The position numbers and the translations under genes are program-made. A stretch of DNA of 64,000 bases from Leptolyngbya ohadii IS1 (GTDB lineage Bacteria; Cyanobacteriota; Cyanobacteriia; Elainellales; Elainellaceae). Below the pieces are notes generated by a model. That model was not told where the DNA came from. It made no database searches and saw nothing but the letters and a program-made list of their open reading frames with translations. The number at the start of each line of letters is the position of its first letter. Position 1 is the stretch's first letter. The stretch covers positions 125,726-189,725 of the forward strand of contig NZ_NKFP01000004.1 of assembly GCF_002215035.1 (NCBI RefSeq), in the 5' to 3' direction. This document shows positions 1 through 64,000 of this stretch, piece after piece.

Positions 1-3000
1 GCGGCTTCCTGAATGCGAGCGGCAATATTCACGCTGGGTCCGATCGCTGTATAGTCTGCCCGTTCCGTTCCGCCAAACATTCCCACCACGGCAGTTCCCT
101 GATGGATGCCGCAGCGAAACTGCACCTGACTGATGCCCTGTGCCTGCCAGCGTTCGTTCAACTTGCCCAAGGTGCGATACATCTGACGTGCCGCCGCGAT
201 CGCCCGTTTCACCTGCTCATTAGGGCTAATTTCCTCCGGTGCGCCAAAGATTGCCAGAATCGCATCACCCATAAACTTATCCACCGTGCCGCCGTTGGCA
301 AAAATTGCCTCGGTCATTTCCGTCAGGTATTCGTTCAGCAACTCGGCAATGCGGCGCGATCGCAAATTGTTGGAAAGCTGGGCAAAGCCAATGATGTCGC
401 TAAACAGCACCGTAATCATGCGCGGCTCTGGACGCAGATCGAGGGCGAGTTCGCCTCTGGCAGCTTTTTCCACCAGGGGAGGCGGTAGGAAGCGACGCAG
501 CACAGATTCCGTCAGGTAGGCATTGAGTTCCGCTACTTTGCGCTCGTTCTCTTTCAGCGCCAGCAGGTTTCGCACCTCTGCTAATAGCTCCCGTCGGTTA
601 AACGGCTTTGCCAGGAAAGCATCTGCACCCTGTTCCGTTCCGGCAATTCGGGTATCTTCGTCCGCTTTAGCCGTCAGCAAAACGATCGGCGTCCCCTTGA
701 GCTGGCTATCCTGCCGAATTTGGTGGATCATCTCTGTGCCGGATACCAGCGGCATCATCAGATCGGTCACGATCAGGTCGGGCAGCAGTGCCTTTGCCTT
801 TTGCAGTCCTTCTCCACCGTGGCGGGCTGTGTCGATCGCATAGCCCTTCTGCTTCAAGATGCCGGAAATATAGCTCCGCATATCGGCATTGTCCTCCACC
901 ACCAGAATTCGGGCGGTTTTCTCCTGCGCGACTTCCCGTGCAGATCGCTCAAACAGCATAGACTCCGGCAGAATCAGGGGATGCCCTGAAACAAACTCGA
1001 TCGCAGACGGTAAGGTCTCCTGCTCGACAAGCTCCGTTTCAATATCCGCCAGTTCGACTGGGGCGCGGATTGGCTCCAGTTCCGCTGGGACGAGATCAAT
1101 TTGGGCGGCGGCAAGATGTTCTGTACCCGGTTTCAGCCAGACCGTAAAGACTGTACCCTCGCCATAAACTGATTCCACGGTAACGCGACCGCTGTGCAGT
1201 TCCACCAGTTCCTTCACCAGTGCCAGCCCTAAACCACTGCCCTCATGTCTGCGACTTGTCGAGCCATCCGCCTGCCGAAACCGCTCAAACAGTTCTGGGA
1301 TCTGATCCGACTGAATCCCAATGCCCGTATCCCTCACCCGAATTGCGCATTCCTCAGCGGCAGATAGGCTAACTTCGATCGTCCCACCCGCTGGCGTAAA
1401 CTTAATCGCATTCGACAGCAGGTTGTAAAGCACCTTATCGAATCTTTCCAGATCCAGAAAGAGGGGCGGACAGGGCTGCAACTCGGTGCGGAGGGTGATC
1501 TGCTTTTTGTCGCAGTAGGGACGGAAGGACTCGACCACCTGCGCCACAAACTCCAGCAGATTCGTCGGGCGAAAGCGGGGCTGCATCCGTCCAGCATCCA
1601 ATCGCTGAAGATCGAGCAACTGATTAACGAGCCGCAGCAAACGGCGGGAATTCCGCAGAGCAATCACTGCCTGGTCGTAGGGCAAGCCCTCCCCATTTTC
1701 CACAGCGGATTCTAAAGGTCCGATCGTCAGCGTCAGGGGCGTCCGAAACTCGTGGGAAACATTCTGGAAAAATTCCGTTTTCTGGCGATCGAGCTGCAAA
1801 AGCTGTTCTGCCTGCTGGCGGGTAGTTTGATACAGGCGAGCCTGCTGAACGGCGATCGCTGCCTGTGCCGCCACGGTTTGTGCCAGTTCCACTTCTACGG
1901 TCTCCCAAAACCGGGGCTGATTCACCTGTCGCAGAGAAATACTGCCAATGATCTTGCCGTCATGCAGCAAAGGAACAACCAGCAGGGATCGGGCAGGCGA
2001 TCGCAGGGGCAAATCGATAATGTGCATCTGGGGCTGCTGGCTCAGATCGTCAATCACGACAGGTCCCTGCGTAGTCAGCAGTTTTTGCAGAACGGGATTC
2101 TCGGCAATCGGCACCTGCGACTGGGGCAAGTCTGATAAGGGTAAGTTCGATTGAGACAGGTTCGATTGAGACAGGTTCGATAAAGGCACGCTAGATTGGA
2201 GCAAGCTCGATGAGAAGCCTAACTGGAAACTTGACTGGAAGGGCATTGCCGCTTCGCTGCCCAGATCGATCGTCACCCCAGCAGAGGCATCATAAAGCCC
2301 CACACACTGCACGTAGGCATCGTCCTCCGTCCACAGCGACAACGCACAGCCGTCTGCCCTTAATGCCTGCCCCAGCTCTTGTGTAATCGCCGCAAAAATT
2401 GCCTGAGGTTCCAGACTCGATCGAATGGTAGCGGTAATTTTGTTTACTAGCGCTGCACGGGTTGCCAACGCCTGAACCTGCTCATATGCCTGCGCCTGTG
2501 CCAGTGCCAGTGCCGCCTGATCTGCCACCATGCAAATGAGATTCACCTCATCGTCTTGCCATTCGTGGGGCTGATGGCGATAGTGCAGTGCCAGGACTGC
2601 CATCTGGTTTTGCTGATAGGTGAGGGGCACCAGCAAACTGGAGGCAATTTGAGCGATCGCGTATGCCTGCTGCCGCAATCCTGTCGCATCCTCTAGCACA
2701 CGGCAATTCTGCTGAGCATCGTCAATCCGTTCTACGTCATTCACATGCCAGAGGGTATGCGCTAGCCAGTCGCCAGTAAAAGCAGGCTCAGACTGTAACC
2801 CGGACTGTAGCTCTGAGCGAACATAGATAAAGTCCTCCTGAAGCTGAGACGCTGCCGGATAGGCAATCGGACAGGAATTGTTCCACGATCGAATAATGGC
2901 GCAATCGACCTCAAACATTTGACCCGCCGCCTCCACAATCGTCTGAAGGATGGCACGGTAGCCGGAGGCGCTGCGAATCTGGTGAGTGACGGCATTTAGC

Positions 3001-3452
3001 AGGGATTCCTGTCGCAGGGCACGCTGGAGTTCACGAGTACGCGCTCTCAGGACATTGTGGGTATCTACTGCCTGCTGCACCACGGATTTAAGTTCATCCG
3101 GATTCCAGGGCTTGGTGACGTACTTAAAAACCTTTCCGGCATTGATGGCATCTACCAGATCTTCTACATCGGTATAGCCCGTTAGGATAATCCGAATTGT
3201 GTCTGGGTAGCGGCTGGCAGTCAGACTGAGAAACTCTGTGCCGCTCATTTGGGGCATTCTCTGGTCAGAAATAATGACGGCAATCTCATCCTCCTGCTCC
3301 AGCAGTTGCAGAGCAGTTGCGCCATTATCTGCCCGCAGCACAGTAAAGCTCCTGTGGAAGGTGCGGTAGAGCAAATCTAAATTGTCTGGTTCATCATCTA
3401 CTACCAAAATTTTTGGCAGAATTTTTGGCTTTCGATGCTGCGGCGTTAGCAC
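1..3452 (-). CDS. Hybrid sensor histidine kinase with C-terminal adenylate/guanylate cyclase domain (3' end outside window)
   Basis: About 1150 residues are visible; the C-terminus runs off the left edge. Domains in order: receiver (residues about 13-125, phospho-Asp in IISDQRMP), GAF 1 (about 150-305), GAF 2 (about 325-530), HisKA with H-box NVSHEFRTP (about 565), HATPase with N-box NLLSNAIKF and G-box GSGLGLAL (about 670-770), second receiver (LVVEDNADM, about 848-960), then a class III cyclase with both metal-site motifs (LFSDIIGF and FMGDAI). A TAG lies just upstream; I chose the GTG at 3452 because AGGGAG sits about 8 nt before it (GTG at 3461 is the alternative). Likely a soluble protein linking phosphorelay input to cAMP or cGMP synthesis. 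The ligand is unknown. Confidence 0.88.
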   Translation of the reverse strand, partial: MLTPQHRKPKILPKILVVDDEPDNLDLLYRTFHRSFTVLRADNGATALQLLEQEDEIAVIISDQRMPQMSGTEFLSLTASRYPDTIRIILTGYTDVEDLVDAINAGKVFKYVTKPWNPDELKSVVQQAVDTHNVLRARTRELQRALRQESLLNAVTHQIRSASGYRAILQTIVEAAGQMFEVDCAIIRSWNNSCPIAYPAASQLQEDFIYVRSELQSGLQSEPAFTGDWLAHTLWHVNDVERIDDAQQNCRVLEDATGLRQQAYAIAQIASSLLVPLTYQQNQMAVLALHYRHQPHEWQDDEVNLICMVADQAALALAQAQAYEQVQALATRAALVNKITATIRSSLEPQAIFAAITQELGQALRADGCALSLWTEDDAYVQCVGLYDASAGVTIDLGSEAAMPFQSSFQLGFSSSLLQSSVPLSNLSQSNLSQSNLPLSDLPQSQVPIAENPVLQKLLTTQGPVVIDDLSQQPQMHIIDLPLRSPARSLLVVPLLHDGKIIGSISLRQVNQPRFWETVEVELAQTVAAQAAIAVQQARLYQTTRQQAEQLLQLDRQKTEFFQNVSHEFRTPLTLTIGPLESAVENGEGLPYDQAVIALRNSRRLLRLVNQLLDLQRLDAGRMQPRFRPTNLLEFVAQVVESFRPYCDKKQITLRTELQPCPPLFLDLERFDKVLYNLLSNAIKFTPAGGTIEVSLSAAEECAIRVRDTGIGIQSDQIPELFERFRQADGSTSRRHEGSGLGLALVKELVELHSGRVTVESVYGEGTVFTVWLKPGTEHLAAAQIDLVPAELEPIRAPVELADIETELVEQETLPSAIEFVSGHPLILPESMLFERSAREVAQEKTARILVVEDNADMRSYISGILKQKGYAIDTARHGGEGLQKAKALLPDLIVTDLMMPLVSGTEMIHQIRQDSQLKGTPIVLLTAKADEDTRIAGTEQGADAFLAKPFNRRELLAEVRNLLALKENERKVAELNAYLTESVLRRFLPPPLVEKAARGELALDLRPEPRMITVLFSDIIGFAQLSNNLRSRRIAELLNEYLTEMTEAIFANGGTVDKFMGDAILAIFGAPEEISPNEQVKRAIAAARQMYRTLGKLNERWQAQGISQVQFRCGIHQGTAVVGMFGGTERADYTAIGPSVNIAARIQEA
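2120..2215. repeat. Short in-frame tandem repeat inside the sensor kinase GAF 2 region
   Basis: A roughly 15-bp unit resembling GACAGGTTCGATTGA is repeated with decay. Read on the minus strand it encodes consecutive SNLSQ-like pentapeptides (SNLSQ, SNLPL, SDLPQ). It probably forms a flexible loop within the second GAF domain. Confidence 0.6.
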
Positions 3453-3668
3453 TCGTCGCACTCCCTAACCCCAATGAAATATGCGCTCTCTGGCAGCTTC
3501 CCCAATTTCCTCTAACAGCACCCTGTTCATTCGTCAGGACAAGTTTCTCTAGGACTAGAATAGGGGCATTGACCTCCCAGATATTCCGTCCCTCGTTTTC
3601 CCTGTTTCCACCTTACGCGAGTTCGCCCTGCCCAGTCCTGAGTATTTTCCCTGCTTCCCTTTTACGAA

Positions 3669-4448
3669 ATGTCTATCCTGCCCACCGATGCTTTCCCCGA
3701 CCCTCCTGATTTCCAGCCGCCAAAGGTATCTCAGCCGACCGAAGGGGAAGTTGCACCACTTCAGACCGACGATCGATCGAATCAGCCCTCTTCTGGGTAT
3801 TCGCCCTCTTATCCAGCCTCTGGTACAGCCTCTGGCAAGCCGTTCTATGTCCGGGCAGCAAGACAGCAGGATTTAACCCATCTCGCAGAGCTGCTGACCA
3901 GCAGTTTCCATTCTCCTACAGGGGCTGTGGGCTGGCTATATCCCTTGCTGCGTCAGGGAATTTATGAGGATATGCGAATGCGGCTACGAGGCAATCAGGC
4001 ACAGTATGCCTGTCTGGTGGCAGTGCGGCGAATGTCTCCCCAGGAAGCTGTTTTTGAATCGCGGGCACTGGAATCTGCTCCGCCCGGCAATGCTGGCTTA
4101 AACGAACTCCAGAGCAGTCGCTTAGTCGGCACGGTTGAAATTTCCCTCAAAACCGGATCGCCCTTTTTACGCCGACCTCCTTTTCTGTACCTGTCGAATC
4201 TGGCAGTGCTGGCGGAGTATCGGGGGCAGGGGGTCGCGCAGCAGCTTTTGCGAGTTTGCGAACGGGTGGCGCTGGATTGGGGCTTCCAGGATCTCTATCT
4301 GCACGTCCTGGAGGACAATGCCCGTGCCCGACGGCTTTACAGCAAAGCGGGCTACGAAGTGGAGCGAATCGAAACCAGCCTGACCTCAATGCTGCTGGGA
4401 CGATCGCGGCAGATGTTTTTGCATAAGTCCATTGCGCGATCGGGGTGA
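3669..4448 (+). CDS. GNAT family N-acetyltransferase
   Basis: 259 residues. The first about 55 residues are a Pro/Ser-rich tail; the GNAT fold follows. The acetyl-CoA binding motif A is clear around residues 178-195 (LAVLAEYRGQGVAQQLL, R-G-x-G-x-A type), followed by NARARRLYSKAGYEV, the usual motif B and C-terminal helix. It resembles RimI-type acetyltransferases, but the acceptor (protein N-terminus, amine or small molecule) cannot be deduced. It is followed closely by the NmrA-like gene on the same strand (7 nt gap), so the two may be co-transcribed. The start could be slightly later, since the N-terminal tail is low-complexity. Confidence 0.85.
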   Translation: MSILPTDAFPDPPDFQPPKVSQPTEGEVAPLQTDDRSNQPSSGYSPSYPASGTASGKPFYVRAARQQDLTHLAELLTSSFHSPTGAVGWLYPLLRQGIYEDMRMRLRGNQAQYACLVAVRRMSPQEAVFESRALESAPPGNAGLNELQSSRLVGTVEISLKTGSPFLRRPPFLYLSNLAVLAEYRGQGVAQQLLRVCERVALDWGFQDLYLHVLEDNARARRLYSKAGYEVERIETSLTSMLLGRSRQMFLHKSIARSG

Positions 4449-4455
4449 AATCACA

Positions 4456-5337
4456 ATGTTTTTAGTCACGGGAGCCACGGGGGGATTAGGGCGGCGGATT
4501 GTCCGACTGTTGCGAGAGCGGGAGCAGCCTGTGCGATCGTTTGTGCGGCTGATGAGTCGCTACGGGGAACTGGAGCATCGGGGAGCAGAAATTTTTATTG
4601 GCGATCTGCGGCAGGAACGAGACATCCAAAAAGCCTGTCAGGGGGTGCGCTATGTGATCAGTGCCCACGGGTCTACAGCGGGCGATCGGAATGGAGCAGA
4701 GGCAATTGACTATCGCGCCAATGTGGACTTAATCGATGCGGCAAAGGCGGCAGGGGTGGAGCATTTTGTTTTCATTTCTGTGCTGGGAGCCGATCGCGGC
4801 TATGAGGATGCGCCGACGTTTAAGGCAAAGTGGGCAGTGGAGCAGTATTTGCGATCGAGCGGGCTAACCTACACGATTTTGCGTCCTTCTGGCTTTGCCT
4901 CAAATCTGATTCCCCTGGCGGAGCAGTTTAGCCAGACCGGAGTTTACCTGCTGATTGGCGATCCTCAGTCGCGCACTTCGATCGTCAGCACCGATGATCT
5001 GGCACGAATCGCGATCGACTCGATTCAGTTTGCGCCCAATGAAACTCTGGCGATCGGAGGACCAGAAATCCTGGAGCGACGCGAAATTCCCCAGATCTTC
5101 GGGCGGATTTTTCAGCGAGAGCCGATCGTTGTGAATCCTCCGCTGGCGGTGCTGGACGGGGTACGAACTTTGAGCGGATTTGTCAGTCCGACAACGCAAA
5201 AGGCACTGGGGACGCTGCGAACTCTCCTCGCGAACGAGTTTTATGTGAAACCCGCAGAAGTCGATCGGCTGGAGGCACAGTTTAGGTTTGAGTTGGAGAC
5301 GCTGGAAGGCTTTCTCAGACGATATGTGAGCACTTAG
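4456..5337 (+). CDS. NmrA-like / atypical SDR NAD(P)-binding protein
   Basis: 293 residues from the ATG at 4456, 7 nt after the acetyltransferase stop and preceded by GGGGTGA. The N-terminus carries the glycine-rich dinucleotide motif VTGATGGLGRRIV of extended or atypical short-chain dehydrogenases. The pattern HFVFISVLGAD ... KAKWAVEQYLRSSGLTYTILRPSGF is typical of the NmrA/Ycf39/divinyl-reductase-like group, in which some members are reductases and others are assembly factors. No specific substrate can be assigned. It ends 4 nt from the convergent DUF92 gene. Confidence 0.85.
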   Translation: MFLVTGATGGLGRRIVRLLREREQPVRSFVRLMSRYGELEHRGAEIFIGDLRQERDIQKACQGVRYVISAHGSTAGDRNGAEAIDYRANVDLIDAAKAAGVEHFVFISVLGADRGYEDAPTFKAKWAVEQYLRSSGLTYTILRPSGFASNLIPLAEQFSQTGVYLLIGDPQSRTSIVSTDDLARIAIDSIQFAPNETLAIGGPEILERREIPQIFGRIFQREPIVVNPPLAVLDGVRTLSGFVSPTTQKALGTLRTLLANEFYVKPAEVDRLEAQFRFELETLEGFLRRYVST

Positions 5338-5341
5338 CCTC

Positions 5342-6145
5342 TTATAGCCCCAACCACTGAAGCAGCAGCCCCAGTCCGATCGCTACGATCGCCCCAATCA
5401 AGGTATTCAAAATATTCACGACTTCGTTGGTGAGCCAGTCAAATTTGGTTTGCAGGGTTGCGCCAATGACGCTTTCCAGATTCGTCGCGATCAGGGCAGC
5501 GACCAGGCAAAGGGGAATCCCCAGCAGGGGAATCAGCGAAACGCCCCAGCCCACGGTGGCAATCGCAGCAGAGCCAAGAATTCCGGCGATCGTGCCTTCT
5601 AAGCTGACGGCTCCCTCGGTTCCCCGCGCCACGGGCTGAAAGGTGGTAATCAAAAATGTGCGTTTGCCGTATGCTTTACCCACTTCGCTGGCGCAGGTGT
5701 CGGATAGCTTCGTACTCATGCTGGCAACATAGCCCAGGTAGAGCAGCAGCACCGCATTTCGCACCCAGAAGTCGCTGTGGCTGGAATAGAAAGTGGTCAT
5801 GGCATAGGCACCCAGGGCACAGAGGGTCGCAATGAGCGCCGATCCCCAGACGTTTTCTGGACCTCTCGCCCCCGATCGCTTTTCGGCAATTCCGGCAGCT
5901 TCCTTTTCTGCCATACCAATCCGCGTCACGGCTGACCCAACCAGGAAGTAAAACAGCATCACAATATAGCCGCGCCATCCCAGCGTACCCCACAGCGTAA
6001 CGCCCAATACCCAGGCATGGAGATAGCCCGCAGGCGTCAGCAGTTTTTTGGGCAGGAACCACGCGATACCCAGCAGCAAGGTATTCAGTCCAATACCTAC
6101 CATCCAGGGCAGGAGCGTGTTGAGCAGGGCAGGAGAAATTGCCAT
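5342..6145 (-). CDS. DUF92/TIGR00297 integral membrane protein, VTE6-like phytyl-phosphate kinase homolog
   Basis: 267 residues with about six or seven hydrophobic segments. The region ARGPENVWGSALIAT, the loop with SDTCASEVGKAYGKRTFLITTF, and VSLEGTIAGILGSA are hallmarks of the DUF92 family. Plant VTE6 belongs to this family and phosphorylates phytyl phosphate for tocopherol and phylloquinone synthesis; a cyanobacterial homolog has been assigned the same role. The function here is inferred from the family. The gene is convergent with the NmrA-like gene and stands alone on its strand. Confidence 0.82.
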   Translation of the reverse strand: MAISPALLNTLLPWMVGIGLNTLLLGIAWFLPKKLLTPAGYLHAWVLGVTLWGTLGWRGYIVMLFYFLVGSAVTRIGMAEKEAAGIAEKRSGARGPENVWGSALIATLCALGAYAMTTFYSSHSDFWVRNAVLLLYLGYVASMSTKLSDTCASEVGKAYGKRTFLITTFQPVARGTEGAVSLEGTIAGILGSAAIATVGWGVSLIPLLGIPLCLVAALIATNLESVIGATLQTKFDWLTNEVVNILNTLIGAIVAIGLGLLLQWLGL

Positions 6146-6369
6146 TTGTCGCTTTCCTTTCGCTTCGTGTGGCTTCGTGGGTCGATCGCTTGCAGCAGAC
6201 GCTTGCAGCAGATACCTGTTTTAATTGCTTTCGGTTTGTCGCTTCCGGGTTCGATCGGTTAACGGATCGCGAAACTTGCTTTTGCTACAGAACTCACCTT
6301 TTCCATAAGCTTAAGATAATTGATTTCCAGCGATTGATTTTTACTTCATTTCAGCAGGAGTTCGCCCCC

Positions 6370-6810
6370 ATGCATTCCTCTAGCCATACAGTTTTGTTCC
6401 ACCTGGCATTCCCCGTTAATGATATTGCCCAAACAAAAGCGTTTTATGTCAGCGGCTTGGGCTGCACTGCCGGGCGGGAAACCGACCAGTCGATTATTCT
6501 GAACCTTTATGGGCATCAGCTCGTTGCCCACCTGACGGAAGATCCGCTGACGCCGCAAAAGGGAATCTATCCGCGTCATTTTGGTTTGATTTTTACCCAG
6601 GCATCGGACTGGGAGGAACTGTTAGAACAGGCACAGCGCCAGAAACTCACCTTTTATCAGCAGCCCAAGCACCGCTTCCGGGATTCTCCGGTCGAGCACC
6701 GCACCTTCTTTTTGCAAGATCCCTTCCATAATCTGATGGAGTTTAAGTATTACGTCTATCCTTCCGCAATTTTTGGCGAAGCGCAGTTTGCCCAGATTGG
6801 CGATCGATAA
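6370..6810 (+). CDS. VOC superfamily (glyoxalase/dioxygenase-like) protein
   Basis: 146 residues from the ATG at 6370, chosen because AGGAG lies 9 nt upstream; the longer frame from 6139 has no such site. It has two beta-alpha-beta-beta-beta halves typical of the VOC fold: FHLAFPVNDIAQTKAFYVSGLG at the start, RHFGLIF in the middle and DPFHNLMEFKYY at the end. The usual metal ligands (H near the start, H in the second half, E in LMEFK) are present. The substrate is unknown. Confidence 0.82.
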   Translation: MHSSSHTVLFHLAFPVNDIAQTKAFYVSGLGCTAGRETDQSIILNLYGHQLVAHLTEDPLTPQKGIYPRHFGLIFTQASDWEELLEQAQRQKLTFYQQPKHRFRDSPVEHRTFFLQDPFHNLMEFKYYVYPSAIFGEAQFAQIGDR

Positions 6811-6866
6811 ATATCAGTAAATTTCGATAAAACCGACAAATTCAGCATTGGCACAATGCGTTATCT

Positions 6867-7008
6867 TGCCTAAATACTGCCTAAATACTGTCTGAATGCT
6901 GCGTAAACACTGTCTGGAATAGCGGCAATGGCGATCAGCCTTAAAAGTCCCAGCATTAAATCTGAGCGTTAAATCTCAACGTTAAATCCCAACATTAAAT
7001 ATTCTGAA
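6867..7008. repeat. Two neighbouring degenerate short tandem repeats
   Basis: 6867-6918 contains imperfect copies of an 11-bp unit close to CTAAATACTGC. 6952-7008 contains about four copies of a 14-bp unit around CATTAAATCTGAG/CGTTAAATCTCAA. They lie directly upstream of the membrane protein gene at 7041-7976. Confidence 0.6.
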
Positions 7009-7040
7009 ATGATCGATCGGATCATTGGCGACAGGCTACG

Positions 7041-7976
7041 GTGAAGTTATTCTTGTCCTCAGGGAATGCCATGGTTGTCTTTTCGTTAGCGCTTGGTTTA
7101 TTAGGTGCTGCGGTTTACATCACCATTTGCAGAATTAAATCTGAAATTGAATCCCAAATACTGGCAGTTGGGCTTGTGATTGCTGCACTTCTTTATTTGG
7201 GGTTTGCTGTTTTTGGAACTGCAAATTCAGCATGGATATTTGTAGAAGCAGCAGGCATTGGAATATATAGCCTATTCGCCATGTGGGGATTGTATTACTC
7301 CAGGTGGTGGCTCATGGTAGGTTGGCTATTACATCCCGTCTGGGATCTGTGGCTACACTTTTTTGAGCAGGGTGCAAGCTTCACTCCAGCCTGGTACGCT
7401 CTGGGTTGCATGAGTTTTGATTTGCTCATAGCAGCCTACATTTTTGGGGTGCAGCTTGGAACATTTAATTCAAAGGTTAATTTAAAGGCTAATTTGAAAT
7501 CCTCAGAAGCAACGGACTGTGTTGAAGGAAGTCAATCTGAAAAGAGCCAACCGCCTGTAAATTCCACGAGCAAACGTCAACTCCTGCTGAAGATTCTTCT
7601 AACTGCCTGTGTTGTTTCTACAGCGATTCACTTTATAGACAATTATCTTTATATTGAGCAGTATCCTCAGCCTGATTGGATTACTCCGTCCTCGGTTTAT
7701 GTGTCCTGGATCGGATGGACTATGGTGGGCATCGTGGGGTACTGGCTGTACAAAAATCAACGATTTTGGCTGGCATACCTGTGTTTGGTATTCTATTCAT
7801 TCTGTGGATTAGATAGCTTAGGGCATTATCTGTATGGAGGCATGTCTGAGTTTTCGCCCAAGATGCATTTCTTCATCCTAACGGATGGGGTAGTGGGATT
7901 TGCCCTGCTGGGATTTACGCTGTGGTCTAGTTTGATTTTACGAGAGCAGTTTAAAGAACCTGGTACAGGCATTTAA
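7041..7976 (+). CDS. Multi-pass membrane protein of unknown function, two modules
   Basis: 311 residues from a GTG at 7041. An ATG at 7071 preceded by AGGGA (5 nt spacing) is an equally good start, giving 301 residues. The N-terminal half has four predicted helices and ends in a Trp-rich stretch (WWLMVGWLLHPVWDLWLHF) reminiscent of DUF6010-type proteins. A charged linker of about 50 residues follows, then a second four-helix module (STAIHFIDNYLYIEQYP ... FCGLDSLGHYLYGGM) with conserved-looking His, Asp and Tyr residues. I do not recognise a function. Its A+T is somewhat higher than its neighbours, which may reflect transfer. Confidence 0.7.
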   Translation: MKLFLSSGNAMVVFSLALGLLGAAVYITICRIKSEIESQILAVGLVIAALLYLGFAVFGTANSAWIFVEAAGIGIYSLFAMWGLYYSRWWLMVGWLLHPVWDLWLHFFEQGASFTPAWYALGCMSFDLLIAAYIFGVQLGTFNSKVNLKANLKSSEATDCVEGSQSEKSQPPVNSTSKRQLLLKILLTACVVSTAIHFIDNYLYIEQYPQPDWITPSSVYVSWIGWTMVGIVGYWLYKNQRFWLAYLCLVFYSFCGLDSLGHYLYGGMSEFSPKMHFFILTDGVVGFALLGFTLWSSLILREQFKEPGTGI

Positions 7977-8109
7977 TTAACGTCAGAAGCAGGAGTCGAG
8001 ATTAAAAGCCAGGTTAAGGCATCAGAATTCAATCAGAGCCTGCGGGTCAAGTTTTTTCGCAGAATTGGCGATCGTCTTCTGGGGAAGAGAAACGGGTAAT
8101 CTCAGCGAC

Positions 8110-8910
8110 ATGGAACTGAAAAAAACAGTTCGTTTTTATCTCGAAGACATTGAAACCCCGATCGGGAAAGCGATCAACTTAACGATTGTCGGTCTGGTTT
8201 TACTGTCCTCCGCCTGCTTCGTGGCAGAAACCTATGCTATTCCGCCTGTTTTGCGACTGCGGCTCGATGTTCTTAACACGGTTATTCTGATTCTGTTCAC
8301 GATCGAATATCTGCTGCGTCTCTGGAGTGCGGAGCATCGGGTTCGCTTTTTTTTCAGTCTGGCATCCCTGATTGATTTAATTGCAATTCTGCCGTTTCTG
8401 TTTACGGCGATCGACATTCGATTCATTCGCATCTTCCGCTGGTTTCGGATTTTGCGTCTGCTGCGGTTTGTCGAAGGAAAAACAATCTTTGGCTATGTCA
8501 GCCGCGAAGATGGCGTTATTTTTGCCCGAATTCTATTAACGCTGTTTACGATTATTTTTATTTATTCGGGTTTGATTTATCAGGTGGAGCATTCGATTAA
8601 CGGCGATCGATTTACGACTTTTCTGGATGCGGTTTATTTCTCCGTTGCCACGATGACGACCGTGGGATTTGGCGACATTACGCCGATTTCCGAAACAGGC
8701 AGATTACTAACGGTGCTGATGATCCTCACCGGAATTGCCCTGATTCCCTGGCAGGTGGGGGATTTAATTCGGCAGCTGGTAAAAACTTCCACGCAGATTG
8801 AAACGGTCTGTCCTCAATGCGGTCTGGACAGCCACGATCGGGATGCGAATTTTTGTAAGAACTGTGGGCATGGACTGACGCAGATGAAGACTTCGCAGAA
8901 AAGCCTTTAA
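8110..8910 (+). CDS. Voltage-gated-type potassium channel with C-terminal zinc ribbon
   Basis: 266 residues from the ATG at 8110; the longer frame from TTG 8065 is less likely. It has six transmembrane segments. S4 carries regularly spaced arginines (FIRIFRWFRILRLLRF), and the pore loop has the K+ selectivity filter TVGFGD in TMTTVGFGDITP. After S6, a short cytoplasmic tail contains CPQCG ... CKNCG, a four-cysteine zinc ribbon rather than the usual RCK domain. Its 3' end overlaps the convergent ABC gene by 4 bp. Confidence 0.9.
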   Translation: MELKKTVRFYLEDIETPIGKAINLTIVGLVLLSSACFVAETYAIPPVLRLRLDVLNTVILILFTIEYLLRLWSAEHRVRFFFSLASLIDLIAILPFLFTAIDIRFIRIFRWFRILRLLRFVEGKTIFGYVSREDGVIFARILLTLFTIIFIYSGLIYQVEHSINGDRFTTFLDAVYFSVATMTTVGFGDITPISETGRLLTVLMILTGIALIPWQVGDLIRQLVKTSTQIETVCPQCGLDSHDRDANFCKNCGHGLTQMKTSQKSL

Positions 8911-10862
8911 CCCACTGCCAGACCTCGCTGTGCCTGCCGATCGCGAATGGTGTCCAGATTGCCCAGCGGAATGGCGGCGATGAGGTGCCTGGTATATTCC
9001 GTCTGGGGACGACGATAGATCGAATCCGCCGTGTCGATTTCCTCGATTTTGCCCCGGTTCATCACCATGATGCGATCGCTCATAAACTTCACCACACTCA
9101 AATCATGGGAGATGAAAATATAGGTGAGCTTGAATTCGTCCTGGAGTTCCTTCAGCAAATTCAACACCTGCGCCTGTACCGACACATCCAGCGCAGAAAC
9201 AGACTCGTCGCAGATGATGAACTTGGGATTCAGGGCTAACGCACGGGCAATACAGACTCGCTGCCGCTGACCGCCAGAAAACTCGTGGGGATAGCGATTG
9301 CTGAACTCCGGATTCAGACCCACCCGGTCGAGCAGATAAGACATGCGCTCCAGACGATCGCGCCGACCGTTGCCGACTTTGTGGATCATCAGGGGTTCCA
9401 TGATCGCTTCGCCGATCGTAATGCGCGGATCGAGGGAGCTAAACGGATCTTGGAAGATAATCTGCATTTCGCGCCGCAACTGCCGCAGTTTATCTCCGCT
9501 GAGGCGGGTAATGTCCCGGTTCTCAAACAGAATTTTGCCGGAGGTAGGTTTGACCAAGTGGAGCAGCGTTCGCGCCAGAGTCGTTTTGCCGCAGCCGGAC
9601 TCCCCTACTAAGCCGAGGGTTTCCCCTGGATACACCTGAAACGACACGCCATTCACCGCCATCGCAGACCGCTGTGCCCGCCCAAACATGCCGCGAATTG
9701 GGTAGCCCACCTGCAAGTTCTGTACCGACAAAATTGGGGGCTGTTCCTGAAGGGCGATCGTCCGCTGATGGTCTTCTTCCAGGCTAACTGCCGCATTCGA
9801 TCGCAACGCCTGATCCAGGCTCATCGGTTTCTCGCGAATCACCGTTTCCCCGTTCGCGTCGGTGGAGACTTCCATAAAGTCATTAATGGTCGGCAATACG
9901 CGCAGGCGGCGAGTCGGCTGGGGACGGCAGGCAAGCAGTCCTCTCGTATAGGGATGCTGCGGATTCGAGAAGATGTCCCACACGGAACCCGCTTCGACAA
10001 TCTTGCCGCGATACATCACCGCCACTTGATCCGCAATATCAGCAATCAGCCCCAGATCGTGCGTGATGAACATGATTGACATTCCCCGCCGATCACGCAG
10101 TTCCCGCAGCAGATCCAGGATTCGCGCCTGTACGGTGACATCCAGGGCAGTCGTAGGTTCGTCCGCAATCAGCAGCGACGGATCACAGGAAATTGCCATC
10201 GCAATCATCACCCGCTGAATCTGTCCGCCGGACAACTGGTGCGGATAGCGCTCCAGCATGGCGTGTTTTTGCTGATTCACCAGGTCATCAAGATCGCGAT
10301 CGCTCAAGCTTCCCTTCGTACTATTTTTTGTACTATTTTTTGAAGAATTAACGCCCGGATTTTCTTTCTGCCAGTTCTCGATCGCCTGCTGCCGCAGTTC
10401 CTCATCGCTGGGCAATAGCTTTACTTCCTGCAATAGCCCGATCGCCCGTCGCCGTGCCTCTGCTGGGGCAATATTCGGGTTGTGCTGCCGGATTGCCTCC
10501 GTAAGCTGAAAACCGCAGGTATAGACCGGATTCAGCGAACTCAGCGGCTCCTGGAAAATCATCGACACCTGACCGCCCCGGTAACGCTGCATTTGTTCCG
10601 GTGTGAGCGATCGCAGGTTCACGGCATCCTTATCAGGATCAGGCTGAAACCAGATTTCGCCGTTCGCCACCCGTCCGGGAGCGGGAATCAGCCCCATGAC
10701 TGCCAGCGATGTCACCGATTTGCCGGAGCCAGATTCGCCCACAATGCCCAGGGTTTGCCCGCGTTTCACCTGAAAGGAGAGGCCGTCTACGGCTTTGGCG
10801 ATACGATTGGCGGTCTGAAACTGAACGTGCAGGTTGCGAACGTCAAGCACAGTGTCATTCAT
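8907..10862 (-). CDS. ABC transporter ATP-binding protein with two fused ATPase domains (oligopeptide/dipeptide type)
   Basis: 651 residues, equivalent to DppD and DppF fused, as in GsiA/YejF. Domain 1 has Walker A GESGSGKS, signature LSGGQIQRV and Walker B LLIADEPTTALD. Domain 2 has Walker A GESGCGKTT, signature FSGGQRQRV and Walker B FIICDESVSALD. A typical peptide-transporter C-terminal signature (NPQHPYTRGLLACRP) follows domain 1. Domain 1 also contains an Asn/Ser/Lys/Thr-rich insertion (SSKNSTKNSTKGS) in the helical region. The membrane and binding subunits are not in this window, so this is an orphan ATPase. Confidence 0.93.
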   Translation of the reverse strand: MNDTVLDVRNLHVQFQTANRIAKAVDGLSFQVKRGQTLGIVGESGSGKSVTSLAVMGLIPAPGRVANGEIWFQPDPDKDAVNLRSLTPEQMQRYRGGQVSMIFQEPLSSLNPVYTCGFQLTEAIRQHNPNIAPAEARRRAIGLLQEVKLLPSDEELRQQAIENWQKENPGVNSSKNSTKNSTKGSLSDRDLDDLVNQQKHAMLERYPHQLSGGQIQRVMIAMAISCDPSLLIADEPTTALDVTVQARILDLLRELRDRRGMSIMFITHDLGLIADIADQVAVMYRGKIVEAGSVWDIFSNPQHPYTRGLLACRPQPTRRLRVLPTINDFMEVSTDANGETVIREKPMSLDQALRSNAAVSLEEDHQRTIALQEQPPILSVQNLQVGYPIRGMFGRAQRSAMAVNGVSFQVYPGETLGLVGESGCGKTTLARTLLHLVKPTSGKILFENRDITRLSGDKLRQLRREMQIIFQDPFSSLDPRITIGEAIMEPLMIHKVGNGRRDRLERMSYLLDRVGLNPEFSNRYPHEFSGGQRQRVCIARALALNPKFIICDESVSALDVSVQAQVLNLLKELQDEFKLTYIFISHDLSVVKFMSDRIMVMNRGKIEEIDTADSIYRRPQTEYTRHLIAAIPLGNLDTIRDRQAQRGLAVG

Positions 10863-11082
10863 GGTGTTTATTTAGCGCAGTCGGGGGCGATGCATGAAGC
10901 GGAGGATTAGCAGGATCTTAGCAAATCCTTCCTTCGTGGGGATGACTTATGGGTAAGCAAGCGATCGACTTCACCGCCTACCTCCTTAACGACAAATTGT
11001 TGCTTCGCGAGGATGGCTTATGAGTAAGGGCGACCCGAAAGCCGCCCCCACCAGATGTTTACCTTAATCTCAGGCTATTGAC

Positions 11083-12126
11083 TTACAACGCATCCATCAA
11101 TCGCTGCACACGATCGACTAGGGGTTTGTGATCGATTTGCTCACTCAAACGGCGGGCATCCTTGTAGTAGGACTGCGCCCACTCTTTCTGGTTCATCTCG
11201 GCGTAGACCGTGCCGATGTTCAGCAGCGTCGAGATTTCGCCCAGCGAATCACCCAGATCGCGAAAACGGTTGATTGCTTTGTTGTAGAAGCTGAGAGCCT
11301 GCTTGCGCTCGCCCAGCAAATTGTAGGTGAAGCCAATGTTGTGCAGCGTGTTTGCCTCACCGGAGCGATCGCGCATTTCTTTACGAGTCAGCAAAATCTG
11401 GTGATACAGCAGCAGAGCTTCCTTCGGCTGCCCCAGATCGCTGTAGATGGAGGCAATATTGTTCAGCGTAGTTGCCTCTCCCGCCACATTCTTGGTCGCT
11501 CGCTGGATCGACAGCGCCTCCTTAAAGAAGCCTAATGCCTGCTCCGACTTGCCCATTGCCGTGTAAGCAAAACCAATGCCGTTGAGGGTCGTTGCTTCCC
11601 CAGAAAAATCGTTGAGCAGGCGGCGCATTGCTAGAATTTGATGGTGCAGCAGCAGGGCACGCTTCGGCTCGTCCAGCTTGGTGTAGATGAGGGCAACATT
11701 GTTTAGGGTTGAGATCTCGCCCTGGGTATCGCCTAAACTTTTGAAGATGGGAACAGCCCGATTGAAGAAATCGAGTGCCAGCGATAGCTGCCCCAGGTGG
11801 TTGTAGGAGGAACCCAGGTTGCAATAGCTCGTCGCTTCACCCTGTTTATCGCCCAGTTCTTGAGTCAGAGTAAGACTTTGATAGAAGAATTCCAGCGCTT
11901 TCTGAGGCTGCCAGCAGTGGATGTAGGCTAACCCAACATCGTTCAGAGCATGACCTTCTCTAGTCCGATCCTGCATTTCTCTGGAGAGACGAAGATTCTG
12001 TCTGGAAAGGTCAAGGTACTCCTTATATTTTCCCTGCCTGTAGAAGCCATTCGCTTCGGTGCGACGGGTTTCCCATTCTTGAAGCTGACCTAAAAACTGC
12101 GCCATCGGGGGTTGGTTAAGATTCAT
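11083..12126 (-). CDS. Tetratricopeptide repeat protein
   Basis: 347 residues made almost entirely of about seven 40-residue TPR units. Each has the pattern GEATTLNNIGxxYxxLGxxxxALxFxxxALxxxRxxxD, the long-repeat class seen in cyanobacterial scaffold and signalling proteins. No signal peptide, enzymatic domain or membrane segment is visible, so it is probably a soluble scaffold. The partner is unknown and it is not tightly linked to any neighbour. Confidence 0.88.
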   Translation of the reverse strand: MNLNQPPMAQFLGQLQEWETRRTEANGFYRQGKYKEYLDLSRQNLRLSREMQDRTREGHALNDVGLAYIHCWQPQKALEFFYQSLTLTQELGDKQGEATSYCNLGSSYNHLGQLSLALDFFNRAVPIFKSLGDTQGEISTLNNVALIYTKLDEPKRALLLHHQILAMRRLLNDFSGEATTLNGIGFAYTAMGKSEQALGFFKEALSIQRATKNVAGEATTLNNIASIYSDLGQPKEALLLYHQILLTRKEMRDRSGEANTLHNIGFTYNLLGERKQALSFYNKAINRFRDLGDSLGEISTLLNIGTVYAEMNQKEWAQSYYKDARRLSEQIDHKPLVDRVQRLMDAL

Positions 12127-12637
12127 CAGGTGGACTGGATTGCGGTGAAGGGACTACCTGGAGAAGGGTAATTCTGCAAAGGTAATCTTGCTGATGATTA
12201 AGTTACTCCCCGCATTAGGGAAGCTTATCCATCATTCTCTACCTTTTGGCACAGGACGTAAAGCAGGAAATATGCTGAAATATTGGACTAGTTTTTCCGT
12301 ACAATCCGCCGCTCTGTTACTGTCACTTCTTCAGAGAAAATAGGGGAGCTGGTAATCTATTTCAGCATTGAAAAATAAATATACGGCAGCAGACAGCCGA
12401 TCGCTTCTAGAGTGCTGCAATAGAGGAATAGCAGGAGAACTCTCATTGCTCCGCTGCAACTCGTTTTTTGCCTTGGCAGGACTAAAAGAAATTCCCTCAA
12501 CTGAAGATTTAGAGACTACGGATCGTTCTCCGTACAGGTAGGTTATCTATTTATACCGCGATCGTTCAGCAAACCTGCCGCAAGCGGGTTGAAAAAAGTT
12601 CCTCGATATGGCTCGGAGAATAATCGCAGCACATCTT
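12127..12637. other. Intergenic region without a recognisable gene
   Basis: About 510 bp between the start of the TPR gene and the stop of the oxidoreductase, both on the minus strand. It is A+T-richer than the flanks. It probably holds the TPR gene promoter and the end of the oxidoreductase transcript. I see no convincing ORF or terminator. Confidence 0.5.
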
Positions 12638-14137
12638 CTACGACGACCAGGAGCGACGGAAATCGAAGTAGCGATCGAGCCAGGTTCGCTGTCTGGGGGT
12701 GAATCGCTGATGCTGCCAGGCGTGGGACAGGCGATCGAGCAGTTCGGCAAAGGTGGCAGAGGGAATCGGGAGACGCGCCAGATCCGCCATCTTCAGGCGT
12801 TGCTGAATTGCCAGGGTAAGAACGCTAATCCATTCACTTGCCTGGGGAGCGACGATCGTGCCGCCCAGAATCCTCCCGTCCTTTCGCAGAATCAACCGAC
12901 AAAAACCGCTGATTTCTTCCACATAGGCTCTGGCGATCGTTTGCGTGGAAGCACTGATCACCCGCACGGCATCGCCGTAGTTTTTTCTGGCGGATGTTTC
13001 ATCCATGCCCACCTGGGCAATTTGGGGGTCGGTCATGAGTGTCCAGGGCACCAGGCGCGACTGGATCGATCGGGGCGGCAGGAACAGCGCATTGTGCAGG
13101 ATCAGATCGGCTTCGGAGCGGGAAAGCTGGGGCAGCGTAAATCCCCCCAACGTTTCACCACAGGCATAAACCCGCGAACAGGTAGTTTGCAGCTTGCGGT
13201 TCACCTTCACCCCGTCCAACGTCCACCGCACCCCGATCTCGTCCAGATTCAGCGAAGCCAGATTGGGTTGCCGTGGGGTTGCTAGCAGGAGTAAATCTGC
13301 CTCCAGTCGGTAGGCTCTTCCGTTGCCATCCTTCCCATAAAGTCGAATACCTGAATCATTTGCCCCACCGATCGCTTCAATTCGCTCAACTTCGATACCG
13401 ACAAAGAGTTCAACCCCCTCCGCCTCAAGCTGTGCCTGGAGCAGTCGCGCCGCCGGATCAAACTGGGGCAAAAATCGTGCCTGAATCAGCGTCACCCGGA
13501 TTCCTAAGCGCCGTAGCGTTTGAGCCAGTTCGATCGCCTGCGGATCATCCCCCAGAATCGCGATCCGTTCCGGCAGCGTTTTTCCCTGAAACTGCGCCAA
13601 ATCATCCAGCGGCAAAATGGTCGCCTCTGCCATGCCGGGAATGAGCGGCACTTCAGGAACACTGGGCACCGCCAGCACATAAGCCCGCGATCGCAGCGAT
13701 CGTCCGTTGATCTGAAAACCCAGACGGGGAGACTGCTGAAACTCTCCCTGCCCCACCATCACATCCACTCCGGCTGCGGCAAGCTGTTCGAGGGACTGCT
13801 GTTGTTGAGCCATCACCGCTTCGCTAATCAGGGGCGCAGTTTGGGCAGCAAAGCTCAGCAGTTCGGTCGCCGAGGGAACCGACCGAGCAAGCGATTTGGA
13901 CTCTGGGATGATCTCTGAGATAGGCGTTGAGATGGACACTGAGGGCGGTCGCGGTATTTGCTCCGTGCGGTAAATTGCGTTCACCCAATGATTCAGCAGC
14001 ATCCGAAAATGGTCTGTTTCCCGTGGCGGGTGCGGTTCGACCAGAGCCACCTGTGCCTGAAAGCGGCAGGCTTGGGCAGCGATCGATCGGGCAAGAGCTG
14101 TACCGCCCAAAATCACAAGGTCATATTCTACAGCCAT
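12638..14137 (-). CDS. FAD/NAD(P)-dependent pyridine nucleotide-disulfide oxidoreductase family protein lacking the redox-active disulfide
   Basis: 499 residues. An N-terminal FAD-binding motif (DLVILGGTALARSIAAQA), an NAD(P)-binding segment (RIAILGDDPQAIELAQTLRRLG), a second FAD motif (SRVYACGETLGGF) and a C-terminal dimerisation domain (QIAQVGMDETSARK ...) match the lipoamide dehydrogenase/mercuric reductase family. The CxxxxC redox pair expected near residues 40-50 is absent; the region reads RMLLNHWVNAIY. It may therefore act by flavin chemistry alone. The CobD-like gene lies 34 nt upstream on the same strand, so the two may be an operon. Confidence 0.85.
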   Translation of the reverse strand: MAVEYDLVILGGTALARSIAAQACRFQAQVALVEPHPPRETDHFRMLLNHWVNAIYRTEQIPRPPSVSISTPISEIIPESKSLARSVPSATELLSFAAQTAPLISEAVMAQQQQSLEQLAAAGVDVMVGQGEFQQSPRLGFQINGRSLRSRAYVLAVPSVPEVPLIPGMAEATILPLDDLAQFQGKTLPERIAILGDDPQAIELAQTLRRLGIRVTLIQARFLPQFDPAARLLQAQLEAEGVELFVGIEVERIEAIGGANDSGIRLYGKDGNGRAYRLEADLLLLATPRQPNLASLNLDEIGVRWTLDGVKVNRKLQTTCSRVYACGETLGGFTLPQLSRSEADLILHNALFLPPRSIQSRLVPWTLMTDPQIAQVGMDETSARKNYGDAVRVISASTQTIARAYVEEISGFCRLILRKDGRILGGTIVAPQASEWISVLTLAIQQRLKMADLARLPIPSATFAELLDRLSHAWQHQRFTPRQRTWLDRYFDFRRSWSS

Positions 14138-14163
14138 GAATCTACAGCCATGAATCTACAGCC
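14122..14163. repeat. 14-bp triplicated repeat at the oxidoreductase start
   Basis: The unit TCTACAGCCATGAA occurs about three times in tandem (the last copy has CACGA). On the minus strand this copies the start codon with its first codons (ATGGCTGTAGA), giving a decoy ATG 14 nt upstream in another frame. Confidence 0.65.
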
Positions 14164-14171
14164 ACGAGCAG

Positions 14172-15359
14172 TTAAGAAGCATCAGACAGGGCATTCACAT
14201 CAGGCGGCACCTCCACCAGGGCATCCAGCAATCGCTGATTCTCGGATTCGGTGCGAACCGCTACCCGGAAATATCGATCGCCCAACTCAGGAAAGCTGTT
14301 GCAGTCGCGAATCAGGATTTTGTGCCGTTGCAGCAAAGTTTTCTGGAGTTCGATCGTCGATCCTCGAAAGTGAACCAGCAGATAGTTTGCCGCACCCGGT
14401 AGGGGAGAAAGACCGGGCAGAGCCGCCAATCCTGCGTAAAGCTGATTCCTCGCAGGAGGCAACCAGTTCAGGGTTTTCTGCTGAAACGCGACATCCTTTA
14501 CGACCGCCTCTGCTGCTGCCGCCGCCAAGGTATTCACCGACCACGGATCGCGCCACTGCTGCCACCGTTGCAGACGATCGGGATGGGCAATGGCATAGCC
14601 AAACCGCAATCCGGGAAAGCTATAGAACTTGGTGAGCGATCGCAGAATCACCAGATTAGGAAACTCCGTAACGCGATCGATTAAACTCTGCTGCTCGTCC
14701 TCTGGCAGAAAATCCATAAACGCTTCGTCAATGACCACCAGCGCATATTGCTCCAGCAGGGGCAAAAGGGATTGTCGAGGGAAGAGTTTTCCGGTGGGGT
14801 TGTGGGGGTTGTTGAGGAGGAGACCTGTGGGGAGTGGATGGGTGGATGGGTGGATGGGTAGGAGAGTGGAGAGTGGGGAGTGGGGAGTGGGGAGCAGGGA
14901 ATCGCTTAAGGCTCTATCAAGCCCTATCTCAGTCGAGCCAATTGATCGATCGTCCTTATCCGTGAGCGGTAGGGGGCAGGGGATGATGTTGGCGTTGAAT
15001 GCCTTGAGGGCGCGCAGGTAGTCGCCAAAGGCGGGGGTGAGGAGATGGGTGGCGTTGAGGTCGGCAAGTTCGCGGCTTGCCCAGGTGAGGAGTTCGGCGG
15101 AGCCATTGCCGGGGAGAATCCAGTCGGGGGATAGGTCGTGAAGTTGGGCGAGGGTTTGCTTGAGGTGGATATAGCCGGGGTCGGGGTAGTGGCGCAGGTC
15201 GTTGAGGCTGGACTGAATCGCGGCGATCGCCGACGGGGGTGGACCCAGCGGATTAATGCTGGCAGAGAAATCCAGAATGTCAAAAGGGGAACAGCCTGCC
15301 AGGGTTGCTGCCCAGGTTAAGTTCCCCCCATGTCCGGGTGTCCGGCGTGATGGCTGCAC
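14172..15359 (-). CDS. cobD: PLP-dependent threonine-phosphate decarboxylase-like enzyme (CobD/CobC family)
   Basis: 395 residues of the class I/II aminotransferase fold. The N-terminus (HGGNLTWAATLAGCSPFDILDFSASINPLGPP) is characteristic of L-threonine-O-3-phosphate decarboxylase, which makes the aminopropanol phosphate arm of cobamides. The PLP lysine is in SLTKFYSFPGLRFGYA. A histidinol-phosphate aminotransferase-like role cannot be excluded. About 30 residues near positions 150-180 (LLPIHPSTHPLPT) are an in-frame insertion derived from a DNA minisatellite. The stop is 34 nt from the oxidoreductase start. Confidence 0.83.
   Translation of the reverse strand: MQPSRRTPGHGGNLTWAATLAGCSPFDILDFSASINPLGPPPSAIAAIQSSLNDLRHYPDPGYIHLKQTLAQLHDLSPDWILPGNGSAELLTWASRELADLNATHLLTPAFGDYLRALKAFNANIIPCPLPLTDKDDRSIGSTEIGLDRALSDSLLPTPHSPLSTLLPIHPSTHPLPTGLLLNNPHNPTGKLFPRQSLLPLLEQYALVVIDEAFMDFLPEDEQQSLIDRVTEFPNLVILRSLTKFYSFPGLRFGYAIAHPDRLQRWQQWRDPWSVNTLAAAAAEAVVKDVAFQQKTLNWLPPARNQLYAGLAALPGLSPLPGAANYLLVHFRGSTIELQKTLLQRHKILIRDCNSFPELGDRYFRVAVRTESENQRLLDALVEVPPDVNALSDAS
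14826..14905. repeat. Octamer/heptamer minisatellite inside the cobD-like gene
   Basis: Three tandem copies of TGGATGGG are followed by copies of a GGGGAGT-type heptamer. The length keeps the reading frame open and adds a Pro/Ser/Thr/His-rich loop to the protein. The same octamer recurs at 52588-52628 and 52744-52785. Confidence 0.8.
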
Positions 15360-15365
15360 AGTTGG

Positions 15366-15641
15366 TTACTTGCCCACCATTTCCTTAAACAGTTTACCCG
15401 CAGAGAATGCCGGGACTTTGGTTGCCGGGATTTGCATCGCTTCTCCCGTTTTAGGATTACGACCTTCCCGCTCTTTGCGCTCACGTGGCTCGAAGGAGCC
15501 GAAGCCGACTAGCGTGACTTTATCGCCACTCGAAACTGCTTCCATGATGGAGTCGATCGCAGCCGTCAAAACTGCATCAGCTTGCTTTTTGGTGACGTTT
15601 GCTTTTTCTGCAACCTTGTCCACTAGTTCGCCTTTGTTCAT
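15366..15641 (-). CDS. hup: HU family nucleoid DNA-binding protein
   Basis: 91 residues, the full length of HU. It begins MNKGELVDKVAEKANVTKKQA, has the conserved VTLVGFGSFEPRERKER beta-arm base, and the arm tip GRNPKTGEAMQIPATKVPAFSAGK with the intercalating proline. It forms a dimer that bends and compacts DNA. A strong AAGGAG lies about 6 nt before the start at 15641. The cobD-like start is only 6 nt past the stop, so read-through transcription into cobD is possible. Confidence 0.97.
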   Translation of the reverse strand: MNKGELVDKVAEKANVTKKQADAVLTAAIDSIMEAVSSGDKVTLVGFGSFEPRERKEREGRNPKTGEAMQIPATKVPAFSAGKLFKEMVGK

Positions 15642-16062
15642 AGTGATCTCCTTGGAATGATAATCAGCGAGGTTAATGATTAGACCTTTACGAATTAGTT
15701 TTAGTGATCTAGCTCGTTGATCTAATCGATGGAATTCGAGCAGGCAATCAGACGGCGATCGCTGAAACCCTTGTTAACTCGAATTTTCAATGCCTTATTC
15801 TAAATGCAAGATCCCCCATATGGATCGGTAAAACCTTTAATTTATGTAGATTTGAAGCACTTTTTAAGAAATTTCTGGCGATCGGCGGGGTTATGACAGC
15901 AAAAAGCTGAAAAACTGTGTACAAATACTCATCAAAATCAGGAAGCGCCAGCACAAATCATCTTGTTAAGCGATCGGGGTTAACGGTTAGGGGGAAGAAA
16001 GCGTGAATGAGTTTGAGGACAATTCGAGGAAATAAAATCCTGAGCAAATGAAACCTGAGGCA
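15642..16062. other. Intergenic region upstream of hup
   Basis: About 420 bp, A+T-rich, between the hup start and the pilQ terminator. It likely holds the hup promoter. I see no ORF worth reporting. Confidence 0.5.
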
Positions 16063-16063
16063 A

Positions 16064-16110
16064 TAAAAAATCGCGAGTTGATCTACTGGGAGAGTAAACC
16101 GACTCGCGAT
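16064..16110 (-). terminator. Rho-independent-type terminator of the pil operon
   Basis: Read on the minus strand, ATCGCGAGT and ACTCGCGAT form a 9-bp stem around a loop of about 22 nt. A run of six T follows immediately. It lies about 40 nt after the pilQ stop. Confidence 0.85.
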
Positions 16111-16146
16111 CGCGAAAGCAAGGAGTTATTCAGTAAGCTATAGACC

Positions 16147-18615
16147 CTAAGGAACCTGAATGCCCTGGCGGCGCAGAATTTCCTGAGCATCCGGGCTAGG
16201 CGTATAGCGGTAGCCAAAGGTCGAGAAATCCGAATCATCCAGCACACGCGGAGTCAGCAGCACAATTACTTCCTGGCGGGTGTTGTTGCGGTTCGTGCTT
16301 CTAAAGAGAGCGCCCAGAATCGGAATGTCTCCCAGAATCGGCACCTTGGAAACGGTCGTGCGATCGGTTTCCTGGATAATTCCAGAGAGGATCAGGGTTT
16401 GTCCGTCTCGAATTCGTACCTGTCCAGAGTTTAGCTGGCGCACGGATAGCAGTGTCACCTGACCGTTGCCCGTGTCTACGGTATCGATCGGTGCTGAAAC
16501 GGTGGGGTTAATGGCGAGTGTGACGAAACCATTATCATCAATGCGGCTGACGTTGACCTGAAGCTGAAGCCCTGCCACCGCCTTAACTACTTCCGTTTCC
16601 TGCCGAGTGCCGCTCGGCGTATCCACGAAGGTAATGTTGGTTTCTGAAATAACCTCCTGCCCCACATTCACCGTGGCTTGCTGTCCTTCCTGAATCACCA
16701 GCGTCGGATCGGTCAGAATCTTGGCATTACCGCTGACGACCTGGGCTTGCAGGCTTGCCAGGAATCTCGTCGGATAGCGGAAGAAGGAGGGTAAGCCAGC
16801 TTCAGCCGTTCCCACATCGCCCTGAGTGACGCTAACCGTGCCATCGGTGGCGATCGTAATCACGTTATCCGTTGCCAGATCCACATCGGTAATTCCGGTT
16901 CTAAAGGGATTGCCGGAAACACCCGCGATCGATCGCAGGAATTCTCTGGCGCCCGCATTTGCCAGCCGACGAATGGAACCGTTGCGCTCATCAATTACGA
17001 GCGTCCCTGGCTCGGTTCCCGGAATCCGCACACCAGGCTGACCCACATCAAAAAAGGTGTTGCCGCCTGCAAAGGGGTTGGCGATCGCGGGAGGACTCAC
17101 AACACTACCATTTGTAGTGGTTGCGTTGGGTGGGTTAAATCCGCCGTAGTTCACCACAGCATTGCCGCCATCGCTCAGGACAAAGGTATCGCCGACACCA
17201 AACGAGAAGCTCGTACTGAAGTTATCCTGTGCCGCCAAGTTAACATCGACGACTTTGATATTCACCGCCACCTGACGCTGACGCAGATCCAGCTGGGATA
17301 GCAACGATGCGGCAATCTGAACCTGCTGCGGCGTACCTACCAGCGTTACTGCCTGAAGCCGTTCATCCGTCAGTACCGATAAGCCTCTCAGCAACAGTGG
17401 ACCTGCGCCCGCCGTTGCCGCTAAAGGAATAATCTGAGTCGTCGTATTGTTAGTGACGATCTGGTTTGCGCCCTCACCCTGCACTGTCCGAGTCGTTGTT
17501 TCAACCACCCGCTGCGTTTCTGCCCCCTGGGCACTGAGGAAAGACGCAGCCGCTGCCGCTGTCACCTGGTTCAGACGAAGCGTGCGAATCACGTTATCGC
17601 GGGCAGATGCCGGAAGGAGCGTTCCCACAAAAATCGTTCTGCCGCTGCGATTGGCTTGAAGTCCCGCAACCCGCAGCACGTAGTTAAACACATTCTGGAC
17701 TGGCTCATTCTCAATGTCTAAAGAGATTCGCACATCCTGCGGAGCCTGTCCCGGTTGCCCCTGGGGTGCTTGCCCTTGAGCAGCATCCGCCTGTCCTTGA
17801 GCCGCCTGATCCAGATATGCGACGTTTAAGCCTGCTGCCCTTGCTAGCAGCGACAGCACTTCTCGCGCCGGAGCATCTCGCAGGACCAGACGGGGCACAA
17901 TTTCCGACGTTCCCAGATTAATCTCTGAGGGCGACGCATCTGTACTGGAAACGGAAATATCGCCCAATGGCGGTGCAACGGCTCTGGGCAGCAATGGCGG
18001 CGCAGCCTCGCGGGTCGGACGCACCACAGGCACACCATTGATCGTCACCCCCGGATTAGGCAGCAGCACATCGGGAGCCGGAGCATTGGGAGGAGGAACC
18101 GCCGGAGCGGAAGGGGTGGGGGAGGCTTGAGCCACTTGGGGCGCAGGAACCGGAATGTTGGTCGCCGTTGAACTGGGCGCAGCCGAATTACCGCCTGAAG
18201 CACTGCTGACGTTCAGCACAATGCCCTGCTGTCCCTGATTAATCTGTCCGCTAGGGGCAGCACTTCCGCCATTCACCGTCACTCGTACACTGTTGCCGTC
18301 TAGCTGAGCCACACTGACCGAACTAATGCCGGGAGCAGGATTATTCTGCACAAAGCCATTACTGTCCGGCAGGCTCAACTCCGTATTAATCAAATCTGCG
18401 ATCAGGGCATTGCCGCGACTGACGGTAAACACCTGTGGACGCTCACCCCGACTGGTTTGCAGCACCACCTGCATTCCACGATCGGTTTGATTCACCTGTA
18501 CATCCGTAATCTGGGTTGCCGCCGCCCGCGCAGGCTGAGCCGACATGCAGATCACTGCCGCCCCGGTCAGGAGGCTTCCCCCTAAAATTCCACCAAACTG
18601 ATAATGCCGATTCAC
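16147..18615 (-). CDS. pilQ: Type IV pilus secretin PilQ (AMIN domain-containing)
   Basis: 822 residues. It has a signal peptide ending near AQPARAAA, an AMIN domain (about residues 35-135) for peptidoglycan binding, a Pro/Ala-rich linker, an STN/secretin N-domain (REVLSLLARAAGLNVAYLD, about 245-340), N1-like domains, then the secretin core ending in VPILGDIPILGALFRSTNRN and EVIVLLTPRVLDD. It forms the outer-membrane pore for pilus extrusion and DNA uptake. It is last in the pilM-N-O-Q order, 133 nt after pilO, and is followed by a clear terminator. Confidence 0.96.
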   Translation of the reverse strand: MNRHYQFGGILGGSLLTGAAVICMSAQPARAAATQITDVQVNQTDRGMQVVLQTSRGERPQVFTVSRGNALIADLINTELSLPDSNGFVQNNPAPGISSVSVAQLDGNSVRVTVNGGSAAPSGQINQGQQGIVLNVSSASGGNSAAPSSTATNIPVPAPQVAQASPTPSAPAVPPPNAPAPDVLLPNPGVTINGVPVVRPTREAAPPLLPRAVAPPLGDISVSSTDASPSEINLGTSEIVPRLVLRDAPAREVLSLLARAAGLNVAYLDQAAQGQADAAQGQAPQGQPGQAPQDVRISLDIENEPVQNVFNYVLRVAGLQANRSGRTIFVGTLLPASARDNVIRTLRLNQVTAAAAASFLSAQGAETQRVVETTTRTVQGEGANQIVTNNTTTQIIPLAATAGAGPLLLRGLSVLTDERLQAVTLVGTPQQVQIAASLLSQLDLRQRQVAVNIKVVDVNLAAQDNFSTSFSFGVGDTFVLSDGGNAVVNYGGFNPPNATTTNGSVVSPPAIANPFAGGNTFFDVGQPGVRIPGTEPGTLVIDERNGSIRRLANAGAREFLRSIAGVSGNPFRTGITDVDLATDNVITIATDGTVSVTQGDVGTAEAGLPSFFRYPTRFLASLQAQVVSGNAKILTDPTLVIQEGQQATVNVGQEVISETNITFVDTPSGTRQETEVVKAVAGLQLQVNVSRIDDNGFVTLAINPTVSAPIDTVDTGNGQVTLLSVRQLNSGQVRIRDGQTLILSGIIQETDRTTVSKVPILGDIPILGALFRSTNRNNTRQEVIVLLTPRVLDDSDFSTFGYRYTPSPDAQEILRRQGIQVP

Positions 18616-18748
18616 GATTCACTCCTCCAACGGGCAAGGGTCAACTCAAAACAAAACAAAACGGTCATGCCCTTCACACACTCAAACCAACAGATTCATC
18701 GAACTAACTCATCAAACCGCACTCAGGCGATCGCACACCCACAAGAAG

Positions 18749-19522
18749 CTACTGAGCCGGAGGAGCCGCTGGCGGAGTTGCTGCCGCTGCCCCAGGCGAA
18801 TCAACGGGCTTTAGAGCCTCCAGCCGAAACGTCGTTGTCACACGGGTTTCCGGTTGCCCTGCGGGAACGACCTGCCCCTGGGGAGTCAGTACAATTCGCT
18901 GCGTACTCTGATCCAGAGTGGATTTCAGGTTGTTCACCACCAGCAGCGGCTGAAGTCGCTCGATGTTGCGAACAATCGACTGGGTTTGCGGAAAAGACCC
19001 CTGAATCTCCACATCGTAAACCCGTCGCTCCAACTGATTGTTCACGGCTGAACCCAGCGACCCATCCGTTACCGGACCCGATGCCGCAGGCACAAAATCA
19101 AACCGGGAAAGCCTTGCTCGCCTCTCCGGATCTTGAATTCCCGCATTCACCGACTGCACCCGTTCATTCACATCCAGCAGCAGGGTATCCAGGCTTTCTT
19201 CGGTGGCAAATAGCCCCAATACATCCGCCTGAAGCTGCTGAGCCGATCGCAGCCTTTCCCGTGCCTGAGTAATCTGCTGTTGAGCATCCCCCAGTCCGGC
19301 AAGCTCCTGTTCCTTAGCTGCAATCTCCGACTGAAGCTGCTGGTTGCGATCGAGAGTCGGCTGCACCAGATTCGACCAGAGCAAAAAGGCTCCGACTGCC
19401 CCTGCAACTGCCAGCGCAATGCCGCCAACCGTGGGCGTCAGGCTAACGCCAAACACTTTCGGATACGACGGTCCCTCCAGCTCACGTTCCCCGGTAGGAA
19501 TAAAATCTCCGCCTACGGTCAT
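18749..19522 (-). CDS. pilO: Type IV pilus inner-membrane protein PilO
   Basis: 257 residues. A short cytoplasmic N-terminus precedes one transmembrane helix (VGGIALAVAGAVGAFLLW, about 32-50). A coiled coil follows (about 55-95, rich in Gln/Glu: QLQSEIAAKEQELAGLGDAQQ), then a ferredoxin-like PilO domain. It pairs with PilN in the alignment complex linking PilM to the secretin. The start overlaps the pilN stop by 4 bp (ATGA), indicating translational coupling. The C-terminal tail is Ala/Pro-rich. Confidence 0.93.
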   Translation of the reverse strand: MTVGGDFIPTGERELEGPSYPKVFGVSLTPTVGGIALAVAGAVGAFLLWSNLVQPTLDRNQQLQSEIAAKEQELAGLGDAQQQITQARERLRSAQQLQADVLGLFATEESLDTLLLDVNERVQSVNAGIQDPERRARLSRFDFVPAASGPVTDGSLGSAVNNQLERRVYDVEIQGSFPQTQSIVRNIERLQPLLVVNNLKSTLDQSTQRIVLTPQGQVVPAGQPETRVTTTFRLEALKPVDSPGAAAATPPAAPPAQ

Positions 19523-20406
19523 GGTTTCAAAACTCCTCTATCCCGAAGTGCCTGAATTCTCGAAGCTAACCCCACAGACAGCGTTCGTTCCAGGTCGCGC
19601 AGCAGTTCCGATGCAGGCAAACTGGTTAGATCGCTCTCGATCGTGTACTCCACAACCTGGGGCAGCTGCACATCCACCTGACCTCCCTGGGGAGGCTGAC
19701 CCTGACCCTGACCCGAAAACTCAACCCTTGTGCTGTTGTCTACCAACCGTGAACCCACCAGCCGCACATCCTGCCCATTGAGGAAAGGCGATCGCTGGAG
19801 CGTCAGCACAAAGTCATTAACATCGTTAAACGATCGCGCCTGTCCAGTAATGCGAACTCTGGGTACAGGGGCTGGGGGAGGAGGGGGAGCAGCCGCTTGG
19901 GCAGCGGGACTCGCTTCTGGGGCAGGGCTGGCACCGGGACTCGCTTCCGGACTGGGGCTGGCTGCGGGACTGGGGGCTGGGGCTGCGGCAACGGGGGCAG
20001 TCGGCTGAAGCTGCTCAATTTCTCGAATCTGCACATTGCCGGGAACCCGTGAGCGAATATCCTGCAACACGGCAGACCAGGGACGAATCTGATCAAACAC
20101 GGTTGCAAGCGCCTGGTTTTGAGCTTCGATCGCCTGCACCTGCTGGTTAATGCTGTTAACTTCGCCCTGCTGAACTTTGAGCGCGGCAAGCTGATTATCG
20201 AGTTCCGCCGATCGCTGTGCCAGGGTGCGATTTTGACTCTGAAGCAGGAACCAGGCACCGCCCGTTAATGCCAGCAGCGCCAAACCCACCGCCGCCCCAA
20301 TATAAATCGGACGCGGATCGTCTCGCACCACCGTTCGTTGCCGGACGCCTTTCGTACTCTGCCGCTCAGAGCGATCGTTGAGGAAATTAACATCAAGACT
20401 GTACAT
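19519..20406 (-). CDS. pilN: Type IV pilus assembly protein PilN
   Basis: 295 residues. The N-terminal MYSLDVNFLNDR matches the PilM-binding motif of PilN (xxINLLP-type). It is followed by a transmembrane helix (IYIGAAVGLALLALTGGAWFLL), a coiled coil and a fimbrial-assembly domain. A long Ala/Pro/Ser stretch (about residues 130-175) interrupts the periplasmic part. The start codon directly abuts the pilM stop and the 3' end overlaps pilO by 4 bp. Confidence 0.93.
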   Translation of the reverse strand: MYSLDVNFLNDRSERQSTKGVRQRTVVRDDPRPIYIGAAVGLALLALTGGAWFLLQSQNRTLAQRSAELDNQLAALKVQQGEVNSINQQVQAIEAQNQALATVFDQIRPWSAVLQDIRSRVPGNVQIREIEQLQPTAPVAAAPAPSPAASPSPEASPGASPAPEASPAAQAAAPPPPPAPVPRVRITGQARSFNDVNDFVLTLQRSPFLNGQDVRLVGSRLVDNSTRVEFSGQGQGQPPQGGQVDVQLPQVVEYTIESDLTSLPASELLRDLERTLSVGLASRIQALRDRGVLKP

Positions 20407-21525
20407 TTACCATGCCTCCCGTAAGCCCAAACCCAGAACAACGCCCAGCCCCACGCGCTGCATTGGCGGAATATCCTGCTCTACTTCCAGAGACAGGGCA
20501 TTCACCGGATCAACCGCACTGGCTGGCAATCCAAGCCGCTGGGAGAAGAATTCATCAAGCTGCCCGATCGCCCCACCCGGACCCGCCAGAAGAAGCTGTG
20601 CCACTTCCATGTTTTCGCCCTGGTTGTGATAGAAGTCGATCGATCGACGCAGTTCGTCTGCCAGTTCGCCCAGCACCCGCAGCATCGAGGCAGTTCCCGG
20701 ATTCATGCCGCCCTTGGTTGGCGGAACGGTGCCCATGCTATCCATTGGGACGATCGGAATGGTCATCCCCTGAAGCACATCGGTATTGCGGGAGGGAGGC
20801 AAGTTCATCGCTCGACTCAGTGCTGTTTGAACCTGGTAGGTACCGATCGGCACGGTGCGGGAAAACTGCGGCACCCCGTCCACCACAATCGAGATTTCGG
20901 TACTTTCAAACTCAATATCGACGATCGCAGCGGCTTCCTGAGGCGAAAACTGGCGCAATTGCTGTCGAATTGTGCGAATCAGCGAAAAGCTGCTGATCTC
21001 AAGCACATCGACAATCAATCCCGCCTGCCGAAAGGTTTCAATGTAGGAATCGGTGACTTCTTTACGGGTGGCAACCAGCAAAACCTGCACCTTTTCGATA
21101 CCGTCCTCGTCCACAAAAAAGCCGAGTTTTTGATAATCGACGTCTGCTTCTTCACGGGGAAACGGCAGATAGAGTCCGGCTTCCTGGTTCAGCACCATCT
21201 CCCGCAATTCCTGATCGTCTAGCTCCGCCGGAACCGGAATAATGCGCGTGACCGTATCGCGACCGCTGGGAATTGCCGTTGCTACGTTTCTAACCTTGAG
21301 CTTGCTCTCTGCCAGCAGCGATTGAATGATTTCTGCCATCCCCGCCGAGTCGATGATTTGCCCCTCCTGGAACAAGCCCTCCGGCACTTCTGCGGAAGCC
21401 AGGGTCGTTAGCTGGAAGCCCTGACCCTTCTTCTTGAGCCGTGCGACATTGATGCGATCGGGCGTTAACTCTACCCCGATTCCTTTTGTTTTCTTAGCAA
21501 ATAGACTTTTGAGGTTATTAACCAC
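20407..21525 (-). CDS. pilM: Type IV pilus assembly ATPase-like protein PilM
   Basis: 372 residues of the actin/FtsA-like fold. It starts with FAKKTKGIGVELTPDRINVARLKKKGQG, contains AAAIVDIEFESTEISIVVDG (phosphate-binding segment) and LLLAGPGGAIGQLDEFFSQRLGLP near the end. PilM is cytoplasmic and binds the PilN N-terminus. It is first in the pilMNOQ operon. No pilP is present, as in other cyanobacteria. Confidence 0.95.
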   Translation of the reverse strand: MVNNLKSLFAKKTKGIGVELTPDRINVARLKKKGQGFQLTTLASAEVPEGLFQEGQIIDSAGMAEIIQSLLAESKLKVRNVATAIPSGRDTVTRIIPVPAELDDQELREMVLNQEAGLYLPFPREEADVDYQKLGFFVDEDGIEKVQVLLVATRKEVTDSYIETFRQAGLIVDVLEISSFSLIRTIRQQLRQFSPQEAAAIVDIEFESTEISIVVDGVPQFSRTVPIGTYQVQTALSRAMNLPPSRNTDVLQGMTIPIVPMDSMGTVPPTKGGMNPGTASMLRVLGELADELRRSIDFYHNQGENMEVAQLLLAGPGGAIGQLDEFFSQRLGLPASAVDPVNALSLEVEQDIPPMQRVGLGVVLGLGLREAW

Positions 21526-22194
21526 CGTTCCTACCCGTATCGCTGAGGTGAAGAAGAGCAGAAAGCAAATCGTCTGGTCTAAAGAACAAAGACAATATGA
21601 ACTCAGGACGGTTTAAGCAGATGGTTAAACAACAGTCCGAGGAATGCATCGTTACAGACCCGATTTAGCCTCCATGAAGTCCCATGATGATAATCCAGGA
21701 TACCCAATCTAAATCACTTTAGATCGACCTGTCATTCACAAAAGATGAATCGATGGGAAATAGATCCCCCAATCAAGAGCAAAATCTTGAAACTGGAAGA
21801 CCCACACTGAATTTTAGGGACTCGAACGCTACTTATGAAGTTCTGAAAACTAGACCCGGTAATACCCAAATTCCGTCGTAATGCTACCTGGGCGATTTAA
21901 TAAAGTTCCAAATCGCAGATTTTACGAACAGGACTTTGGCTCAACAATAGAGAACTTCTGGCGAGATGATAACTCAATTTCTGACAAGTGGAACGAAACC
22001 GAAGAAATTTTTCGCGATACTGCGTCCTTGGAGCGATCCGGCTTCAGGAAAACAGCTTCAGGAAAACAAGTCATGAATGCGATCGGGATGAATGCGATCG
22101 GTCACTGAAATTGTAGATTGATTAATAGGCTGTGCAAAAACTCCTGACAGCCGTCCTGTCTTTACTTTTCACGAGCTTTTTTGTGAGACTGTCT
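21526..22194. other. Divergent promoter region between pilM and purT
   Basis: About 670 bp, A+T-rich, between two divergently transcribed genes. It should contain the pil operon promoter on the minus strand and the purT promoter on the plus strand. A 75-residue frame at 21881-22108 looks non-coding. Nothing else is recognised. Confidence 0.5.
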
Positions 22195-23424
22195 ATGAAC
22201 CCACCGAACTCCCCCTTTCCCTGGCAAACCTGGGGCACTCCGCTCCAGTCCTCTGCTCAACGCCTGCTGCTGTTGGGTTCGGGAGAACTGGGGCGAGAAG
22301 TGGCGCTCGAAGCGATGCGGCTGGGAATCGAAGTGATTGCGGTGGATGCCTATGCGAATGCTCCCGCAATGCAGATTGCCCATCGATCGCATGTGATTAA
22401 TATGCTGGATGGCGAGCAGCTGCGCCAGATTATTGAGCAGGAACAGCCAGATTTAATTGTGCCGGAGGTCGAGGCGATCGCCACTGCTACTTTAATTGAG
22501 ATGGAGCAGGCGGGCTGGCGCGTCATTCCCACCGCTAAGGCAACTTACCTGACCATGAACCGGGAAGGTATTCGACGACTGGCGGCAGAAGAACTGGGAC
22601 TCCGCACGTCTCCCTACCGATTTGCCGAAACGGAAGCGGAATATCAGGAAGCGATCGCCGCCTTGGGACTGCCCTGCGTGGTGAAGCCCGTGATGAGTTC
22701 CTCCGGCAAGGGACAGAGTACGGTTCGCACAGAAGACGAGGTGATGCCTGCCTGGGATTACGCCCATGCGGGAGGACGGACAAAAAATGCGCGGGTGATT
22801 GTGGAAGGATTTATTCGCTTTCACACGGAGATTACCTTGCTGACGGTGAGGGCGATCGATGGCACCCACTTCTGTCCGCCGATCGGTCATGTGCAAATCA
22901 GCGGCGACTACCGGGAATCGTGGCAGCCCTGTCCGTTATCGGAGGCAACGCTGAAACAGTGTCAGGACATTGCTGCCAAAATTACGGAGGCATTGGGCGG
23001 CTACGGCATCTTTGGCGTAGAGCTGTTTATCGAAGGTGACTCCAGCAGCGAACAAACGGTTTACTTCAGCGAAGTCAGTCCTCGCCCCCACGATACCGGA
23101 ATGGTAACGATGATCAGCCAGAACCTCTCGGAGTTTGAACTGCACGTGCGCGCCATTGCTGGACTGCCGATCGGCTCGATCGATCTAATCCAGCCCGGAG
23201 CCTCCGCTGTGATTCTGGCAGAAATCCCCAGCGAAAATCCCCAATTCACCGGAGTCCAGGACGCTCTGCAAGTCCCGACCAGCAAACTGCGCCTGTTTGG
23301 GAAGCCCCGCTGCTACAAAAATCGCCGCATGGGAGTCGCTTTGGCACTGGGAGAGACGATCGATCAGGCAAGGGAACGGGCAAAATCCTGCGCGGAAGCC
23401 GTAAAGGTCATCAACGGGGCTTAG
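22195..23424 (+). CDS. purT: Formate-dependent phosphoribosylglycinamide formyltransferase
   Basis: 409 residues from the ATG at 22195; the frame also runs upstream to a GTG at 22132, but family members begin near this ATG. It is an ATP-grasp enzyme that uses formate and ATP to formylate GAR in purine synthesis. Key features are [21 protein letters not shown] at the N-terminus, the ATP-grasp loop [14 protein letters not shown], and the metal/ATP site GVELFIEG ... [16 protein letters not shown]. The length and motifs match PurT throughout. Confidence 0.95.
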
Positions 23425-23464
23425 TAGCAGTCTGAATTTTTGGATGCAGCCATTCCCTCCTCCC

Positions 23465-23560
23465 TCGCTCCAATGCTTCCTCGTTCCAATGCTCTGCGTT
23501 GGAATGCAATGAGGAGGCTCTGCCTCCAAATCAAATTAGTTTAGCGGCAGAGCCGCATCC
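23465..23560. repeat. Cluster of three adjacent hairpins (dispersed-repeat type)
   Basis: Three small palindromes lie in a row: TTCCAA...TTGGAA, GGAGGC-TCT-GCCTCC and GCGGC-AGA-GCCGC. They sit between the convergent purT and antiporter genes. The pattern resembles dispersed intergenic palindromic repeats of filamentous cyanobacteria, and it may also act as a bidirectional terminator. Confidence 0.6.
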
Positions 23561-23625
23561 GAGCCATATCCAGGCTGAGCTTGGACACCAGAAACGCCTG
23601 GATACTAGACGGAAGTGAAGGTCGT

Positions 23626-26010
23626 TTAAGCCGAAAGGGGAGACTCTTCTGAGCCAGCTTCCACAGCAGTCACATCCTTTACTGCCGCTACGATCGTCGC
23701 CTCGGGAAACTGAGCCGTCACCTGAGAAGCCACCGAGACGGGCAATATCGCATTCTCGACTCGACCGGGTGCAATCCAGCGACTTGCCTCTGTTAAAGCG
23801 TGGAACTTGCCGCACAGCAACAGCCGATCGCCTGCCTGCAAATCGCTCTCGCCGTGGGGGAAATTAATAAATTTGCCTTCGCGCCGAATTGCCTGCACCA
23901 GAACGCCAAACTGTTTGCGAATGTGAACGTCCGCCAGGGTTTTGCCCGCTACGGGACTGTCATCGGGCACCAGCAGCCATTGGCAGGAAGCATTTTCGGC
24001 GGGAATTGCTGCCTCGCCGCGTGCCAGTTCCGCCAGAGCCACTAATTCATTCGGTTCGCCCACTACCAGGAGACGATCGCCTTCCTCAATAATGGTCTGC
24101 GGTTCGGGATAGTCGATCTCTTCCCCATGCTTGCGGCGAATTGCCATCAGCGTCACACCCGTCAGGCGGCGCAGATTCGTTTCCTCCAGGGTCATTCCGG
24201 CAAGGGGCGATCCATCCGGCAATGTGACCCATTTGCTGTTCATATCTCTGGCTGCCACTTCCAGATCGTGGGAGACCTGGCTGGGCGATCGCTCTGGGCG
24301 CAAATCAAGATAATGGGAGCTGCGAATTTGCTGCACTTCCCGCTGGATAATCGGCAGGGGAATTCCCAGTCCGGTCAGCAGATGGCTGGAGAGTTCCAGG
24401 CTTGCCTCAAATTCCGGCTGCACCACTTCCTTCGCCCCAAGCTGATACAGCAGCTCAATATCCTTATCCTGGGTTGCCCGCACCACAATATCCAGATCGG
24501 GAGCCAGTTCCAACGATCTCTTAATCGTGAGTCGAATACTCATTGGGTCGGGGAGGGCGATCGCCAAACCCTTTGCCTGGGAAACGCCAGCCGCTTCTAA
24601 AACGTGCAGACTGGCAGCATTGCCGTAAACGTAGGGAATACCTTCCTCGCGCAACTGCTGAATCACCTGCTCCGACTGATCAATCACGACGACGGGCTGA
24701 TCGTGGCTCTGCAAAAGCTGCAAGATATTCCGCCCCACGCCGCCATAACCGCAGATCACCAGATGCCCCTGCGTGGGAAGATTTTCCGGCACTTCCATCG
24801 GCTCTTCGCCGCCATCCAGCCACGCCTTCAGCCAGGGCACCGCATCCGCCCAGATGACAAGTTGAGGGACGAGCCGCAGCACAAAGGGCGTAATCACCAG
24901 CGTCACAGCAGTTGTGCCGAGGATCAGCAGATACACGCGACGGGAAACCAGCCCTAACACCTGCCCCTTACTCGCTAGCACGAAGGAAAATTCTCCAATC
25001 TGCGCCAGTCCCAATCCGACAATCAAAGACGTTTTCAGCGGGTAGCGGAAGGCGCGAACCAGGGGCGTCACGATCAGGAATTTGCCGATAAACACCAGCG
25101 TCACCAGTCCCAGAATCAGTTCCAGGTTGTTCCAGATGAACACCGGATCGATCAGCATCCCGATCGCCGCAAAGAACAAACTCGCGAAAATGTCCCGAAT
25201 CGGCTCCACGTAGGTTAGCGTCTGGTCGGCGTATTCCACCTCGGAGATCATCAATCCGGCGATGAATGCCCCCATCTCAATAGACAGCCCCAGATACTCC
25301 GTCAGTAGCGCAATGCCCAGACAGAGAGCAACCACCCCCAGCAAAAAGAGTTCGCGGCTTTCGGTTTTTGCCAACAGACGCAGCAGCGGCGGAATCAGCC
25401 AGATCCCAGCAACGATCGCCCCACCTGCAATCAGAGCTGTCTTCAGCAGGGCAATCCCCACCGCCACGCCAATTTCTTCCGAGGGACGGTTCAACGCAGG
25501 CAGCACCGCCAGCATGAGACCCAGCGCCAAATCCTGCACGACGAGAATGCCTAACATCACCCGACCGTGAGCCGTTTCCGTTTCGCCCTTCTCCATCAGG
25601 CACTTCAGCACCACCGCCGTCGAAGACAGGGACAGAATCGCACCCAAAAAGACACCCTGTGTCGGAGACTCCACCCAGCCCACGCCGATCGCCACCAGCG
25701 TCGTCACCAGGATTGTGGATAGAATTTGCAGACCGCCGCCGCCCAAACTGATGCCCTGAACCTTCTTCAGTTCTGAGAAGGAAAACTCGACCCCCAGGGC
25801 AAACAGCAGAAACGCTGCGCCAAACTGTGCCAATGTCTCCACCTGAACCAGTTCCTTGACTAAGCCCAATCCAGCAGGACCGACGATCGCCCCGCCCAAC
25901 AAATACCCAAGCAGCACGGGCTGTCTCAGTAGCGCCGCCAGCAAACCCCCGCCTGCCGCAGCCGCAAATACCACCACCAGATCGACGATCAGCCGAAAGT
26001 CTTCTTGCAC
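23626..26010 (-). CDS. CPA2 family cation:proton antiporter with RCK (TrkA-N/TrkA-C) domains
   Basis: 794 residues. The N-terminal about 385 residues are a Na+/H+ exchanger-type membrane domain of 12-13 helices (GYLLGGAIVGPAGLG, LLFALGVEFSFSELK, LSSTAVVLKCLMEKGE). Next is a TrkA-N Rossmann domain (HLVICGYGGVGRNILQLL), then two TrkA-C domains, each with a GDRLLV/GDRLLL ending. The architecture matches KefB/KefC-like K+ or Na+/H+ antiporters regulated by a nucleotide or cyclic dinucleotide. The two tandem TrkA-C domains are the least usual part. Confidence 0.93.
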   Translation of the reverse strand: MQEDFRLIVDLVVVFAAAAGGGLLAALLRQPVLLGYLLGGAIVGPAGLGLVKELVQVETLAQFGAAFLLFALGVEFSFSELKKVQGISLGGGGLQILSTILVTTLVAIGVGWVESPTQGVFLGAILSLSSTAVVLKCLMEKGETETAHGRVMLGILVVQDLALGLMLAVLPALNRPSEEIGVAVGIALLKTALIAGGAIVAGIWLIPPLLRLLAKTESRELFLLGVVALCLGIALLTEYLGLSIEMGAFIAGLMISEVEYADQTLTYVEPIRDIFASLFFAAIGMLIDPVFIWNNLELILGLVTLVFIGKFLIVTPLVRAFRYPLKTSLIVGLGLAQIGEFSFVLASKGQVLGLVSRRVYLLILGTTAVTLVITPFVLRLVPQLVIWADAVPWLKAWLDGGEEPMEVPENLPTQGHLVICGYGGVGRNILQLLQSHDQPVVVIDQSEQVIQQLREEGIPYVYGNAASLHVLEAAGVSQAKGLAIALPDPMSIRLTIKRSLELAPDLDIVVRATQDKDIELLYQLGAKEVVQPEFEASLELSSHLLTGLGIPLPIIQREVQQIRSSHYLDLRPERSPSQVSHDLEVAARDMNSKWVTLPDGSPLAGMTLEETNLRRLTGVTLMAIRRKHGEEIDYPEPQTIIEEGDRLLVVGEPNELVALAELARGEAAIPAENASCQWLLVPDDSPVAGKTLADVHIRKQFGVLVQAIRREGKFINFPHGESDLQAGDRLLLCGKFHALTEASRWIAPGRVENAILPVSVASQVTAQFPEATIVAAVKDVTAVEAGSEESPLSA

Positions 26011-26456
26011 AGGTTTCTTATCAGAGTGAGAAAAAAGTTAAAGTCTTTTAATCTAAAGCATACAGACTTTTCCGGGTTCTGGGGGATCTCACAGATAGCG
26101 ATCGGGCAGCAAAAGCCGAAACTTCACCAAATTGATCAGCAGTCCGTGATTTCCCGCAATTAATCAGCTATTAGCGAAAATCTGACCAGGATGAGCCGTA
26201 GGGTGAAGCAGTTAATTCAGTGGAGATAAATTCGGTGCATTTAATTCGGTGCAATTAATGATCGATATGGATCGACATGACTAACTCAGGCAGATCCGCT
26301 AATGCAGCTGAACGGGTGCCGATTAGCTAATGCAAACCCATTGGCGTAGACTGATTGGAACTTCGGGGCAAAAATGCTAATCTATCTGTCCAAAATCCCT
26401 GCATCAAGATCTCTACAACTCTCAAAACGCTCCCCTCACACCCTCTTACAAAAACC
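26011..26456. other. Intergenic region upstream of the M23 peptidase gene
   Basis: About 445 bp between divergent genes. It contains a short imperfect repeat of AATTCGGTGCA around 26229-26255. It presumably carries both promoters. No ORF is supported. Confidence 0.45.
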
Positions 26457-27353
26457 ATGTCCTATCTTCTATCTCGAACAGACTCAATTCGGCGACTGCT
26501 GTGGAAATTCCGGCTGCAACTGGGTATTCTGCTGACCAGTGTCACGATCGTCCTCTGGCTTTCTACTCCGGCACAGGCTGTTCAGACGCAGATTACGCCG
26601 ACAAACCCTCAGTTGGGCGACACGCTCTCCGTAGTTGTCCAAAGCGACACGGGCACTGCCCCCACAGTGACGTTTCAGCAAAAGACCTACCCCACTTTTG
26701 CGATCGCCAATAACCGCTATCGGGCACTGCTGCCCACCACACCCCTCGATCGTCCTGGACGGCTGACCATTCAGGTAAAGGCAGGCGATGCCGTACAAAA
26801 TCTGGCTGTGCAGTTGCGGAATCGATCTTTCCCCACGCAAAGTATCTGGGTCAGCGGGGGCGGTTCAGATGGCAGCAATGCTGAATTCGATCGCATTGAT
26901 GCGTTCAGGGCGATCGTCTCTCCGCAGAAATACTGGAACGGGGCGTTTGTCCGTCCGAACCAGGGGGAAATTACGTCCGTGTACGGAGTTCGCCGCTACT
27001 ACAACGGTGAGTTTGCTCAAGATTATTACCACCGTGGGGTTGATTATGCGGCTCCAACGGGTGATCCGATTGTGGCTCCGGCAGCGGGTCGCGTGGTGCT
27101 GGTTGGAAGAGAATCGGAGGGTTTTCGGCTTCACGGCAATACGATCGGCATTGATCACGGTCAGGGCGTGACGAGCATTTTTATCCACCTCAGCCGAATT
27201 GACGTGAAGGAAGGTGATTTTGTCCAGGCGGGTCAACGAATTGGCGGATTGGGCGCGACCGGATCAGCAACCGGACCAAACCTGCACTGGGGACTCAATG
27301 TGCATGGTAAATCCGTAGATCCCGTGCCTTGGCGACAGAGCAGCTTTGAGTAA
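26457..27353 (+). CDS. Secreted M23 family (LytM/peptidase M23) metallopeptidase-like protein
   Basis: 298 residues from the ATG at 26457; the frame is open further upstream, but the signal peptide (RLQLGILLTSVTIVLWLSTPAQA) fits this start. A beta-rich domain (about 45-140) precedes the M23 domain (about 185-290). The zinc motif HRGVD is present (YHRGVDYAAPTGDPIVAPAAG). The second motif, usually HLH, reads PNLHWGL: the zinc-ligand His is kept but the catalytic His is Asn. It may remodel or only bind peptidoglycan in the periplasm. Confidence 0.9.
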   Translation: MSYLLSRTDSIRRLLWKFRLQLGILLTSVTIVLWLSTPAQAVQTQITPTNPQLGDTLSVVVQSDTGTAPTVTFQQKTYPTFAIANNRYRALLPTTPLDRPGRLTIQVKAGDAVQNLAVQLRNRSFPTQSIWVSGGGSDGSNAEFDRIDAFRAIVSPQKYWNGAFVRPNQGEITSVYGVRRYYNGEFAQDYYHRGVDYAAPTGDPIVAPAAGRVVLVGRESEGFRLHGNTIGIDHGQGVTSIFIHLSRIDVKEGDFVQAGQRIGGLGATGSATGPNLHWGLNVHGKSVDPVPWRQSSFE

Positions 27354-27454
27354 TGCTCATAAAAATCATCACGGGTTGCGGTATTTTCAGCGATGTGATT
27401 TCCAGGAGCAACAGGGCAAGCTAGAGAAACAGCGCAAATTGGTTGATTTGTCTA

Positions 27455-27530
27455 CAAGCTAATTTGTCCACTGGCTAACTTGTCTATTGGCTAACTTGTC
27501 TATTGGCTTATTGTCAACGTCTATTGGCTA
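27455..27530. repeat. Degenerate tandem repeat
   Basis: Three to four imperfect copies of a 16-bp unit (CTAACTTGTCTATTGG) lie between the M23 peptidase gene and the ComFB-like gene. Confidence 0.7.
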
Positions 27531-27631
27531 GCTCGCATATCGGCTGAGCAAGTCCGCTGATCTTCAATTAGCTGCTTCGCTCACTGCATAGAAATACAAA
27601 GTTGAAATTGCCGCAAATCCAGGAAAATCCT

Positions 27632-28177
27632 ATGAGTATCGAGAAAATTGTGGAACAGGCTCTTGAGGATGGCTACCTCACGCCTGCAATGGAGGCTGAA
27701 GTTGGGCGCATCTGCGATACGACGTCCGAACTGTCGATCGAAGAGTACATGGCACTCGATCGCTTGATGGGAGCCCTACTGACCGGAGAAGTGGTGGCAG
27801 TTCCGCGCAAACAGTTCATTAATTTGATGGAAGAACTGGTACTGACTGAAGCGATCGCCCGTGTATCTGAAATTGAAGCCACGAGCGACTGTACTCTGGA
27901 TTTGGGCGATATTGCCGCCTATGCCCTCAATCGTCTGCCTCCGCTCTATGCCACCACGGAAGAAGGGGCAGAATTCCAGCGTAGCCGTGCGAAAGAACAG
28001 CTTCAGCCCATCATCGCCCAGCAGGTCAGTGAAGCGATCGCCCGTAATATTAACCAGCCTGTATTCTTCCCAGAGCGGCAGGCAATCAGTGTCAATACGG
28101 GAGGCGAACTGCTCGGGCAGGTCAGCGAACTGCTCAACAGCTACGCCCACCAGTTTGAAACCGCGATGGCATCCTGA
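27632..28177 (+). CDS. Late-competence ComFB-like protein (possible cyclic dinucleotide receptor)
   Basis: 181 residues from the ATG at 27632, preceded by AGGA. The central stretch VLTEAIARVSEI ... CTLDLGDIAAYALNRLPPLYATTEEG is the ComFB signature, including the conserved ALNRLPPxYxT segment. N- and C-terminal helical extensions make it longer than a minimal ComFB (about 90-100 residues). Cyanobacterial ComFB-type proteins have been reported to bind c-di-GMP or c-di-AMP and to affect cell size or natural competence. Binding by this protein is inference. The pil genes in the same window fit a competence or motility link, but they are not adjacent. Confidence 0.75.
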   Translation: MSIEKIVEQALEDGYLTPAMEAEVGRICDTTSELSIEEYMALDRLMGALLTGEVVAVPRKQFINLMEELVLTEAIARVSEIEATSDCTLDLGDIAAYALNRLPPLYATTEEGAEFQRSRAKEQLQPIIAQQVSEAIARNINQPVFFPERQAISVNTGGELLGQVSELLNSYAHQFETAMAS

Positions 28178-28242
28178 GGCACGAGTTCCAGGAACAGATT
28201 CTAGGGCTAAACTTCCAGGACTAAACTTCCGCAGCTAGACTT

Positions 28243-28866
28243 CTAGGGCTGCACTTCGACGATGGTGCCAACCGCCACCTGACTGTAAAGGGATTGCACA
28301 TCATCGTCGCGCATTCGGATACAGCCGTGGGAAACTGCCTGCCCAATTAAATCTTCCTGGTTTGTGCCGTGGAACCCAATCTGATGTACCCCATCTGTCC
28401 AAAACCCGATCCAGCGAGAGCCGAGGGGATTGTCTACCCCTGGAAAAATCAGCTCTCCGGTAAAGGGATGCCGCCAAATGGGGTCTTTTTGCATGGAAAT
28501 AATCCGAAAGCTGCCGCTGGGCGTTTCCCATCCTTCTCGACCCACTGCGATCGGATAGCTGACGATCGGCTGATCTTGCTGATACACCGTCACCTGACGA
28601 AGATCAAGCTGTACTACGAGCCGGGTTTGAGCGGCGATCGGGTCGGGGTTCAAGGCAGATTGGAGGGCGGCAGCCAGACCCATTCGTCCCGGATTGACAG
28701 GCTGAAAGGGGGCTTCTTCCTGGGGCGGCAGCGTCGAGATGGACGGTAAGGCAGGCGTATCCGCAACCGTTTGGGACAGTTGCCAATCGCTAATGACCAG
28801 CAGCGCAGCGGTCACAAAGCTAAGGATCATAAAACTCTGCCTAAATGACCCGGATCGGCTTGCCAT
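28243..28866 (-). CDS. L,D-transpeptidase (YkuD family), membrane-anchored
   Basis: 207 residues. An N-terminal signal anchor (FMILSFVTAALLVISDW) leads to the YkuD domain (about 85-207). The catalytic motif is complete: IGFHGTNQEDLIGQAVSHGCIRM, with His, Ser-His-Gly-Cys and Arg. The enzyme forms 3-3 crosslinks or attaches proteins to peptidoglycan in the periplasm. It is one of two such enzymes in the window (see 41549-42049). Confidence 0.94.
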   Translation of the reverse strand: MASRSGSFRQSFMILSFVTAALLVISDWQLSQTVADTPALPSISTLPPQEEAPFQPVNPGRMGLAAALQSALNPDPIAAQTRLVVQLDLRQVTVYQQDQPIVSYPIAVGREGWETPSGSFRIISMQKDPIWRHPFTGELIFPGVDNPLGSRWIGFWTDGVHQIGFHGTNQEDLIGQAVSHGCIRMRDDDVQSLYSQVAVGTIVEVQP

Positions 28867-28962
28867 CCCTCCTGCTGCACCTTTTTTCGTAATTCCACTT
28901 TTATTCTAGTGCGATCGTTTTTTGCGATCGAGGGTGGCAGGCGTTCTGGGAGCTATTAACGA

Positions 28963-31209
28963 CTAAAGCCGTTGAATCATCGCCCTTAATCCGTTTTGAT
29001 TCAGTAACCGCACCGCATCCTCCGCATTTTCCCGATCGCTAAACGCCCCAACCTGCATCAGCGGTCTACCACGACCGGACACTAGAAACGCGCTAGGGAC
29101 TAGCGATCGCACCAATGCCTGAAGCCGCTCACTCTGTGCCTCAACCACCACGCGATAGCGCAGCGTTGCTCTAAGCTGTTCCGGGCTATAGCCTCCCCCA
29201 ACCGCATTCCAGGAACCACCCGCCGGGACATTCATTCTCGGCATATCGCCCGCGTTTCCGATCGGCGCATCGCCATCTGGCACAGGCAGCAAATTCGACT
29301 GACGAACGACCCGGACGGGCTGAGGCGGGACAGGCTGCATCGCAACAGACTGACCAGAAGATAATTCGCCAGGAGCCAGTCCACCAGAAACCAATCCACC
29401 AGAAACCGCTTGAGCTGATGCAAGCTGGACAGAGCTTCCAGCAATTTCAGTCGCCAACGGCGGCATTGATGGCGTAGGAACCGCGATCGGAGGAACGGGC
29501 GGCGGCGCAGGCAAAGCGCCAGAAGAGAGAACGAGCGGGATTGCAGCAAAAGGGTTCGCAGATGCAGTTCCACCAACAGCCATCGTTTCACCCTGAGCCA
29601 TCTGAGCAAAAGGCTGAGGCGCACGGAAAGGAACCGTTACGGGCACAGTTGCCATTAAAACCGAATCGGATGAAGGCACGACGGGAGACGGTGACGCATT
29701 GGCGATCGACATTCCAAAGGGGCGGGTAGAACTCACCAGCACGCCGGAATTCTCTGGGGGAGGAACGGGAATAGGGATTGAAATTGAGGGCGCAGGGGCG
29801 ATCGCAGCAGGGGAAATCTGACCGGAGCGCTGAGCCTCTTGCACTGAACGATTGTTTTGACGGAAAGACATGCCAGCCGGACGCGGCACAGAATTCGATC
29901 GGCTCAGGGAAGCCCGGCTGGGGGGCAGTTGACCAATGAGAGGCAGGCTTTGTGTGGCTGCGCGTGTGGCTGCACGTGTGGCTGCGCGATCGGCGGTTTG
30001 CGCGGTTGGGTGTGCAGTCGTGTGGGCGGCTGTCTGTGTGGCGGATAAAGATGGTTCAGATGGACGATCGGAAGGGGTCGATCGCTGAGTGACTGCCAAT
30101 TGAGAAGCTGATAGTTGAGAAACGGTCTGAGCCACGGTTTCATTAACGTCACCATTAGCAGCGCCATTGGCATCCACGCGACCAGAAACCCGCTGCTCCG
30201 CAAACTGATTGCCCGCGATCGGCACCGTCTGATCGGTTCCACTGGCGTTCACATCCTGCCTGCGGTTCTCACGAAACTGATTCTGCCCTGGATCATTTGC
30301 CCTACCCAGGTCAGGCTGCGCTCTGCCAATCGCCATCACCCCCGTATCACTGCTCTGGGCAATCGTATTGCGTCGGAGAACCGGACGGGCATCGTCCTGT
30401 ACTACAATTCCGGTTCGATTGCGGCTGATCTGGTTCTGGACAATCAGCGGCGCAGCGGACTGGGCGATCGCAATCCCAACTTCCGTTTGCTCAAACCGAT
30501 TTTGTCGCACCTCCGGCTGAGCCATTCCGCCGATCGCCAATCCGGTCGCCTGGTTGCGGCTAAACCGATTTTGCTGAATCGATGCCAGCGCATTTCCCGT
30601 GACCGTTACCCCTGCCGTCTGGCTTCCAGAAAACGTATTCAGGGCGATCGTAGGATTGCCTGCCTCGATCCAGACCCCATGCCCCTGCGGATTGGATACC
30701 GTTACGCCCCGCAGCACCGCGTCGGAGGCACCCACCAGCGTCACATTTTGGTTGCCCTGGCTGGGACTCTGATAAGCACCGCCACCCCGAATCACCGTGC
30801 CCTGTCCTGCTGTGCTGGGGTCGCCCTGAATCGTAGTTCCCGATCGCATTTGCAGCGGAAAGACCTCTCCACTCTCGGCGCTGTAGAGTCCGGGAGCCAG
30901 CAAAATGACCGTATTGGGCTGAGCCATCTGAAGCGCACGGTGGATGGTGCGAAACGGCGATTGCTGCGTCCCGGAACCCGTTTCATCCTGACCGATCGCT
31001 GGATTTACAAACAGAATGGTTTGCCCTGACGGTCTGGCACTCCTGACCACCGGATTTGCTGAACTCGTTTGCGCGATCGCCGGACGACTCCCACCAGCAA
31101 GCAGGGCTACGGTCAAGCCTGCCGTGAGAATCAGGAACGCAAGTTTGCGAGGGTTGGGGACAACGGGGTCAACATGGTCAGCTAGGGGGCAGGACATCAT
31201 TGGACGCAT
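28963..31209 (-). CDS. DUF1565 / right-handed beta-helix surface protein with C-terminal SPOR domain
   Basis: 748 residues with an N-terminal signal peptide. Residues about 70-120 carry the DUF1565 motif (VNPAIGQDETGSGTQQSPFRTIHRAL) and VILLAPGLYSA. A parallel beta-helix of repeated N-x-F/I-x-x-N rungs follows to about residue 320. A very long Ser/Pro/Ala/Gln/Thr-rich linker (about 340-650) is followed by a SPOR domain (about 680-748), which in other proteins binds denuded peptidoglycan. I infer a cell-wall-associated protein. Its substrate, if any, is unknown. Confidence 0.85.
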   Translation of the reverse strand: MRPMMSCPLADHVDPVVPNPRKLAFLILTAGLTVALLAGGSRPAIAQTSSANPVVRSARPSGQTILFVNPAIGQDETGSGTQQSPFRTIHRALQMAQPNTVILLAPGLYSAESGEVFPLQMRSGTTIQGDPSTAGQGTVIRGGGAYQSPSQGNQNVTLVGASDAVLRGVTVSNPQGHGVWIEAGNPTIALNTFSGSQTAGVTVTGNALASIQQNRFSRNQATGLAIGGMAQPEVRQNRFEQTEVGIAIAQSAAPLIVQNQISRNRTGIVVQDDARPVLRRNTIAQSSDTGVMAIGRAQPDLGRANDPGQNQFRENRRQDVNASGTDQTVPIAGNQFAEQRVSGRVDANGAANGDVNETVAQTVSQLSASQLAVTQRSTPSDRPSEPSLSATQTAAHTTAHPTAQTADRAATRAATRAATQSLPLIGQLPPSRASLSRSNSVPRPAGMSFRQNNRSVQEAQRSGQISPAAIAPAPSISIPIPVPPPENSGVLVSSTRPFGMSIANASPSPVVPSSDSVLMATVPVTVPFRAPQPFAQMAQGETMAVGGTASANPFAAIPLVLSSGALPAPPPVPPIAVPTPSMPPLATEIAGSSVQLASAQAVSGGLVSGGLAPGELSSGQSVAMQPVPPQPVRVVRQSNLLPVPDGDAPIGNAGDMPRMNVPAGGSWNAVGGGYSPEQLRATLRYRVVVEAQSERLQALVRSLVPSAFLVSGRGRPLMQVGAFSDRENAEDAVRLLNQNGLRAMIQRL

Positions 31210-31679
31210 GGAGGCTTCAAGAAGTGCTTCAGAAAATGCTTCTCAACGATCGACGTTTGAGCAGAGAATAAATTTCCCTGGAACAGAATCCAGGCATTGT
31301 TCAAAATTTAGAATCAGCAGTGAAAAGCAGCAGCACGGACGAATTAAAAGAACCCGGTTAACGCTAAACCTGGCGATCGATCCGCTTATGCCTGCAACTT
31401 TGGCTCTGCTAATAGTGCAGTTCATTTGAATCAATCAACCTATTTTGCACGATTTTTTGGAAGTGGTGACAGCGTCAGGTAAATTTTTCTTGCCGCGAAT
31501 GCGATACAGGACGATCGCGAATCGCTTCAGGGATTTCAGCCGAATACTGCACGTTCGGCTCAGCCTGTGTGGAAGAGGATGGCGGATAATGGATATCCCT
31601 GGATATTTATCCTGAACGACAGAAGTACAAATAAAACGTACCGACAAGACGTACAGGTCGGTAGTAAGTAGGCAGCAGG
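31210..31679. other. Divergent intergenic region upstream of thiE
   Basis: 470 bp between the DUF1565-SPOR start and thiE. It probably holds both promoters. I looked for a TPP riboswitch upstream of thiE and found no clear one. Confidence 0.5.
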
Positions 31680-32753
31680 ATGGTGAGTAAAGTGGGCAAT
31701 GAAGCAGACAAGTATCAGTCGGCGGTCTATCGAATTCTGGATGCGAATCTCGATCGCGCTCGTGAAGGACTGAGGATTATCGAAGAGTGGTGTCGATTTG
31801 GGCTAAATCAGACAGAGCTGACCGAAGAATGCAAAACGCTCCGGCAGGAACTCGCCCACTGGCATAGCAACGAACTTCGCGCCGCCAGAGACACCCCAAA
31901 CGATCGCGGTACCGCCCTCACCCATCCCCAGGAAGAACTGCGATCGAGCGTGGCTCAGGTGCTTCAGGTTAACTTTGCCAGAACTCAGGAGGCATTGCGG
32001 GTACTGGAGGAATACGGCAAGCTTTATTCCGGTGACATGGCGGCTGCCTGTAAACAGATGCGCTACCGGGTCTACACGCTGGAAAGTGTGCTGGGCGGCT
32101 ATGAGCGACAGCAAAAACTGCGCCAATCAGCTCTTTACCTTGTCACCTCACCCTCCGACAATCTGCTGGAAGTGGTTGAAGCTGCCCTGCGGGGAGGACT
32201 TTCCCTCGTCCAGTATCGCGACAAAGACACCGACGATCTCACCCGCATCGACAACGCCAAACGGCTCAAGGAACTCTGTCACCGCTACAACGCCCTGTTT
32301 ATCATTAACGATCGCATTGATCTCGCCTTAGCCGTAGACGCCGATGGTGTGCATCTGGGACAGGACGATGTTCCGACCGCCTTTGCCCGTCAACTGCTCG
32401 GCAACCAGCGAATCATTGGACGATCGACTCATAGCCCCGAAGAACTACGCCGTGCGATCGAAGAAGGAGCCGACTACGTGGGCGTTGGTCCGGTTTACGA
32501 AACCCCCACCAAAGCAGGCAGAGCCGCCGCCGGACTGGACTATGTGCGCCACGCCGCTTCCCAAGCCTCAATTCCGTGGTATGCGATCGGGGGCATTAGC
32601 GCCGATAATCTGGACGACGTACTAAACGCCGGAGCAGAACGAGTTGCCGTCGTGCGAGCCATCATGGCAGCAGAAGACCCCACTTTAATGGTTCAGTACT
32701 TAATTTCTCAGCTCGATCGGGCAGGGGTATTGCGCAATCGTGGGGGTGAATAG
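31680..32753 (+). CDS. thiE: Thiamine phosphate synthase with N-terminal extension domain
   Basis: 357 residues. The first about 140 residues are an alpha-helical domain (RILDANLDRAREGLRIIEEW) found fused to ThiE in cyanobacteria. The ThiE TIM barrel follows (LYLVTS, LSLVQYRDKD, LFIINDRIDLALAVDADGVHLGQDD, IIGRSTHS, DYVGVGPVYETPTKAG, WYAIGGIS). ThiE couples hydroxymethylpyrimidine diphosphate with thiazole phosphate to make thiamine phosphate. thiS follows 252 bp later on the same strand. Confidence 0.95.
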   Translation: MVSKVGNEADKYQSAVYRILDANLDRAREGLRIIEEWCRFGLNQTELTEECKTLRQELAHWHSNELRAARDTPNDRGTALTHPQEELRSSVAQVLQVNFARTQEALRVLEEYGKLYSGDMAAACKQMRYRVYTLESVLGGYERQQKLRQSALYLVTSPSDNLLEVVEAALRGGLSLVQYRDKDTDDLTRIDNAKRLKELCHRYNALFIINDRIDLALAVDADGVHLGQDDVPTAFARQLLGNQRIIGRSTHSPEELRRAIEEGADYVGVGPVYETPTKAGRAAAGLDYVRHAASQASIPWYAIGGISADNLDDVLNAGAERVAVVRAIMAAEDPTLMVQYLISQLDRAGVLRNRGGE

Positions 32754-32756
32754 AGG

Positions 32757-33003
32757 GGGAGTAGGGAGCAGGGAGCAGGGGAGCAGGGGAGTTTTGATTT
32801 TGGGGCGTGTTTAGTGCAGATTCTAATTGAGGGCTGTGATTGAGGACTGTTTTTTTTTGCGGCTCTTTAGCTTCTTGATTGACAGCCATAACCATCGAAC
32901 GTACAAATATCTGACTAGCAAGCTATCCGACCAGCAAACTATCTGACCAGCAAACCATCTCAGCCTTCAACCGCACACCCGATCGCCCACTCCCCACTCC
33001 CCA
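32757..33003. repeat. Minisatellite and degenerate repeats between thiE and thiS
   Basis: GGGAGCA/GGGGAGT-type heptamers at 32757-32790, their complement CCCCACT at 32990-33003, and a 16-bp repeat of CTATCTGACCAGCAAA type at about 32912-32960. These match the short tandem repeat classes typical of filamentous cyanobacteria. Confidence 0.7.
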
Positions 33004-33005
33004 CC

Positions 33006-33221
33006 ATGAACCAAATCACCCTTCAAATCAACGGCGAACCCCACCAATGTGCTTCAGAAACGCTACTACCCGATTTATTAACCCAAATGGGGATGAATCC
33101 GCGCCTCGTTGCCGTGGAATATAACGGGGAGATCTTGCATCGGCAGTTCTGGACAGAAACCAAAATGCAGGAGGGCGATCGCCTGGAAGTCGTGACGATC
33201 GTGGGGGGAGGATCACGCTGA
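33006..33221 (+). CDS. thiS: Thiazole biosynthesis sulfur carrier protein ThiS
   Basis: 71 residues with the beta-grasp pattern of ThiS (ITLQINGEPHQC ... PRLVAVEYNGEILHRQFW ... GDRLEVVTIVGGGSR). Family members end in Gly-Gly, which is adenylated and converted to a thiocarboxylate. Here two residues (Ser-Arg) follow the glycines, so trimming may be needed or the frame end may be wrong. It follows thiE on the same strand. Confidence 0.9.
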   Translation: MNQITLQINGEPHQCASETLLPDLLTQMGMNPRLVAVEYNGEILHRQFWTETKMQEGDRLEVVTIVGGGSR

Positions 33222-33403
33222 TGATTACGGTTATCTCCTCTAAAATCCGCCTTAAGCCTGCTTATGTCATCGAAGGGAAGGCGGTAGACTAAAAGAGTAG
33301 CGACTTTGTAACAATTGTTAATTTTTGGGAGCAGTTGCAGCGTTCGACCTAGTCCTTAAACCTAGTACCTGCGCTAGTCCTGAACCCAGCCAAAGCCGAT
33401 ACG

Positions 33404-34429
33404 ATGAACCCATCAGCTTGGATAGGCACGGGAAATATGCTCAATACACTATTCAACAAACTGTTTGCAGTAATCAAACCTGCTTTAAAACCTTTTCTGA
33501 TTGCCAGTCTAATGATTGCGCTGGTCTTTAGCCATGCCGATGGTGCCCTGGCTGCAAGTGGCGGTCGTGTGGGTGGCGGCAGCTTCCGCGCTCCGACTCG
33601 AACGGCTCCGGCTCCCAGTCGTCCCTATGGGGGTGGCGGCTATGGTGGCTACGGCGGGGGTGGCGGCTACTATCCCGGTGGTGGCGGCTTTGGCTTTCCC
33701 TTCATCGTGCCCTTCTTTGGCTTTGGCGGTGGCGGGCTGTTCTCCATCATCCTCTTTATTGCGATCGCAGGCTTTTTGGCGAGAGCTTTCCGGGGAGCGA
33801 CCCAGGGTGGCTCTGATGGTTATGGCTACAGCGATGGCTACGATACGACTTCAGTGACGGTGGCAAAGGTACAGGTTGGTCTGCTGGCACAGGCTCGCGA
33901 TTTGCAGGTGGATCTTAACCGGATTGCAACCAATGCCGATACAGGTAGCTCTGAAGGGCTAACCCAGGTTCTTCAGGAATCGACGCTGGCACTGCTGCGT
34001 CACCCAGAGTTCTGGGTATATGCGTCGAGTAATGCTCAACAGGCAAGTCTGCAAGCGGCAGAGAACAAGTTCAACCAACTGTCTCTGGCAGAGCGCAGCA
34101 AGTTCGCCGAAGAAACCCTCTCGAATGTGAATCGTCAGTTGCGCCAGGCTACCCTGCGGCAGCAGTTGCCCGAAGCGGGCGGCTCCCTAGATATGGTGCG
34201 CGACCCAGGGGAATACATTGTTGCAACGATCCTGGTGGCAACGGTTGGTCGTCTGCCCCTTCCCACAATTAATACCACCCAAGATCTGCGGCAGGCGCTA
34301 AGCGTTCTCGGTTCTGTCTCTAGCGATCGCCTGTTGGCTCTGGAGGTACTGTGGACTCCACAGGCAGAAGGCGACACCCTCAGCAGCGACGAAATGATTG
34401 CAGAATACCCGGATCTGAAGCGAATTTAG
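33404..34429 (+). CDS. DUF1517 membrane protein (FLAP1-like family)
   Basis: 341 residues from the ATG at 33404; an alternative ATG at 33437 fits a signal peptide starting MLNTLFNKL equally well. A signal-like helix ending HADGALAA is followed by a Gly/Tyr-rich low-complexity segment (about 50-95), a hydrophobic segment (FSIILFIAIAGFLARAF) and the DUF1517 domain (SVTVAKVQVGLLAQARDLQVDLNRIA ... SDRLLALEVLWTPQ). Plastid FLAP1 and cyanobacterial homologs carrying this domain affect photosynthetic proton/electron regulation; the role here is inferred. A terminator follows. Confidence 0.85.
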   Translation: MNPSAWIGTGNMLNTLFNKLFAVIKPALKPFLIASLMIALVFSHADGALAASGGRVGGGSFRAPTRTAPAPSRPYGGGGYGGYGGGGGYYPGGGGFGFPFIVPFFGFGGGGLFSIILFIAIAGFLARAFRGATQGGSDGYGYSDGYDTTSVTVAKVQVGLLAQARDLQVDLNRIATNADTGSSEGLTQVLQESTLALLRHPEFWVYASSNAQQASLQAAENKFNQLSLAERSKFAEETLSNVNRQLRQATLRQQLPEAGGSLDMVRDPGEYIVATILVATVGRLPLPTINTTQDLRQALSVLGSVSSDRLLALEVLWTPQAEGDTLSSDEMIAEYPDLKRI

Positions 34430-34454
34430 TACGCTAGTAGATGCGGGATGTAGT

Positions 34455-34484
34455 GGGGGCTGAATTGTCAGTCCCCTCTTTTGT
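34455..34484 (+). terminator. Rho-independent-type terminator of the DUF1517 gene
   Basis: GGGGGCTGA and TCAGTCCCC form a 9-bp stem (one G-T pair) around a 4-nt loop, followed by TCTTTT. It lies about 25 nt downstream of the stop. Confidence 0.8.
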
Positions 34485-34580
34485 GTGAGAGGAATGGGTT
34501 GTGTGAGGGGAATGGGTTGGCAAGAAGTTTGTTGGCAGGAATTTCTAAGATTTCATTTCTAATTTATTTCTCGTATTTCT

Positions 34581-35210
34581 ATGATTAGTTACCTGAAGGG
34601 AACCGTTGCAGGCACTCAGAAGCTCAGCAGCAGTCGGGTGATTTTGACGATCGACGTTAACGGCATTGGCTATGACGTGCAGATCAACGCCAGGCTCATG
34701 CAGCAGTTGCCTCCAGTCGGCGAGAATGTACAGATCTTTACCCATATGCAAACGCGGGAAGACCAGACGGTGCTGTTTGGTTTTGGCTCGCCCTCAGAGC
34801 GAGATTTGTTTCGCCAATTAATCAGCGTGACGGGCGTGGGTCCGCAGGTAGCAATGGCGCTGCTGGATGCTCTGGGATTGCAGGATCTGGTTCAGGCGAT
34901 CGTTGCCAGCAATATTCGGCTTCTGTCTAAAACACCGGGAGTAGGCAACAAAACTGCCGAGCGCATTGCCCTGGAGCTGAAGACCAAACTGGCGGAATGG
35001 CGAATGCAGTCTGGCTTAGGTTCTGCCCCCAGCGCCGCCCCGATTCCCGCCGTGCAGGAAGATGTGGAAATGACCCTGCTGGCACTTGGCTACACCAGCG
35101 ACGAAATTACCCATGCGCTTCAGGCAGTGGGACAAAGTACGGCGCTTTCCAAGTCAGATAATGCGGAAGCCTGGATTCGGGAAGCGATCGCCTGGCTGAG
35201 CCGGATGTAG
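34581..35210 (+). CDS. ruvA: Holliday junction branch migration protein RuvA
   Basis: 209 residues. The N-terminal OB domain (MISYLKGTVAG ... VDVNGIGYDVQ), the helix-hairpin-helix pair (LISVTGVGPQVAMALLD and LSKTPGVGNKTAERIALELKTKL) and the C-terminal RuvB-binding helical domain (EMTLLALGYTSDEITHAL) are all complete. RuvA tetramers bind four-way junctions and load RuvB. ruvB is not in this window, as is common in cyanobacteria. Confidence 0.97.
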   Translation: MISYLKGTVAGTQKLSSSRVILTIDVNGIGYDVQINARLMQQLPPVGENVQIFTHMQTREDQTVLFGFGSPSERDLFRQLISVTGVGPQVAMALLDALGLQDLVQAIVASNIRLLSKTPGVGNKTAERIALELKTKLAEWRMQSGLGSAPSAAPIPAVQEDVEMTLLALGYTSDEITHALQAVGQSTALSKSDNAEAWIREAIAWLSRM

Positions 35211-35380
35211 AGCAACACCATACAAGCTATTCCTGTAGCGGATTTCGATACATCCTGAGAATGATTGCCGCAGCGAAGCAAAATCCCTCGCAGAGAGCAT
35301 GAACTCCTGAGTCGTGAATCGATATTATTAACCCTATGTTGAGCGGCAAAGCGGATTCCGCTTCAGACGATAGGGAAAGA

Positions 35381-35797
35381 ATGAACACTCAAAAGCTCAC
35401 ACGCGGACAACTCGAAAGAACCCTCTCTCAGCGGGTACAGTCGCTTTACCGCACCTTTTTAGGACACCAGCCCAGCAAGGTTTCGTGCCAACTGTTCGAC
35501 GAGAAGTTGACGATCGTGATTGAGAATTCCGTGACTCAGCTAGAGCATCTCTTGGTGGAAGAGGGAAATCGCCACCTTGCAGTGCAGGTTCGCGAGGACT
35601 TGAATCAGCTCATTGAGCCTCGTATCCGCGAATTAATTGAATCTGTTGTAGAAACGGAAGTCCTGGATTTGCTCAGCGACGCCACCCTGGAAACGGGCAG
35701 AACCGGAATGATTGCCATTTTGCAGGAACCGCCCGACACTCGACCTTCTTCATCTCGTCGGATCAGCTCACCGCGACCGGGCACTATCTCCGCATAG
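35381..35797 (+). CDS. DUF2294 domain-containing protein
   Basis: 138 residues from the ATG at 35381, chosen because AGGGAAAG lies immediately upstream and family members begin near TRGQLERxLSQ; an in-frame ATG at 35336 lacks such a site. The sequence LERTLSQRVQSLYRTFLGHQPSKVSCQLFDEKLTIVIENSVTQLE is typical of DUF2294. The function is unknown. The 3' end overlaps the convergent receiver gene by 14 bp. Confidence 0.82.
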   Translation: MNTQKLTRGQLERTLSQRVQSLYRTFLGHQPSKVSCQLFDEKLTIVIENSVTQLEHLLVEEGNRHLAVQVREDLNQLIEPRIRELIESVVETEVLDLLSDATLETGRTGMIAILQEPPDTRPSSSRRISSPRPGTISA

Positions 35798-36218
35798 GTT
35801 GGCAGCAGTAGCGCTCTACCGTCGATTGCAAATCATCCAGCAAAAACGGCTTGCTGAGATAGTCGTCAAAACCCTCTGCCAGGAGCCGCAGTCGATCCTC
35901 CAGACGGGCAAGCGCTGTAACAGCAACAACCGGAATCGATCGGGTCAGGCTGCTCTCTCGGAGCTGGTGCATCAGCTCAATGCCGCTCTGCTGGGGCAGA
36001 ACAATATCCAGCAAGATCAGGTCGGGCTGCAAGGTCTGGACGAGCGCAACCAAATTTTTTCCGTCCGAATTGCCCACAAACCGGCAGTTAAACAGCTCTA
36101 GACAGTACTCTAGCAGCAGCAAATTATCTTCATCGTCATCCACAACCAGCACCAGCGGTTTTGGCAACGAGCCTGCTATGGTCAGACTACGGGGAAAAGA
36201 TAAATCTTGAAGTGCCAT
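35784..36218 (-). CDS. Single-domain response regulator (CheY-like)
   Basis: 144 residues consisting of one receiver domain: the acidic pair in VVDDDED, the phospho-accepting Asp in LLDIVLPQQSG, and the conserved Lys in YLSKPF are all present. There is no output domain, so it likely acts by protein contact in a phosphorelay. The cognate kinase is not next to it. It overlaps the DUF2294 3' end by 14 bp. Confidence 0.93.
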   Translation of the reverse strand: MALQDLSFPRSLTIAGSLPKPLVLVVDDDEDNLLLLEYCLELFNCRFVGNSDGKNLVALVQTLQPDLILLDIVLPQQSGIELMHQLRESSLTRSIPVVAVTALARLEDRLRLLAEGFDDYLSKPFLLDDLQSTVERYCCQPMRR

Positions 36219-36866
36219 CTAAGACTCCGCGAATGCGTTCCAATGGGGAGGGAGCGAACTAACTCAGTCCATCCAGCCAATTCTCTTTGAGAACTTGTTT
36301 TTAATAACTTGTCTTGAATAAACGATTGAGTCGGATAGTCGAATCAGGTAAAAGTTTGATCTGAAGCGAACAACAGTAGATAGAAAGTCAATAGATAAGC
36401 TGGGCTTGATGATGGTTGATTTCAAATACTGTTGCTTAGGATACGATTTTAACCTCCCTCTGCCCCAAGAGGGATAAAGTTAAGGTTTGCATAAGCATTT
36501 CGACCGATATTCGTTTTAATAAAGAAAAACGAGATAGGACGAACAATACTGGATCAGCGAAAATGTACTGGGTGAAGTGAGTCGATGAGCAGGGGACTGT
36601 TTTTCACCAATCCCTTTTTAATCTCTCTAATCTTCTCTATAGTAACGAATTATTTCTGTCCCTATTTAACATTTGCTTAAGGATTAATAGTATTCCTCTT
36701 AAATCTGAAATTTGTGGAGCTGCCCCCATGAGCCGATGCAAAACCCCAGGTATAAAAACAGCTCCAATTCAAGTGCTCAACCTGAAATATCAGACTTGAA
36801 AATGATTCCCGCCTCGGATTAAGGTAGAAACCGTGTTGACTTTTATCTATTTTGCGGGGATGAAAG
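36219..36866. other. Long A+T-rich intergenic region
   Basis: 648 bp between the receiver gene (minus) and the RodZ-like gene (plus). It is clearly richer in A+T than its flanks and contains only short frames (23-84 codons) with no support. It should contain two divergent promoters. Nothing else is recognised. Confidence 0.5.
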
Positions 36867-37829
36867 GTGGGTGACTTTGACAGAAAGCAGCTTGAACAGC
36901 TCAACGCGATCGGCGAATACCTGCAACACATCCGCCAGGATCAAGGTCGATCGCTCGACGATATCTCTGCAAAAACCTATATTCCCCTGAGAATTCTGAG
37001 GGCACTGGAAGGTGGACAGGGTGGCATCCTGCCGGAAGCGGTCTTTGTGCAGGGGTTTATTCGCCGCTATGCCGATGCCCTGGGACTGGATGGAATGAGC
37101 CTGTCTCGCAGTTTTCCCGTTGAGCGCGAAGCCTCCAGCTTTGACTCGTCTGAGCAGGAGCGAATGGAACCGACCCAAACGCTGGTTGAAACCAGGCTTC
37201 CTACGGCTTCCCGATCGGACTATTCCGAAAATCGAACCGCTTCACGCCGTCGCGGGCAGTCTTCCTTCTCGCTGCCCCTGGCGATCGCAGGATTATTGAT
37301 TGCGGGCGGACTTGTCTATGGTTTATCGCGGCTGCTCTTTGCGCCCCAGCGTTCTTCGCAGACAGCGGCAACCAGCGTTGCTCCCTCTCCTGCCCCTGCT
37401 GCCCCGACTGCTCCTGCTAACGCTCCGAAACCTCCCGCGTCTCCTGCGGCTGCTCCTGCCAGTTCTCCTGCTCCTGCCGCCAGTCCTGCGGCTGCTCCCT
37501 CTCCTGCGGCACGGGCTACCAATCCACCCTCCAGCAGTGCTCCCGTTAGCGTGGCGATGAATGTCACGGCAGATGCCTGGGTACAGGTCACTACCGATGG
37601 CAGGGTTGTCTATGAGGGTATTTTGACCAAGGGAACTCAGCGAAACTGGTCTGCCCAGCAGGAAATGACGATCGTGTCTGGAAATGCAGGCGGAGTTACC
37701 CTGTCCCATAACCGGGGGGCAGCAAAGCCCATGGGTGCAGCAGGTACGGTCGAGGAAGCCACCTTCACGGCAAGACCTGGGAATTCCTCTGGAAGCAGCT
37801 CCACTGGGAATGGTGCGGCTCCGAACTAG
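36867..37829 (+). CDS. RodZ-like helix-turn-helix membrane protein with DUF4115 domain
   Basis: 320 residues from a GTG at 36867, with GGGGATGAAAG just before it. A cytoplasmic Xre-like HTH (IGEYLQHIRQDQGRSLDDISAKTYIPLRILRALEGG, about 14-75) is followed by a single transmembrane helix (LPLAIAGLLIAGGLVYGLSRLLF, about 140-163), an Ala/Pro/Ser linker (about 170-225) and a periplasmic DUF4115 domain (VTADAWVQVTTDGRVVYEGILTKGTQRNW). This is the RodZ layout. RodZ links MreB to cell-wall growth. The role here is inferred from the architecture. Confidence 0.85.
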   Translation: MGDFDRKQLEQLNAIGEYLQHIRQDQGRSLDDISAKTYIPLRILRALEGGQGGILPEAVFVQGFIRRYADALGLDGMSLSRSFPVEREASSFDSSEQERMEPTQTLVETRLPTASRSDYSENRTASRRRGQSSFSLPLAIAGLLIAGGLVYGLSRLLFAPQRSSQTAATSVAPSPAPAAPTAPANAPKPPASPAAAPASSPAPAASPAAAPSPAARATNPPSSSAPVSVAMNVTADAWVQVTTDGRVVYEGILTKGTQRNWSAQQEMTIVSGNAGGVTLSHNRGAAKPMGAAGTVEEATFTARPGNSSGSSSTGNGAAPN

Positions 37830-37930
37830 GAGCGATACACTAATCCTTATTAATCCTCAGCTGTTTCCTGTTCTACTAACTGCCAGGATGCAATTGAACG
37901 CACTCATCGTACAGCCACCTGTTATCGTCT

Positions 37931-38176
37931 ATGGCTAAACATACTCAGGCACACCTTTCCCGCACGATCGAAAAGAGCAAGCCCAACAGCGTCAGGGACA
38001 TGACGAAGCGCCAGATGGAATACTATATGGGCGCAAAGCTGATTGAAATCGGCATTGACCCCAAGTTGGCAACCTTTCGCTGGTCGGTCGAAGAAAAGGG
38101 AATCAGCGAAGTCTGGACTTATAGCGCCTATTGGGGCGACTCAATGGAAAAATTGCTCCAGGAGGAACAGGGGTAA
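37931..38176 (+). CDS. Small conserved-looking protein of unknown function
   Basis: 81 residues, soluble, mixed charged sequence (MAKHTQAHLSRTIEKSKPNSVRDMTKRQMEYYMGAKLI). I do not recognise a family. It starts 101 nt after the RodZ-like stop on the same strand. Composition and length look like a real gene. It ends in a Glu/Gln-rich tail. Confidence 0.6.
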   Translation: MAKHTQAHLSRTIEKSKPNSVRDMTKRQMEYYMGAKLIEIGIDPKLATFRWSVEEKGISEVWTYSAYWGDSMEKLLQEEQG

Positions 38177-38405
38177 CAGACGAATAGATTACCCGTCGTT
38201 AGTCGCAAGTCATTCAATAGCAAACTGCAAACAGTGGACTGCCAATAGTAGACTGCGAGACTACAGTCTATGATCTGACGAATTACAGGTCTGTGAATAG
38301 CAAATTTACGAACAACAGGCTGACAAGATTATAGGTTTGTGTATAAATCCGCGTTATGAGTCTGCGAATGCAGGTTTGCAGATACAGATTTGCAATCCCA
38401 GTTGG
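38177..38405. repeat. Degenerate short repeats downstream of the small gene
   Basis: Imperfect copies of motifs such as AATAGCAAACTGC, GACTGCGAGACT and GCAGGTTTGCAGAT. No ORF is supported. Confidence 0.5.
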
Positions 38406-38570
38406 TTAGTACGATCGATTAAATCGCTGAACCGATCGCCTCATCCAATTTCCGAACGGTAGCGCGAACCGAATGTTGTGGGTGAATTGACCTGGAGCGA
38501 TCGATCGCTGTTCAGCATACTGTTCGACATATTGCGCCAGGCTGCTCAGGGCATAAAGCAGGTGAACCAT
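38406..38570 (-). CDS. Putative 54-residue protein, third of a minus-strand chain of small ORFs
   Basis: It begins MVHLLYALSSLAQYVEQYA and ends RFNRSY. AAGAGG lies 8 nt before its ATG, and it starts 31 nt after the preceding small ORF's stop. It is amphipathic and Arg-rich at the C-terminus. The family is unknown. Support comes from its ribosome site and position only. Confidence 0.4.
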   Translation of the reverse strand: MVHLLYALSSLAQYVEQYAEQRSIAPGQFTHNIRFALPFGNWMRRSVQRFNRSY

Positions 38571-38601
38571 GGTTCTAACCTCTTTAGATGATTGTGAATG
38601 C

Positions 38602-38742
38602 CTATTCTTTCCCTTTAGCTAAAGTCGAATCACTATTAATCGAAAATTGAACTGTTGGCTTAGCATTCTGCATTGCCTTACCACTATTAGCATTTAAGCT
38701 ATGGGGTCTTGCACCAGTTTGGTAAGGAATTCGGGAATTCAT
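38602..38742 (-). CDS. Putative 46-residue protein, second of a minus-strand chain of small ORFs
   Basis: It begins MNSRIPYQTGARPHSLN and ends STLAKGKE. A consensus AAGGAG lies 7 nt before the ATG, and the ATG overlaps the preceding ORF's stop (ATGA). It is rich in Asn, Ser and Lys, with no cysteine and no membrane segment. The family is unknown. Confidence 0.45.
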   Translation of the reverse strand: MNSRIPYQTGARPHSLNANSGKAMQNAKPTVQFSINSDSTLAKGKE

Positions 38743-38912
38743 CGTGACGCTCCTTGGGTATTTTTAACGGTAATCTTATCGAATAATCCGTCGGGGGCAA
38801 GTTCGGTTATTTCTACCTCGACTTCAATAATCCTCATCGGCTGCGAAGAGATAAACCTTGCAAACTCCTTTGACTTATTCTTAGTTTGAATGATGGGAAC
38901 CCGGACGCCCAC
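38739..38912 (-). CDS. Putative 57-residue protein, first of a minus-strand chain of small ORFs
   Basis: The frame opens just after a TAA with a GTG at 38912; an internal ATG at 38837 would give 32 residues. The segment MRIIEVEVEITELAPDGLF is a plausible beta-strand-rich fold, ending in KITVKNTQGASR. The stop overlaps the next ORF's start by 4 bp. The family is unknown, and the start is uncertain because neither candidate has a strong ribosome site. Confidence 0.4.
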   Translation of the reverse strand: MGVRVPIIQTKNKSKEFARFISSQPMRIIEVEVEITELAPDGLFDKITVKNTQGASR

Positions 38913-39150
38913 TTACTTTAGGTGTGTCTATGAGCTGCAATCGTCCACCTATGAAGGTAGTCGAATTGAAGTAGATCATAGGGCGTATTCCGAACTGATT
39001 GTCCCCCTAAAAATGAAATTGCGGTTGCCCTGCCATTAGTTCAATATTCACCTATACTTATTCACCTAAAGTTGTATGCAAATGAGTAGATTGATACCCT
39101 TTGCTGTTTCGCCAGTGAGCGGGTTTAGGAAGCGGGTCTAGAAGGCAGAG

Positions 39151-40311
39151 CTAGAGAGCGGGTCTGGTATTTCGCAATGCCTTTACCGTCGCAGCGACTC
39201 CTGCGGCAACTCGATCGATCTCCGCCTCGGTATTAAATCTGCCAATGCCAAACCGAATGGAAGCGTGTGCTAGTTCGGGCGATCGTCCCAGGGCACTTAA
39301 CACATGGGAAGGAGTCGTTTTGGCTGAAGCGCAGGCAGACCCCGAAGAAACCGCAGCAAAGGGCTGAATTCCCAGCAGCAACGCCTGTCCATCGACCCCC
39401 TCAACGCTGATATTCAGGTTGCCCGGCAGTCTCCGATCGGAATGTCCGTTCAGATAAATACCGCCAACTTCCTGAAGCTGCTGCCAGAGCCGATCGCGCA
39501 ACTGCTGAATCCGCTGAGATTCCGTTTCCCGTTCTGCTAAAGCCAGCTGCACCGCTTCTGCAAAGCCCACAATTTGCGGCGGATAGAGCGTCCCCGATCG
39601 CAGACCTCGTTCCTGTCCACCTCCATGAAGCTGCGCTGCAAGCTGGACTCTGGGCTGCCGTCTCCGGACATACAGGGCACCAATACCTTTCGGTCCATAA
39701 ATCTTGTGTGCCGTCAGCGACATCAAATCAATCTGCATTGCCTCCACATCCAGGGGAATTTTGCCGATCGCCTGTGCCGCATCTGTGTGAAACAGAACCT
39801 GATGCTGCTGACAGATTGCGCCAATCTGGTTCAAAGGCTGCAAAACGCCAATTTCATTATTCGCTGCCATGACCGACACCAGCACCGTATCCGAGCGAAT
39901 CGCTTGCTCCAGTTTGTCCAGATCCAGCAGCCCATCCGGTTGCACAGGCAGATAGGTGACTTCAAAGCCCAGAGATTCCAAATAGCGGCAGGGGTCAAGG
40001 ATAGCACTGTGTTCGGTCTGCACGGTAATCAGATGCCTGCCCTTCGCAAAATACGCCTCCGCAACGCCCTTAATTGCCAGGTTGTTTGCCTCCGTTGCGC
40101 CACTCGTAAAGATAATTTCCTCTGGCGTTGCCCCGATCGCCCCTGCCAGCATTTCCCTTGCCTGCCTGAGCGCCGCCTCTACCTCCCATCCGTAGGCGTG
40201 CAAACTGCCCGGATTGCCAAAATACTCCGTAAAAAAGGGCAGCATCTTTTGCAAAACGCGATCGTCTACAGGGGTTGTGGCGTGGGCATCCAGATAAATT
40301 GGACGAGTCAT
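39151..40311 (-). CDS. Cysteine desulfurase (IscS/NifS family)
   Basis: 386 residues of PLP fold type I. It starts IYLDAHATTPVDDRVLQKMLPFF. The PLP lysine is in SLTAHKIYGPKGIGALY, and the catalytic cysteine lies on the loop SSGSACASAKTTPSHVL, which is of the IscS/NifS class (long flexible loop) rather than SufS. It mobilises sulfur from cysteine for Fe-S clusters, thiamine or tRNA thiolation. The thiamine genes are nearby but not linked. The upstream region is a tandem repeat. Confidence 0.93.
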   Translation of the reverse strand: MTRPIYLDAHATTPVDDRVLQKMLPFFTEYFGNPGSLHAYGWEVEAALRQAREMLAGAIGATPEEIIFTSGATEANNLAIKGVAEAYFAKGRHLITVQTEHSAILDPCRYLESLGFEVTYLPVQPDGLLDLDKLEQAIRSDTVLVSVMAANNEIGVLQPLNQIGAICQQHQVLFHTDAAQAIGKIPLDVEAMQIDLMSLTAHKIYGPKGIGALYVRRRQPRVQLAAQLHGGGQERGLRSGTLYPPQIVGFAEAVQLALAERETESQRIQQLRDRLWQQLQEVGGIYLNGHSDRRLPGNLNISVEGVDGQALLLGIQPFAAVSSGSACASAKTTPSHVLSALGRSPELAHASIRFGIGRFNTEAEIDRVAAGVAATVKALRNTRPAL

Positions 40312-40317
40312 TGCAGA

Positions 40318-40408
40318 AATTAGAGGGCAGAAATTAGAGGGCAGAAATAAGGCAGAAAGTTAAAGGGCAAAAATAAGGCAGAAAGTTAAAGGGCAAAAAT
40401 AAGGCAAA
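40318..40408. repeat. Tandem repeat upstream of the cysteine desulfurase gene
   Basis: Two and a half copies of a 27-bp unit (AAATAAGGCAGAAAGTTAAA plus GGGCAAA) with two shorter AATTAGAGGGCAG copies. It occupies the 5' leader or promoter of the gene, which starts at 40311. Confidence 0.8.
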
Positions 40409-40541
40409 TCATTGGCTAATGCGATCGTAGCTTCTGAAGGAAGAAAGCTCACCGCAAAAATGAAATTGCGACGGGGTAGAGTTAGCCAAACAGCCCAGCG
40501 CAATAGCATCCAGGACAAAACAGGGGGATATACTTCCCTGT

Positions 40542-40973
40542 ATGAGCAATTCGATTTTCAGCAAAATTATTCGGGGCGAGGCTCCTGGCAGTTTCATCTA
40601 CCGCGATGAGCTAGTTTCAGTCTTTCTTGATATTGAAGGCGTGAATCCAGGACACTGCTTAGTCGTACCTCATGAGGAAGCAACCTGCCTTGCCGAATTA
40701 GACCCGGAAACCGGGAAACACCTCTTCGCAGTCGCCCACAAAATTGCCAATGCCTATCGCGCTGGGGCGATCGAATGTGAGGGTGTGAATCTTTGGATCT
40801 CCGATGGTGAGGCAGCAGGACAGGAAGTTCCGCACGTCCATCTGCATGTGGTTCCCCGGCATTCTGGAGACTCCTATCGCCATAGCTACGAGGTTGAACC
40901 CTGGGACGAACGCAGAAGACCTCAGCTCGATGCAATTGCCGCCCGAATTCAGCAGCGTCTATCTCATCCCTGA
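40542..40973 (+). CDS. HIT family protein (nucleotide phosphoramidase/hydrolase-like)
   Basis: 143 residues. The histidine triad HVHLHVVPR is present at about residues 96-104, with SIFSKIIRGEAPGSFIYRDELVSVFLDI at the N-terminus as in Hint-type proteins. HIT proteins hydrolyse or transfer nucleotidyl groups from phosphoramidates and dinucleoside polyphosphates; the exact substrate is unknown. It is divergent from the cysteine desulfurase. Confidence 0.93.
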   Translation: MSNSIFSKIIRGEAPGSFIYRDELVSVFLDIEGVNPGHCLVVPHEEATCLAELDPETGKHLFAVAHKIANAYRAGAIECEGVNLWISDGEAAGQEVPHVHLHVVPRHSGDSYRHSYEVEPWDERRRPQLDAIAARIQQRLSHP

Positions 40974-41548
40974 AGCCAGAATCAGGCAACAATTGCCTTC
41001 CAGGTCAAGGACGGCAGGATTTGCACGTACCGCTAAGATTTGGGAGCGATTTTTCAGCCCAGATAGAATTAAATCATCTGCTAGGGGGAAAAGCGATATA
41101 ATTCTCTGCAAGTAGTAAGCAAAGAACGGCTGAGGTTCGACACAGGAAAACCTGCTGCTACAGGTGTGCCAGCCTCAGTTTTTATTCACGTTTTTTATTC
41201 ACGCTTTTTACTCGCTCTAACTCCTTATTTCGGTATTCCAACTCAAAATCTGGAATGTTCTCCCCTGAGTTTGTAGTCGTCGGATAGAAAGTTGCAGAAC
41301 AGCAGGTTGCAAAATAGCGAACTGTCGCTTCAAACAGCCGCTCGCTCAGCGATCTCAGCAGAGTGCATACAGCAAAACGCATCTAGAAAAGTACATCCAG
41401 TCAAACGCATTCAGCAAAGTGCAACCGATCGCTTCAGGGAATCTACAGCACGATCGCTGGATCGAGTCTGCGCTGCAATTTTGCTACATTCCCACAGCCT
41501 TTCCCACAGCCTTTCATTCACCTGTTGATTCATCCTTTCCCCCGAATT
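40974..41548. other. Intergenic region with terminator and degenerate repeats
   Basis: 575 bp between the HIT gene and an L,D-transpeptidase gene. A structured terminator lies at 41128-41186. About 41355-41430 holds imperfect copies of CAGCAAAACGCATC/CAGTCAAACGCATT. No gene is supported. Confidence 0.5.
41128..41186 (+). terminator. Structured terminator-like element
   Basis: A long stem-loop in which CTGAGG pairs with CCTCAG, with inner helices CACA/TGTG and CAGG/CCTG, is followed by TTTTTATT. It lies about 150 nt after the HIT stop. It could also be the 3' end of a small RNA. Confidence 0.6.
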
Positions 41549-42049
41549 ATGCAGCCCATTCCCCTGAGGAGAACCCTGAGCCTAGCCGCCAGCCTTCTGG
41601 CACTCAGCGGTTCCATTGCCCTGACCCCGATCGTTTCTCTGCCTGTCCAGGCGCATTCTTCCATCACTCAGGAAATTGCGGAACTCAAGCGATCGAACGT
41701 GCGCTGGATTGAAGTCAACCTATCCCGCCAGCGACTCATCGCCTGGGAAGGACGCACCCCTGTCTATGCTGTAGTCGTCTCAACCGGAACCGCAGCCCAC
41801 CCCACTCTGCCAGGAGTCTTTGCCATTCAGTCCAAACATCGGCAAGCCCGAATGCAAGGCGACGACTACGACATTCCAGACGTCCCCTATACCCTGTATT
41901 ACGACGGCAGCTACGCCATTCATGGAGCCTACTGGCATCGTCGCTTCGGCACTCCCGTCAGTCATGGCTGCGTCAATGTGGCGGTTGATCATGCCCGCTG
42001 GCTGTTCAACTGGGCAAGAGTCGGCACCCCCGTCATTGTCCACCGTTAA
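41549..42049 (+). CDS. L,D-transpeptidase (YkuD family), secreted
   Basis: 166 residues from the ATG at 41549. A signal peptide (TLSLAASLLALSGSIALTPIVSLPVQA) precedes the YkuD domain (about 50-166) with motif YAIHGAYWHRRFGTPVSHGCVNV, containing the His, Ser-His-Gly-Cys and Val-Asn pattern of active enzymes. The probable role is peptidoglycan crosslinking. It is a short, nearly single-domain member compared with the copy at 28243-28866. Confidence 0.93.
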   Translation: MQPIPLRRTLSLAASLLALSGSIALTPIVSLPVQAHSSITQEIAELKRSNVRWIEVNLSRQRLIAWEGRTPVYAVVVSTGTAAHPTLPGVFAIQSKHRQARMQGDDYDIPDVPYTLYYDGSYAIHGAYWHRRFGTPVSHGCVNVAVDHARWLFNWARVGTPVIVHR

Positions 42050-42056
42050 CCCACCC

Positions 42057-43643
42057 TCAACTCAACTGCACCACCGCCCGATCGTCCACCAACGTCTGCG
42101 CCGTCAAAATATCCTCTACCGTAATTCGCAAAAAGCGAGCCTCGTCTATGCGAAACAGCACCTTGACCCGATCGCTCCCGGGATAGCCAGGGGGAGTCAG
42201 TTGGGCGATCGTGCTGTCCCGGTCGTTCAGGGGTTTTACAGTGGGTTTACCGCTCACGCTGCGGGTGACGATGCGATCGCCGTCAAAAAAGACCTCCGTT
42301 GCGCCCGTTTCCTGCCCCAGTTCGCCAATTACCAGTTCGATGCTGGGCTGATTTTCCATGGAGGCACCCAGAAAGAGTTCGACGGGCTGTTCCATCGGGT
42401 AGGGCTGTCCCTGCTTAATAAGGGGATGCCAGCCGTGGCAGTTGTTGCGCCGATCCCAGAAGCGAATGCCGTAGCTGTGATACAGGTAATCCTTGACCTC
42501 CATGCCCTGCTGGATCTGGAGTGCCCCCTGTGCGATCGCCTCAAATGGTTTATCCGATCGAATCCTTTCCGGCGGGAAGTACTGCTCCACCCAGGTTCGG
42601 ACAGCGGGGATTTGTGCCGTACCGCCCACCAGCAGTACCGCATCGATTTCCTCCAGCAGAATGCCCTGCCGCTGTGCCTGCTGCACGATCTGGTTCATCG
42701 ACTGATCGAGGCGATCGAAAAAGCCCTGCTCCTGGAGGATCTGCTCGAAGCGATCGCGGTTCAGGTTAAGTTCGTAGCTGTCAAAGGTTTCGTCGTTGAA
42801 GTAAACCTCGGTTGCCTCCGTCTCCTGGGACAGCTTGATTTTCAGTCGTTCTGCTAATCGCAGCGTCAGCGGACTCACCGCAATTTCCTGGGACTGCGTG
42901 AAGTGATCCACAATCCAGTTATCCAGATCCGCGCCGCCCAGATTTTGCCCCGCCTTCGCTAAGACTCGCGCCAGTTTCGGACGCTGTGCCGACTCCTCCA
43001 GCACCTTCTGCCCCCACTTCACCAGAAAGCCCAGCGGCTTCTTATCGGGATTGCGCTTATCGCCCTCCAGCCGCACCAGGGACAGATCGAGCGTACCGCC
43101 ACCAAAGTCAATCACTAAGATCGTGCCCTGATTCTGCAAACCATAGCCCAATGCCGCCGCCGTCGGTTCATCCAGAATGCGAACCTGCTGCACGTTCAGC
43201 GTATGGCACACCTGGGTCAGCCACAGCCGATATGCCTCAAAACTATCCACCGGGACGGTAAAGACGATCGAATCCAGGTTTGGATCGACCTTTTGCAACT
43301 GCTGGATCACACCCGCCAGGAACCACTGCCCCACCTGCTCAAAGGTGACAGTGCGCCCATCTAGCTCCGGCAAAAAGCCCTGAACCTCTGCGCCAATACC
43401 CCGCTTAAAGTTACGGAAAAACCGGGCATCGCTGCTGAGATCCAAGCCTCGATCGCGGACGGTCTGCCCAGTAACCAGCTTATTTTGACTGGCATCCTCC
43501 ACATAGAGCAGGCTGGGAATCAGAGGCGGGTTGTCTGCCAGCCGTACCGATTCGGGCAGGGTCAGGGTTTCTGCCTGCTGCGTCACCGGATTCCAGCGCA
43601 CCACCACCGTATTGCTTGTGCCAAAGTCGATCGCGTAAACCAT
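42057..43643 (-). CDS. Hsp70-family (DnaK-like) protein without a C-terminal lid
   Basis: 528 residues. The ATPase domain is recognised by VYAIDFGTSNTVVVRW, RILDEPTAAALGYG, VIDFGGGTLDLSLV and AVLLVGGTAQIPAVR. A shorter beta-type substrate-binding domain follows, but the usual C-terminal helical lid and EEVD-like tail are missing. Loss of the lid suggests a specialised client or a role distinct from bulk DnaK. No DnaJ or GrpE lies next to it. It is convergent with the L,D-transpeptidase (7 nt gap). Confidence 0.88.
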   Translation of the reverse strand: MVYAIDFGTSNTVVVRWNPVTQQAETLTLPESVRLADNPPLIPSLLYVEDASQNKLVTGQTVRDRGLDLSSDARFFRNFKRGIGAEVQGFLPELDGRTVTFEQVGQWFLAGVIQQLQKVDPNLDSIVFTVPVDSFEAYRLWLTQVCHTLNVQQVRILDEPTAAALGYGLQNQGTILVIDFGGGTLDLSLVRLEGDKRNPDKKPLGFLVKWGQKVLEESAQRPKLARVLAKAGQNLGGADLDNWIVDHFTQSQEIAVSPLTLRLAERLKIKLSQETEATEVYFNDETFDSYELNLNRDRFEQILQEQGFFDRLDQSMNQIVQQAQRQGILLEEIDAVLLVGGTAQIPAVRTWVEQYFPPERIRSDKPFEAIAQGALQIQQGMEVKDYLYHSYGIRFWDRRNNCHGWHPLIKQGQPYPMEQPVELFLGASMENQPSIELVIGELGQETGATEVFFDGDRIVTRSVSGKPTVKPLNDRDSTIAQLTPPGYPGSDRVKVLFRIDEARFLRITVEDILTAQTLVDDRAVVQLS

Positions 43644-43901
43644 CGCGTAAACCTATCGCGTGAACCTAAAGTTTCCGGGCTTTGTTCTTTTCTCTATTGT
43701 TTAGGGGAAAGGGGCGATCCGCCAAGATCGGCTCGCGAAGCGATCGAGAAAAGGGGCAAACGGAGGAAATATGGCAGATCACTCAATCGGCTCAAGGTTA
43801 TTTCGATAGATTAAGAGAGAATGTATTCTCGCTTGTGTCACTGATCGCAGGTCAGCAGCTTGCAAGTGAGCAACGGGAATTGAGAAAAAGGAGCTAGCGC
43901 A

Positions 43902-44180
43902 ATGCCAGAAGACGCCAACCGATCGAAAGATGAGTTTTTGTATCCTCGCAGCCGCTACCGAGGCGAGTTTTCACCGCAGCATCTTGCATTCAACGCCAAC
44001 CTTCAGGAGTTCGCCCAGCGGATTGAGTTTCTTTGCAATCTAGAAACCAACGGCAAGATTTCACCTGGCGCAGCCTACGACGAAATCAAAAAGCTATACA
44101 AACAGCTCAAGCACAGTAAGAAAGCTCTAGGAATTTCCAACTCTTCTGGCGATGAGGATGGCAGCAGCGAATCGCAGTGA
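43902..44180 (+). CDS. Small conserved cyanobacterial protein (DUF7219-like)
   Basis: 92 residues, soluble. The pattern DEFLYPRSRYRGEFSPQHLAFNANLQEFAQRIEFLCNLE and IKKLYKQLKHSKKALGI matches a small protein family widespread in cyanobacteria, which I recall as DUF7219; the number is not certain. The function is unknown. It is preceded by AAGGAGCTAGCGCA before the ATG, giving good translation support. Confidence 0.72.
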   Translation: MPEDANRSKDEFLYPRSRYRGEFSPQHLAFNANLQEFAQRIEFLCNLETNGKISPGAAYDEIKKLYKQLKHSKKALGISNSSGDEDGSSESQ

Positions 44181-44215
44181 ACGACAAAGATCTTGAGAAC
44201 CGGGACAGCCCACAC

Positions 44216-44446
44216 TCAAGAAATTACGCGAAAGTCCTCCGGCGAGAGGGACAGCAGCACTTCCTCCTGGTCAACTTTAATGATCCATCGCCCCGTTAAC
44301 TGCCCATCCTGTACAAGTTCTGGTGTAAGGATTCTGCCAGTTTTTCCTGCAACGTAGTCCGGCTGAAGGATTTGGACTCGATCGCCGACTCGAATTTCTA
44401 GTTCGCTCACCCCTGAACTTGTCTTCGCTATCTTTTGCATTGACAA
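44216..44446 (-). CDS. Small SH3/KOW-like protein of unknown function
   Basis: 76 residues; a second ATG at 44440 is also possible. The stretch LEIRVGDRVQILQPDYVAGKTGRILTPE looks like a KOW or SH3-like beta barrel (GDxVxV ... GxxGxI). There is no membrane segment. The function is unknown. It is convergent with the small gene at 43902-44180. Confidence 0.6.
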   Translation of the reverse strand: MSMQKIAKTSSGVSELEIRVGDRVQILQPDYVAGKTGRILTPELVQDGQLTGRWIIKVDQEEVLLSLSPEDFRVIS

Positions 44447-44875
44447 GGTTAATAAAAGCCAAGCAGTTTATAACCTTTCCTTAACCTTACAGCGAAAGGG
44501 ACAACTCTTCATGCCTCTGCTTGCCTCCTCATATCTCCATTTAGCGCCTCATACCTCACTCATGGGCAAAAGCCAGTCCTTTCTCTCCTAGTTCGCTGAC
44601 TCAGGGGACTTACAGTAGGTGATTTGGAGTAGATGGCTTACGCACAGAGACTACGCCTATTCTGCTATTTGGAATACACCTCACCTGATAGAAAGTTACT
44701 CAGATTGGTGGATTGTCAAGTAGGTGTCACATTTCTTAAGCTGTGGGTAGTTAAGCAAACAGGGTTCGATCGCCGAACCGCAGTCTTAGCTTCAAGGCTT
44801 TTCCAAAGTCCTTTCTCAGTTCATCTTTTCCAGCTCAAACCACCCTATAGCGTTTATCCATCAAGGAGCAAAACA
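44447..44875. other. Intergenic region without a recognised gene
   Basis: About 430 bp between divergent small genes, with only an upstream extension of the 44876 frame. Nothing notable is seen. Confidence 0.45.
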
Positions 44876-45115
44876 ATGCATACCGAAAATCCCCTGGACT
44901 TGATGCCCTTCCTAGCTAGTCTGAGAAGCGGTCTGTGGCTAGTTGGTCTTTCCTCCTGGATTTTTGGCATCCTCGATCGCAGCTTGGCTTCCTTTTCCGA
45001 TGGCTACTTGTCGGCGATTGACATTGCCCAAATTGCGACGGCTTCTTTCTTCTTTGTAAGCTGGATGCTGCTAAAGCCCAACGCCAAAAAAGTACCTTCT
45101 CCCAGCGTGGAATAG
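44876..45115 (+). CDS. Small two-helix membrane protein of unknown function
   Basis: 79 residues from the ATG at 44876, selected because AAGGAG lies 7 nt upstream; the longer frame from 44633 is not supported. Two hydrophobic segments (LRSGLWLVGLSSWIFGIL and IAQIATASFFFVSWMLL) flank an acidic loop. No family is recognised. Confidence 0.65.
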   Translation: MHTENPLDLMPFLASLRSGLWLVGLSSWIFGILDRSLASFSDGYLSAIDIAQIATASFFFVSWMLLKPNAKKVPSPSVE

Positions 45116-45328
45116 GCAAGGAGTAAGCTTGAGCTAGCTTGATTGATGGCTCAATTGATCACAAATCAGCAAAACGACATCGACCGTCTGCCCTGATAAA
45201 ACTCTTATGGATTAACGGGCTGGGACGATCGAAGTGATTCAGAATATTGAATTTAAATTCAGCAAAGGAACGTCTGATAGTAGCACTAGTATTAGCACTA
45301 AGCGGCACGACCCTCCAATGCAGAATCG

Positions 45329-46849
45329 TCATTGCGACACAGAATTGTCATCTCGGCGCAGTCGCCCGTATAGCTCGGTGAAATAGCGTAGCCGTCCGAC
45401 AATATCGGAATTAAGCGCACCGTACCAGTAACGCCAGTTCCAGTTTCCTTCCTGCTGACTGGGAGCATTCATCCGGGCGTCGCTATCGAGTCCCAGCAAA
45501 TCCTGCAAGGGAATGATTGCCTGGTTTGCCACTGAACTGAATGCCAGCCGAATCAGATCCCAGTGGATGCCGTCCTGACTGGTGCAGCCCAAGTAGTTGA
45601 TGACGCGCTGCTGTTCTTCCTGGGAGCGTTTGTAGAACCAGCCCACAGTCGTATCGTTGTCGTGGGTTCCGGTATAAACAATGCAGTTACGCGGATAACA
45701 AAACGGCAGATAGGGATTATCCGATCCAGAATCGAAAGCAAAGTGCAGGATCTTCATGCCGGGGAATTCAAACTCGTCCCGCAGTTCTTCGACTTCTGGC
45801 GTAATTAAGCCTAGATCCTCAGCGACGATCGGCAAACCGCCTAATTCCTGCCTGAGCCGCTGAAAAAATTCCCGTCCAGGAGCCTTAACCCATTCGCCGT
45901 TGATTGCAGTCGTTTCGTTCCCCGGTACCGCCCAGTACGCTTCAAAGGCGCGGAAGTGGTCGATTCGCACCAGATCTACCATGTCGAACAGCGATCGGAA
46001 CCGCTGCATCCACCAGCGAAAGTCTTCTTTTTGAAGTTCCTCCCAGTTGTAGATCGGGTTGCCCCAGAGCTGTCCGGTTGCACTGAAATAGTCTGGCGGT
46101 ACGCCTGCCACCAGCGTTGGTTTCTTCGTCTCTTCGTCCAGGCAGAAGAACTGCGGGTACGCCCACACATCCGAGCTGTCAAACGCCACATAGATCGGGA
46201 CATCGCCCATAATGCGGATGCCTTTCTCGTTGGCGTACTGCTTCAGTGCCGACCACTGCCGGAAGAACTGAAACTGCATGAACTTATGAAAAAACACCTC
46301 AGATGCTAGCTTGTCGCGCCACTCCTGCATTGCTTCCGGTTGACGACTGGCGATCGACGCCTCCCAGGTATTCCAGTCCGCCCCATCGTGGGCATCCTTG
46401 AGGGCACGAAACAGCGCGTAGTCCTCCAGCCAGTCCGCCTTTTCCTGACAAAACTGGTCAAATTCCTTCATACGATCGGGGTCTGCCTGGGTCTGAAACG
46501 CTTCGCAGGCTTTCCGCAGCAGGGGCATTTTAACGTGATGCACCCAGCCAAAATCGACTTTCTGAGGAAATTCTGGCAGTCCGTGAAAGTCTTCCTCGCT
46601 CAGCAGTCCGTCTTCCTTGAGGCGATCGGGGCTGATCATCAGCGGATTGCCCGCCATTGCCGAAAATGCCAGATAGGGCGAATCTCCGTATCCGGTAGGT
46701 CCCAAGGGGAGGATCTGCCAGATTCGCTGTCCGGCTTGCGCCATAAAATCGATAAACTCATACGCCGCACCTCCCAGATCGCCAATGCCAAAGCGGCTGG
46801 GAAACGAAGTCGGATGCAGCAGAATTCCACTTTCTCTAGGGAAGGACAT
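45329..46849 (-). CDS. malQ: 4-alpha-glucanotransferase (amylomaltase)
   Basis: 506 residues from the ATG at 46849 (MSFPRESGILLHPTSFPSRFGIGDLG, the family start); the frame extends 15 codons further. GH77 motifs are present: WQILPLGPTGYGDSPYLAFSAMAGNP, DLVRIDHFRAFEAYWAVP (catalytic Asp), IVAEDLGLITPEV (acid/base Glu) and YTGTHDNDTTVGWFY. It transfers maltooligosaccharides in glycogen metabolism. Confidence 0.96.
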   Translation of the reverse strand: MSFPRESGILLHPTSFPSRFGIGDLGGAAYEFIDFMAQAGQRIWQILPLGPTGYGDSPYLAFSAMAGNPLMISPDRLKEDGLLSEEDFHGLPEFPQKVDFGWVHHVKMPLLRKACEAFQTQADPDRMKEFDQFCQEKADWLEDYALFRALKDAHDGADWNTWEASIASRQPEAMQEWRDKLASEVFFHKFMQFQFFRQWSALKQYANEKGIRIMGDVPIYVAFDSSDVWAYPQFFCLDEETKKPTLVAGVPPDYFSATGQLWGNPIYNWEELQKEDFRWWMQRFRSLFDMVDLVRIDHFRAFEAYWAVPGNETTAINGEWVKAPGREFFQRLRQELGGLPIVAEDLGLITPEVEELRDEFEFPGMKILHFAFDSGSDNPYLPFCYPRNCIVYTGTHDNDTTVGWFYKRSQEEQQRVINYLGCTSQDGIHWDLIRLAFSSVANQAIIPLQDLLGLDSDARMNAPSQQEGNWNWRYWYGALNSDIVGRLRYFTELYGRLRRDDNSVSQ

Positions 46850-47127
46850 AGCCAGACGGGAGGAAGAACAGAAGGAACAGGTAGGAGTAGACAAACGAAT
46901 GGCGGAACCGGAATGCCTATCCCAGGGACAGCCTCGGAACCCGCTAACTTCCTTAATCTTGCCGATCGCAGGATAATCAGGAATCTGTCTACAGGAACAT
47001 GATGCTCTCGGTTTGACTCTATCACGCCGCCCTGGGGGATTCTATTAGGAAATCTTGAAGAGGAAATCAAGAACACCGAGCGATCGGTTTTGGGGTTTAC
47101 GATTTCTAAAAGGTTAATTGCCTTGTG

Positions 47128-47210
47128 ACAAGCTTTGTGAACCATTTCATGAACAGCTTCACAACCAGCTTGACCAGTAGCTTGATGAACGGCTTGGCTA
47201 GGGCTTGGTG
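47128..47210. repeat. Degenerate repeat built on AAGCT(T/G)
   Basis: Five to six imperfect 12-18 bp units such as AGCTTTGTGAACC and AGCTTGATGAACG. In one minus-strand frame it would encode an amphipathic Lys/Leu repeat, but no start codon with a ribosome site precedes it. Confidence 0.6.
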
Positions 47211-47228
47211 AGAAAGCAAAACAGAGCA

Positions 47229-47253
47229 AGAAAAAGAGACACGCGATCGTGTC
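47229..47253 (-). terminator. Rho-independent-type terminator after the rhodanese-like gene
   Basis: GACACG-ATCG-CGTGTC forms a hairpin followed on the minus strand by TCTTTTTC. It lies about 160 nt past the rhodanese-like stop. Confidence 0.75.
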
Positions 47254-47414
47254 CCCTTCTCAAATGAAATGAAACTCCAGAGATAATTTCAACTGAATTT
47301 AATTGAAACTAATCAGAATGAATCATCTAAACGTAAGCCCCTTAATCATGCGTTGAGTTGCACAGAAATCAGAATTTGATCGGACAAAACAATGCTTATT
47401 AGAGCAATTTTTTC

Positions 47415-47906
47415 CTAAGGACGCATAGGCTTTTCGTGAGCCTTTTCCTGAGCAAAATCCTTCAGTCGCTCCACAACATTGTAAGCACCCGGACCCGGCG
47501 ACACATTCGAGGCAATGCCTTCGATCCAGCCTTCAATTTCGCGCCATGCTTTCAGTCCGCCTTTCAGTTCAGCTACCTTTTGGAAGCCTGCCTGACGGAG
47601 CTTTTGGGCAGCCTGAGCTGTTTGCTCATCGTCAGAACCATACACATAGAGATCCCGCTCTTTGCGAATCGTTGCTTCCGCTAACTGGGGCACTTTGTCC
47701 ATCGGCATGGTGATTGCACCCATAATGCGGCATTCATTAAAAGCATCGTGATCCCGCACGTCAATAATCGTCAGCCCCGGTTCGCCCCATTCCAGACGGG
47801 ACTTTAATTCATACGCCGTTGCCTGAGAGTGAAAACCAGGAGGAGTCGGCGTTACATCGGGCAGATTATCTTTTCCCTTTACAATCAGATCTTGAATGGT
47901 ATCCAT
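47415..47906 (-). CDS. Rhodanese-like protein, probably without sulfurtransferase activity
   Basis: 163 residues. The rhodanese fold is visible from about residue 28 (ATAYELKSRLEWGEPGLTIIDVRDHDAFNECRIMGAITMPMDKVP) to KVAELKGGLKAWREIEG. The active-site loop, normally Cys followed by five residues, reads YVYGSDDEQTA and has no cysteine. It may therefore bind rather than transfer sulfur. The C-terminal extension is Pro/Gly and charge rich. A clear terminator follows. Confidence 0.85.
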   Translation of the reverse strand: MDTIQDLIVKGKDNLPDVTPTPPGFHSQATAYELKSRLEWGEPGLTIIDVRDHDAFNECRIMGAITMPMDKVPQLAEATIRKERDLYVYGSDDEQTAQAAQKLRQAGFQKVAELKGGLKAWREIEGWIEGIASNVSPGPGAYNVVERLKDFAQEKAHEKPMRP

Positions 47907-48363
47907 GTTTTTGTGTTTATTTTTTGTTAATCACCTTCAAGGGATCACGATAAACAAGTAGCTTTAATATCGCCTCTCCCCTGAGGGATAACACAGATTT
48001 ACGGCAGTAATCAAAAGAGATAAATCTATCTTTTTTAGGAGACTCTACAGCGTTTTTCACTCTCTTAAGGTATGGGGGTGCGGGGGCTGTGCCCCACTTC
48101 TTGATTAGCCTGGAAAAGGCTGTATAAGAGACGCGACAGAAGAATATTGACCGATTGTCAAGGCAAAAAAATCGCGCGTTCCCTGCAATTCCTAACATCA
48201 CTTGGCTTCGCAGCTCTTGGCTCTCAAAGGAGATATCGGAAAAGCCGCCTTCGACTTAGTTCTTGCCAGAGGATAGGCGATCGGTTTAGGTTAAAGGCTG
48301 CGTGGCTTAATTGCCGTAATGCGTTTATTGCTGAGTTTTTGATTCCTATCGATTCCGCCCCCT
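47907..48363. other. Divergent intergenic region
   Basis: 457 bp between the rhodanese-like and GGCT-like genes. It contains a small palindrome GGGGC-TGT-GCCCC near 48081-48093, similar to dispersed cyanobacterial repeats. No gene is supported. Confidence 0.45.
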
Positions 48364-48744
48364 ATGAAACAGGTCTTTATCTGCGGTTCTGCCCTGCGGG
48401 GACAGCCCGATCACCAAAATCTTCAGTCTGCCCAGTTCATCCGCGAGGCTAAAACCCAGCCGCTTTACCGTCTTCATGCTGCACAGGACGGTTGGCATCC
48501 GGCAATCTATCAGGTAGCAGAAGGGGGAATTTCAATTCCAGGCGAACTTTACGAACTGACTGACGAGCAGTACGACTATCTCGTATCTACCGAGCCTCCG
48601 AATATGTATCCCGGTGATGTGGTGCTGGAAAGCGGCGAAGTCGCAACCGCGATGCTCTACCCCCGTGAACTAGTGGAACAGTATAGCTGGCCCGATATTT
48701 CCCATCTTGGCGGGTGGACAGCTTACAAAGCCAGCCAGGTCTAG
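48364..48744 (+). CDS. Gamma-glutamylcyclotransferase-like protein
   Basis: 126 residues with the beta-barrel pattern of the GGCT/AIG2 superfamily: an N-terminal strand with a Gly-rich loop (VFICGSALRGQPDHQNL) and ISIPGELYELTDEQYDYLVSTEPPNMYPGDVVLESG. The Glu in the SxEPPN segment may be the catalytic acid. It resembles the C-terminal domain of allophanate hydrolase as much as GGCT, so the substrate is uncertain. Confidence 0.72.
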   Translation: MKQVFICGSALRGQPDHQNLQSAQFIREAKTQPLYRLHAAQDGWHPAIYQVAEGGISIPGELYELTDEQYDYLVSTEPPNMYPGDVVLESGEVATAMLYPRELVEQYSWPDISHLGGWTAYKASQV

Positions 48745-48965
48745 CCGTCTGCCGCTCCTCTCTGGGCTGGGCAAGCCAGACAATCTGCATCCGGACAATC
48801 CGCGAAAACTTGGAAACAGTCTCCCTGCAAACTTATGATAGAGACAGGAGAACAGATCGAAGCCTGCAACGGGTTATCGCTCCGGGTGTTCTGTCTTATC
48901 TGTGTGAATCTGTGTAAACAGGCTGCAAACAGGCAATGCTAAGAGGCAATTGAGACTGCGATTGT

Positions 48966-50039
48966 ATGGTCAAAACTGTTGAAGTCCAGGGGTTTCCCCA
49001 TGCTTACGAGCTAACGGCTGCCACCGATGCGCCGATCGTGCTGGTGTTTGTGCATGGATGGCTCCTCAGTCAGGCTTACTGGCAACCCGTGGTCGAACAG
49101 CTTGCGGGAGATTACCAGTGCCTGACCTACGATTTGCGCGGTTTTGGTCAGTCTCAGCCGATCGCCGCCAGTCCTGCGGTTGCGGAACCCCTGCCTAGCC
49201 TCACAGAAACCGTCGCAGAAACTATCACAGAGCCGATGGTCGAGAAAACCGCCGTCACCGTTGCCAGTCCTGCTGCACGGACGATCGACTATTCTCAAGA
49301 GATATCCAGGGAGGTTTCCGCTGTCTCGCTGCCTCGCACCGATGCTTCTCTTGCACCGTCTGAGTCTGCAAGTTCGACGACGGAAGCCGGGACAATCCAG
49401 TCCTATACCCCTGCCGCCTACGCTCAGGATCTAATTCACCTTCTGGAAAAGCTAAACCTCAAAAAAGTTTGGGTGGTAGGGCATTCCCTGGGAGGCAGTA
49501 TTGCCCTTTGGGCAGCCCATCTTGCACCAGAGACAATTGAGGGAGTCATCTGCATTAACTCCGGCGGCGGCATTTACCTCAAAGAGGAATTCGAGCAGTT
49601 CCGACGGGCAGGAGAAAAGCTGGTGCAGTTTCGTCCCCGGTGGCTGTCCTACATTCCCTTTCTCGATTTGATGCTGACCCGGATGAACGTTCATCGTCCG
49701 ATCGATCGTCTCTGGGGAAAACAGCGTTTGCAAGACCTGCTCACTGCCGATGCTGCTGCTGCCCTGGGGAGCCTGCTCGATTCAACGACGGAAGCTGAAG
49801 TTCACCAGTTACCGCAGGTGGTTTCCCAGATTTCGCAGCCCGTTCACTTCATTGCCGGCCAAAAAGACACCGTGATGGAACCGCAGTATGTCCGCCATCT
49901 GGCAAGCTTCCACCCGTCGTTTGAATTCTGTGGGCAAAATGTCAGCGAAATTGAGAACTGCGGACACCTGGCAATGATCGAGCAGCCAGAAACCACTGTC
50001 GCTGAAATTCGATCGATTTTAGGGAAGCATGGGGTTTGA
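48966..50039 (+). CDS. Alpha/beta hydrolase with a low-complexity insertion
   Basis: 357 residues. The fold is clear: LVFVHGWLLSQAYWQPVVEQL (oxyanion HG), YDLRGFGQSQP, nucleophile motif VVGHSLGGSIALWAA, and ENCGHLAMIEQPE near the end (catalytic His). Between the FGQS loop and the nucleophile, about 65 residues rich in Thr, Ser, Glu, Ala and Pro (residues about 65-130) are inserted, which most relatives lack. The substrate is unknown. Confidence 0.85.
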   Translation: MVKTVEVQGFPHAYELTAATDAPIVLVFVHGWLLSQAYWQPVVEQLAGDYQCLTYDLRGFGQSQPIAASPAVAEPLPSLTETVAETITEPMVEKTAVTVASPAARTIDYSQEISREVSAVSLPRTDASLAPSESASSTTEAGTIQSYTPAAYAQDLIHLLEKLNLKKVWVVGHSLGGSIALWAAHLAPETIEGVICINSGGGIYLKEEFEQFRRAGEKLVQFRPRWLSYIPFLDLMLTRMNVHRPIDRLWGKQRLQDLLTADAAAALGSLLDSTTEAEVHQLPQVVSQISQPVHFIAGQKDTVMEPQYVRHLASFHPSFEFCGQNVSEIENCGHLAMIEQPETTVAEIRSILGKHGV

Positions 50040-50111
50040 AGGTTAGTGAGTTAGATCCTGGAAGCCCTCTAAATTCTCCACGGATGGGGGACTTTGAAAC
50101 CTAAAGATAAT

Positions 50112-51155
50112 TCAGTGAGACTCACGATATAGCTCCATTACTTCCCCCAGAGACATCCGCGACTGAACGCCTAGCATCAACGAAGAAACGTGACCGCGAT
50201 CGAGATGATCTGCCGCAGCACAGGCAATCATTGCCGCATTGTCAGTACAGAACTTAAGGGGCGGAAACATGACGCGCAGCCCGTGTTCCTCTGCTGCCGT
50301 TTGCAGATGATGGCGTAATCCGCTATTTGCCGCTACTCCGCCGCCGATCGCGATCGTCTTCAGTCCGTAGTCGAGGGCACAGGCGATCGTGCGTTTGGTG
50401 AGTGCTTTGGCAACCGCTGCTTGGAAGCTTGCCGCCAGATCGGGGACAGCGAGATCTTCAGGGGAAACGGTTTGGGTGAGGCGCAGTACAGCCGTTTTTA
50501 AGCCGCTAAAGCTGGAGTCGTAGGGATGGTAGCCGCCTTCCGGCAGGGAGATTTTGCCTTCGGGCAGGGCAAATGCAGCGGGATTTCCTTCCTTCGCGAG
50601 GCGATCGATGACGGGACCACCCGGATAGCCCAGGTCAAGCAGCCGTGCCACTTTGTCGAACGCTTCTCCGGCAGCATCGTCGCGGGTCTGTCCCAGGGTT
50701 TCGTAATGTCCGCAGTCCTTCACGTAGATCAAACTCGTATGTCCGCCGGATACCAGTAAACACAGGAAAGGCGGCTGGAGTTCCGGTTCGCTCAGATAGG
50801 AGGCGTAGATGTGTCCCTCCAGGTGATGCACGCCCAGAAATGGCTTTTGGTGCAGCATTGCCAGGGTTTTACCTGCCGTCAGACCCACCAGCAGCGCACC
50901 GACTAAACCAGGGGCACAGGTTGCCGCCACGCCGTCAATTTGCTGCCAGCTTAGACCCGCCTGCTGCAACGCCTCATCAATTACCCAATTCACATTTTCG
51001 AGATGCTGCCGCGAAGCCAGTTCGGGCACAACGCCACCATACTGCTGATGCAGCTTAATTTGCGACGACACGACATTGCTTAACACCTGCCGACCACACA
51101 CGATCGCCACAGAGGTTTCATCACAGCTTGTTTCGATTGCCAGAACGGTAGACAT
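50112..51155 (-). CDS. tsaD: tRNA N6-adenosine threonylcarbamoyltransferase TsaD
   Basis: 347 residues from the ATG at 51155 ([15 protein letters not shown], the family start); the frame is open to 51317 but the extension lacks similarity. The metal-binding motif [10 protein letters not shown] and the ASKH-fold segments [30 protein letters not shown] and [14 protein letters not shown] are present. It transfers the threonylcarbamoyl group to A37 of tRNAs that decode ANN codons. Confidence 0.97.
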
Positions 51156-51677
51156 GGGATTGATTTCGTCGAACTGAAGTGAGTTGGGTCTGAGTTTGAT
51201 AGGGCGATCGGATAGCAGGGATTGCCTGAGGGAATTGGGTATGGCAGCGAGGCTGGATTGTGGATTGAGTTTTCTGGCTGGGTGGGATAGACCCCGATGG
51301 ACGGGCAAGGTGCCCATCTCACAAGAGTTACAGGGAGTTCAATTCACTGATTTGTTCATTATCCTGTATTTCCATCTGAAGCGTGTTGGACTCTTGGCGA
51401 TCGGTCGGGTTGTCAGCGATCGTCAATTCTTGCGGCTAATCCGCTCAAGGCTCCACGAGTGCCGATTCGTTCTGATAATGTATTTTTCCCGTTTGTCTTT
51501 CGTATCAGAAATCCCAAAAATGATCACGGCACGAATTCCGATAAGCTGAAGGAAGCCGCGAGACTTAGAATTCAGGCGCTACATTGCACTAATGCATCCT
51601 GCGGGAAGCTTTTCTTATCCTGATCCTGCTCATCCTGATATTGAAGTCATCCTGATATTTAACTTAAGGACAATGCC
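51156..51677. other. Divergent intergenic region between tsaD and the aldolase gene
   Basis: About 520 bp. Just upstream of the aldolase gene is a degenerate direct repeat (about 51618-51662) built on TCATCCTGATATT. Otherwise nothing specific. Confidence 0.45.
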
Positions 51678-52580
51678 ATGCTTGCCTCCACGCTGGAACT
51701 GATGGAAACCGCCCACCGGAATATCTATGCGATCGGCGCGTTCAACGTCTACAACCTGGAGGGGGTGCAGGCAGTCGTTAAGGCGGCAGAGGCAAATCGC
51801 AGTCCGGCAATGCTGCAACTCCATCCCAGTGCGCTAAAGTACGGCGGATCGCCCCTGGTTGCCCTGTGCTTAGAATCTGCGAAAAATGCCTCCGTGCCCA
51901 TTTCCGTCCACCTGGATCACAGCACCTCTGCTAGCGCCATCAAGCTCGCCCTGAGTGCCGGAATGAGTTCCATCATGGCGGACGGCTCCCACCTGCCCTA
52001 CGAAGAAAATCTTGCCTTTACCCGCGATATGACCGAGCTTGCCCACGCACAGGGAGCGATCGTAGAAGCCGAAATCGGCAGAATTAGCGGCACGGAAGAC
52101 GGACTATCAGTGTCCGAAAAAGAAGCTAAGATGACCGACCCGATCCAGGCAGGCGAATTTGTCCGCGCCACCGGAGTCGATGCCCTCGCAGTCACGATCG
52201 GCAATGTGCATGGCGAATACCGCAGCGAACCCCGCCTGGATTTCAATCGCCTCGTCCGCATCCGCGAAAGAGTAGGTCGTGTGCTGCTCGTCCTCCACGG
52301 TGCCTCCGGTCTACCCGCCTCCATGATCAGCAAATCGATCGAATTAGGCGTTTGCAAATTTAACGTCAACACCGAAGTCCGTCAGGCCTATATGACCACG
52401 ATTGGTTCCGATGTCTGCACCGCCGAAAAAGCCGACCTCCTCCCCTGCATGGAAGAATCGATCGCCGCCATGCAAGAAGTCATCACCGAAAAAATGCGTC
52501 TCTTCGGCTCCGCGAATAAGGCACATCTGCATGAAACTCCCTATGCCATGATGCTTGCTGCTCAGCGGTATCGGGGGTGA
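51678..52580 (+). CDS. Class II (zinc-dependent) ketose-bisphosphate aldolase family protein
   Basis: 300 residues. Zinc-site motifs are clear: SVHLDHS (His-x-x-Asp-His), NVHGEYRSEP, and VLHGASGLPASMI, with NVNTEVRQAY near the end. It is closer in size to GatY/KbaY/IolJ-type aldolases than to the larger (about 359 residues) main cyanobacterial FBP aldolase, so it may act on another ketose bisphosphate. AAGGA precedes the start. It is followed by a minisatellite. Confidence 0.87.
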   Translation: MLASTLELMETAHRNIYAIGAFNVYNLEGVQAVVKAAEANRSPAMLQLHPSALKYGGSPLVALCLESAKNASVPISVHLDHSTSASAIKLALSAGMSSIMADGSHLPYEENLAFTRDMTELAHAQGAIVEAEIGRISGTEDGLSVSEKEAKMTDPIQAGEFVRATGVDALAVTIGNVHGEYRSEPRLDFNRLVRIRERVGRVLLVLHGASGLPASMISKSIELGVCKFNVNTEVRQAYMTTIGSDVCTAEKADLLPCMEESIAAMQEVITEKMRLFGSANKAHLHETPYAMMLAAQRYRG

Positions 52581-52587
52581 GTGAGGG

Positions 52588-52785
52588 GTGGATGAGTGGA
52601 TGGGTGGATGAGTGGATGGGTGGATAGGGGAAGAGGGAGGTTGAAGGGTTGGAGTCGGGATGGAATTAGAGATCTGGAAGTCGATCGCCCTAAACGATCT
52701 CAATCTACTAGCACCCTGTATCCAAATACTTCATTTTCCACTCTTCCACCCATCCACCCATCCACCCATCCACTCCCCACTACCA
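52588..52785. repeat. Inverted pair of octamer minisatellites between the aldolase gene and def
   Basis: 52588-52628 carries about five copies of TGGATGGG/TGGATGAG and 52744-52785 carries the complement (CCATCCAC type). The two arms are about 115 bp apart and can pair into a long cruciform or transcript stem. The same octamer occurs inside the cobD-like gene. Confidence 0.8.
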
Positions 52786-52850
52786 GAGAACAGCCCAATT
52801 GATTAAGATAGAACTAGCGAGTAACAAAATTCATTGCGCCAAACGAGGTC

Positions 52851-53414
52851 ATGACAGCTCAAATCCCGGTTGAGAAAAAGAAATTAGAGAAGGCACCCCT
52901 GTCGCTGCACTATATGGGCGATCGTGTCCTGCGTCAGCCTGCAAAACGGTTTACCAAAATCGATGAGGAAACGCGGCGCCTGGCACGGCAAATGCTGCAA
53001 ACCATGTACACCGAAGACGGTATCGGATTGGCTGCACCTCAGATTGGTCTGAACAAGCAAATGATTGTGGTTGATGCCCAACCCGACGAAGCCGCAAACC
53101 CGCCGATCGTCCTGGTCAATCCGGTCATCACTGCTGAAAGCAACGACCTGTGTGTGATTCAGGAAGGCTGCCTGAGCATTCCGGGCGTATTTCTGGATGT
53201 GACTCGCTCAAAAGTGATTGAAGTGTCCTATAAGGACGAAACGGGAAGACCTCAGAAGCTACGGGCAGATGGTCTGCTGGCGCGGGTGATTCTGCACGAA
53301 ATCGATCACCTGAACGGAATTCTGTTTGTCGATCGCGTGGATAATGCGATCGCAATGAATCAGGAACTCGTGAAGCACGGCTTCTCTGTCAAGGATGTGC
53401 GGCAGATTAAGTAA
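52851..53414 (+). CDS. def: Peptide deformylase
   Basis: 187 residues with all three active-site motifs: GIGLAAPQIG, EGCLSIPG (metal Cys) and HEIDHLNGILF (metal His and catalytic Glu). It removes the formyl group from nascent proteins. The about 25-residue N-terminal extension is usual in cyanobacterial enzymes. It is followed by a strong terminator. Confidence 0.97.
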   Translation: MTAQIPVEKKKLEKAPLSLHYMGDRVLRQPAKRFTKIDEETRRLARQMLQTMYTEDGIGLAAPQIGLNKQMIVVDAQPDEAANPPIVLVNPVITAESNDLCVIQEGCLSIPGVFLDVTRSKVIEVSYKDETGRPQKLRADGLLARVILHEIDHLNGILFVDRVDNAIAMNQELVKHGFSVKDVRQIK

Positions 53415-53516
53415 ACCGCATCTCAGTGAATTGCATCTCAGAATGCAAAATTGGTAATGCGGAATTGAGGGGGAGATGCCATTTTTCACCCCCCATCTAG
53501 CCCAACTCAAGCAAAA

Positions 53517-53550
53517 GGCGGCACGAAATCACATTTTGCCGCCCCTTTTT
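53517..53550 (+). terminator. Rho-independent-type terminator after def
   Basis: GGCGGC and GCCGCC form a stem around a loop of about 15 nt, followed by CCTTTTT. It lies about 100 nt past the def stop. The A-run before the stem could make it partly bidirectional. Confidence 0.82.
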
Positions 53551-53619
53551 GTATAAAAATATTTCTGTGCTTGATTCTTGATCCCATTCTTCATTCTCTG
53601 ATCGGAGGTAGGATTTCTC

Positions 53620-53823
53620 GTGACTCCAATGACTGCAAAAAGTGGCGTGCTGCTGGCTGGTTCCTGTGTAGCGGCGATCGCTGCCGTAGGTTCTGTCTTT
53701 GAGCTTTCGTCTGGTACGCCTCAATTGGGCACTGTAACGACCAGCATTATCCTGGCACTTGCCGTCCCACTCACCGCTATTTTCTTTGTCGCAGCCGTCC
53801 AGGATGCCAGAGCGAATCTGTAA
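53620..53823 (+). CDS. Small two-helix membrane protein of unknown function
   Basis: 67 residues from a GTG at 53620 with CGGAGGTAGGA upstream; an ATG at 53629 is also in frame. Two hydrophobic segments (GVLLAGSCVAAIAAVGSVF and SIILALAVPLTAIFFVAAV) are joined by a short polar loop, and the tail is QDARANL. No family is recognised. It has its own ribosome site and lies after a terminator, so it is probably monocistronic. Confidence 0.65.
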   Translation: MTPMTAKSGVLLAGSCVAAIAAVGSVFELSSGTPQLGTVTTSIILALAVPLTAIFFVAAVQDARANL

Positions 53824-53916
53824 AGACCCATTATCAAAACAACCATCAGCATAAAACAACCATCAGAATCAATCCGTGAGCGGCTGTCGCCCTATCTACC
53901 CTGACCCGTCTCCAGC

Positions 53917-55266
53917 ATGACCGGATCTCGTTCTGCTTCAGCTTTTCTTAGACAGGTTTACTCCCACGATCCGGCGAATTCCTCGATCGCCTACGTTCTA
54001 GCGACCCCGACCAGTGTGCTGATTGGGCGAGATCCCCGCTGTCAAATCATGTTGGATTCCCAGGTCTATGGCGGTGTGTCGCGGCAGCACGTTCGCATCT
54101 GTCCTTCTGCGGTTTCACCCTCTGGCTGGGAAATTTGCGACCTTAATAGCGCCAACGGAACCTATATCAATGGGCAGCGGCTTCAGGGATGCCGTTTCCT
54201 CAGACATGGCGATCGAATTGCGCTGGCAAAGGAAGGGGCGCAGTTTATCTTCGAGATGGCGCCTGCGGCAAAACCACCGGACGAAAGATCCGTTTTGCCC
54301 ACCTTACCCTCGTCGTCCAGAATGCCCATCGTGCCGCCTGATCCGGTAACGATGAGCCAATTGTTTCCCATCCTGTCAACCGGACGAGATTTGCGCCACA
54401 AGGCATACCTGCTTCCTGCGGTGCTGACGGTTTCATTTGTGGTGCTGATGTTTCTGTCGATCGGACAGCCAGGACTGTTTAACGTGCTGCTGGCAGGCTA
54501 TATTGCGGCGATCGCCTATTATTTTGTCTACCAGCTTTGCGGCAAACAAAAGCCGTGGTGGGTTCTGCTAGGAACAGCTCTTACGACTGCGGTGCTGTTG
54601 CTTAGTCCGGTGCTGCCGCTCTTTCTATGGTTTTTTCGGGAGCTACTGCCGGGGCGAATTCCCAGTCCGGGCGAAGCCATTCCCCTGCCGCTGCTGCTGC
54701 TGCAAATGCTGTTTGGGGCAGGGCTGATGGAAGAGCTGCTGAAGGCAATTCCGGTGCTGGGGGCAATGTGGCTGGGCACCAAGCTTCGATCGCCCTACCG
54801 CGAACAAATTGGAGTCTGGGAGCCATTGGACGGCATTCTGCTGGGGACGGCTTCCGCTGTCGGGTTTACCCTCATGGAAACGCTGGGGCAATATGTGCCA
54901 GGAATTATTAACGATGTGACCCTGCAAGCTGGGGCGGAATTTGGCGAACTGGTGGGGCTTCAGCTTTTGATTGCGCGGCTGTTGGGGTCGATCGCCGGAC
55001 ACATGGCATATAGCGGATATTTGGGATACTTTATCGGCTTAAGCGTTTTGAAACCGACCCAGCGCTGGCAAATTTTGGGAATTGGCTATCTCACTGCGTC
55101 AGTGCTGCACGCCCTCTGGAATGCTTCCGGCATGATTAACCTGCTGGTGCTTGCCGTGGTGGGAGTCATTTCCTACGCTTTTCTGGGGGCGGCTATTCTC
55201 AAAGCCCGTTTGCTTTCACCCACGCGATCGCAGAATTTCGCTACTCGCTTCTTTCGATCGCCCTAG
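53917..55266 (+). CDS. FHA domain fused to PrsW-type intramembrane protease
   Basis: 449 residues. The FHA domain (about 25-115) has the phosphothreonine-binding pattern GRDPRC, SRQH and NSANGTYING. Seven to eight transmembrane helices follow (about 163-435) with the PrsW signature EELLKAIPVL (Glu 272-273), ETLGQYVPG, HMAYSGYLGYFIG and SVLHALWNAS, which supply the conserved Glu and His residues of these glutamic-type proteases. The FHA domain would recruit a phosphorylated partner to the membrane protease. Confidence 0.88.
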   Translation: MTGSRSASAFLRQVYSHDPANSSIAYVLATPTSVLIGRDPRCQIMLDSQVYGGVSRQHVRICPSAVSPSGWEICDLNSANGTYINGQRLQGCRFLRHGDRIALAKEGAQFIFEMAPAAKPPDERSVLPTLPSSSRMPIVPPDPVTMSQLFPILSTGRDLRHKAYLLPAVLTVSFVVLMFLSIGQPGLFNVLLAGYIAAIAYYFVYQLCGKQKPWWVLLGTALTTAVLLLSPVLPLFLWFFRELLPGRIPSPGEAIPLPLLLLQMLFGAGLMEELLKAIPVLGAMWLGTKLRSPYREQIGVWEPLDGILLGTASAVGFTLMETLGQYVPGIINDVTLQAGAEFGELVGLQLLIARLLGSIAGHMAYSGYLGYFIGLSVLKPTQRWQILGIGYLTASVLHALWNASGMINLLVLAVVGVISYAFLGAAILKARLLSPTRSQNFATRFFRSP

Positions 55267-55542
55267 GAACTGCCGTTCCAGTTTGGGATCTGTCCTCCTC
55301 GAGGGTGGGCATCCTGCCCTTCCATCAGATGAAGACACGGCACAGTCTCGGTCATCAATTCAATTATTCTGCTCAGTTGGTCTGCGATCTCTAGGAACTC
55401 CAGCCTGCTCATTGGAGCAAGTTTCATCAATTCACAAAATCAATTCAAATCGATTCAAGAAATTAATCTACGAAATCCATCCACTCGGTCAATTAACGAC
55501 TGCAATAATCCACTGTTGGCAATCGCAACCTGACGGAGCAAT

Positions 55543-56151
55543 CTATTCTGCCTGGGCTTCGTTGGCTTCAGCGATCGCACAGCGGGCAGCAGCGAGGGCA
55601 ACACGGGCTTGCTCAATGCTCGATAGCTGTTCCCAACCCTTGCCTTCCAGCGTTTCAACTGAGGTTTCCAGCACTTCTGCATCCTGACTGCTTCGCATTG
55701 CAAAAGCATAGGGACGGGCAAGCACCTGTAAATCTTCCTCTGCCCAGGCGGGTAGACAGGACTGCACGCACTGCACCAGCTGGTCTGCCAGCGAATCACC
55801 TGAAGCAATCACCTGACGGGCACGGCTGACGATCGTATCCATGAGCTGCTGGGGCATTTGGGGAGTCATCTGCTGGAGCAGTCCGGCAAAGCGAGAAGCC
55901 TGTGCCACGGGAGCGGCTGTCCACAGATTTTCGATCGTTGCACCTAACCGCTGTCCGGCTTCGGTCAATTCCGCTTCTGTCCAGCCTGCCTGAATCACTT
56001 CCTGCTCTAGCACGGCAAAATATGCCTCGGCTTCCGGCGCGATCGGATTCCAGGGATAGCTGGCGGTTTCTGCCAGAACCAGTTCCAGTAATTCAATTTC
56101 AGACTGAGCGCGGCGGGAAGCGGCTAAAGAACGGTTGTGATCGTGGGTCAT
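55543..56151 (-). CDS. Alpha-helical protein of unknown function
   Basis: 202 residues, acidic, largely helical (SEIELLELVLAETASYPWNPIAPEAEAYF ... ALAAARCAIAEANEAQAE). No signal peptide or membrane segment. I do not recognise a family. It lies between the FHA-PrsW gene (convergent) and the CHAT-FHA gene (same strand, 309 bp gap), so it may belong to the same locus. Confidence 0.7.
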   Translation of the reverse strand: MTHDHNRSLAASRRAQSEIELLELVLAETASYPWNPIAPEAEAYFAVLEQEVIQAGWTEAELTEAGQRLGATIENLWTAAPVAQASRFAGLLQQMTPQMPQQLMDTIVSRARQVIASGDSLADQLVQCVQSCLPAWAEEDLQVLARPYAFAMRSSQDAEVLETSVETLEGKGWEQLSSIEQARVALAAARCAIAEANEAQAE

Positions 56152-56460
56152 GGGTCTGCTCCTAAAAGACGGCTGAGTGAGAACTGTAAGTGAGAACTCT
56201 GTACGTTATCGTTTTCGTTACATAGGGCTACAGCAGCAGATCAGCCAGTTCCGCAAGTGGACTGAAATTTTTTTAGAAAAATCGTGTCATCCATTCGGAT
56301 GAAATGGTCATTCCCAGTCGGGTGAGGAGGACAATCCAAAAATTGGACGAGTCCAGCGGAACAATTGCGGCTGTTTCTGGTGTCGTTTAGCAGGTGTCTC
56401 ACGGTGATTTCTGTTAGGTTCCTTCTAGCCCCTGTCCGTCCGCCGCCGTTTATCCGCCAC
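56152..56460. other. Intergenic region with a small palindrome
   Basis: 309 bp upstream of the helical protein gene. It contains a palindrome around CCATTCGGATGAAATGG near 56290-56306. Nothing else is recognised. Confidence 0.45.
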
Positions 56461-58095
56461 CTAGACGGATTCCTCAATCACAAACTCTAACGCCTGACTG
56501 CGCGGATTGCCAAACTTTAGCTGAGTTCTTGACTGGAGCGCAATTTCCTCATGATGCACTTTGCGCCAGCCATCCCCGTTCAAAATCCAGGTGCCGTAGC
56601 GCGATCGATCCCGCAGCAGGTAGATTGGCTCCTGCGCTTCGTCGGAGGAATTGCGGCAGAAAATTTCGGCGTGTTCGCGGGAAACCCCGATATGCTGCAA
56701 CACGACATCGTTGCCTTCGCCCCGCCCGACGCGCATCATGCCGCCCCGCAGCGACCACATTTGATTCGGAGCCACCACCGATCGCAAATACGCCTGCGGA
56801 ATTTGCCGCCCCAGCCAGCTCGCACTTTGATCCGGGATTTCCGTCACGCCTTCGGTAAACGGACGAATCAGCTCCCCGTTAAATTCCGGGTGCATATAGA
56901 GGATGGGCAGCGTCCAGGCGGGATGGTTGAACTTAAACAGCATCAGCAAATGCTGACGGGCGATCGCAACGGCTTCGTCAATGGGCGATCGGTGTGCCAG
57001 TGCCTGGGCAAACGCCTGGATAAAATTAATTGCTTCCTGGTCGGTAATCGTGTCTCGCATCGCCAGCACCGCCGGAACGCCGTGGTGGATCAGCACCTCT
57101 GCCAGACTGCTGCGCGGAATCGTCTGCTGATCTCGCTGATCGGGCTGTGCCCCCCAGCAGGCATTAAACACCGCCAGTTTGACCTGACAGCGCACCAAAA
57201 CCTGTGCCAGTTCCGTGCCATTAATTGCCGCATCGGGACGGAGGAACAGCAAGCCACCATCAGGCGCAGGCGCACCGTGCCCGGAGTAGAACAGAACGTT
57301 ATAGTTTCCCGATTCCAATTCCTGAATCAGTTCGGCGGGAGTCGGCTGCACCAGAGTTGTCACCTGGCAGGAGGCATTGCCGCTAAAGGGATCAACATCC
57401 GCCGCTGTTTCCAGCACCTTGGACAGCGTTGCCGCCTCCTGCTCCAGTGCCAGTCGCGCCTTAGGGATGACAGATGGATCGTAGTCTCCGATATCCGAAT
57501 CCTGCCCCAGGACTAAAAGAATTCTGAGGGACTGCTCCGATCGCAGAATCGGCAGGGGATCAACATCGCTCGTGGTGCGGCTGAACAAAAGCTGCTGGCT
57601 CAGGGAAACCGCCTGCCGTCCGGGCTGGGGCTGCATAATTTCCCAGGGCAGACCGATTAAGTCTGGATCGCGAATATCAAGCCGCAGGCGCAGGGGACGA
57701 CTTTGCCCTCTGGCAATGCCCTGGCTCTGGTCAAAGCTGCTCTGAATCGAGCCGTCGAACACCCACTGCCACAAACTCACCCCCAGACTTTGCATTAGCC
57801 TTGCGGAGTAGGAGGTTGGCTGACCCGCAGCAGGAGGAGCCGTCACTTCGGGATTAAAGTCCGGCAGCGGCGGCAGATCAAACATGTGGGGCGTGTGGGG
57901 CACACTGGGCAGCGATCGCGACGGAAAAAAGTTCTGCCAGGCTTGCCAGATTTCGCTAAGCTGCTGCGGCCAGAGGCGATCGTGATGCACAAAACCGCCC
58001 GGATATGGCGCGTTCCACACCCAGATCGCATAGTGTTGCGGGGCGGCAGCCGTAGAACGGGAGATTGCTAAACTGAGGCAAGGATTGTCAGGCAT
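56461..58095 (-). CDS. CHAT domain (caspase-like) protein with C-terminal FHA domain
   Basis: 544 residues. The CHAT peptidase domain (about 130-410) has the catalytic pair: His 273 in FYSGHGAP and Cys 313 in VFNACWGA. The C-terminal FHA domain (about 448-535) has MRVGRGEGNDVV, SREHAEIF and the GTWILNGDGW core. CHAT proteases are caspase relatives used in bacterial death, TPR-CHAT and defence-type systems. The FHA domain points to phosphothreonine control. The first 18 codons and the upstream DNA are duplicated in inverted orientation at 58679-59049. Confidence 0.9.
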   Translation of the reverse strand: MPDNPCLSLAISRSTAAAPQHYAIWVWNAPYPGGFVHHDRLWPQQLSEIWQAWQNFFPSRSLPSVPHTPHMFDLPPLPDFNPEVTAPPAAGQPTSYSARLMQSLGVSLWQWVFDGSIQSSFDQSQGIARGQSRPLRLRLDIRDPDLIGLPWEIMQPQPGRQAVSLSQQLLFSRTTSDVDPLPILRSEQSLRILLVLGQDSDIGDYDPSVIPKARLALEQEAATLSKVLETAADVDPFSGNASCQVTTLVQPTPAELIQELESGNYNVLFYSGHGAPAPDGGLLFLRPDAAINGTELAQVLVRCQVKLAVFNACWGAQPDQRDQQTIPRSSLAEVLIHHGVPAVLAMRDTITDQEAINFIQAFAQALAHRSPIDEAVAIARQHLLMLFKFNHPAWTLPILYMHPEFNGELIRPFTEGVTEIPDQSASWLGRQIPQAYLRSVVAPNQMWSLRGGMMRVGRGEGNDVVLQHIGVSREHAEIFCRNSSDEAQEPIYLLRDRSRYGTWILNGDGWRKVHHEEIALQSRTQLKFGNPRSQALEFVIEESV

Positions 58096-58410
58096 TGAAA
58101 GGGACGAAATTCAAGACCCAGATCGAAGACACACAACCTATCTTTACCAGTCTATCTGGTCTGGTCTGTTCCGTTGAATTGGATTTAGGCATGGGCGGCA
58201 TCGAGCAGAGATGAGGTGAATGGGGATTCATGGGGATCACGGACTAGGGCTGGGCTGAGCAGCAGGAGGACAATCGGCGCGATCGGGAGGCACATCCAGA
58301 GCCACAAGCGGCAGCAGATCGGCTTCGCGTAACCAGCCTTCCTGTCCGGGCTGTACAGGCGGAGGGGAAGCAATAACCTGGACTCCATTTTCCGTCTCAG
58401 CAGGCGGGTC
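58040..58410. repeat. Inverted repeat 1, left arm (371 bp)
   Basis: It matches the reverse complement of 58679-59049 over its full length in every stretch I compared, including the CHAT start codons and upstream DNA. The spacer is 268 bp. Confidence 0.88.
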
Positions 58411-58687
58411 AGCCGTTGGGGAACCGAGGGGTAGGCTGGAGGACGAGCTGGGAGGCGGTACCGTAATGGGCACCGAACAGACCCGAAGCTGCACCCACTG
58501 GTCGGCGGCTGTCGTGCCCTGTTTTTTCAGCACTGACAGAATACTGCCCTCTGGAATCGAGCCGATCGCCTCCAAGGGAGAATCAGATTGAACGGGGGGC
58601 GGGGAGAAAGGCTGAACAGGTGCAACAGCCTGAGTGGGAGTACCAGACAGCCCTGCTTCACGGTTTGGACTGACAGCCGACCCGCCT
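58237..58687 (-). pseudogene. Detached SH3-like C-terminal fragment of the PP2C gene
   Basis: Read on the minus strand, an open frame without a start begins GGSAVSPNREAGLSG, repeats a segment of the intact phosphatase, and continues into SDSPLEAIGSIPEGSILSVLKKQ and EGWLREADLLPLVAL, the later strands of a bacterial SH3-like domain. The first strand (NTLVRIR) is still in the phosphatase at 59417-61762. I infer the two were one continuous C-terminus, separated by the rearrangement described at 58040-60104. Confidence 0.65.
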
Positions 58688-59049
58688 GCTGAGACGGAAA
58701 ATGGAGTCCAGGTTATTGCTTCCCCTCCGCCTGTACAGCCCGGACAGGAAGGCTGGTTACGCGAAGCCGATCTGCTGCCGCTTGTGGCTCTGGATGTGCC
58801 TCCCGATCGCGCCGATTGTCCTCCTGCTGCTCAGCCCAGCCCTAGTCCGTGATCCCCATGAATCCCCATTCACCTCATCTCTGCTCGATGCCGCCCATGC
58901 CTAAATCCAATTCAACGGAACAGACCAGACCAGATAGACTGGTAAAGATAGGTTGTGTGTCTTCGATCTGGGTCTTGAATTTCGTCCCTTTCAATGCCTG
59001 ACAATCCTTGCCTCAGTTTAGCAATCTCCCGTTCTACGGCTGCCGCCCC
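58679..59049. repeat. Inverted repeat 1, right arm (371 bp)
   Basis: Mirror of 58040-58410. It carries a second copy of the CHAT upstream region and start codons, now on the plus strand, and overlaps inverted repeat 2 by 11 bp. Confidence 0.88.
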
Positions 59050-59263
59050 CACGACGACGGCACAAACTCAGCTTATTCCGCGCAAATCATCCCGTCCTCG
59101 CCTGCTCCCCTGGGTTGTGATGCTGGCAATTTTGTCCGGCTTGGGCGTTGCTCTCTACCCGCTACTTCAGGAGGCTTTGGGCAATAGACAGACCGCAAGT
59201 AATTCTGACCCCCTGCCCCCCCCCCTCCCCCCCCACCCTACCCCTCGGTTCCCCAACGGCTGA
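58994..59263 (+). pseudogene. Chimeric ORF: CHAT start fused to the phosphatase membrane segment
   Basis: An 89-codon frame. It begins with the first 19 CHAT residues (MPDNPCLSLAISRSTAAAP) and then switches to the phosphatase segment TTTAQTQLIPRKSSRP with its transmembrane helix. The switch lies in 11 bp shared by both sources (coding AAAP). It sits behind a copied CHAT upstream region, so it could be transcribed. It is probably a rearrangement by-product. Confidence 0.55.
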
Positions 59264-59268
59264 CCCGC
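59039..59268. repeat. Inverted repeat 2, left arm (230 bp)
   Basis: Exact reverse complement of 59412-59641, including identical C10-T-C8 homopolymers. The spacer (59269-59411) is itself a direct copy of part of 58261-58403. Confidence 0.88.
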
Positions 59269-59443
59269 AGCAGGAGGACAATCGGCGCGATCGGGAGGCA
59301 CATCCAGAGCCACAAGCGGCAGCAGATCGGCTTCGCGTAACCAGCCTTCCTGTCCGGGCTGTACAGGCGGAGGGGAAGCAATAACCTGGACTCCATTTTC
59401 CGTCTCAGCAGGCGGGTCAGCCGTTGGGGAACCGAGGGGTAGG
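59267..59443. repeat. 177-bp direct repeat of 58259-58435
   Basis: Offset 1008 bp, same orientation, identical where compared. It includes the SH3-like coding segment. Its left edge lies within a 21-bp sequence also found inside the CHAT gene at 57818-57838. Confidence 0.85.
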
Positions 59444-59641
59444 GTGGGGGGGGAGGGGGGGGGGCAGGGGGTCAGAATTACTTGCGGTCTGTCTATTGCC
59501 CAAAGCCTCCTGAAGTAGCGGGTAGAGAGCAACGCCCAAGCCGGACAAAATTGCCAGCATCACAACCCAGGGGAGCAGGCGAGGACGGGATGATTTGCGC
59601 GGAATAAGCTGAGTTTGTGCCGTCGTCGTGGGGGCGGCAGC
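59412..59641. repeat. Inverted repeat 2, right arm (230 bp)
   Basis: Mirror of 59039-59268. It contains the last codons of the phosphatase frame and the G8-A-G10 tract. Confidence 0.88.
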
Positions 59642-61762
59642 AGGGCGAGACTGAAGGATCAGCGATTTAGGAGATGCGGCGATCGGTGTACCGGAGGCAG
59701 TGGAACTGGGAGCGGCAGGGCGAATTCGCACCAGGGTATTGACCGCCAGCGAAGTCGGGGCAGCATTCGGGGCAGCATTCGGGGCAGCAGATGTGGCGAT
59801 CGAGGGAGTAGGCAGGGGGTCAGAATTACTTGCGGTCTGTCTATTGCCCAAAGCCTCCTGAAGTAGCGGGTAGAGAGCAACGCCCAAGCCGGACAAAATT
59901 GCCAGCATCACAACCCAGGGGAGCAGGCGAGGACGGGATGATTTGCGCGGAATAATTCGAGTTTTTGCCGTCGTAGTCGGAGGCGCAGCAGGTTCAGCAA
60001 CGGGCTGGGTTGGCGGCGAGGGGAAAAGCTGAACAGGTGCAACAGCCTGAGTGGGAGTACCAGACAGCCCTGCTTCACGGTTTGGACTGACAGCCGACCC
60101 GCCTATGGCGGCAGCGCGGAGCGAGCGATCGCCGGGATACTCTCCAATTACCGGGACAGCAGACTTTTGCGCCACCTGGCAGGACAGCAGACCGACCGTA
60201 ACATTATCGTAGCCATTGCGCGTATTACCCACGTCGATCAGGTTACGGCTTACGGTTGGCAGATTGGTTTTACCATCCAGCACCGGAAGAATTTCCGTAT
60301 CCCAGACTTCCTCGACGCGATCGTTATCGCACAGTCCATCGGAGCAGAGGAGAAACACGCTGTCCTCATCCAGCAGGAATCGCTGCACGGTTGGATAGAG
60401 CATCGATGAACCCACCATGCCCAATGCCTGTACCAGTGCCCCTGCGCTCGGCTGCTGAAGTGCCTGCCGATAGGTGCTGTAGCCCAGCCGGACTTCCCGT
60501 GAGGCAATATCGTCATCGACAGTGATTTGATGGCAGCCCCAGCGAGTAATCCAGTAGGCGCGGCTGTCACCAATATGGGCAATGTAGATCTCATGATGCC
60601 GCACGAGGGCAATCACGATCGTCGTTCCCATCCGCTGGCGATCGAAGCGCTGTTCGCTGTCGTTGCGTTCGCTAATCAAATCATTGGCAAGGCAGGCGGC
60701 TTTTTCGAGTTCAATCGTGAGGGTTGCCGCATCGAGGGTTTCGGGCTGGAGGGAAAGAATTCGCTGGGAAACGGCTTCGATCGCCAGATGGGACGCCACA
60801 TCGCCGCCCTGATGTCCGCCAATCCCATCGCACACGATCACGAACGGCAGGGAGTTTTTCGACGGCTCGGTACCGCTTGCCGGATAGCAGGCATCCTCAT
60901 TACGGGGGCGGGTTGGTCCCTGATCGGTGCGGGTGGCAACCTGGATGCGATAGGTTTGGGACTGGGCAACCTGGGCGATCGCCCAATCGAGCTGTGTAAC
61001 AATCTGTTCTGGGTTGTGAAGATTGCCCGAAATGATCTGCTGACAGAGGCTCTGAAGGAATCCCCGAATTTCCGATCGGGCGGTATCTGTCCAGGTGAGC
61101 CAGGTTTGCCCCAGCTGTGTCAGGGTTGGCGCTGTCCGATCGCTCTGAAGCTCCAGGATTCTCAGCAGTCCGCCTTCGACGCGCAGCAGTTCGGCATTTA
61201 ATAGCGTAGAAGCACATTGCTCCTGGCTGAGGGGCTGCCAGAGCTGCACGATTTGCCAGAGCCAGTGAAGCTGCCGAAACGCATTTGTGGATTGCCACAG
61301 TTGCAGCAGGCTGGGAAACAGCAGGACTTCCTGATCGGAAGAGCTAGCAGGCTGATCCGCCGGAGGCAAAACCTCTTCCAGACTGTCGGGGCGGTAAAGC
61401 GGCACCTGATCCAGCAGCAGCAGTGTATTCTCTGGCGTGTATTCCGTCGTCGCAGACTCAAACTGAAGCCAGTCATAAATCTGCGGTAGATGAAGCGGAT
61501 AAGCAGACAGACGCAGGTAAGCCAGCAGCGGGGCAGGAACCTCCGCAAAATTTACTGGGGACAAACCGGGTTTACTGTCCAGAAAAATTCGCGATCCCTT
61601 ACACAAAAACCGATCGCCTAACACGTCCCCTGCCTGATACGCTGACGCCATTGTCCCCACTGCCCAAAGGTAGCGACGCAGGAGCGGGGTTCGGCATTTC
61701 TGGCAAAACCGATGGGTTTCTGGATTGGGAGTCTGACAGATCGGATTAGGACAGTAGAGCAT
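59417..61762 (-). CDS. PP2C-type protein phosphatase, membrane-anchored; C-terminus rearranged
   Basis: 781 residues as read. An N-terminal zinc ribbon (Cys 4, 9, 20, 23) is followed by an about 200-residue helical region and a PPM/PP2C domain (about 272-526) with TDQGPTRPRNEDA, VCDGIGGHQGG, HIGDSRAYW, LCSDGLCDN and GYDNVTV, all metal-binding Asp positions present. A Pro/Ala linker leads to a transmembrane helix (613-632) and the first SH3-like strand (NTLVRIR). A duplicate of the transmembrane helix follows (729-748), and the frame ends in a C10/C8-encoded Pro tract. The end is likely not the native one. It dephosphorylates Ser/Thr, plausibly opposing kinases that create FHA ligands. Confidence 0.85.
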   Translation of the reverse strand: MLYCPNPICQTPNPETHRFCQKCRTPLLRRYLWAVGTMASAYQAGDVLGDRFLCKGSRIFLDSKPGLSPVNFAEVPAPLLAYLRLSAYPLHLPQIYDWLQFESATTEYTPENTLLLLDQVPLYRPDSLEEVLPPADQPASSSDQEVLLFPSLLQLWQSTNAFRQLHWLWQIVQLWQPLSQEQCASTLLNAELLRVEGGLLRILELQSDRTAPTLTQLGQTWLTWTDTARSEIRGFLQSLCQQIISGNLHNPEQIVTQLDWAIAQVAQSQTYRIQVATRTDQGPTRPRNEDACYPASGTEPSKNSLPFVIVCDGIGGHQGGDVASHLAIEAVSQRILSLQPETLDAATLTIELEKAACLANDLISERNDSEQRFDRQRMGTTIVIALVRHHEIYIAHIGDSRAYWITRWGCHQITVDDDIASREVRLGYSTYRQALQQPSAGALVQALGMVGSSMLYPTVQRFLLDEDSVFLLCSDGLCDNDRVEEVWDTEILPVLDGKTNLPTVSRNLIDVGNTRNGYDNVTVGLLSCQVAQKSAVPVIGEYPGDRSLRAAAIGGSAVSPNREAGLSGTPTQAVAPVQLFPSPPTQPVAEPAAPPTTTAKTRIIPRKSSRPRLLPWVVMLAILSGLGVALYPLLQEALGNRQTASNSDPLPTPSIATSAAPNAAPNAAPTSLAVNTLVRIRPAAPSSTASGTPIAASPKSLILQSRPAAAPTTTAQTQLIPRKSSRPRLLPWVVMLAILSGLGVALYPLLQEALGNRQTASNSDPLPPPLPPHPTPRFPNG
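59463..59607. repeat. 145-bp direct repeat (copy 1) in the phosphatase gene
   Basis: Identical to 59811-59955 at an offset of 348 bp (116 codons, in frame). It duplicates the transmembrane segment of the phosphatase. Confidence 0.9.
59811..59955. repeat. 145-bp direct repeat (copy 2) in the phosphatase gene
   Basis: Partner of 59463-59607. It encodes RKSSRPRLLPWVVMLAILSG and the following helix. Confidence 0.9.
60028..60104. repeat. 77-bp direct repeat of 58611-58687
   Basis: Offset 1417 bp, same orientation. It codes for SAVSPNREAGLSGTPTQAVA in the phosphatase. The second copy belongs to the detached C-terminal fragment. Confidence 0.88.
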
Positions 61763-62005
61763 TGCTGCGGCAGGATGAGAAAAGCCAGAAATTCAGCATT
61801 CCTCTCAGGATAACCTAGCCCCCTATACAGTAGCGAATTTGAGATGTTTTCTTAGCAGGATTGCGATCGATCTCCCCAAACTGCCCCCAGATCAAACCAC
61901 CTTAAGAGCAAGCATCCTTCAACAAAACAGGGCGGACAAGCTGCCCACCCCATCAGATCTTCTGGAAATAATTGGCTGCTTATATCTACAGCGATTTACA
62001 GCTAT
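61763..62005. other. Short region between ndhM and the phosphatase gene
   Basis: About 240 bp, A+T-richer than its flanks. It should hold the phosphatase promoter. Nothing else is seen. Confidence 0.45.
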
Positions 62006-62368
62006 TTACTTGATTGCCAGGTGATTGTCTGCGTCTTCGTCGGAGTAGCGGGGCATGCCGAGACTAAAGTTCTTCACGCGGCTATTCAGGTTGTAGGACA
62101 CTTTGCCCGCCATGAGCAGCGATCGAATAAAGTGTTCCAGATCTGACCCAATGCGGCGCAGGTTGTAGTTGGTTAAATCCTGACCTTCGTATGCCGCCAC
62201 GAGGCTTTCAAACCGCTGATACACCTCCTGGAGGGCAGCATCGTTCCATTCCAGTTCGTTATCAGGATCGATGTCCAGGGTCAGCTTGTCTTCCGACTCA
62301 ACTAATCCGTCATTCTCAACTTCTGCCGTAAAAATACGGACATGGCGGGTTGTACACTTGAGCAGCAT
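62006..62368 (-). CDS. ndhM: NAD(P)H-quinone oxidoreductase subunit M
   Basis: 120 residues, the usual length. It begins [20 protein letters not shown] and contains [18 protein letters not shown] and [22 protein letters not shown], the family signature. NdhM is an oxygenic-photosynthesis-specific subunit of the NDH-1 complex in the thylakoid membrane arm, needed for cyclic electron flow and respiration. It is encoded alone. Confidence 0.97.
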
Positions 62369-63004
62369 AAAACGCAGTCCACAGGAATTATTATCGCTAT
62401 CGTTATCTTACAGGCTTGCCGGAACGATCGCCGAACGGTCTGCCCTGGTTTGGTGCGATCGGAGATAAAAATCCGCTCAAGACCTGCTGAAAGCCTGCTG
62501 GCAAGGGATTGTAAGGCGATCGGTTCAATGTTCAGGATTGCTGATGAGTTCAATTAACTGCTGCAAATCTTCTGTCAGTTGAAGCGTCTGAGATGTAGCG
62601 GTGGCGATGGAAATTGGCAGATTCCTTGAGGTGAGAGATTCGCCTTGCCGGACTGTATTAGCTGCCTCATCTTAAGTAAATGCCTCATTTATTTACTTTA
62701 GAATCATCGACTTTAGCAGCATCGGAGGAGCGAGCAAATCAAGGGTGCCCAAAATTTTGATGAATCAGCCAAACCATTGTACTCAGGGAAAACTGAGGAT
62801 GGAACCGATCGCATTCCAATTTCAATTTCTCTTCAAGAAAAACTGTGGAATTAGTCAAGTGTTGATTGCATATCATCAAATCCGCAGCGTTTGTCCTGCA
62901 TAAAAACTAGAATAGGCAAGGCAACCCGTAGCAATGACAGCCCGAAGAACTCCATTCAGAGGTTGAGCTTGAGATTTTCAGATGGCTTGTCAGGCTACAG
63001 GACA
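62369..63004. other. Divergent intergenic region
   Basis: About 635 bp between ndhM and the DUF4230 gene. It is A+T-rich around 62660-62900. The frames within it are unsupported. Both promoters are probably here. Confidence 0.5.
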
Positions 63005-63943
63005 ATGAAACCTACCGAGGGTGTGATGGAGCGCGACGAGTCGCAACAGAAGTCCTGGGTTGATCTTCCGGCTCGCATGCCGACTCAACCGCAGCCGTTA
63101 TCCCAGCCGATCGCTCAAACAATTTCCCCGCCAAAGACCAAACCGCAGAAGGGCAATTACTGGCAGCGGCAGAAACGCTCATCTCTTTGGGGCGCGGCGA
63201 AGCCGTCGGGCAACTGGATGGATCTGCTGAAGAATTTGTCCTTTCTGACCGCAAGCAGTCTCAGCCTGGTAACGGTGCTGGTCGTGCTGGGCATGGTGCG
63301 ATCGGGGACAGATTCTCTGGGAAAAATATTTGGCGTGGTAACTGCGCCTCAGCCTGCTCCCAAGGTAGACGTGCGATCGGCGGTGGTACAGCAGGTGCGG
63401 GGCGTAAGTGAGTTGACAACTGCCGTATTCGCGATGCAAACCGTTGTGCCGACCAGCCGGGAAAGAACTGTGGGTGGCTTTGTGGTGGGCAAAACGACGC
63501 TGCTCTACATTGGCTATGGCGAAGTGCGTGCCGGACTGGATCTGTCTTCCCTGACTCCCGATGCGGTGCAACCCCAGGGCGATACGCTGCTAATCCGTCT
63601 GCCGCCGCCCCGAATTCTAGACAGCAAGCTGGATGTCAACCGATCGCAGGTGTATGACTACGATCGTGGATTTATGGGTATGGGACCGGATGCGGCTCCG
63701 GAACTGCAAGAATTAGCGCAGCGCAAAACCCTGGAAAGCCTGGTGCAATCTGCCTGCAACGAAGGACTGCTGCAAACCGCAAACGATCGTGCCCGTCTTG
63801 CTGTGGGTCAGTTGCTCTCGACATCGGGATATCGTCAGGTGACGATCGAAACCCAACCGCCTGCTAGTGATGCCTGTCCGCCGCCCGTGGCTGTGCCTGA
63901 AGGGGAATCTCTGCCTCCGGTTCCGGCTGTGCCTTCGCCTTAA
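63005..63943 (+). CDS. DUF4230 domain-containing membrane protein
   Basis: 312 residues from the ATG at 63005, with AGGA just before it; the ATG at 63026 is an alternative and the frame is open to 62891. A Pro/Gln-rich cytoplasmic part is followed by one transmembrane helix (LSFLTASSLSLVTVLVVLGMV, about 80-100) and a DUF4230 domain (about 125-285: SELTTAVFAMQTVVPTSRERTVGG ... KTTLLYIGYGEVRAGLDLSSL ... LLIRLPPPRILDSKLDVNRSQVYDYDRG). The function of the family is unknown. The tail is Pro-rich. Confidence 0.85.
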   Translation: MKPTEGVMERDESQQKSWVDLPARMPTQPQPLSQPIAQTISPPKTKPQKGNYWQRQKRSSLWGAAKPSGNWMDLLKNLSFLTASSLSLVTVLVVLGMVRSGTDSLGKIFGVVTAPQPAPKVDVRSAVVQQVRGVSELTTAVFAMQTVVPTSRERTVGGFVVGKTTLLYIGYGEVRAGLDLSSLTPDAVQPQGDTLLIRLPPPRILDSKLDVNRSQVYDYDRGFMGMGPDAAPELQELAQRKTLESLVQSACNEGLLQTANDRARLAVGQLLSTSGYRQVTIETQPPASDACPPPVAVPEGESLPPVPAVPSP

Positions 63944-64000
63944 AGATCTAGGATTAAATGCTCTGCAATAGGGGGAGAGATCCTGATTGGGCAAGGAAGA

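What the first reader, a model, noticed from the sequence alone, without database searches (positions are those of the whole stretch)
58040..60104. Nested inverted and direct duplications scrambling the CHAT/PP2C intergenic region
Two large inverted repeats, 371 bp (58040-58410 with 58679-59049) and 230 bp (59039-59268 with 59412-59641), overlap with direct repeats of 177, 145 and 77 bp. Breakpoints lie in short shared sequences (11 bp at 59039-59049, 2-7 bp elsewhere). Copies look identical even in homopolymer lengths, so the event is very recent or is a library/assembly artefact (inverted chimeras with microhomology are typical of multiple displacement amplification). If real, it is a template-switching rearrangement of a signalling gene and a possible source of population variation.
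Basis: partly seen in the sequence, partly recalled or inferred. Interest (0 to 1): 0.8.

Follow-up and report, generated by a model that had tools for sequence, protein, structure and literature searches.

The report
Scrambled assembly patch, not real DNA
The nested mirrored and repeated copies in this cyanobacterial gene are most likely a mistake made when the genome was assembled, because similar patches recur across this assembly, one of them cuts the start off a gene the cell should need, and the joins pile up at an overlap of exactly ten bases.

Summary
The repeats are in the sequence as described: inverted 371 and 230 bp, direct 177, 145 and 77 bp, all exact. The sister FACHB-502 has one 864-aa PP2C gene followed by CHAT. 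In the window about 1 kb of shuffled local copies breaks that gene. The locus is not special. In 81 sampled stretches of this assembly (1.66 Mb) there are 23 clusters of local exact repeats, 17 with inverted copies. The sister gives 0 in 0.4 Mb, and two single-contig relatives give 0 inverted in 0.4 Mb. Elsewhere such a cluster removes about the first 43 codons of the only purH found, and another the first five residues and upstream region of the only pdxJ. Nine spacer-less perfect palindromes reach 1020 bp. Among 48 neighbouring copy pairs the commonest overlap is exactly 10 nt (11 of 48); published MDA chimeras peak at 6 nt. I conclude an assembly or gap-closing artefact, with MDA chimeras second and in-vivo template switching unlikely. 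I had no raw reads and found no assembly method. A by-product, a telomere resolvase gene in each arm of a palindrome of at least 15 kb, deserves follow-up.

The parts
59417..61762 (-). Truncated PP2C phosphatase ORF (781 aa) that runs into scrambled copies: its second TM segment is a copy, its last ~20 residues a C-rich tail in another frame than the domain end it replaces
   Evidence: ORF; Pfam PP2C_2 1.9e-11; sister ORF is 864 aa and continues into a C-terminal domain
58237..58594 (-). Detached C-terminal domain of the same gene (SH3-like by my reading; no Pfam hit), matching sister residues 743-853
   Evidence: tblastn E 1.7e-29 at 58590-58270; no Pfam family at E<=0.01 for the 112-aa ORF
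56461..58095 (-). CHAT + FHA domain gene next to the patch, full length relative to the sister
   Evidence: Pfam CHAT 1.7e-20, FHA 5.9e-12; 544 aa here, 543 aa in sister L030 8754-10385
58679..59049 (+). Inverted copy of 58040-58410 (CHAT start, intergenic stretch, end of the C-terminal domain), 371/371 identical
59039..59268 (+). Inverted copy of 59412-59641 (TM segment plus C-rich tract), 230/230 identical; joined to the previous copy by 11 shared nt
59267..59443 (-). Direct copy of 58259-58435 (C-terminal domain end), 177/177 identical
59463..59607 (-). Direct copy of the TM-coding stretch 59811-59955, 145/145 identical, with a similar but not identical ~38-nt flank
59444..59462 (.). G-rich (C-rich on the gene strand) homopolymer tract that no exact copy of the presumed originals explains
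58611..58687 (-). Direct copy of 60028-60104 (PP2C linker), 77/77 identical; joined to the 371-nt copy by 9 shared nt

Best explanation
The patch is an assembly artefact. A hard-to-read, Pro/C-rich linker of the PP2C gene was probably a gap or weak spot in the assembly. Software filled it by chaining local sequence from both strands wherever about 10 nt happened to overlap, so mirrored and direct copies of sequence within ~1-1.5 kb stand there and part of the linker is missing. Shown here: the copies, the sister's intact gene, the recurrence in this assembly, the loss of needed coding sequence at another patch, and the 10-nt mode. Inferred: that the step was gap closing or overlap joining, and that the linker was the cause.
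For: Recurrence in this assembly: 17 inverted clusters in 81 stretches (1.66 Mb) against 0 in 20 sister stretches (0.4 Mb) and 0 in 20 stretches of two single-contig relatives (0.4 Mb). At the own rate (16 clusters, telomere-like palindrome left out) none in 0.8 Mb has a chance of 5e-4, and none in each 0.4 Mb 0.02. Of nine clusters compared with the sister, seven have collinear flanks on both sides. The only purH hit starts at sister residue 43 (residue 44) and its MGS domain is matched only from profile position 34 of 94. The only pdxJ starts at sister residue 6 and faces an inverted copy of itself. Nine spacer-less perfect palindromes of 78-1020 bp. Overlap mode exactly 10 nt: 11 of 48 pairs; of 19 pairs with 10 nt or more, 11 are exactly 10 (58%), near the 56% expected for a cut-off at 10 with random letters beyond. 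GapFiller merges extensions by default at 10 nt or more (PMC3446322, passages).
Against: Four pairs overlap by 9 nt and nine by 0-7 nt, below a strict cut-off of 10; the 48 pairs are not all independent joins. GapFiller makes one merge per gap by its description, yet patches hold several joins, so that program is not shown. The partly similar flanks of some copies are unexplained. The sister is a 100-contig draft and may have dropped real inverted repeats. Two of the nine clusters, the purH one included, lie where sister synteny breaks, so a real rearrangement nearby is not excluded. pdxJ keeps an open frame of 294 aa through the join, so it may not be dead.
Confidence: 0.85

Rival explanations
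1. The scrambled molecules are chimeras from multiple displacement amplification or another library step that were built into the assembly.
For: Local inverted and direct joins with short shared sequence are typical; chimeric distance peaks at 250-300 nt (PMC4595205, passages); MDA long reads often carry multi-inversion palindromes (PMC13265396, abstract).
Against: MDA overlaps peak at 6 nt, most 5-8; here 3 of 48 lie at 5-8 and 15 of 48 at 9-10. Whether the DNA was amplified is unknown: no method description was found.
Confidence: 0.1
2. Real in-vivo template switching (microhomology-mediated, e.g. at breaks after desiccation) scrambled the gene, and many others, very recently; broken alleles may coexist with intact ones on a polyploid chromosome.
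For: Multi-step inverted and direct copies with short shared sequence fit such a mechanism; the strain is listed as from a biological soil crust, Nitzana, Israel (PMC8619395 table, passage).
Against: The only purH found lacks about 43 codons; no inverted pair below 89% identity among those of at least 50 nt in 61 own stretches; the 10-nt mode; spacer-less palindromes up to 1020 bp, which I recall are unstable in bacteria.
Confidence: 0.04
3. The inverted repeats are a programmed switch that flips the segments between the arms and varies the C-terminus of the phosphatase.
For: Long identical arms around 268 and 143 nt spacers.
Against: The sister locus L030 shows no such repeats; patches of the same kind occur at unrelated genes; the spacers are pieces of one ancestral gene. 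By eye I saw no recombinase among the ORFs at 52000-64000, but ran no family search for one.
Confidence: 0.01

Closest known systems
Gap-closing / overlap-joining assembly errors (e.g. by GapFiller-type tools)
   Same: Local sequence placed between intact flanks, true sequence missing, joins at a minimum overlap of about 10 nt
   Different: Several joins per patch; the program used for this assembly is not known
phi29 MDA chimeras
   Same: Inverted and direct local joins with short overlaps, multi-inversion structures
   Different: Overlap mode here 10 nt rather than 6 nt
In-vivo template switching (FoSTeS/MMBIR, fold-back inverted duplication; recalled)
   Same: Order and orientation of copies could arise this way
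   Different: A single-copy gene of purine synthesis broken, no clearly old diverged examples, 10-nt mode

Membership tests
Assembly / gap-closing artefact | Recurs across the assembly but not in relatives | tested here: met
   17 inverted clusters in 81 own stretches; 0 inverted in 40 stretches of three relatives. Direct-only clusters are not enriched: 6 of 23 own, 5 in G003+G008
Assembly / gap-closing artefact | Breaks genes the organism cannot do without | tested here: met
   Only purH found lacks ~43 codons; only pdxJ lacks its first 5 residues and upstream region but keeps an open frame. That the cell needs them is recalled, not tested
Assembly / gap-closing artefact | Joins show a software overlap threshold | tested here: met
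   Mode exactly 10 nt, 11 of 48; but 4 at 9 nt and 9 at 0-7 nt
Assembly / gap-closing artefact | No read supports the joins | not testable with these tools
   No reads available
MDA chimera | Join overlaps peak near 6 nt (5-8) | tested here: not met
   3 of 48 at 5-8 nt against PMC4595205
MDA chimera | DNA was whole-genome amplified | not testable with these tools
   No method description found
In-vivo template switching | Short microhomology at joins | tested here: inconclusive
   Overlaps present, but a mode of exactly 10 nt is unexpected
In-vivo template switching | Viable genotype; spectrum of older, diverged events | tested here: not met
   purH cut; inverted pairs of 50 nt or more are 89-100% identical
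Invertible DNA switch | Repeats conserved in relatives | tested here: not met
   Sister locus L030 has no such repeats
Invertible DNA switch | Dedicated recombinase nearby | tested here: inconclusive
   ORF list read by eye only; no family search made

The most novel reading that the evidence does not exclude
Leptolyngbya ohadii IS1, a desert-crust cyanobacterium, really carries some 75 very recent multi-switch scrambles, tolerated because intact copies of each locus persist on sister chromosomes of a polyploid cell, as a by-product of repairing breaks after drying.
Probability: 0.04. Interest if true: 0.85.

Novelty: not a real feature. Interest (0 to 1): 0.12.

Why it matters
If right, this reference assembly holds scrambled patches at roughly 75 places (16 in 1.66 Mb, scaled by me from a sample that was not random). 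Statements about gene loss, repeats or palindromes based on it need checking, purH and pdxJ included. The overlap-mode test offers a simple way to tell software joins from amplification chimeras and real microhomology events.

Tried and rejected
Considered a mobile element: the DNA search of the whole own genome found the long copies at this locus only, the eight other hits being 32-45 nt. Considered a hotspot peculiar to this gene: 71 related loci (915 kb) gave one inverted exact pair over 60 nt, at a contig end (L059), plus four palindromes of 40-54 nt. Considered G/C homopolymers as the cause at all patches: 3 of the 15 inverted clusters have no run of 5 or more; runs of 6 or more occur in 8 of 15 clusters against 392 of 1249 background windows of 1300 nt, but cluster lengths vary, so I draw nothing from it. 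Searches for how L. ohadii IS1 was sequenced gave nothing usable: listings, no paper. A search for papers on gap-closing palindromes gave nothing on point in its 12 listed titles. An earlier count said that no inverted pairs of 75-94% identity exist; that was imprecise, five pairs lie at 89-94%, as told in the report.

Full report
What is there. The search of the whole own genome found long copies only at this locus. The genome has 7,902,459 bases in 8 contigs, the same length as Leptolyngbya ohadii IS1 in a table of PMC8619395 (passage); I guessed the name first and then matched the length.

Ancestral order. The nearest relative, Cyanobacteria bacterium FACHB-502 (L030), has one 864-aa ORF (PP2C, TM, C-terminal domain), 158 nt, then the CHAT gene. 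In the window the order on the minus strand is: PP2C, linker, TM, second linker, a copy of TM, a C-rich tract, a copy of the C-terminal domain end, an inverted copy of TM plus C-rich tract, an inverted copy of CHAT start plus C-terminal domain end, a copy of the first linker, then the presumed original C-terminal domain and CHAT. Sister residues 728-742 have no counterpart, and the stretch matched up to 727 already runs into the TM copy. This is a variable Pro-rich linker, so the loss here is suggestive only.

Genome-wide control. I scanned 61 own stretches including the window (1.264 Mb): 21 clusters with inverted exact repeats of at least 40 nt within 3 kb or direct ones of at least 60 nt; 15 had inverted repeats and 12 had both kinds. 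A further 20 stretches (0.4 Mb) gave 2 clusters, both with inverted repeats: L265, a complex array not studied further, and L256, a long palindrome treated apart below. The stretches were chosen by position, contiguous on part of C4 and spaced on C1, C6 and C7, and about 15 kb is sampled twice. The sister gave 0 clusters in 20 stretches; G003 and G008, each a single contig, gave 5 direct-only clusters and 0 inverted in 20 stretches. Direct-only clusters are therefore no commoner here than in relatives; the inverted ones are what sets this assembly apart. The looser BLAST scan found one inverted self-match in the 40 relative stretches, 58 nt at 86% in L184. The 71 related loci (914,816 bases) gave one inverted exact pair over 60 nt plus four palindromes of 40-54 nt.

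Divergence. Inverted pairs of at least 50 nt in the first 61 own stretches ran from 89 to 100% identity. In the seven alignments I looked at, differences sat mainly at fading ends or in one gap. But an 82-nt pair in L112 (91%) and the 156-nt pairs in L124 (95.5%) carry seven mismatches each, and long matches in L123 and L143 carry 26 and 54, so not every copy is perfect to its ends. Near-perfect cores point either to one very recent burst or to no biological event.

Genes hit. Nine clusters were compared with the sister: eight with inverted copies and one (L143 16740-18014) with direct copies only. Seven have collinear sister flanks on both sides; two (L143 4053-4984 at purH and L137 15015-17875) sit where the two flanks match different sister contigs. 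One (L123 525-1618) leaves both neighbouring genes open. The other eight alter coding sequence relative to the sister: PP2C (window); about the first 43 codons of purH (L143 ~4907-4984); the first five residues and upstream region of pdxJ (L143 ~9582-10889); the end of a YgjP-like peptidase gene (L143 ~17050); the N-terminal part of an M23 peptidase gene (L137 ~7447); the end of an M48 peptidase gene (L137 ~17340); a 716-aa gene without a family (L123 5055-6232); and the end of a nicotinate phosphoribosyltransferase gene (L128 ~3639). The own genome gave one purH match (sister residues 43-518) and, for pdxJ, the gene plus its partial inverted copy; a stray 43-residue piece elsewhere might escape that search. 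The sister pdxJ ORF begins at a TTG-type start chosen mechanically, and the own pdxJ frame stays open into the inverted copy (294 aa), so purH is the stronger case. That a free-living phototroph needs both is recalled knowledge.

Joins. Of 48 distinct neighbouring pairs of copied segments, 11 overlap by exactly 10 nt, 4 by 9, 1 by 11, 2 by 12, 1 by 13, 2 by 14, 1 by 16 and 1 by 22; 9 lie at 0-7; 16 are gaps of 1-6 nt, some of which are single mismatches inside one copy rather than joins (L256 left out, L265 included). A few pairs describe the same place twice, so 48 overstates the independent joins. Without L265 it is 10 of 35 at exactly 10. By eye, five of the 19 overlaps of 10 nt or more are self-complementary. 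Random joins overlapped by 9, 10 or 11 nt in about 6 of 100,000 draws; the script's total for 9 nt or more was 0.37%, the rest of it at 39 nt or more, which I ascribe to draws at nearly the same point. Published MDA overlaps peak at 6 nt (PMC4595205, passages). GapFiller's default minimum merge overlap is 10 nt (PMC3446322, passages). I take the 10-nt mode as a software threshold, without naming the program. N runs of 361 and 5000 in own stretches could be scaffold gaps or masking by the operators, so I do not count them.

Verdict. Assembly artefact, most likely from gap closing or overlap joining (0.85). MDA chimeras 0.10, real template switching 0.04, programmed switch 0.01. The mends made on checking (nine, not ten, overlaps at 0-7; pdxJ weaker; N runs dropped; two clusters on synteny breaks) did not change these odds.

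By-product. L256 holds a perfect palindrome with arms of at least 7.5 kb centred at C1:916522/916523, with an AT-rich self-complementary centre. A copy of a 712-aa telomere resolvase gene (PF16684, 7.1e-45; protelomerase chains in the PDB, best 2.6e-4) lies in each arm. Near the centre the arm matches the last ~2.8 kb of contig C7 in two pieces (79% and 70%) and the first 1.35 kb of C2 (80%). A 10-kb query placed 102-112 kb left of the centre has no identical mirror copy. Resolvase hits occur in 12 of 24 genomes searched, the own one included; four hits (G001, G009, G011, own C2) start within 1 kb of a contig start. This fits linear replicons with hairpin ends, read through in the assembly; one paper says in passing that cyanobacteria have such ends (PMC3558466, passage).

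Noticed in passing
L256 13045-20000 (part of G000 C1:909001-924044): Perfect palindrome with arms of at least 7.5 kb and an AT-rich centre; each arm carries a 712-aa telomere resolvase gene (PF16684, 7.1e-45). The arm near the centre resembles the end of contig C7 (79% and 70%) and the start of C2 (80%), suggesting linear replicons with hairpin telomeres in L. ohadii.
   Followed up: partly
24 genomes (G000-G015, G025-G032): Telomere resolvase family PF16684 found in 12 of 24 cyanobacterial genomes, four hits within 1 kb of a contig start, and in the Synechococcus elongatus control genome (1 of 14 controls).
   Followed up: no
L143 4900-4990 and 9582-10889: In this assembly the only purH found lacks about 43 codons and the only pdxJ its first five residues and upstream region because of the same kind of patch.
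   Followed up: yes
L250 2501-7500; L140 12722-13082; L100 618-1725: Runs of 5000 and 361 N, and 44 mostly single-base N runs near the start of C4, in the own assembly; gaps or masking.
   Followed up: no
L123 2991-3032: A ~35-nt sequence near a synteny break with more than 20 matches of 83-94% scattered over sister genome G001, a possible dispersed repeat.
   Followed up: no
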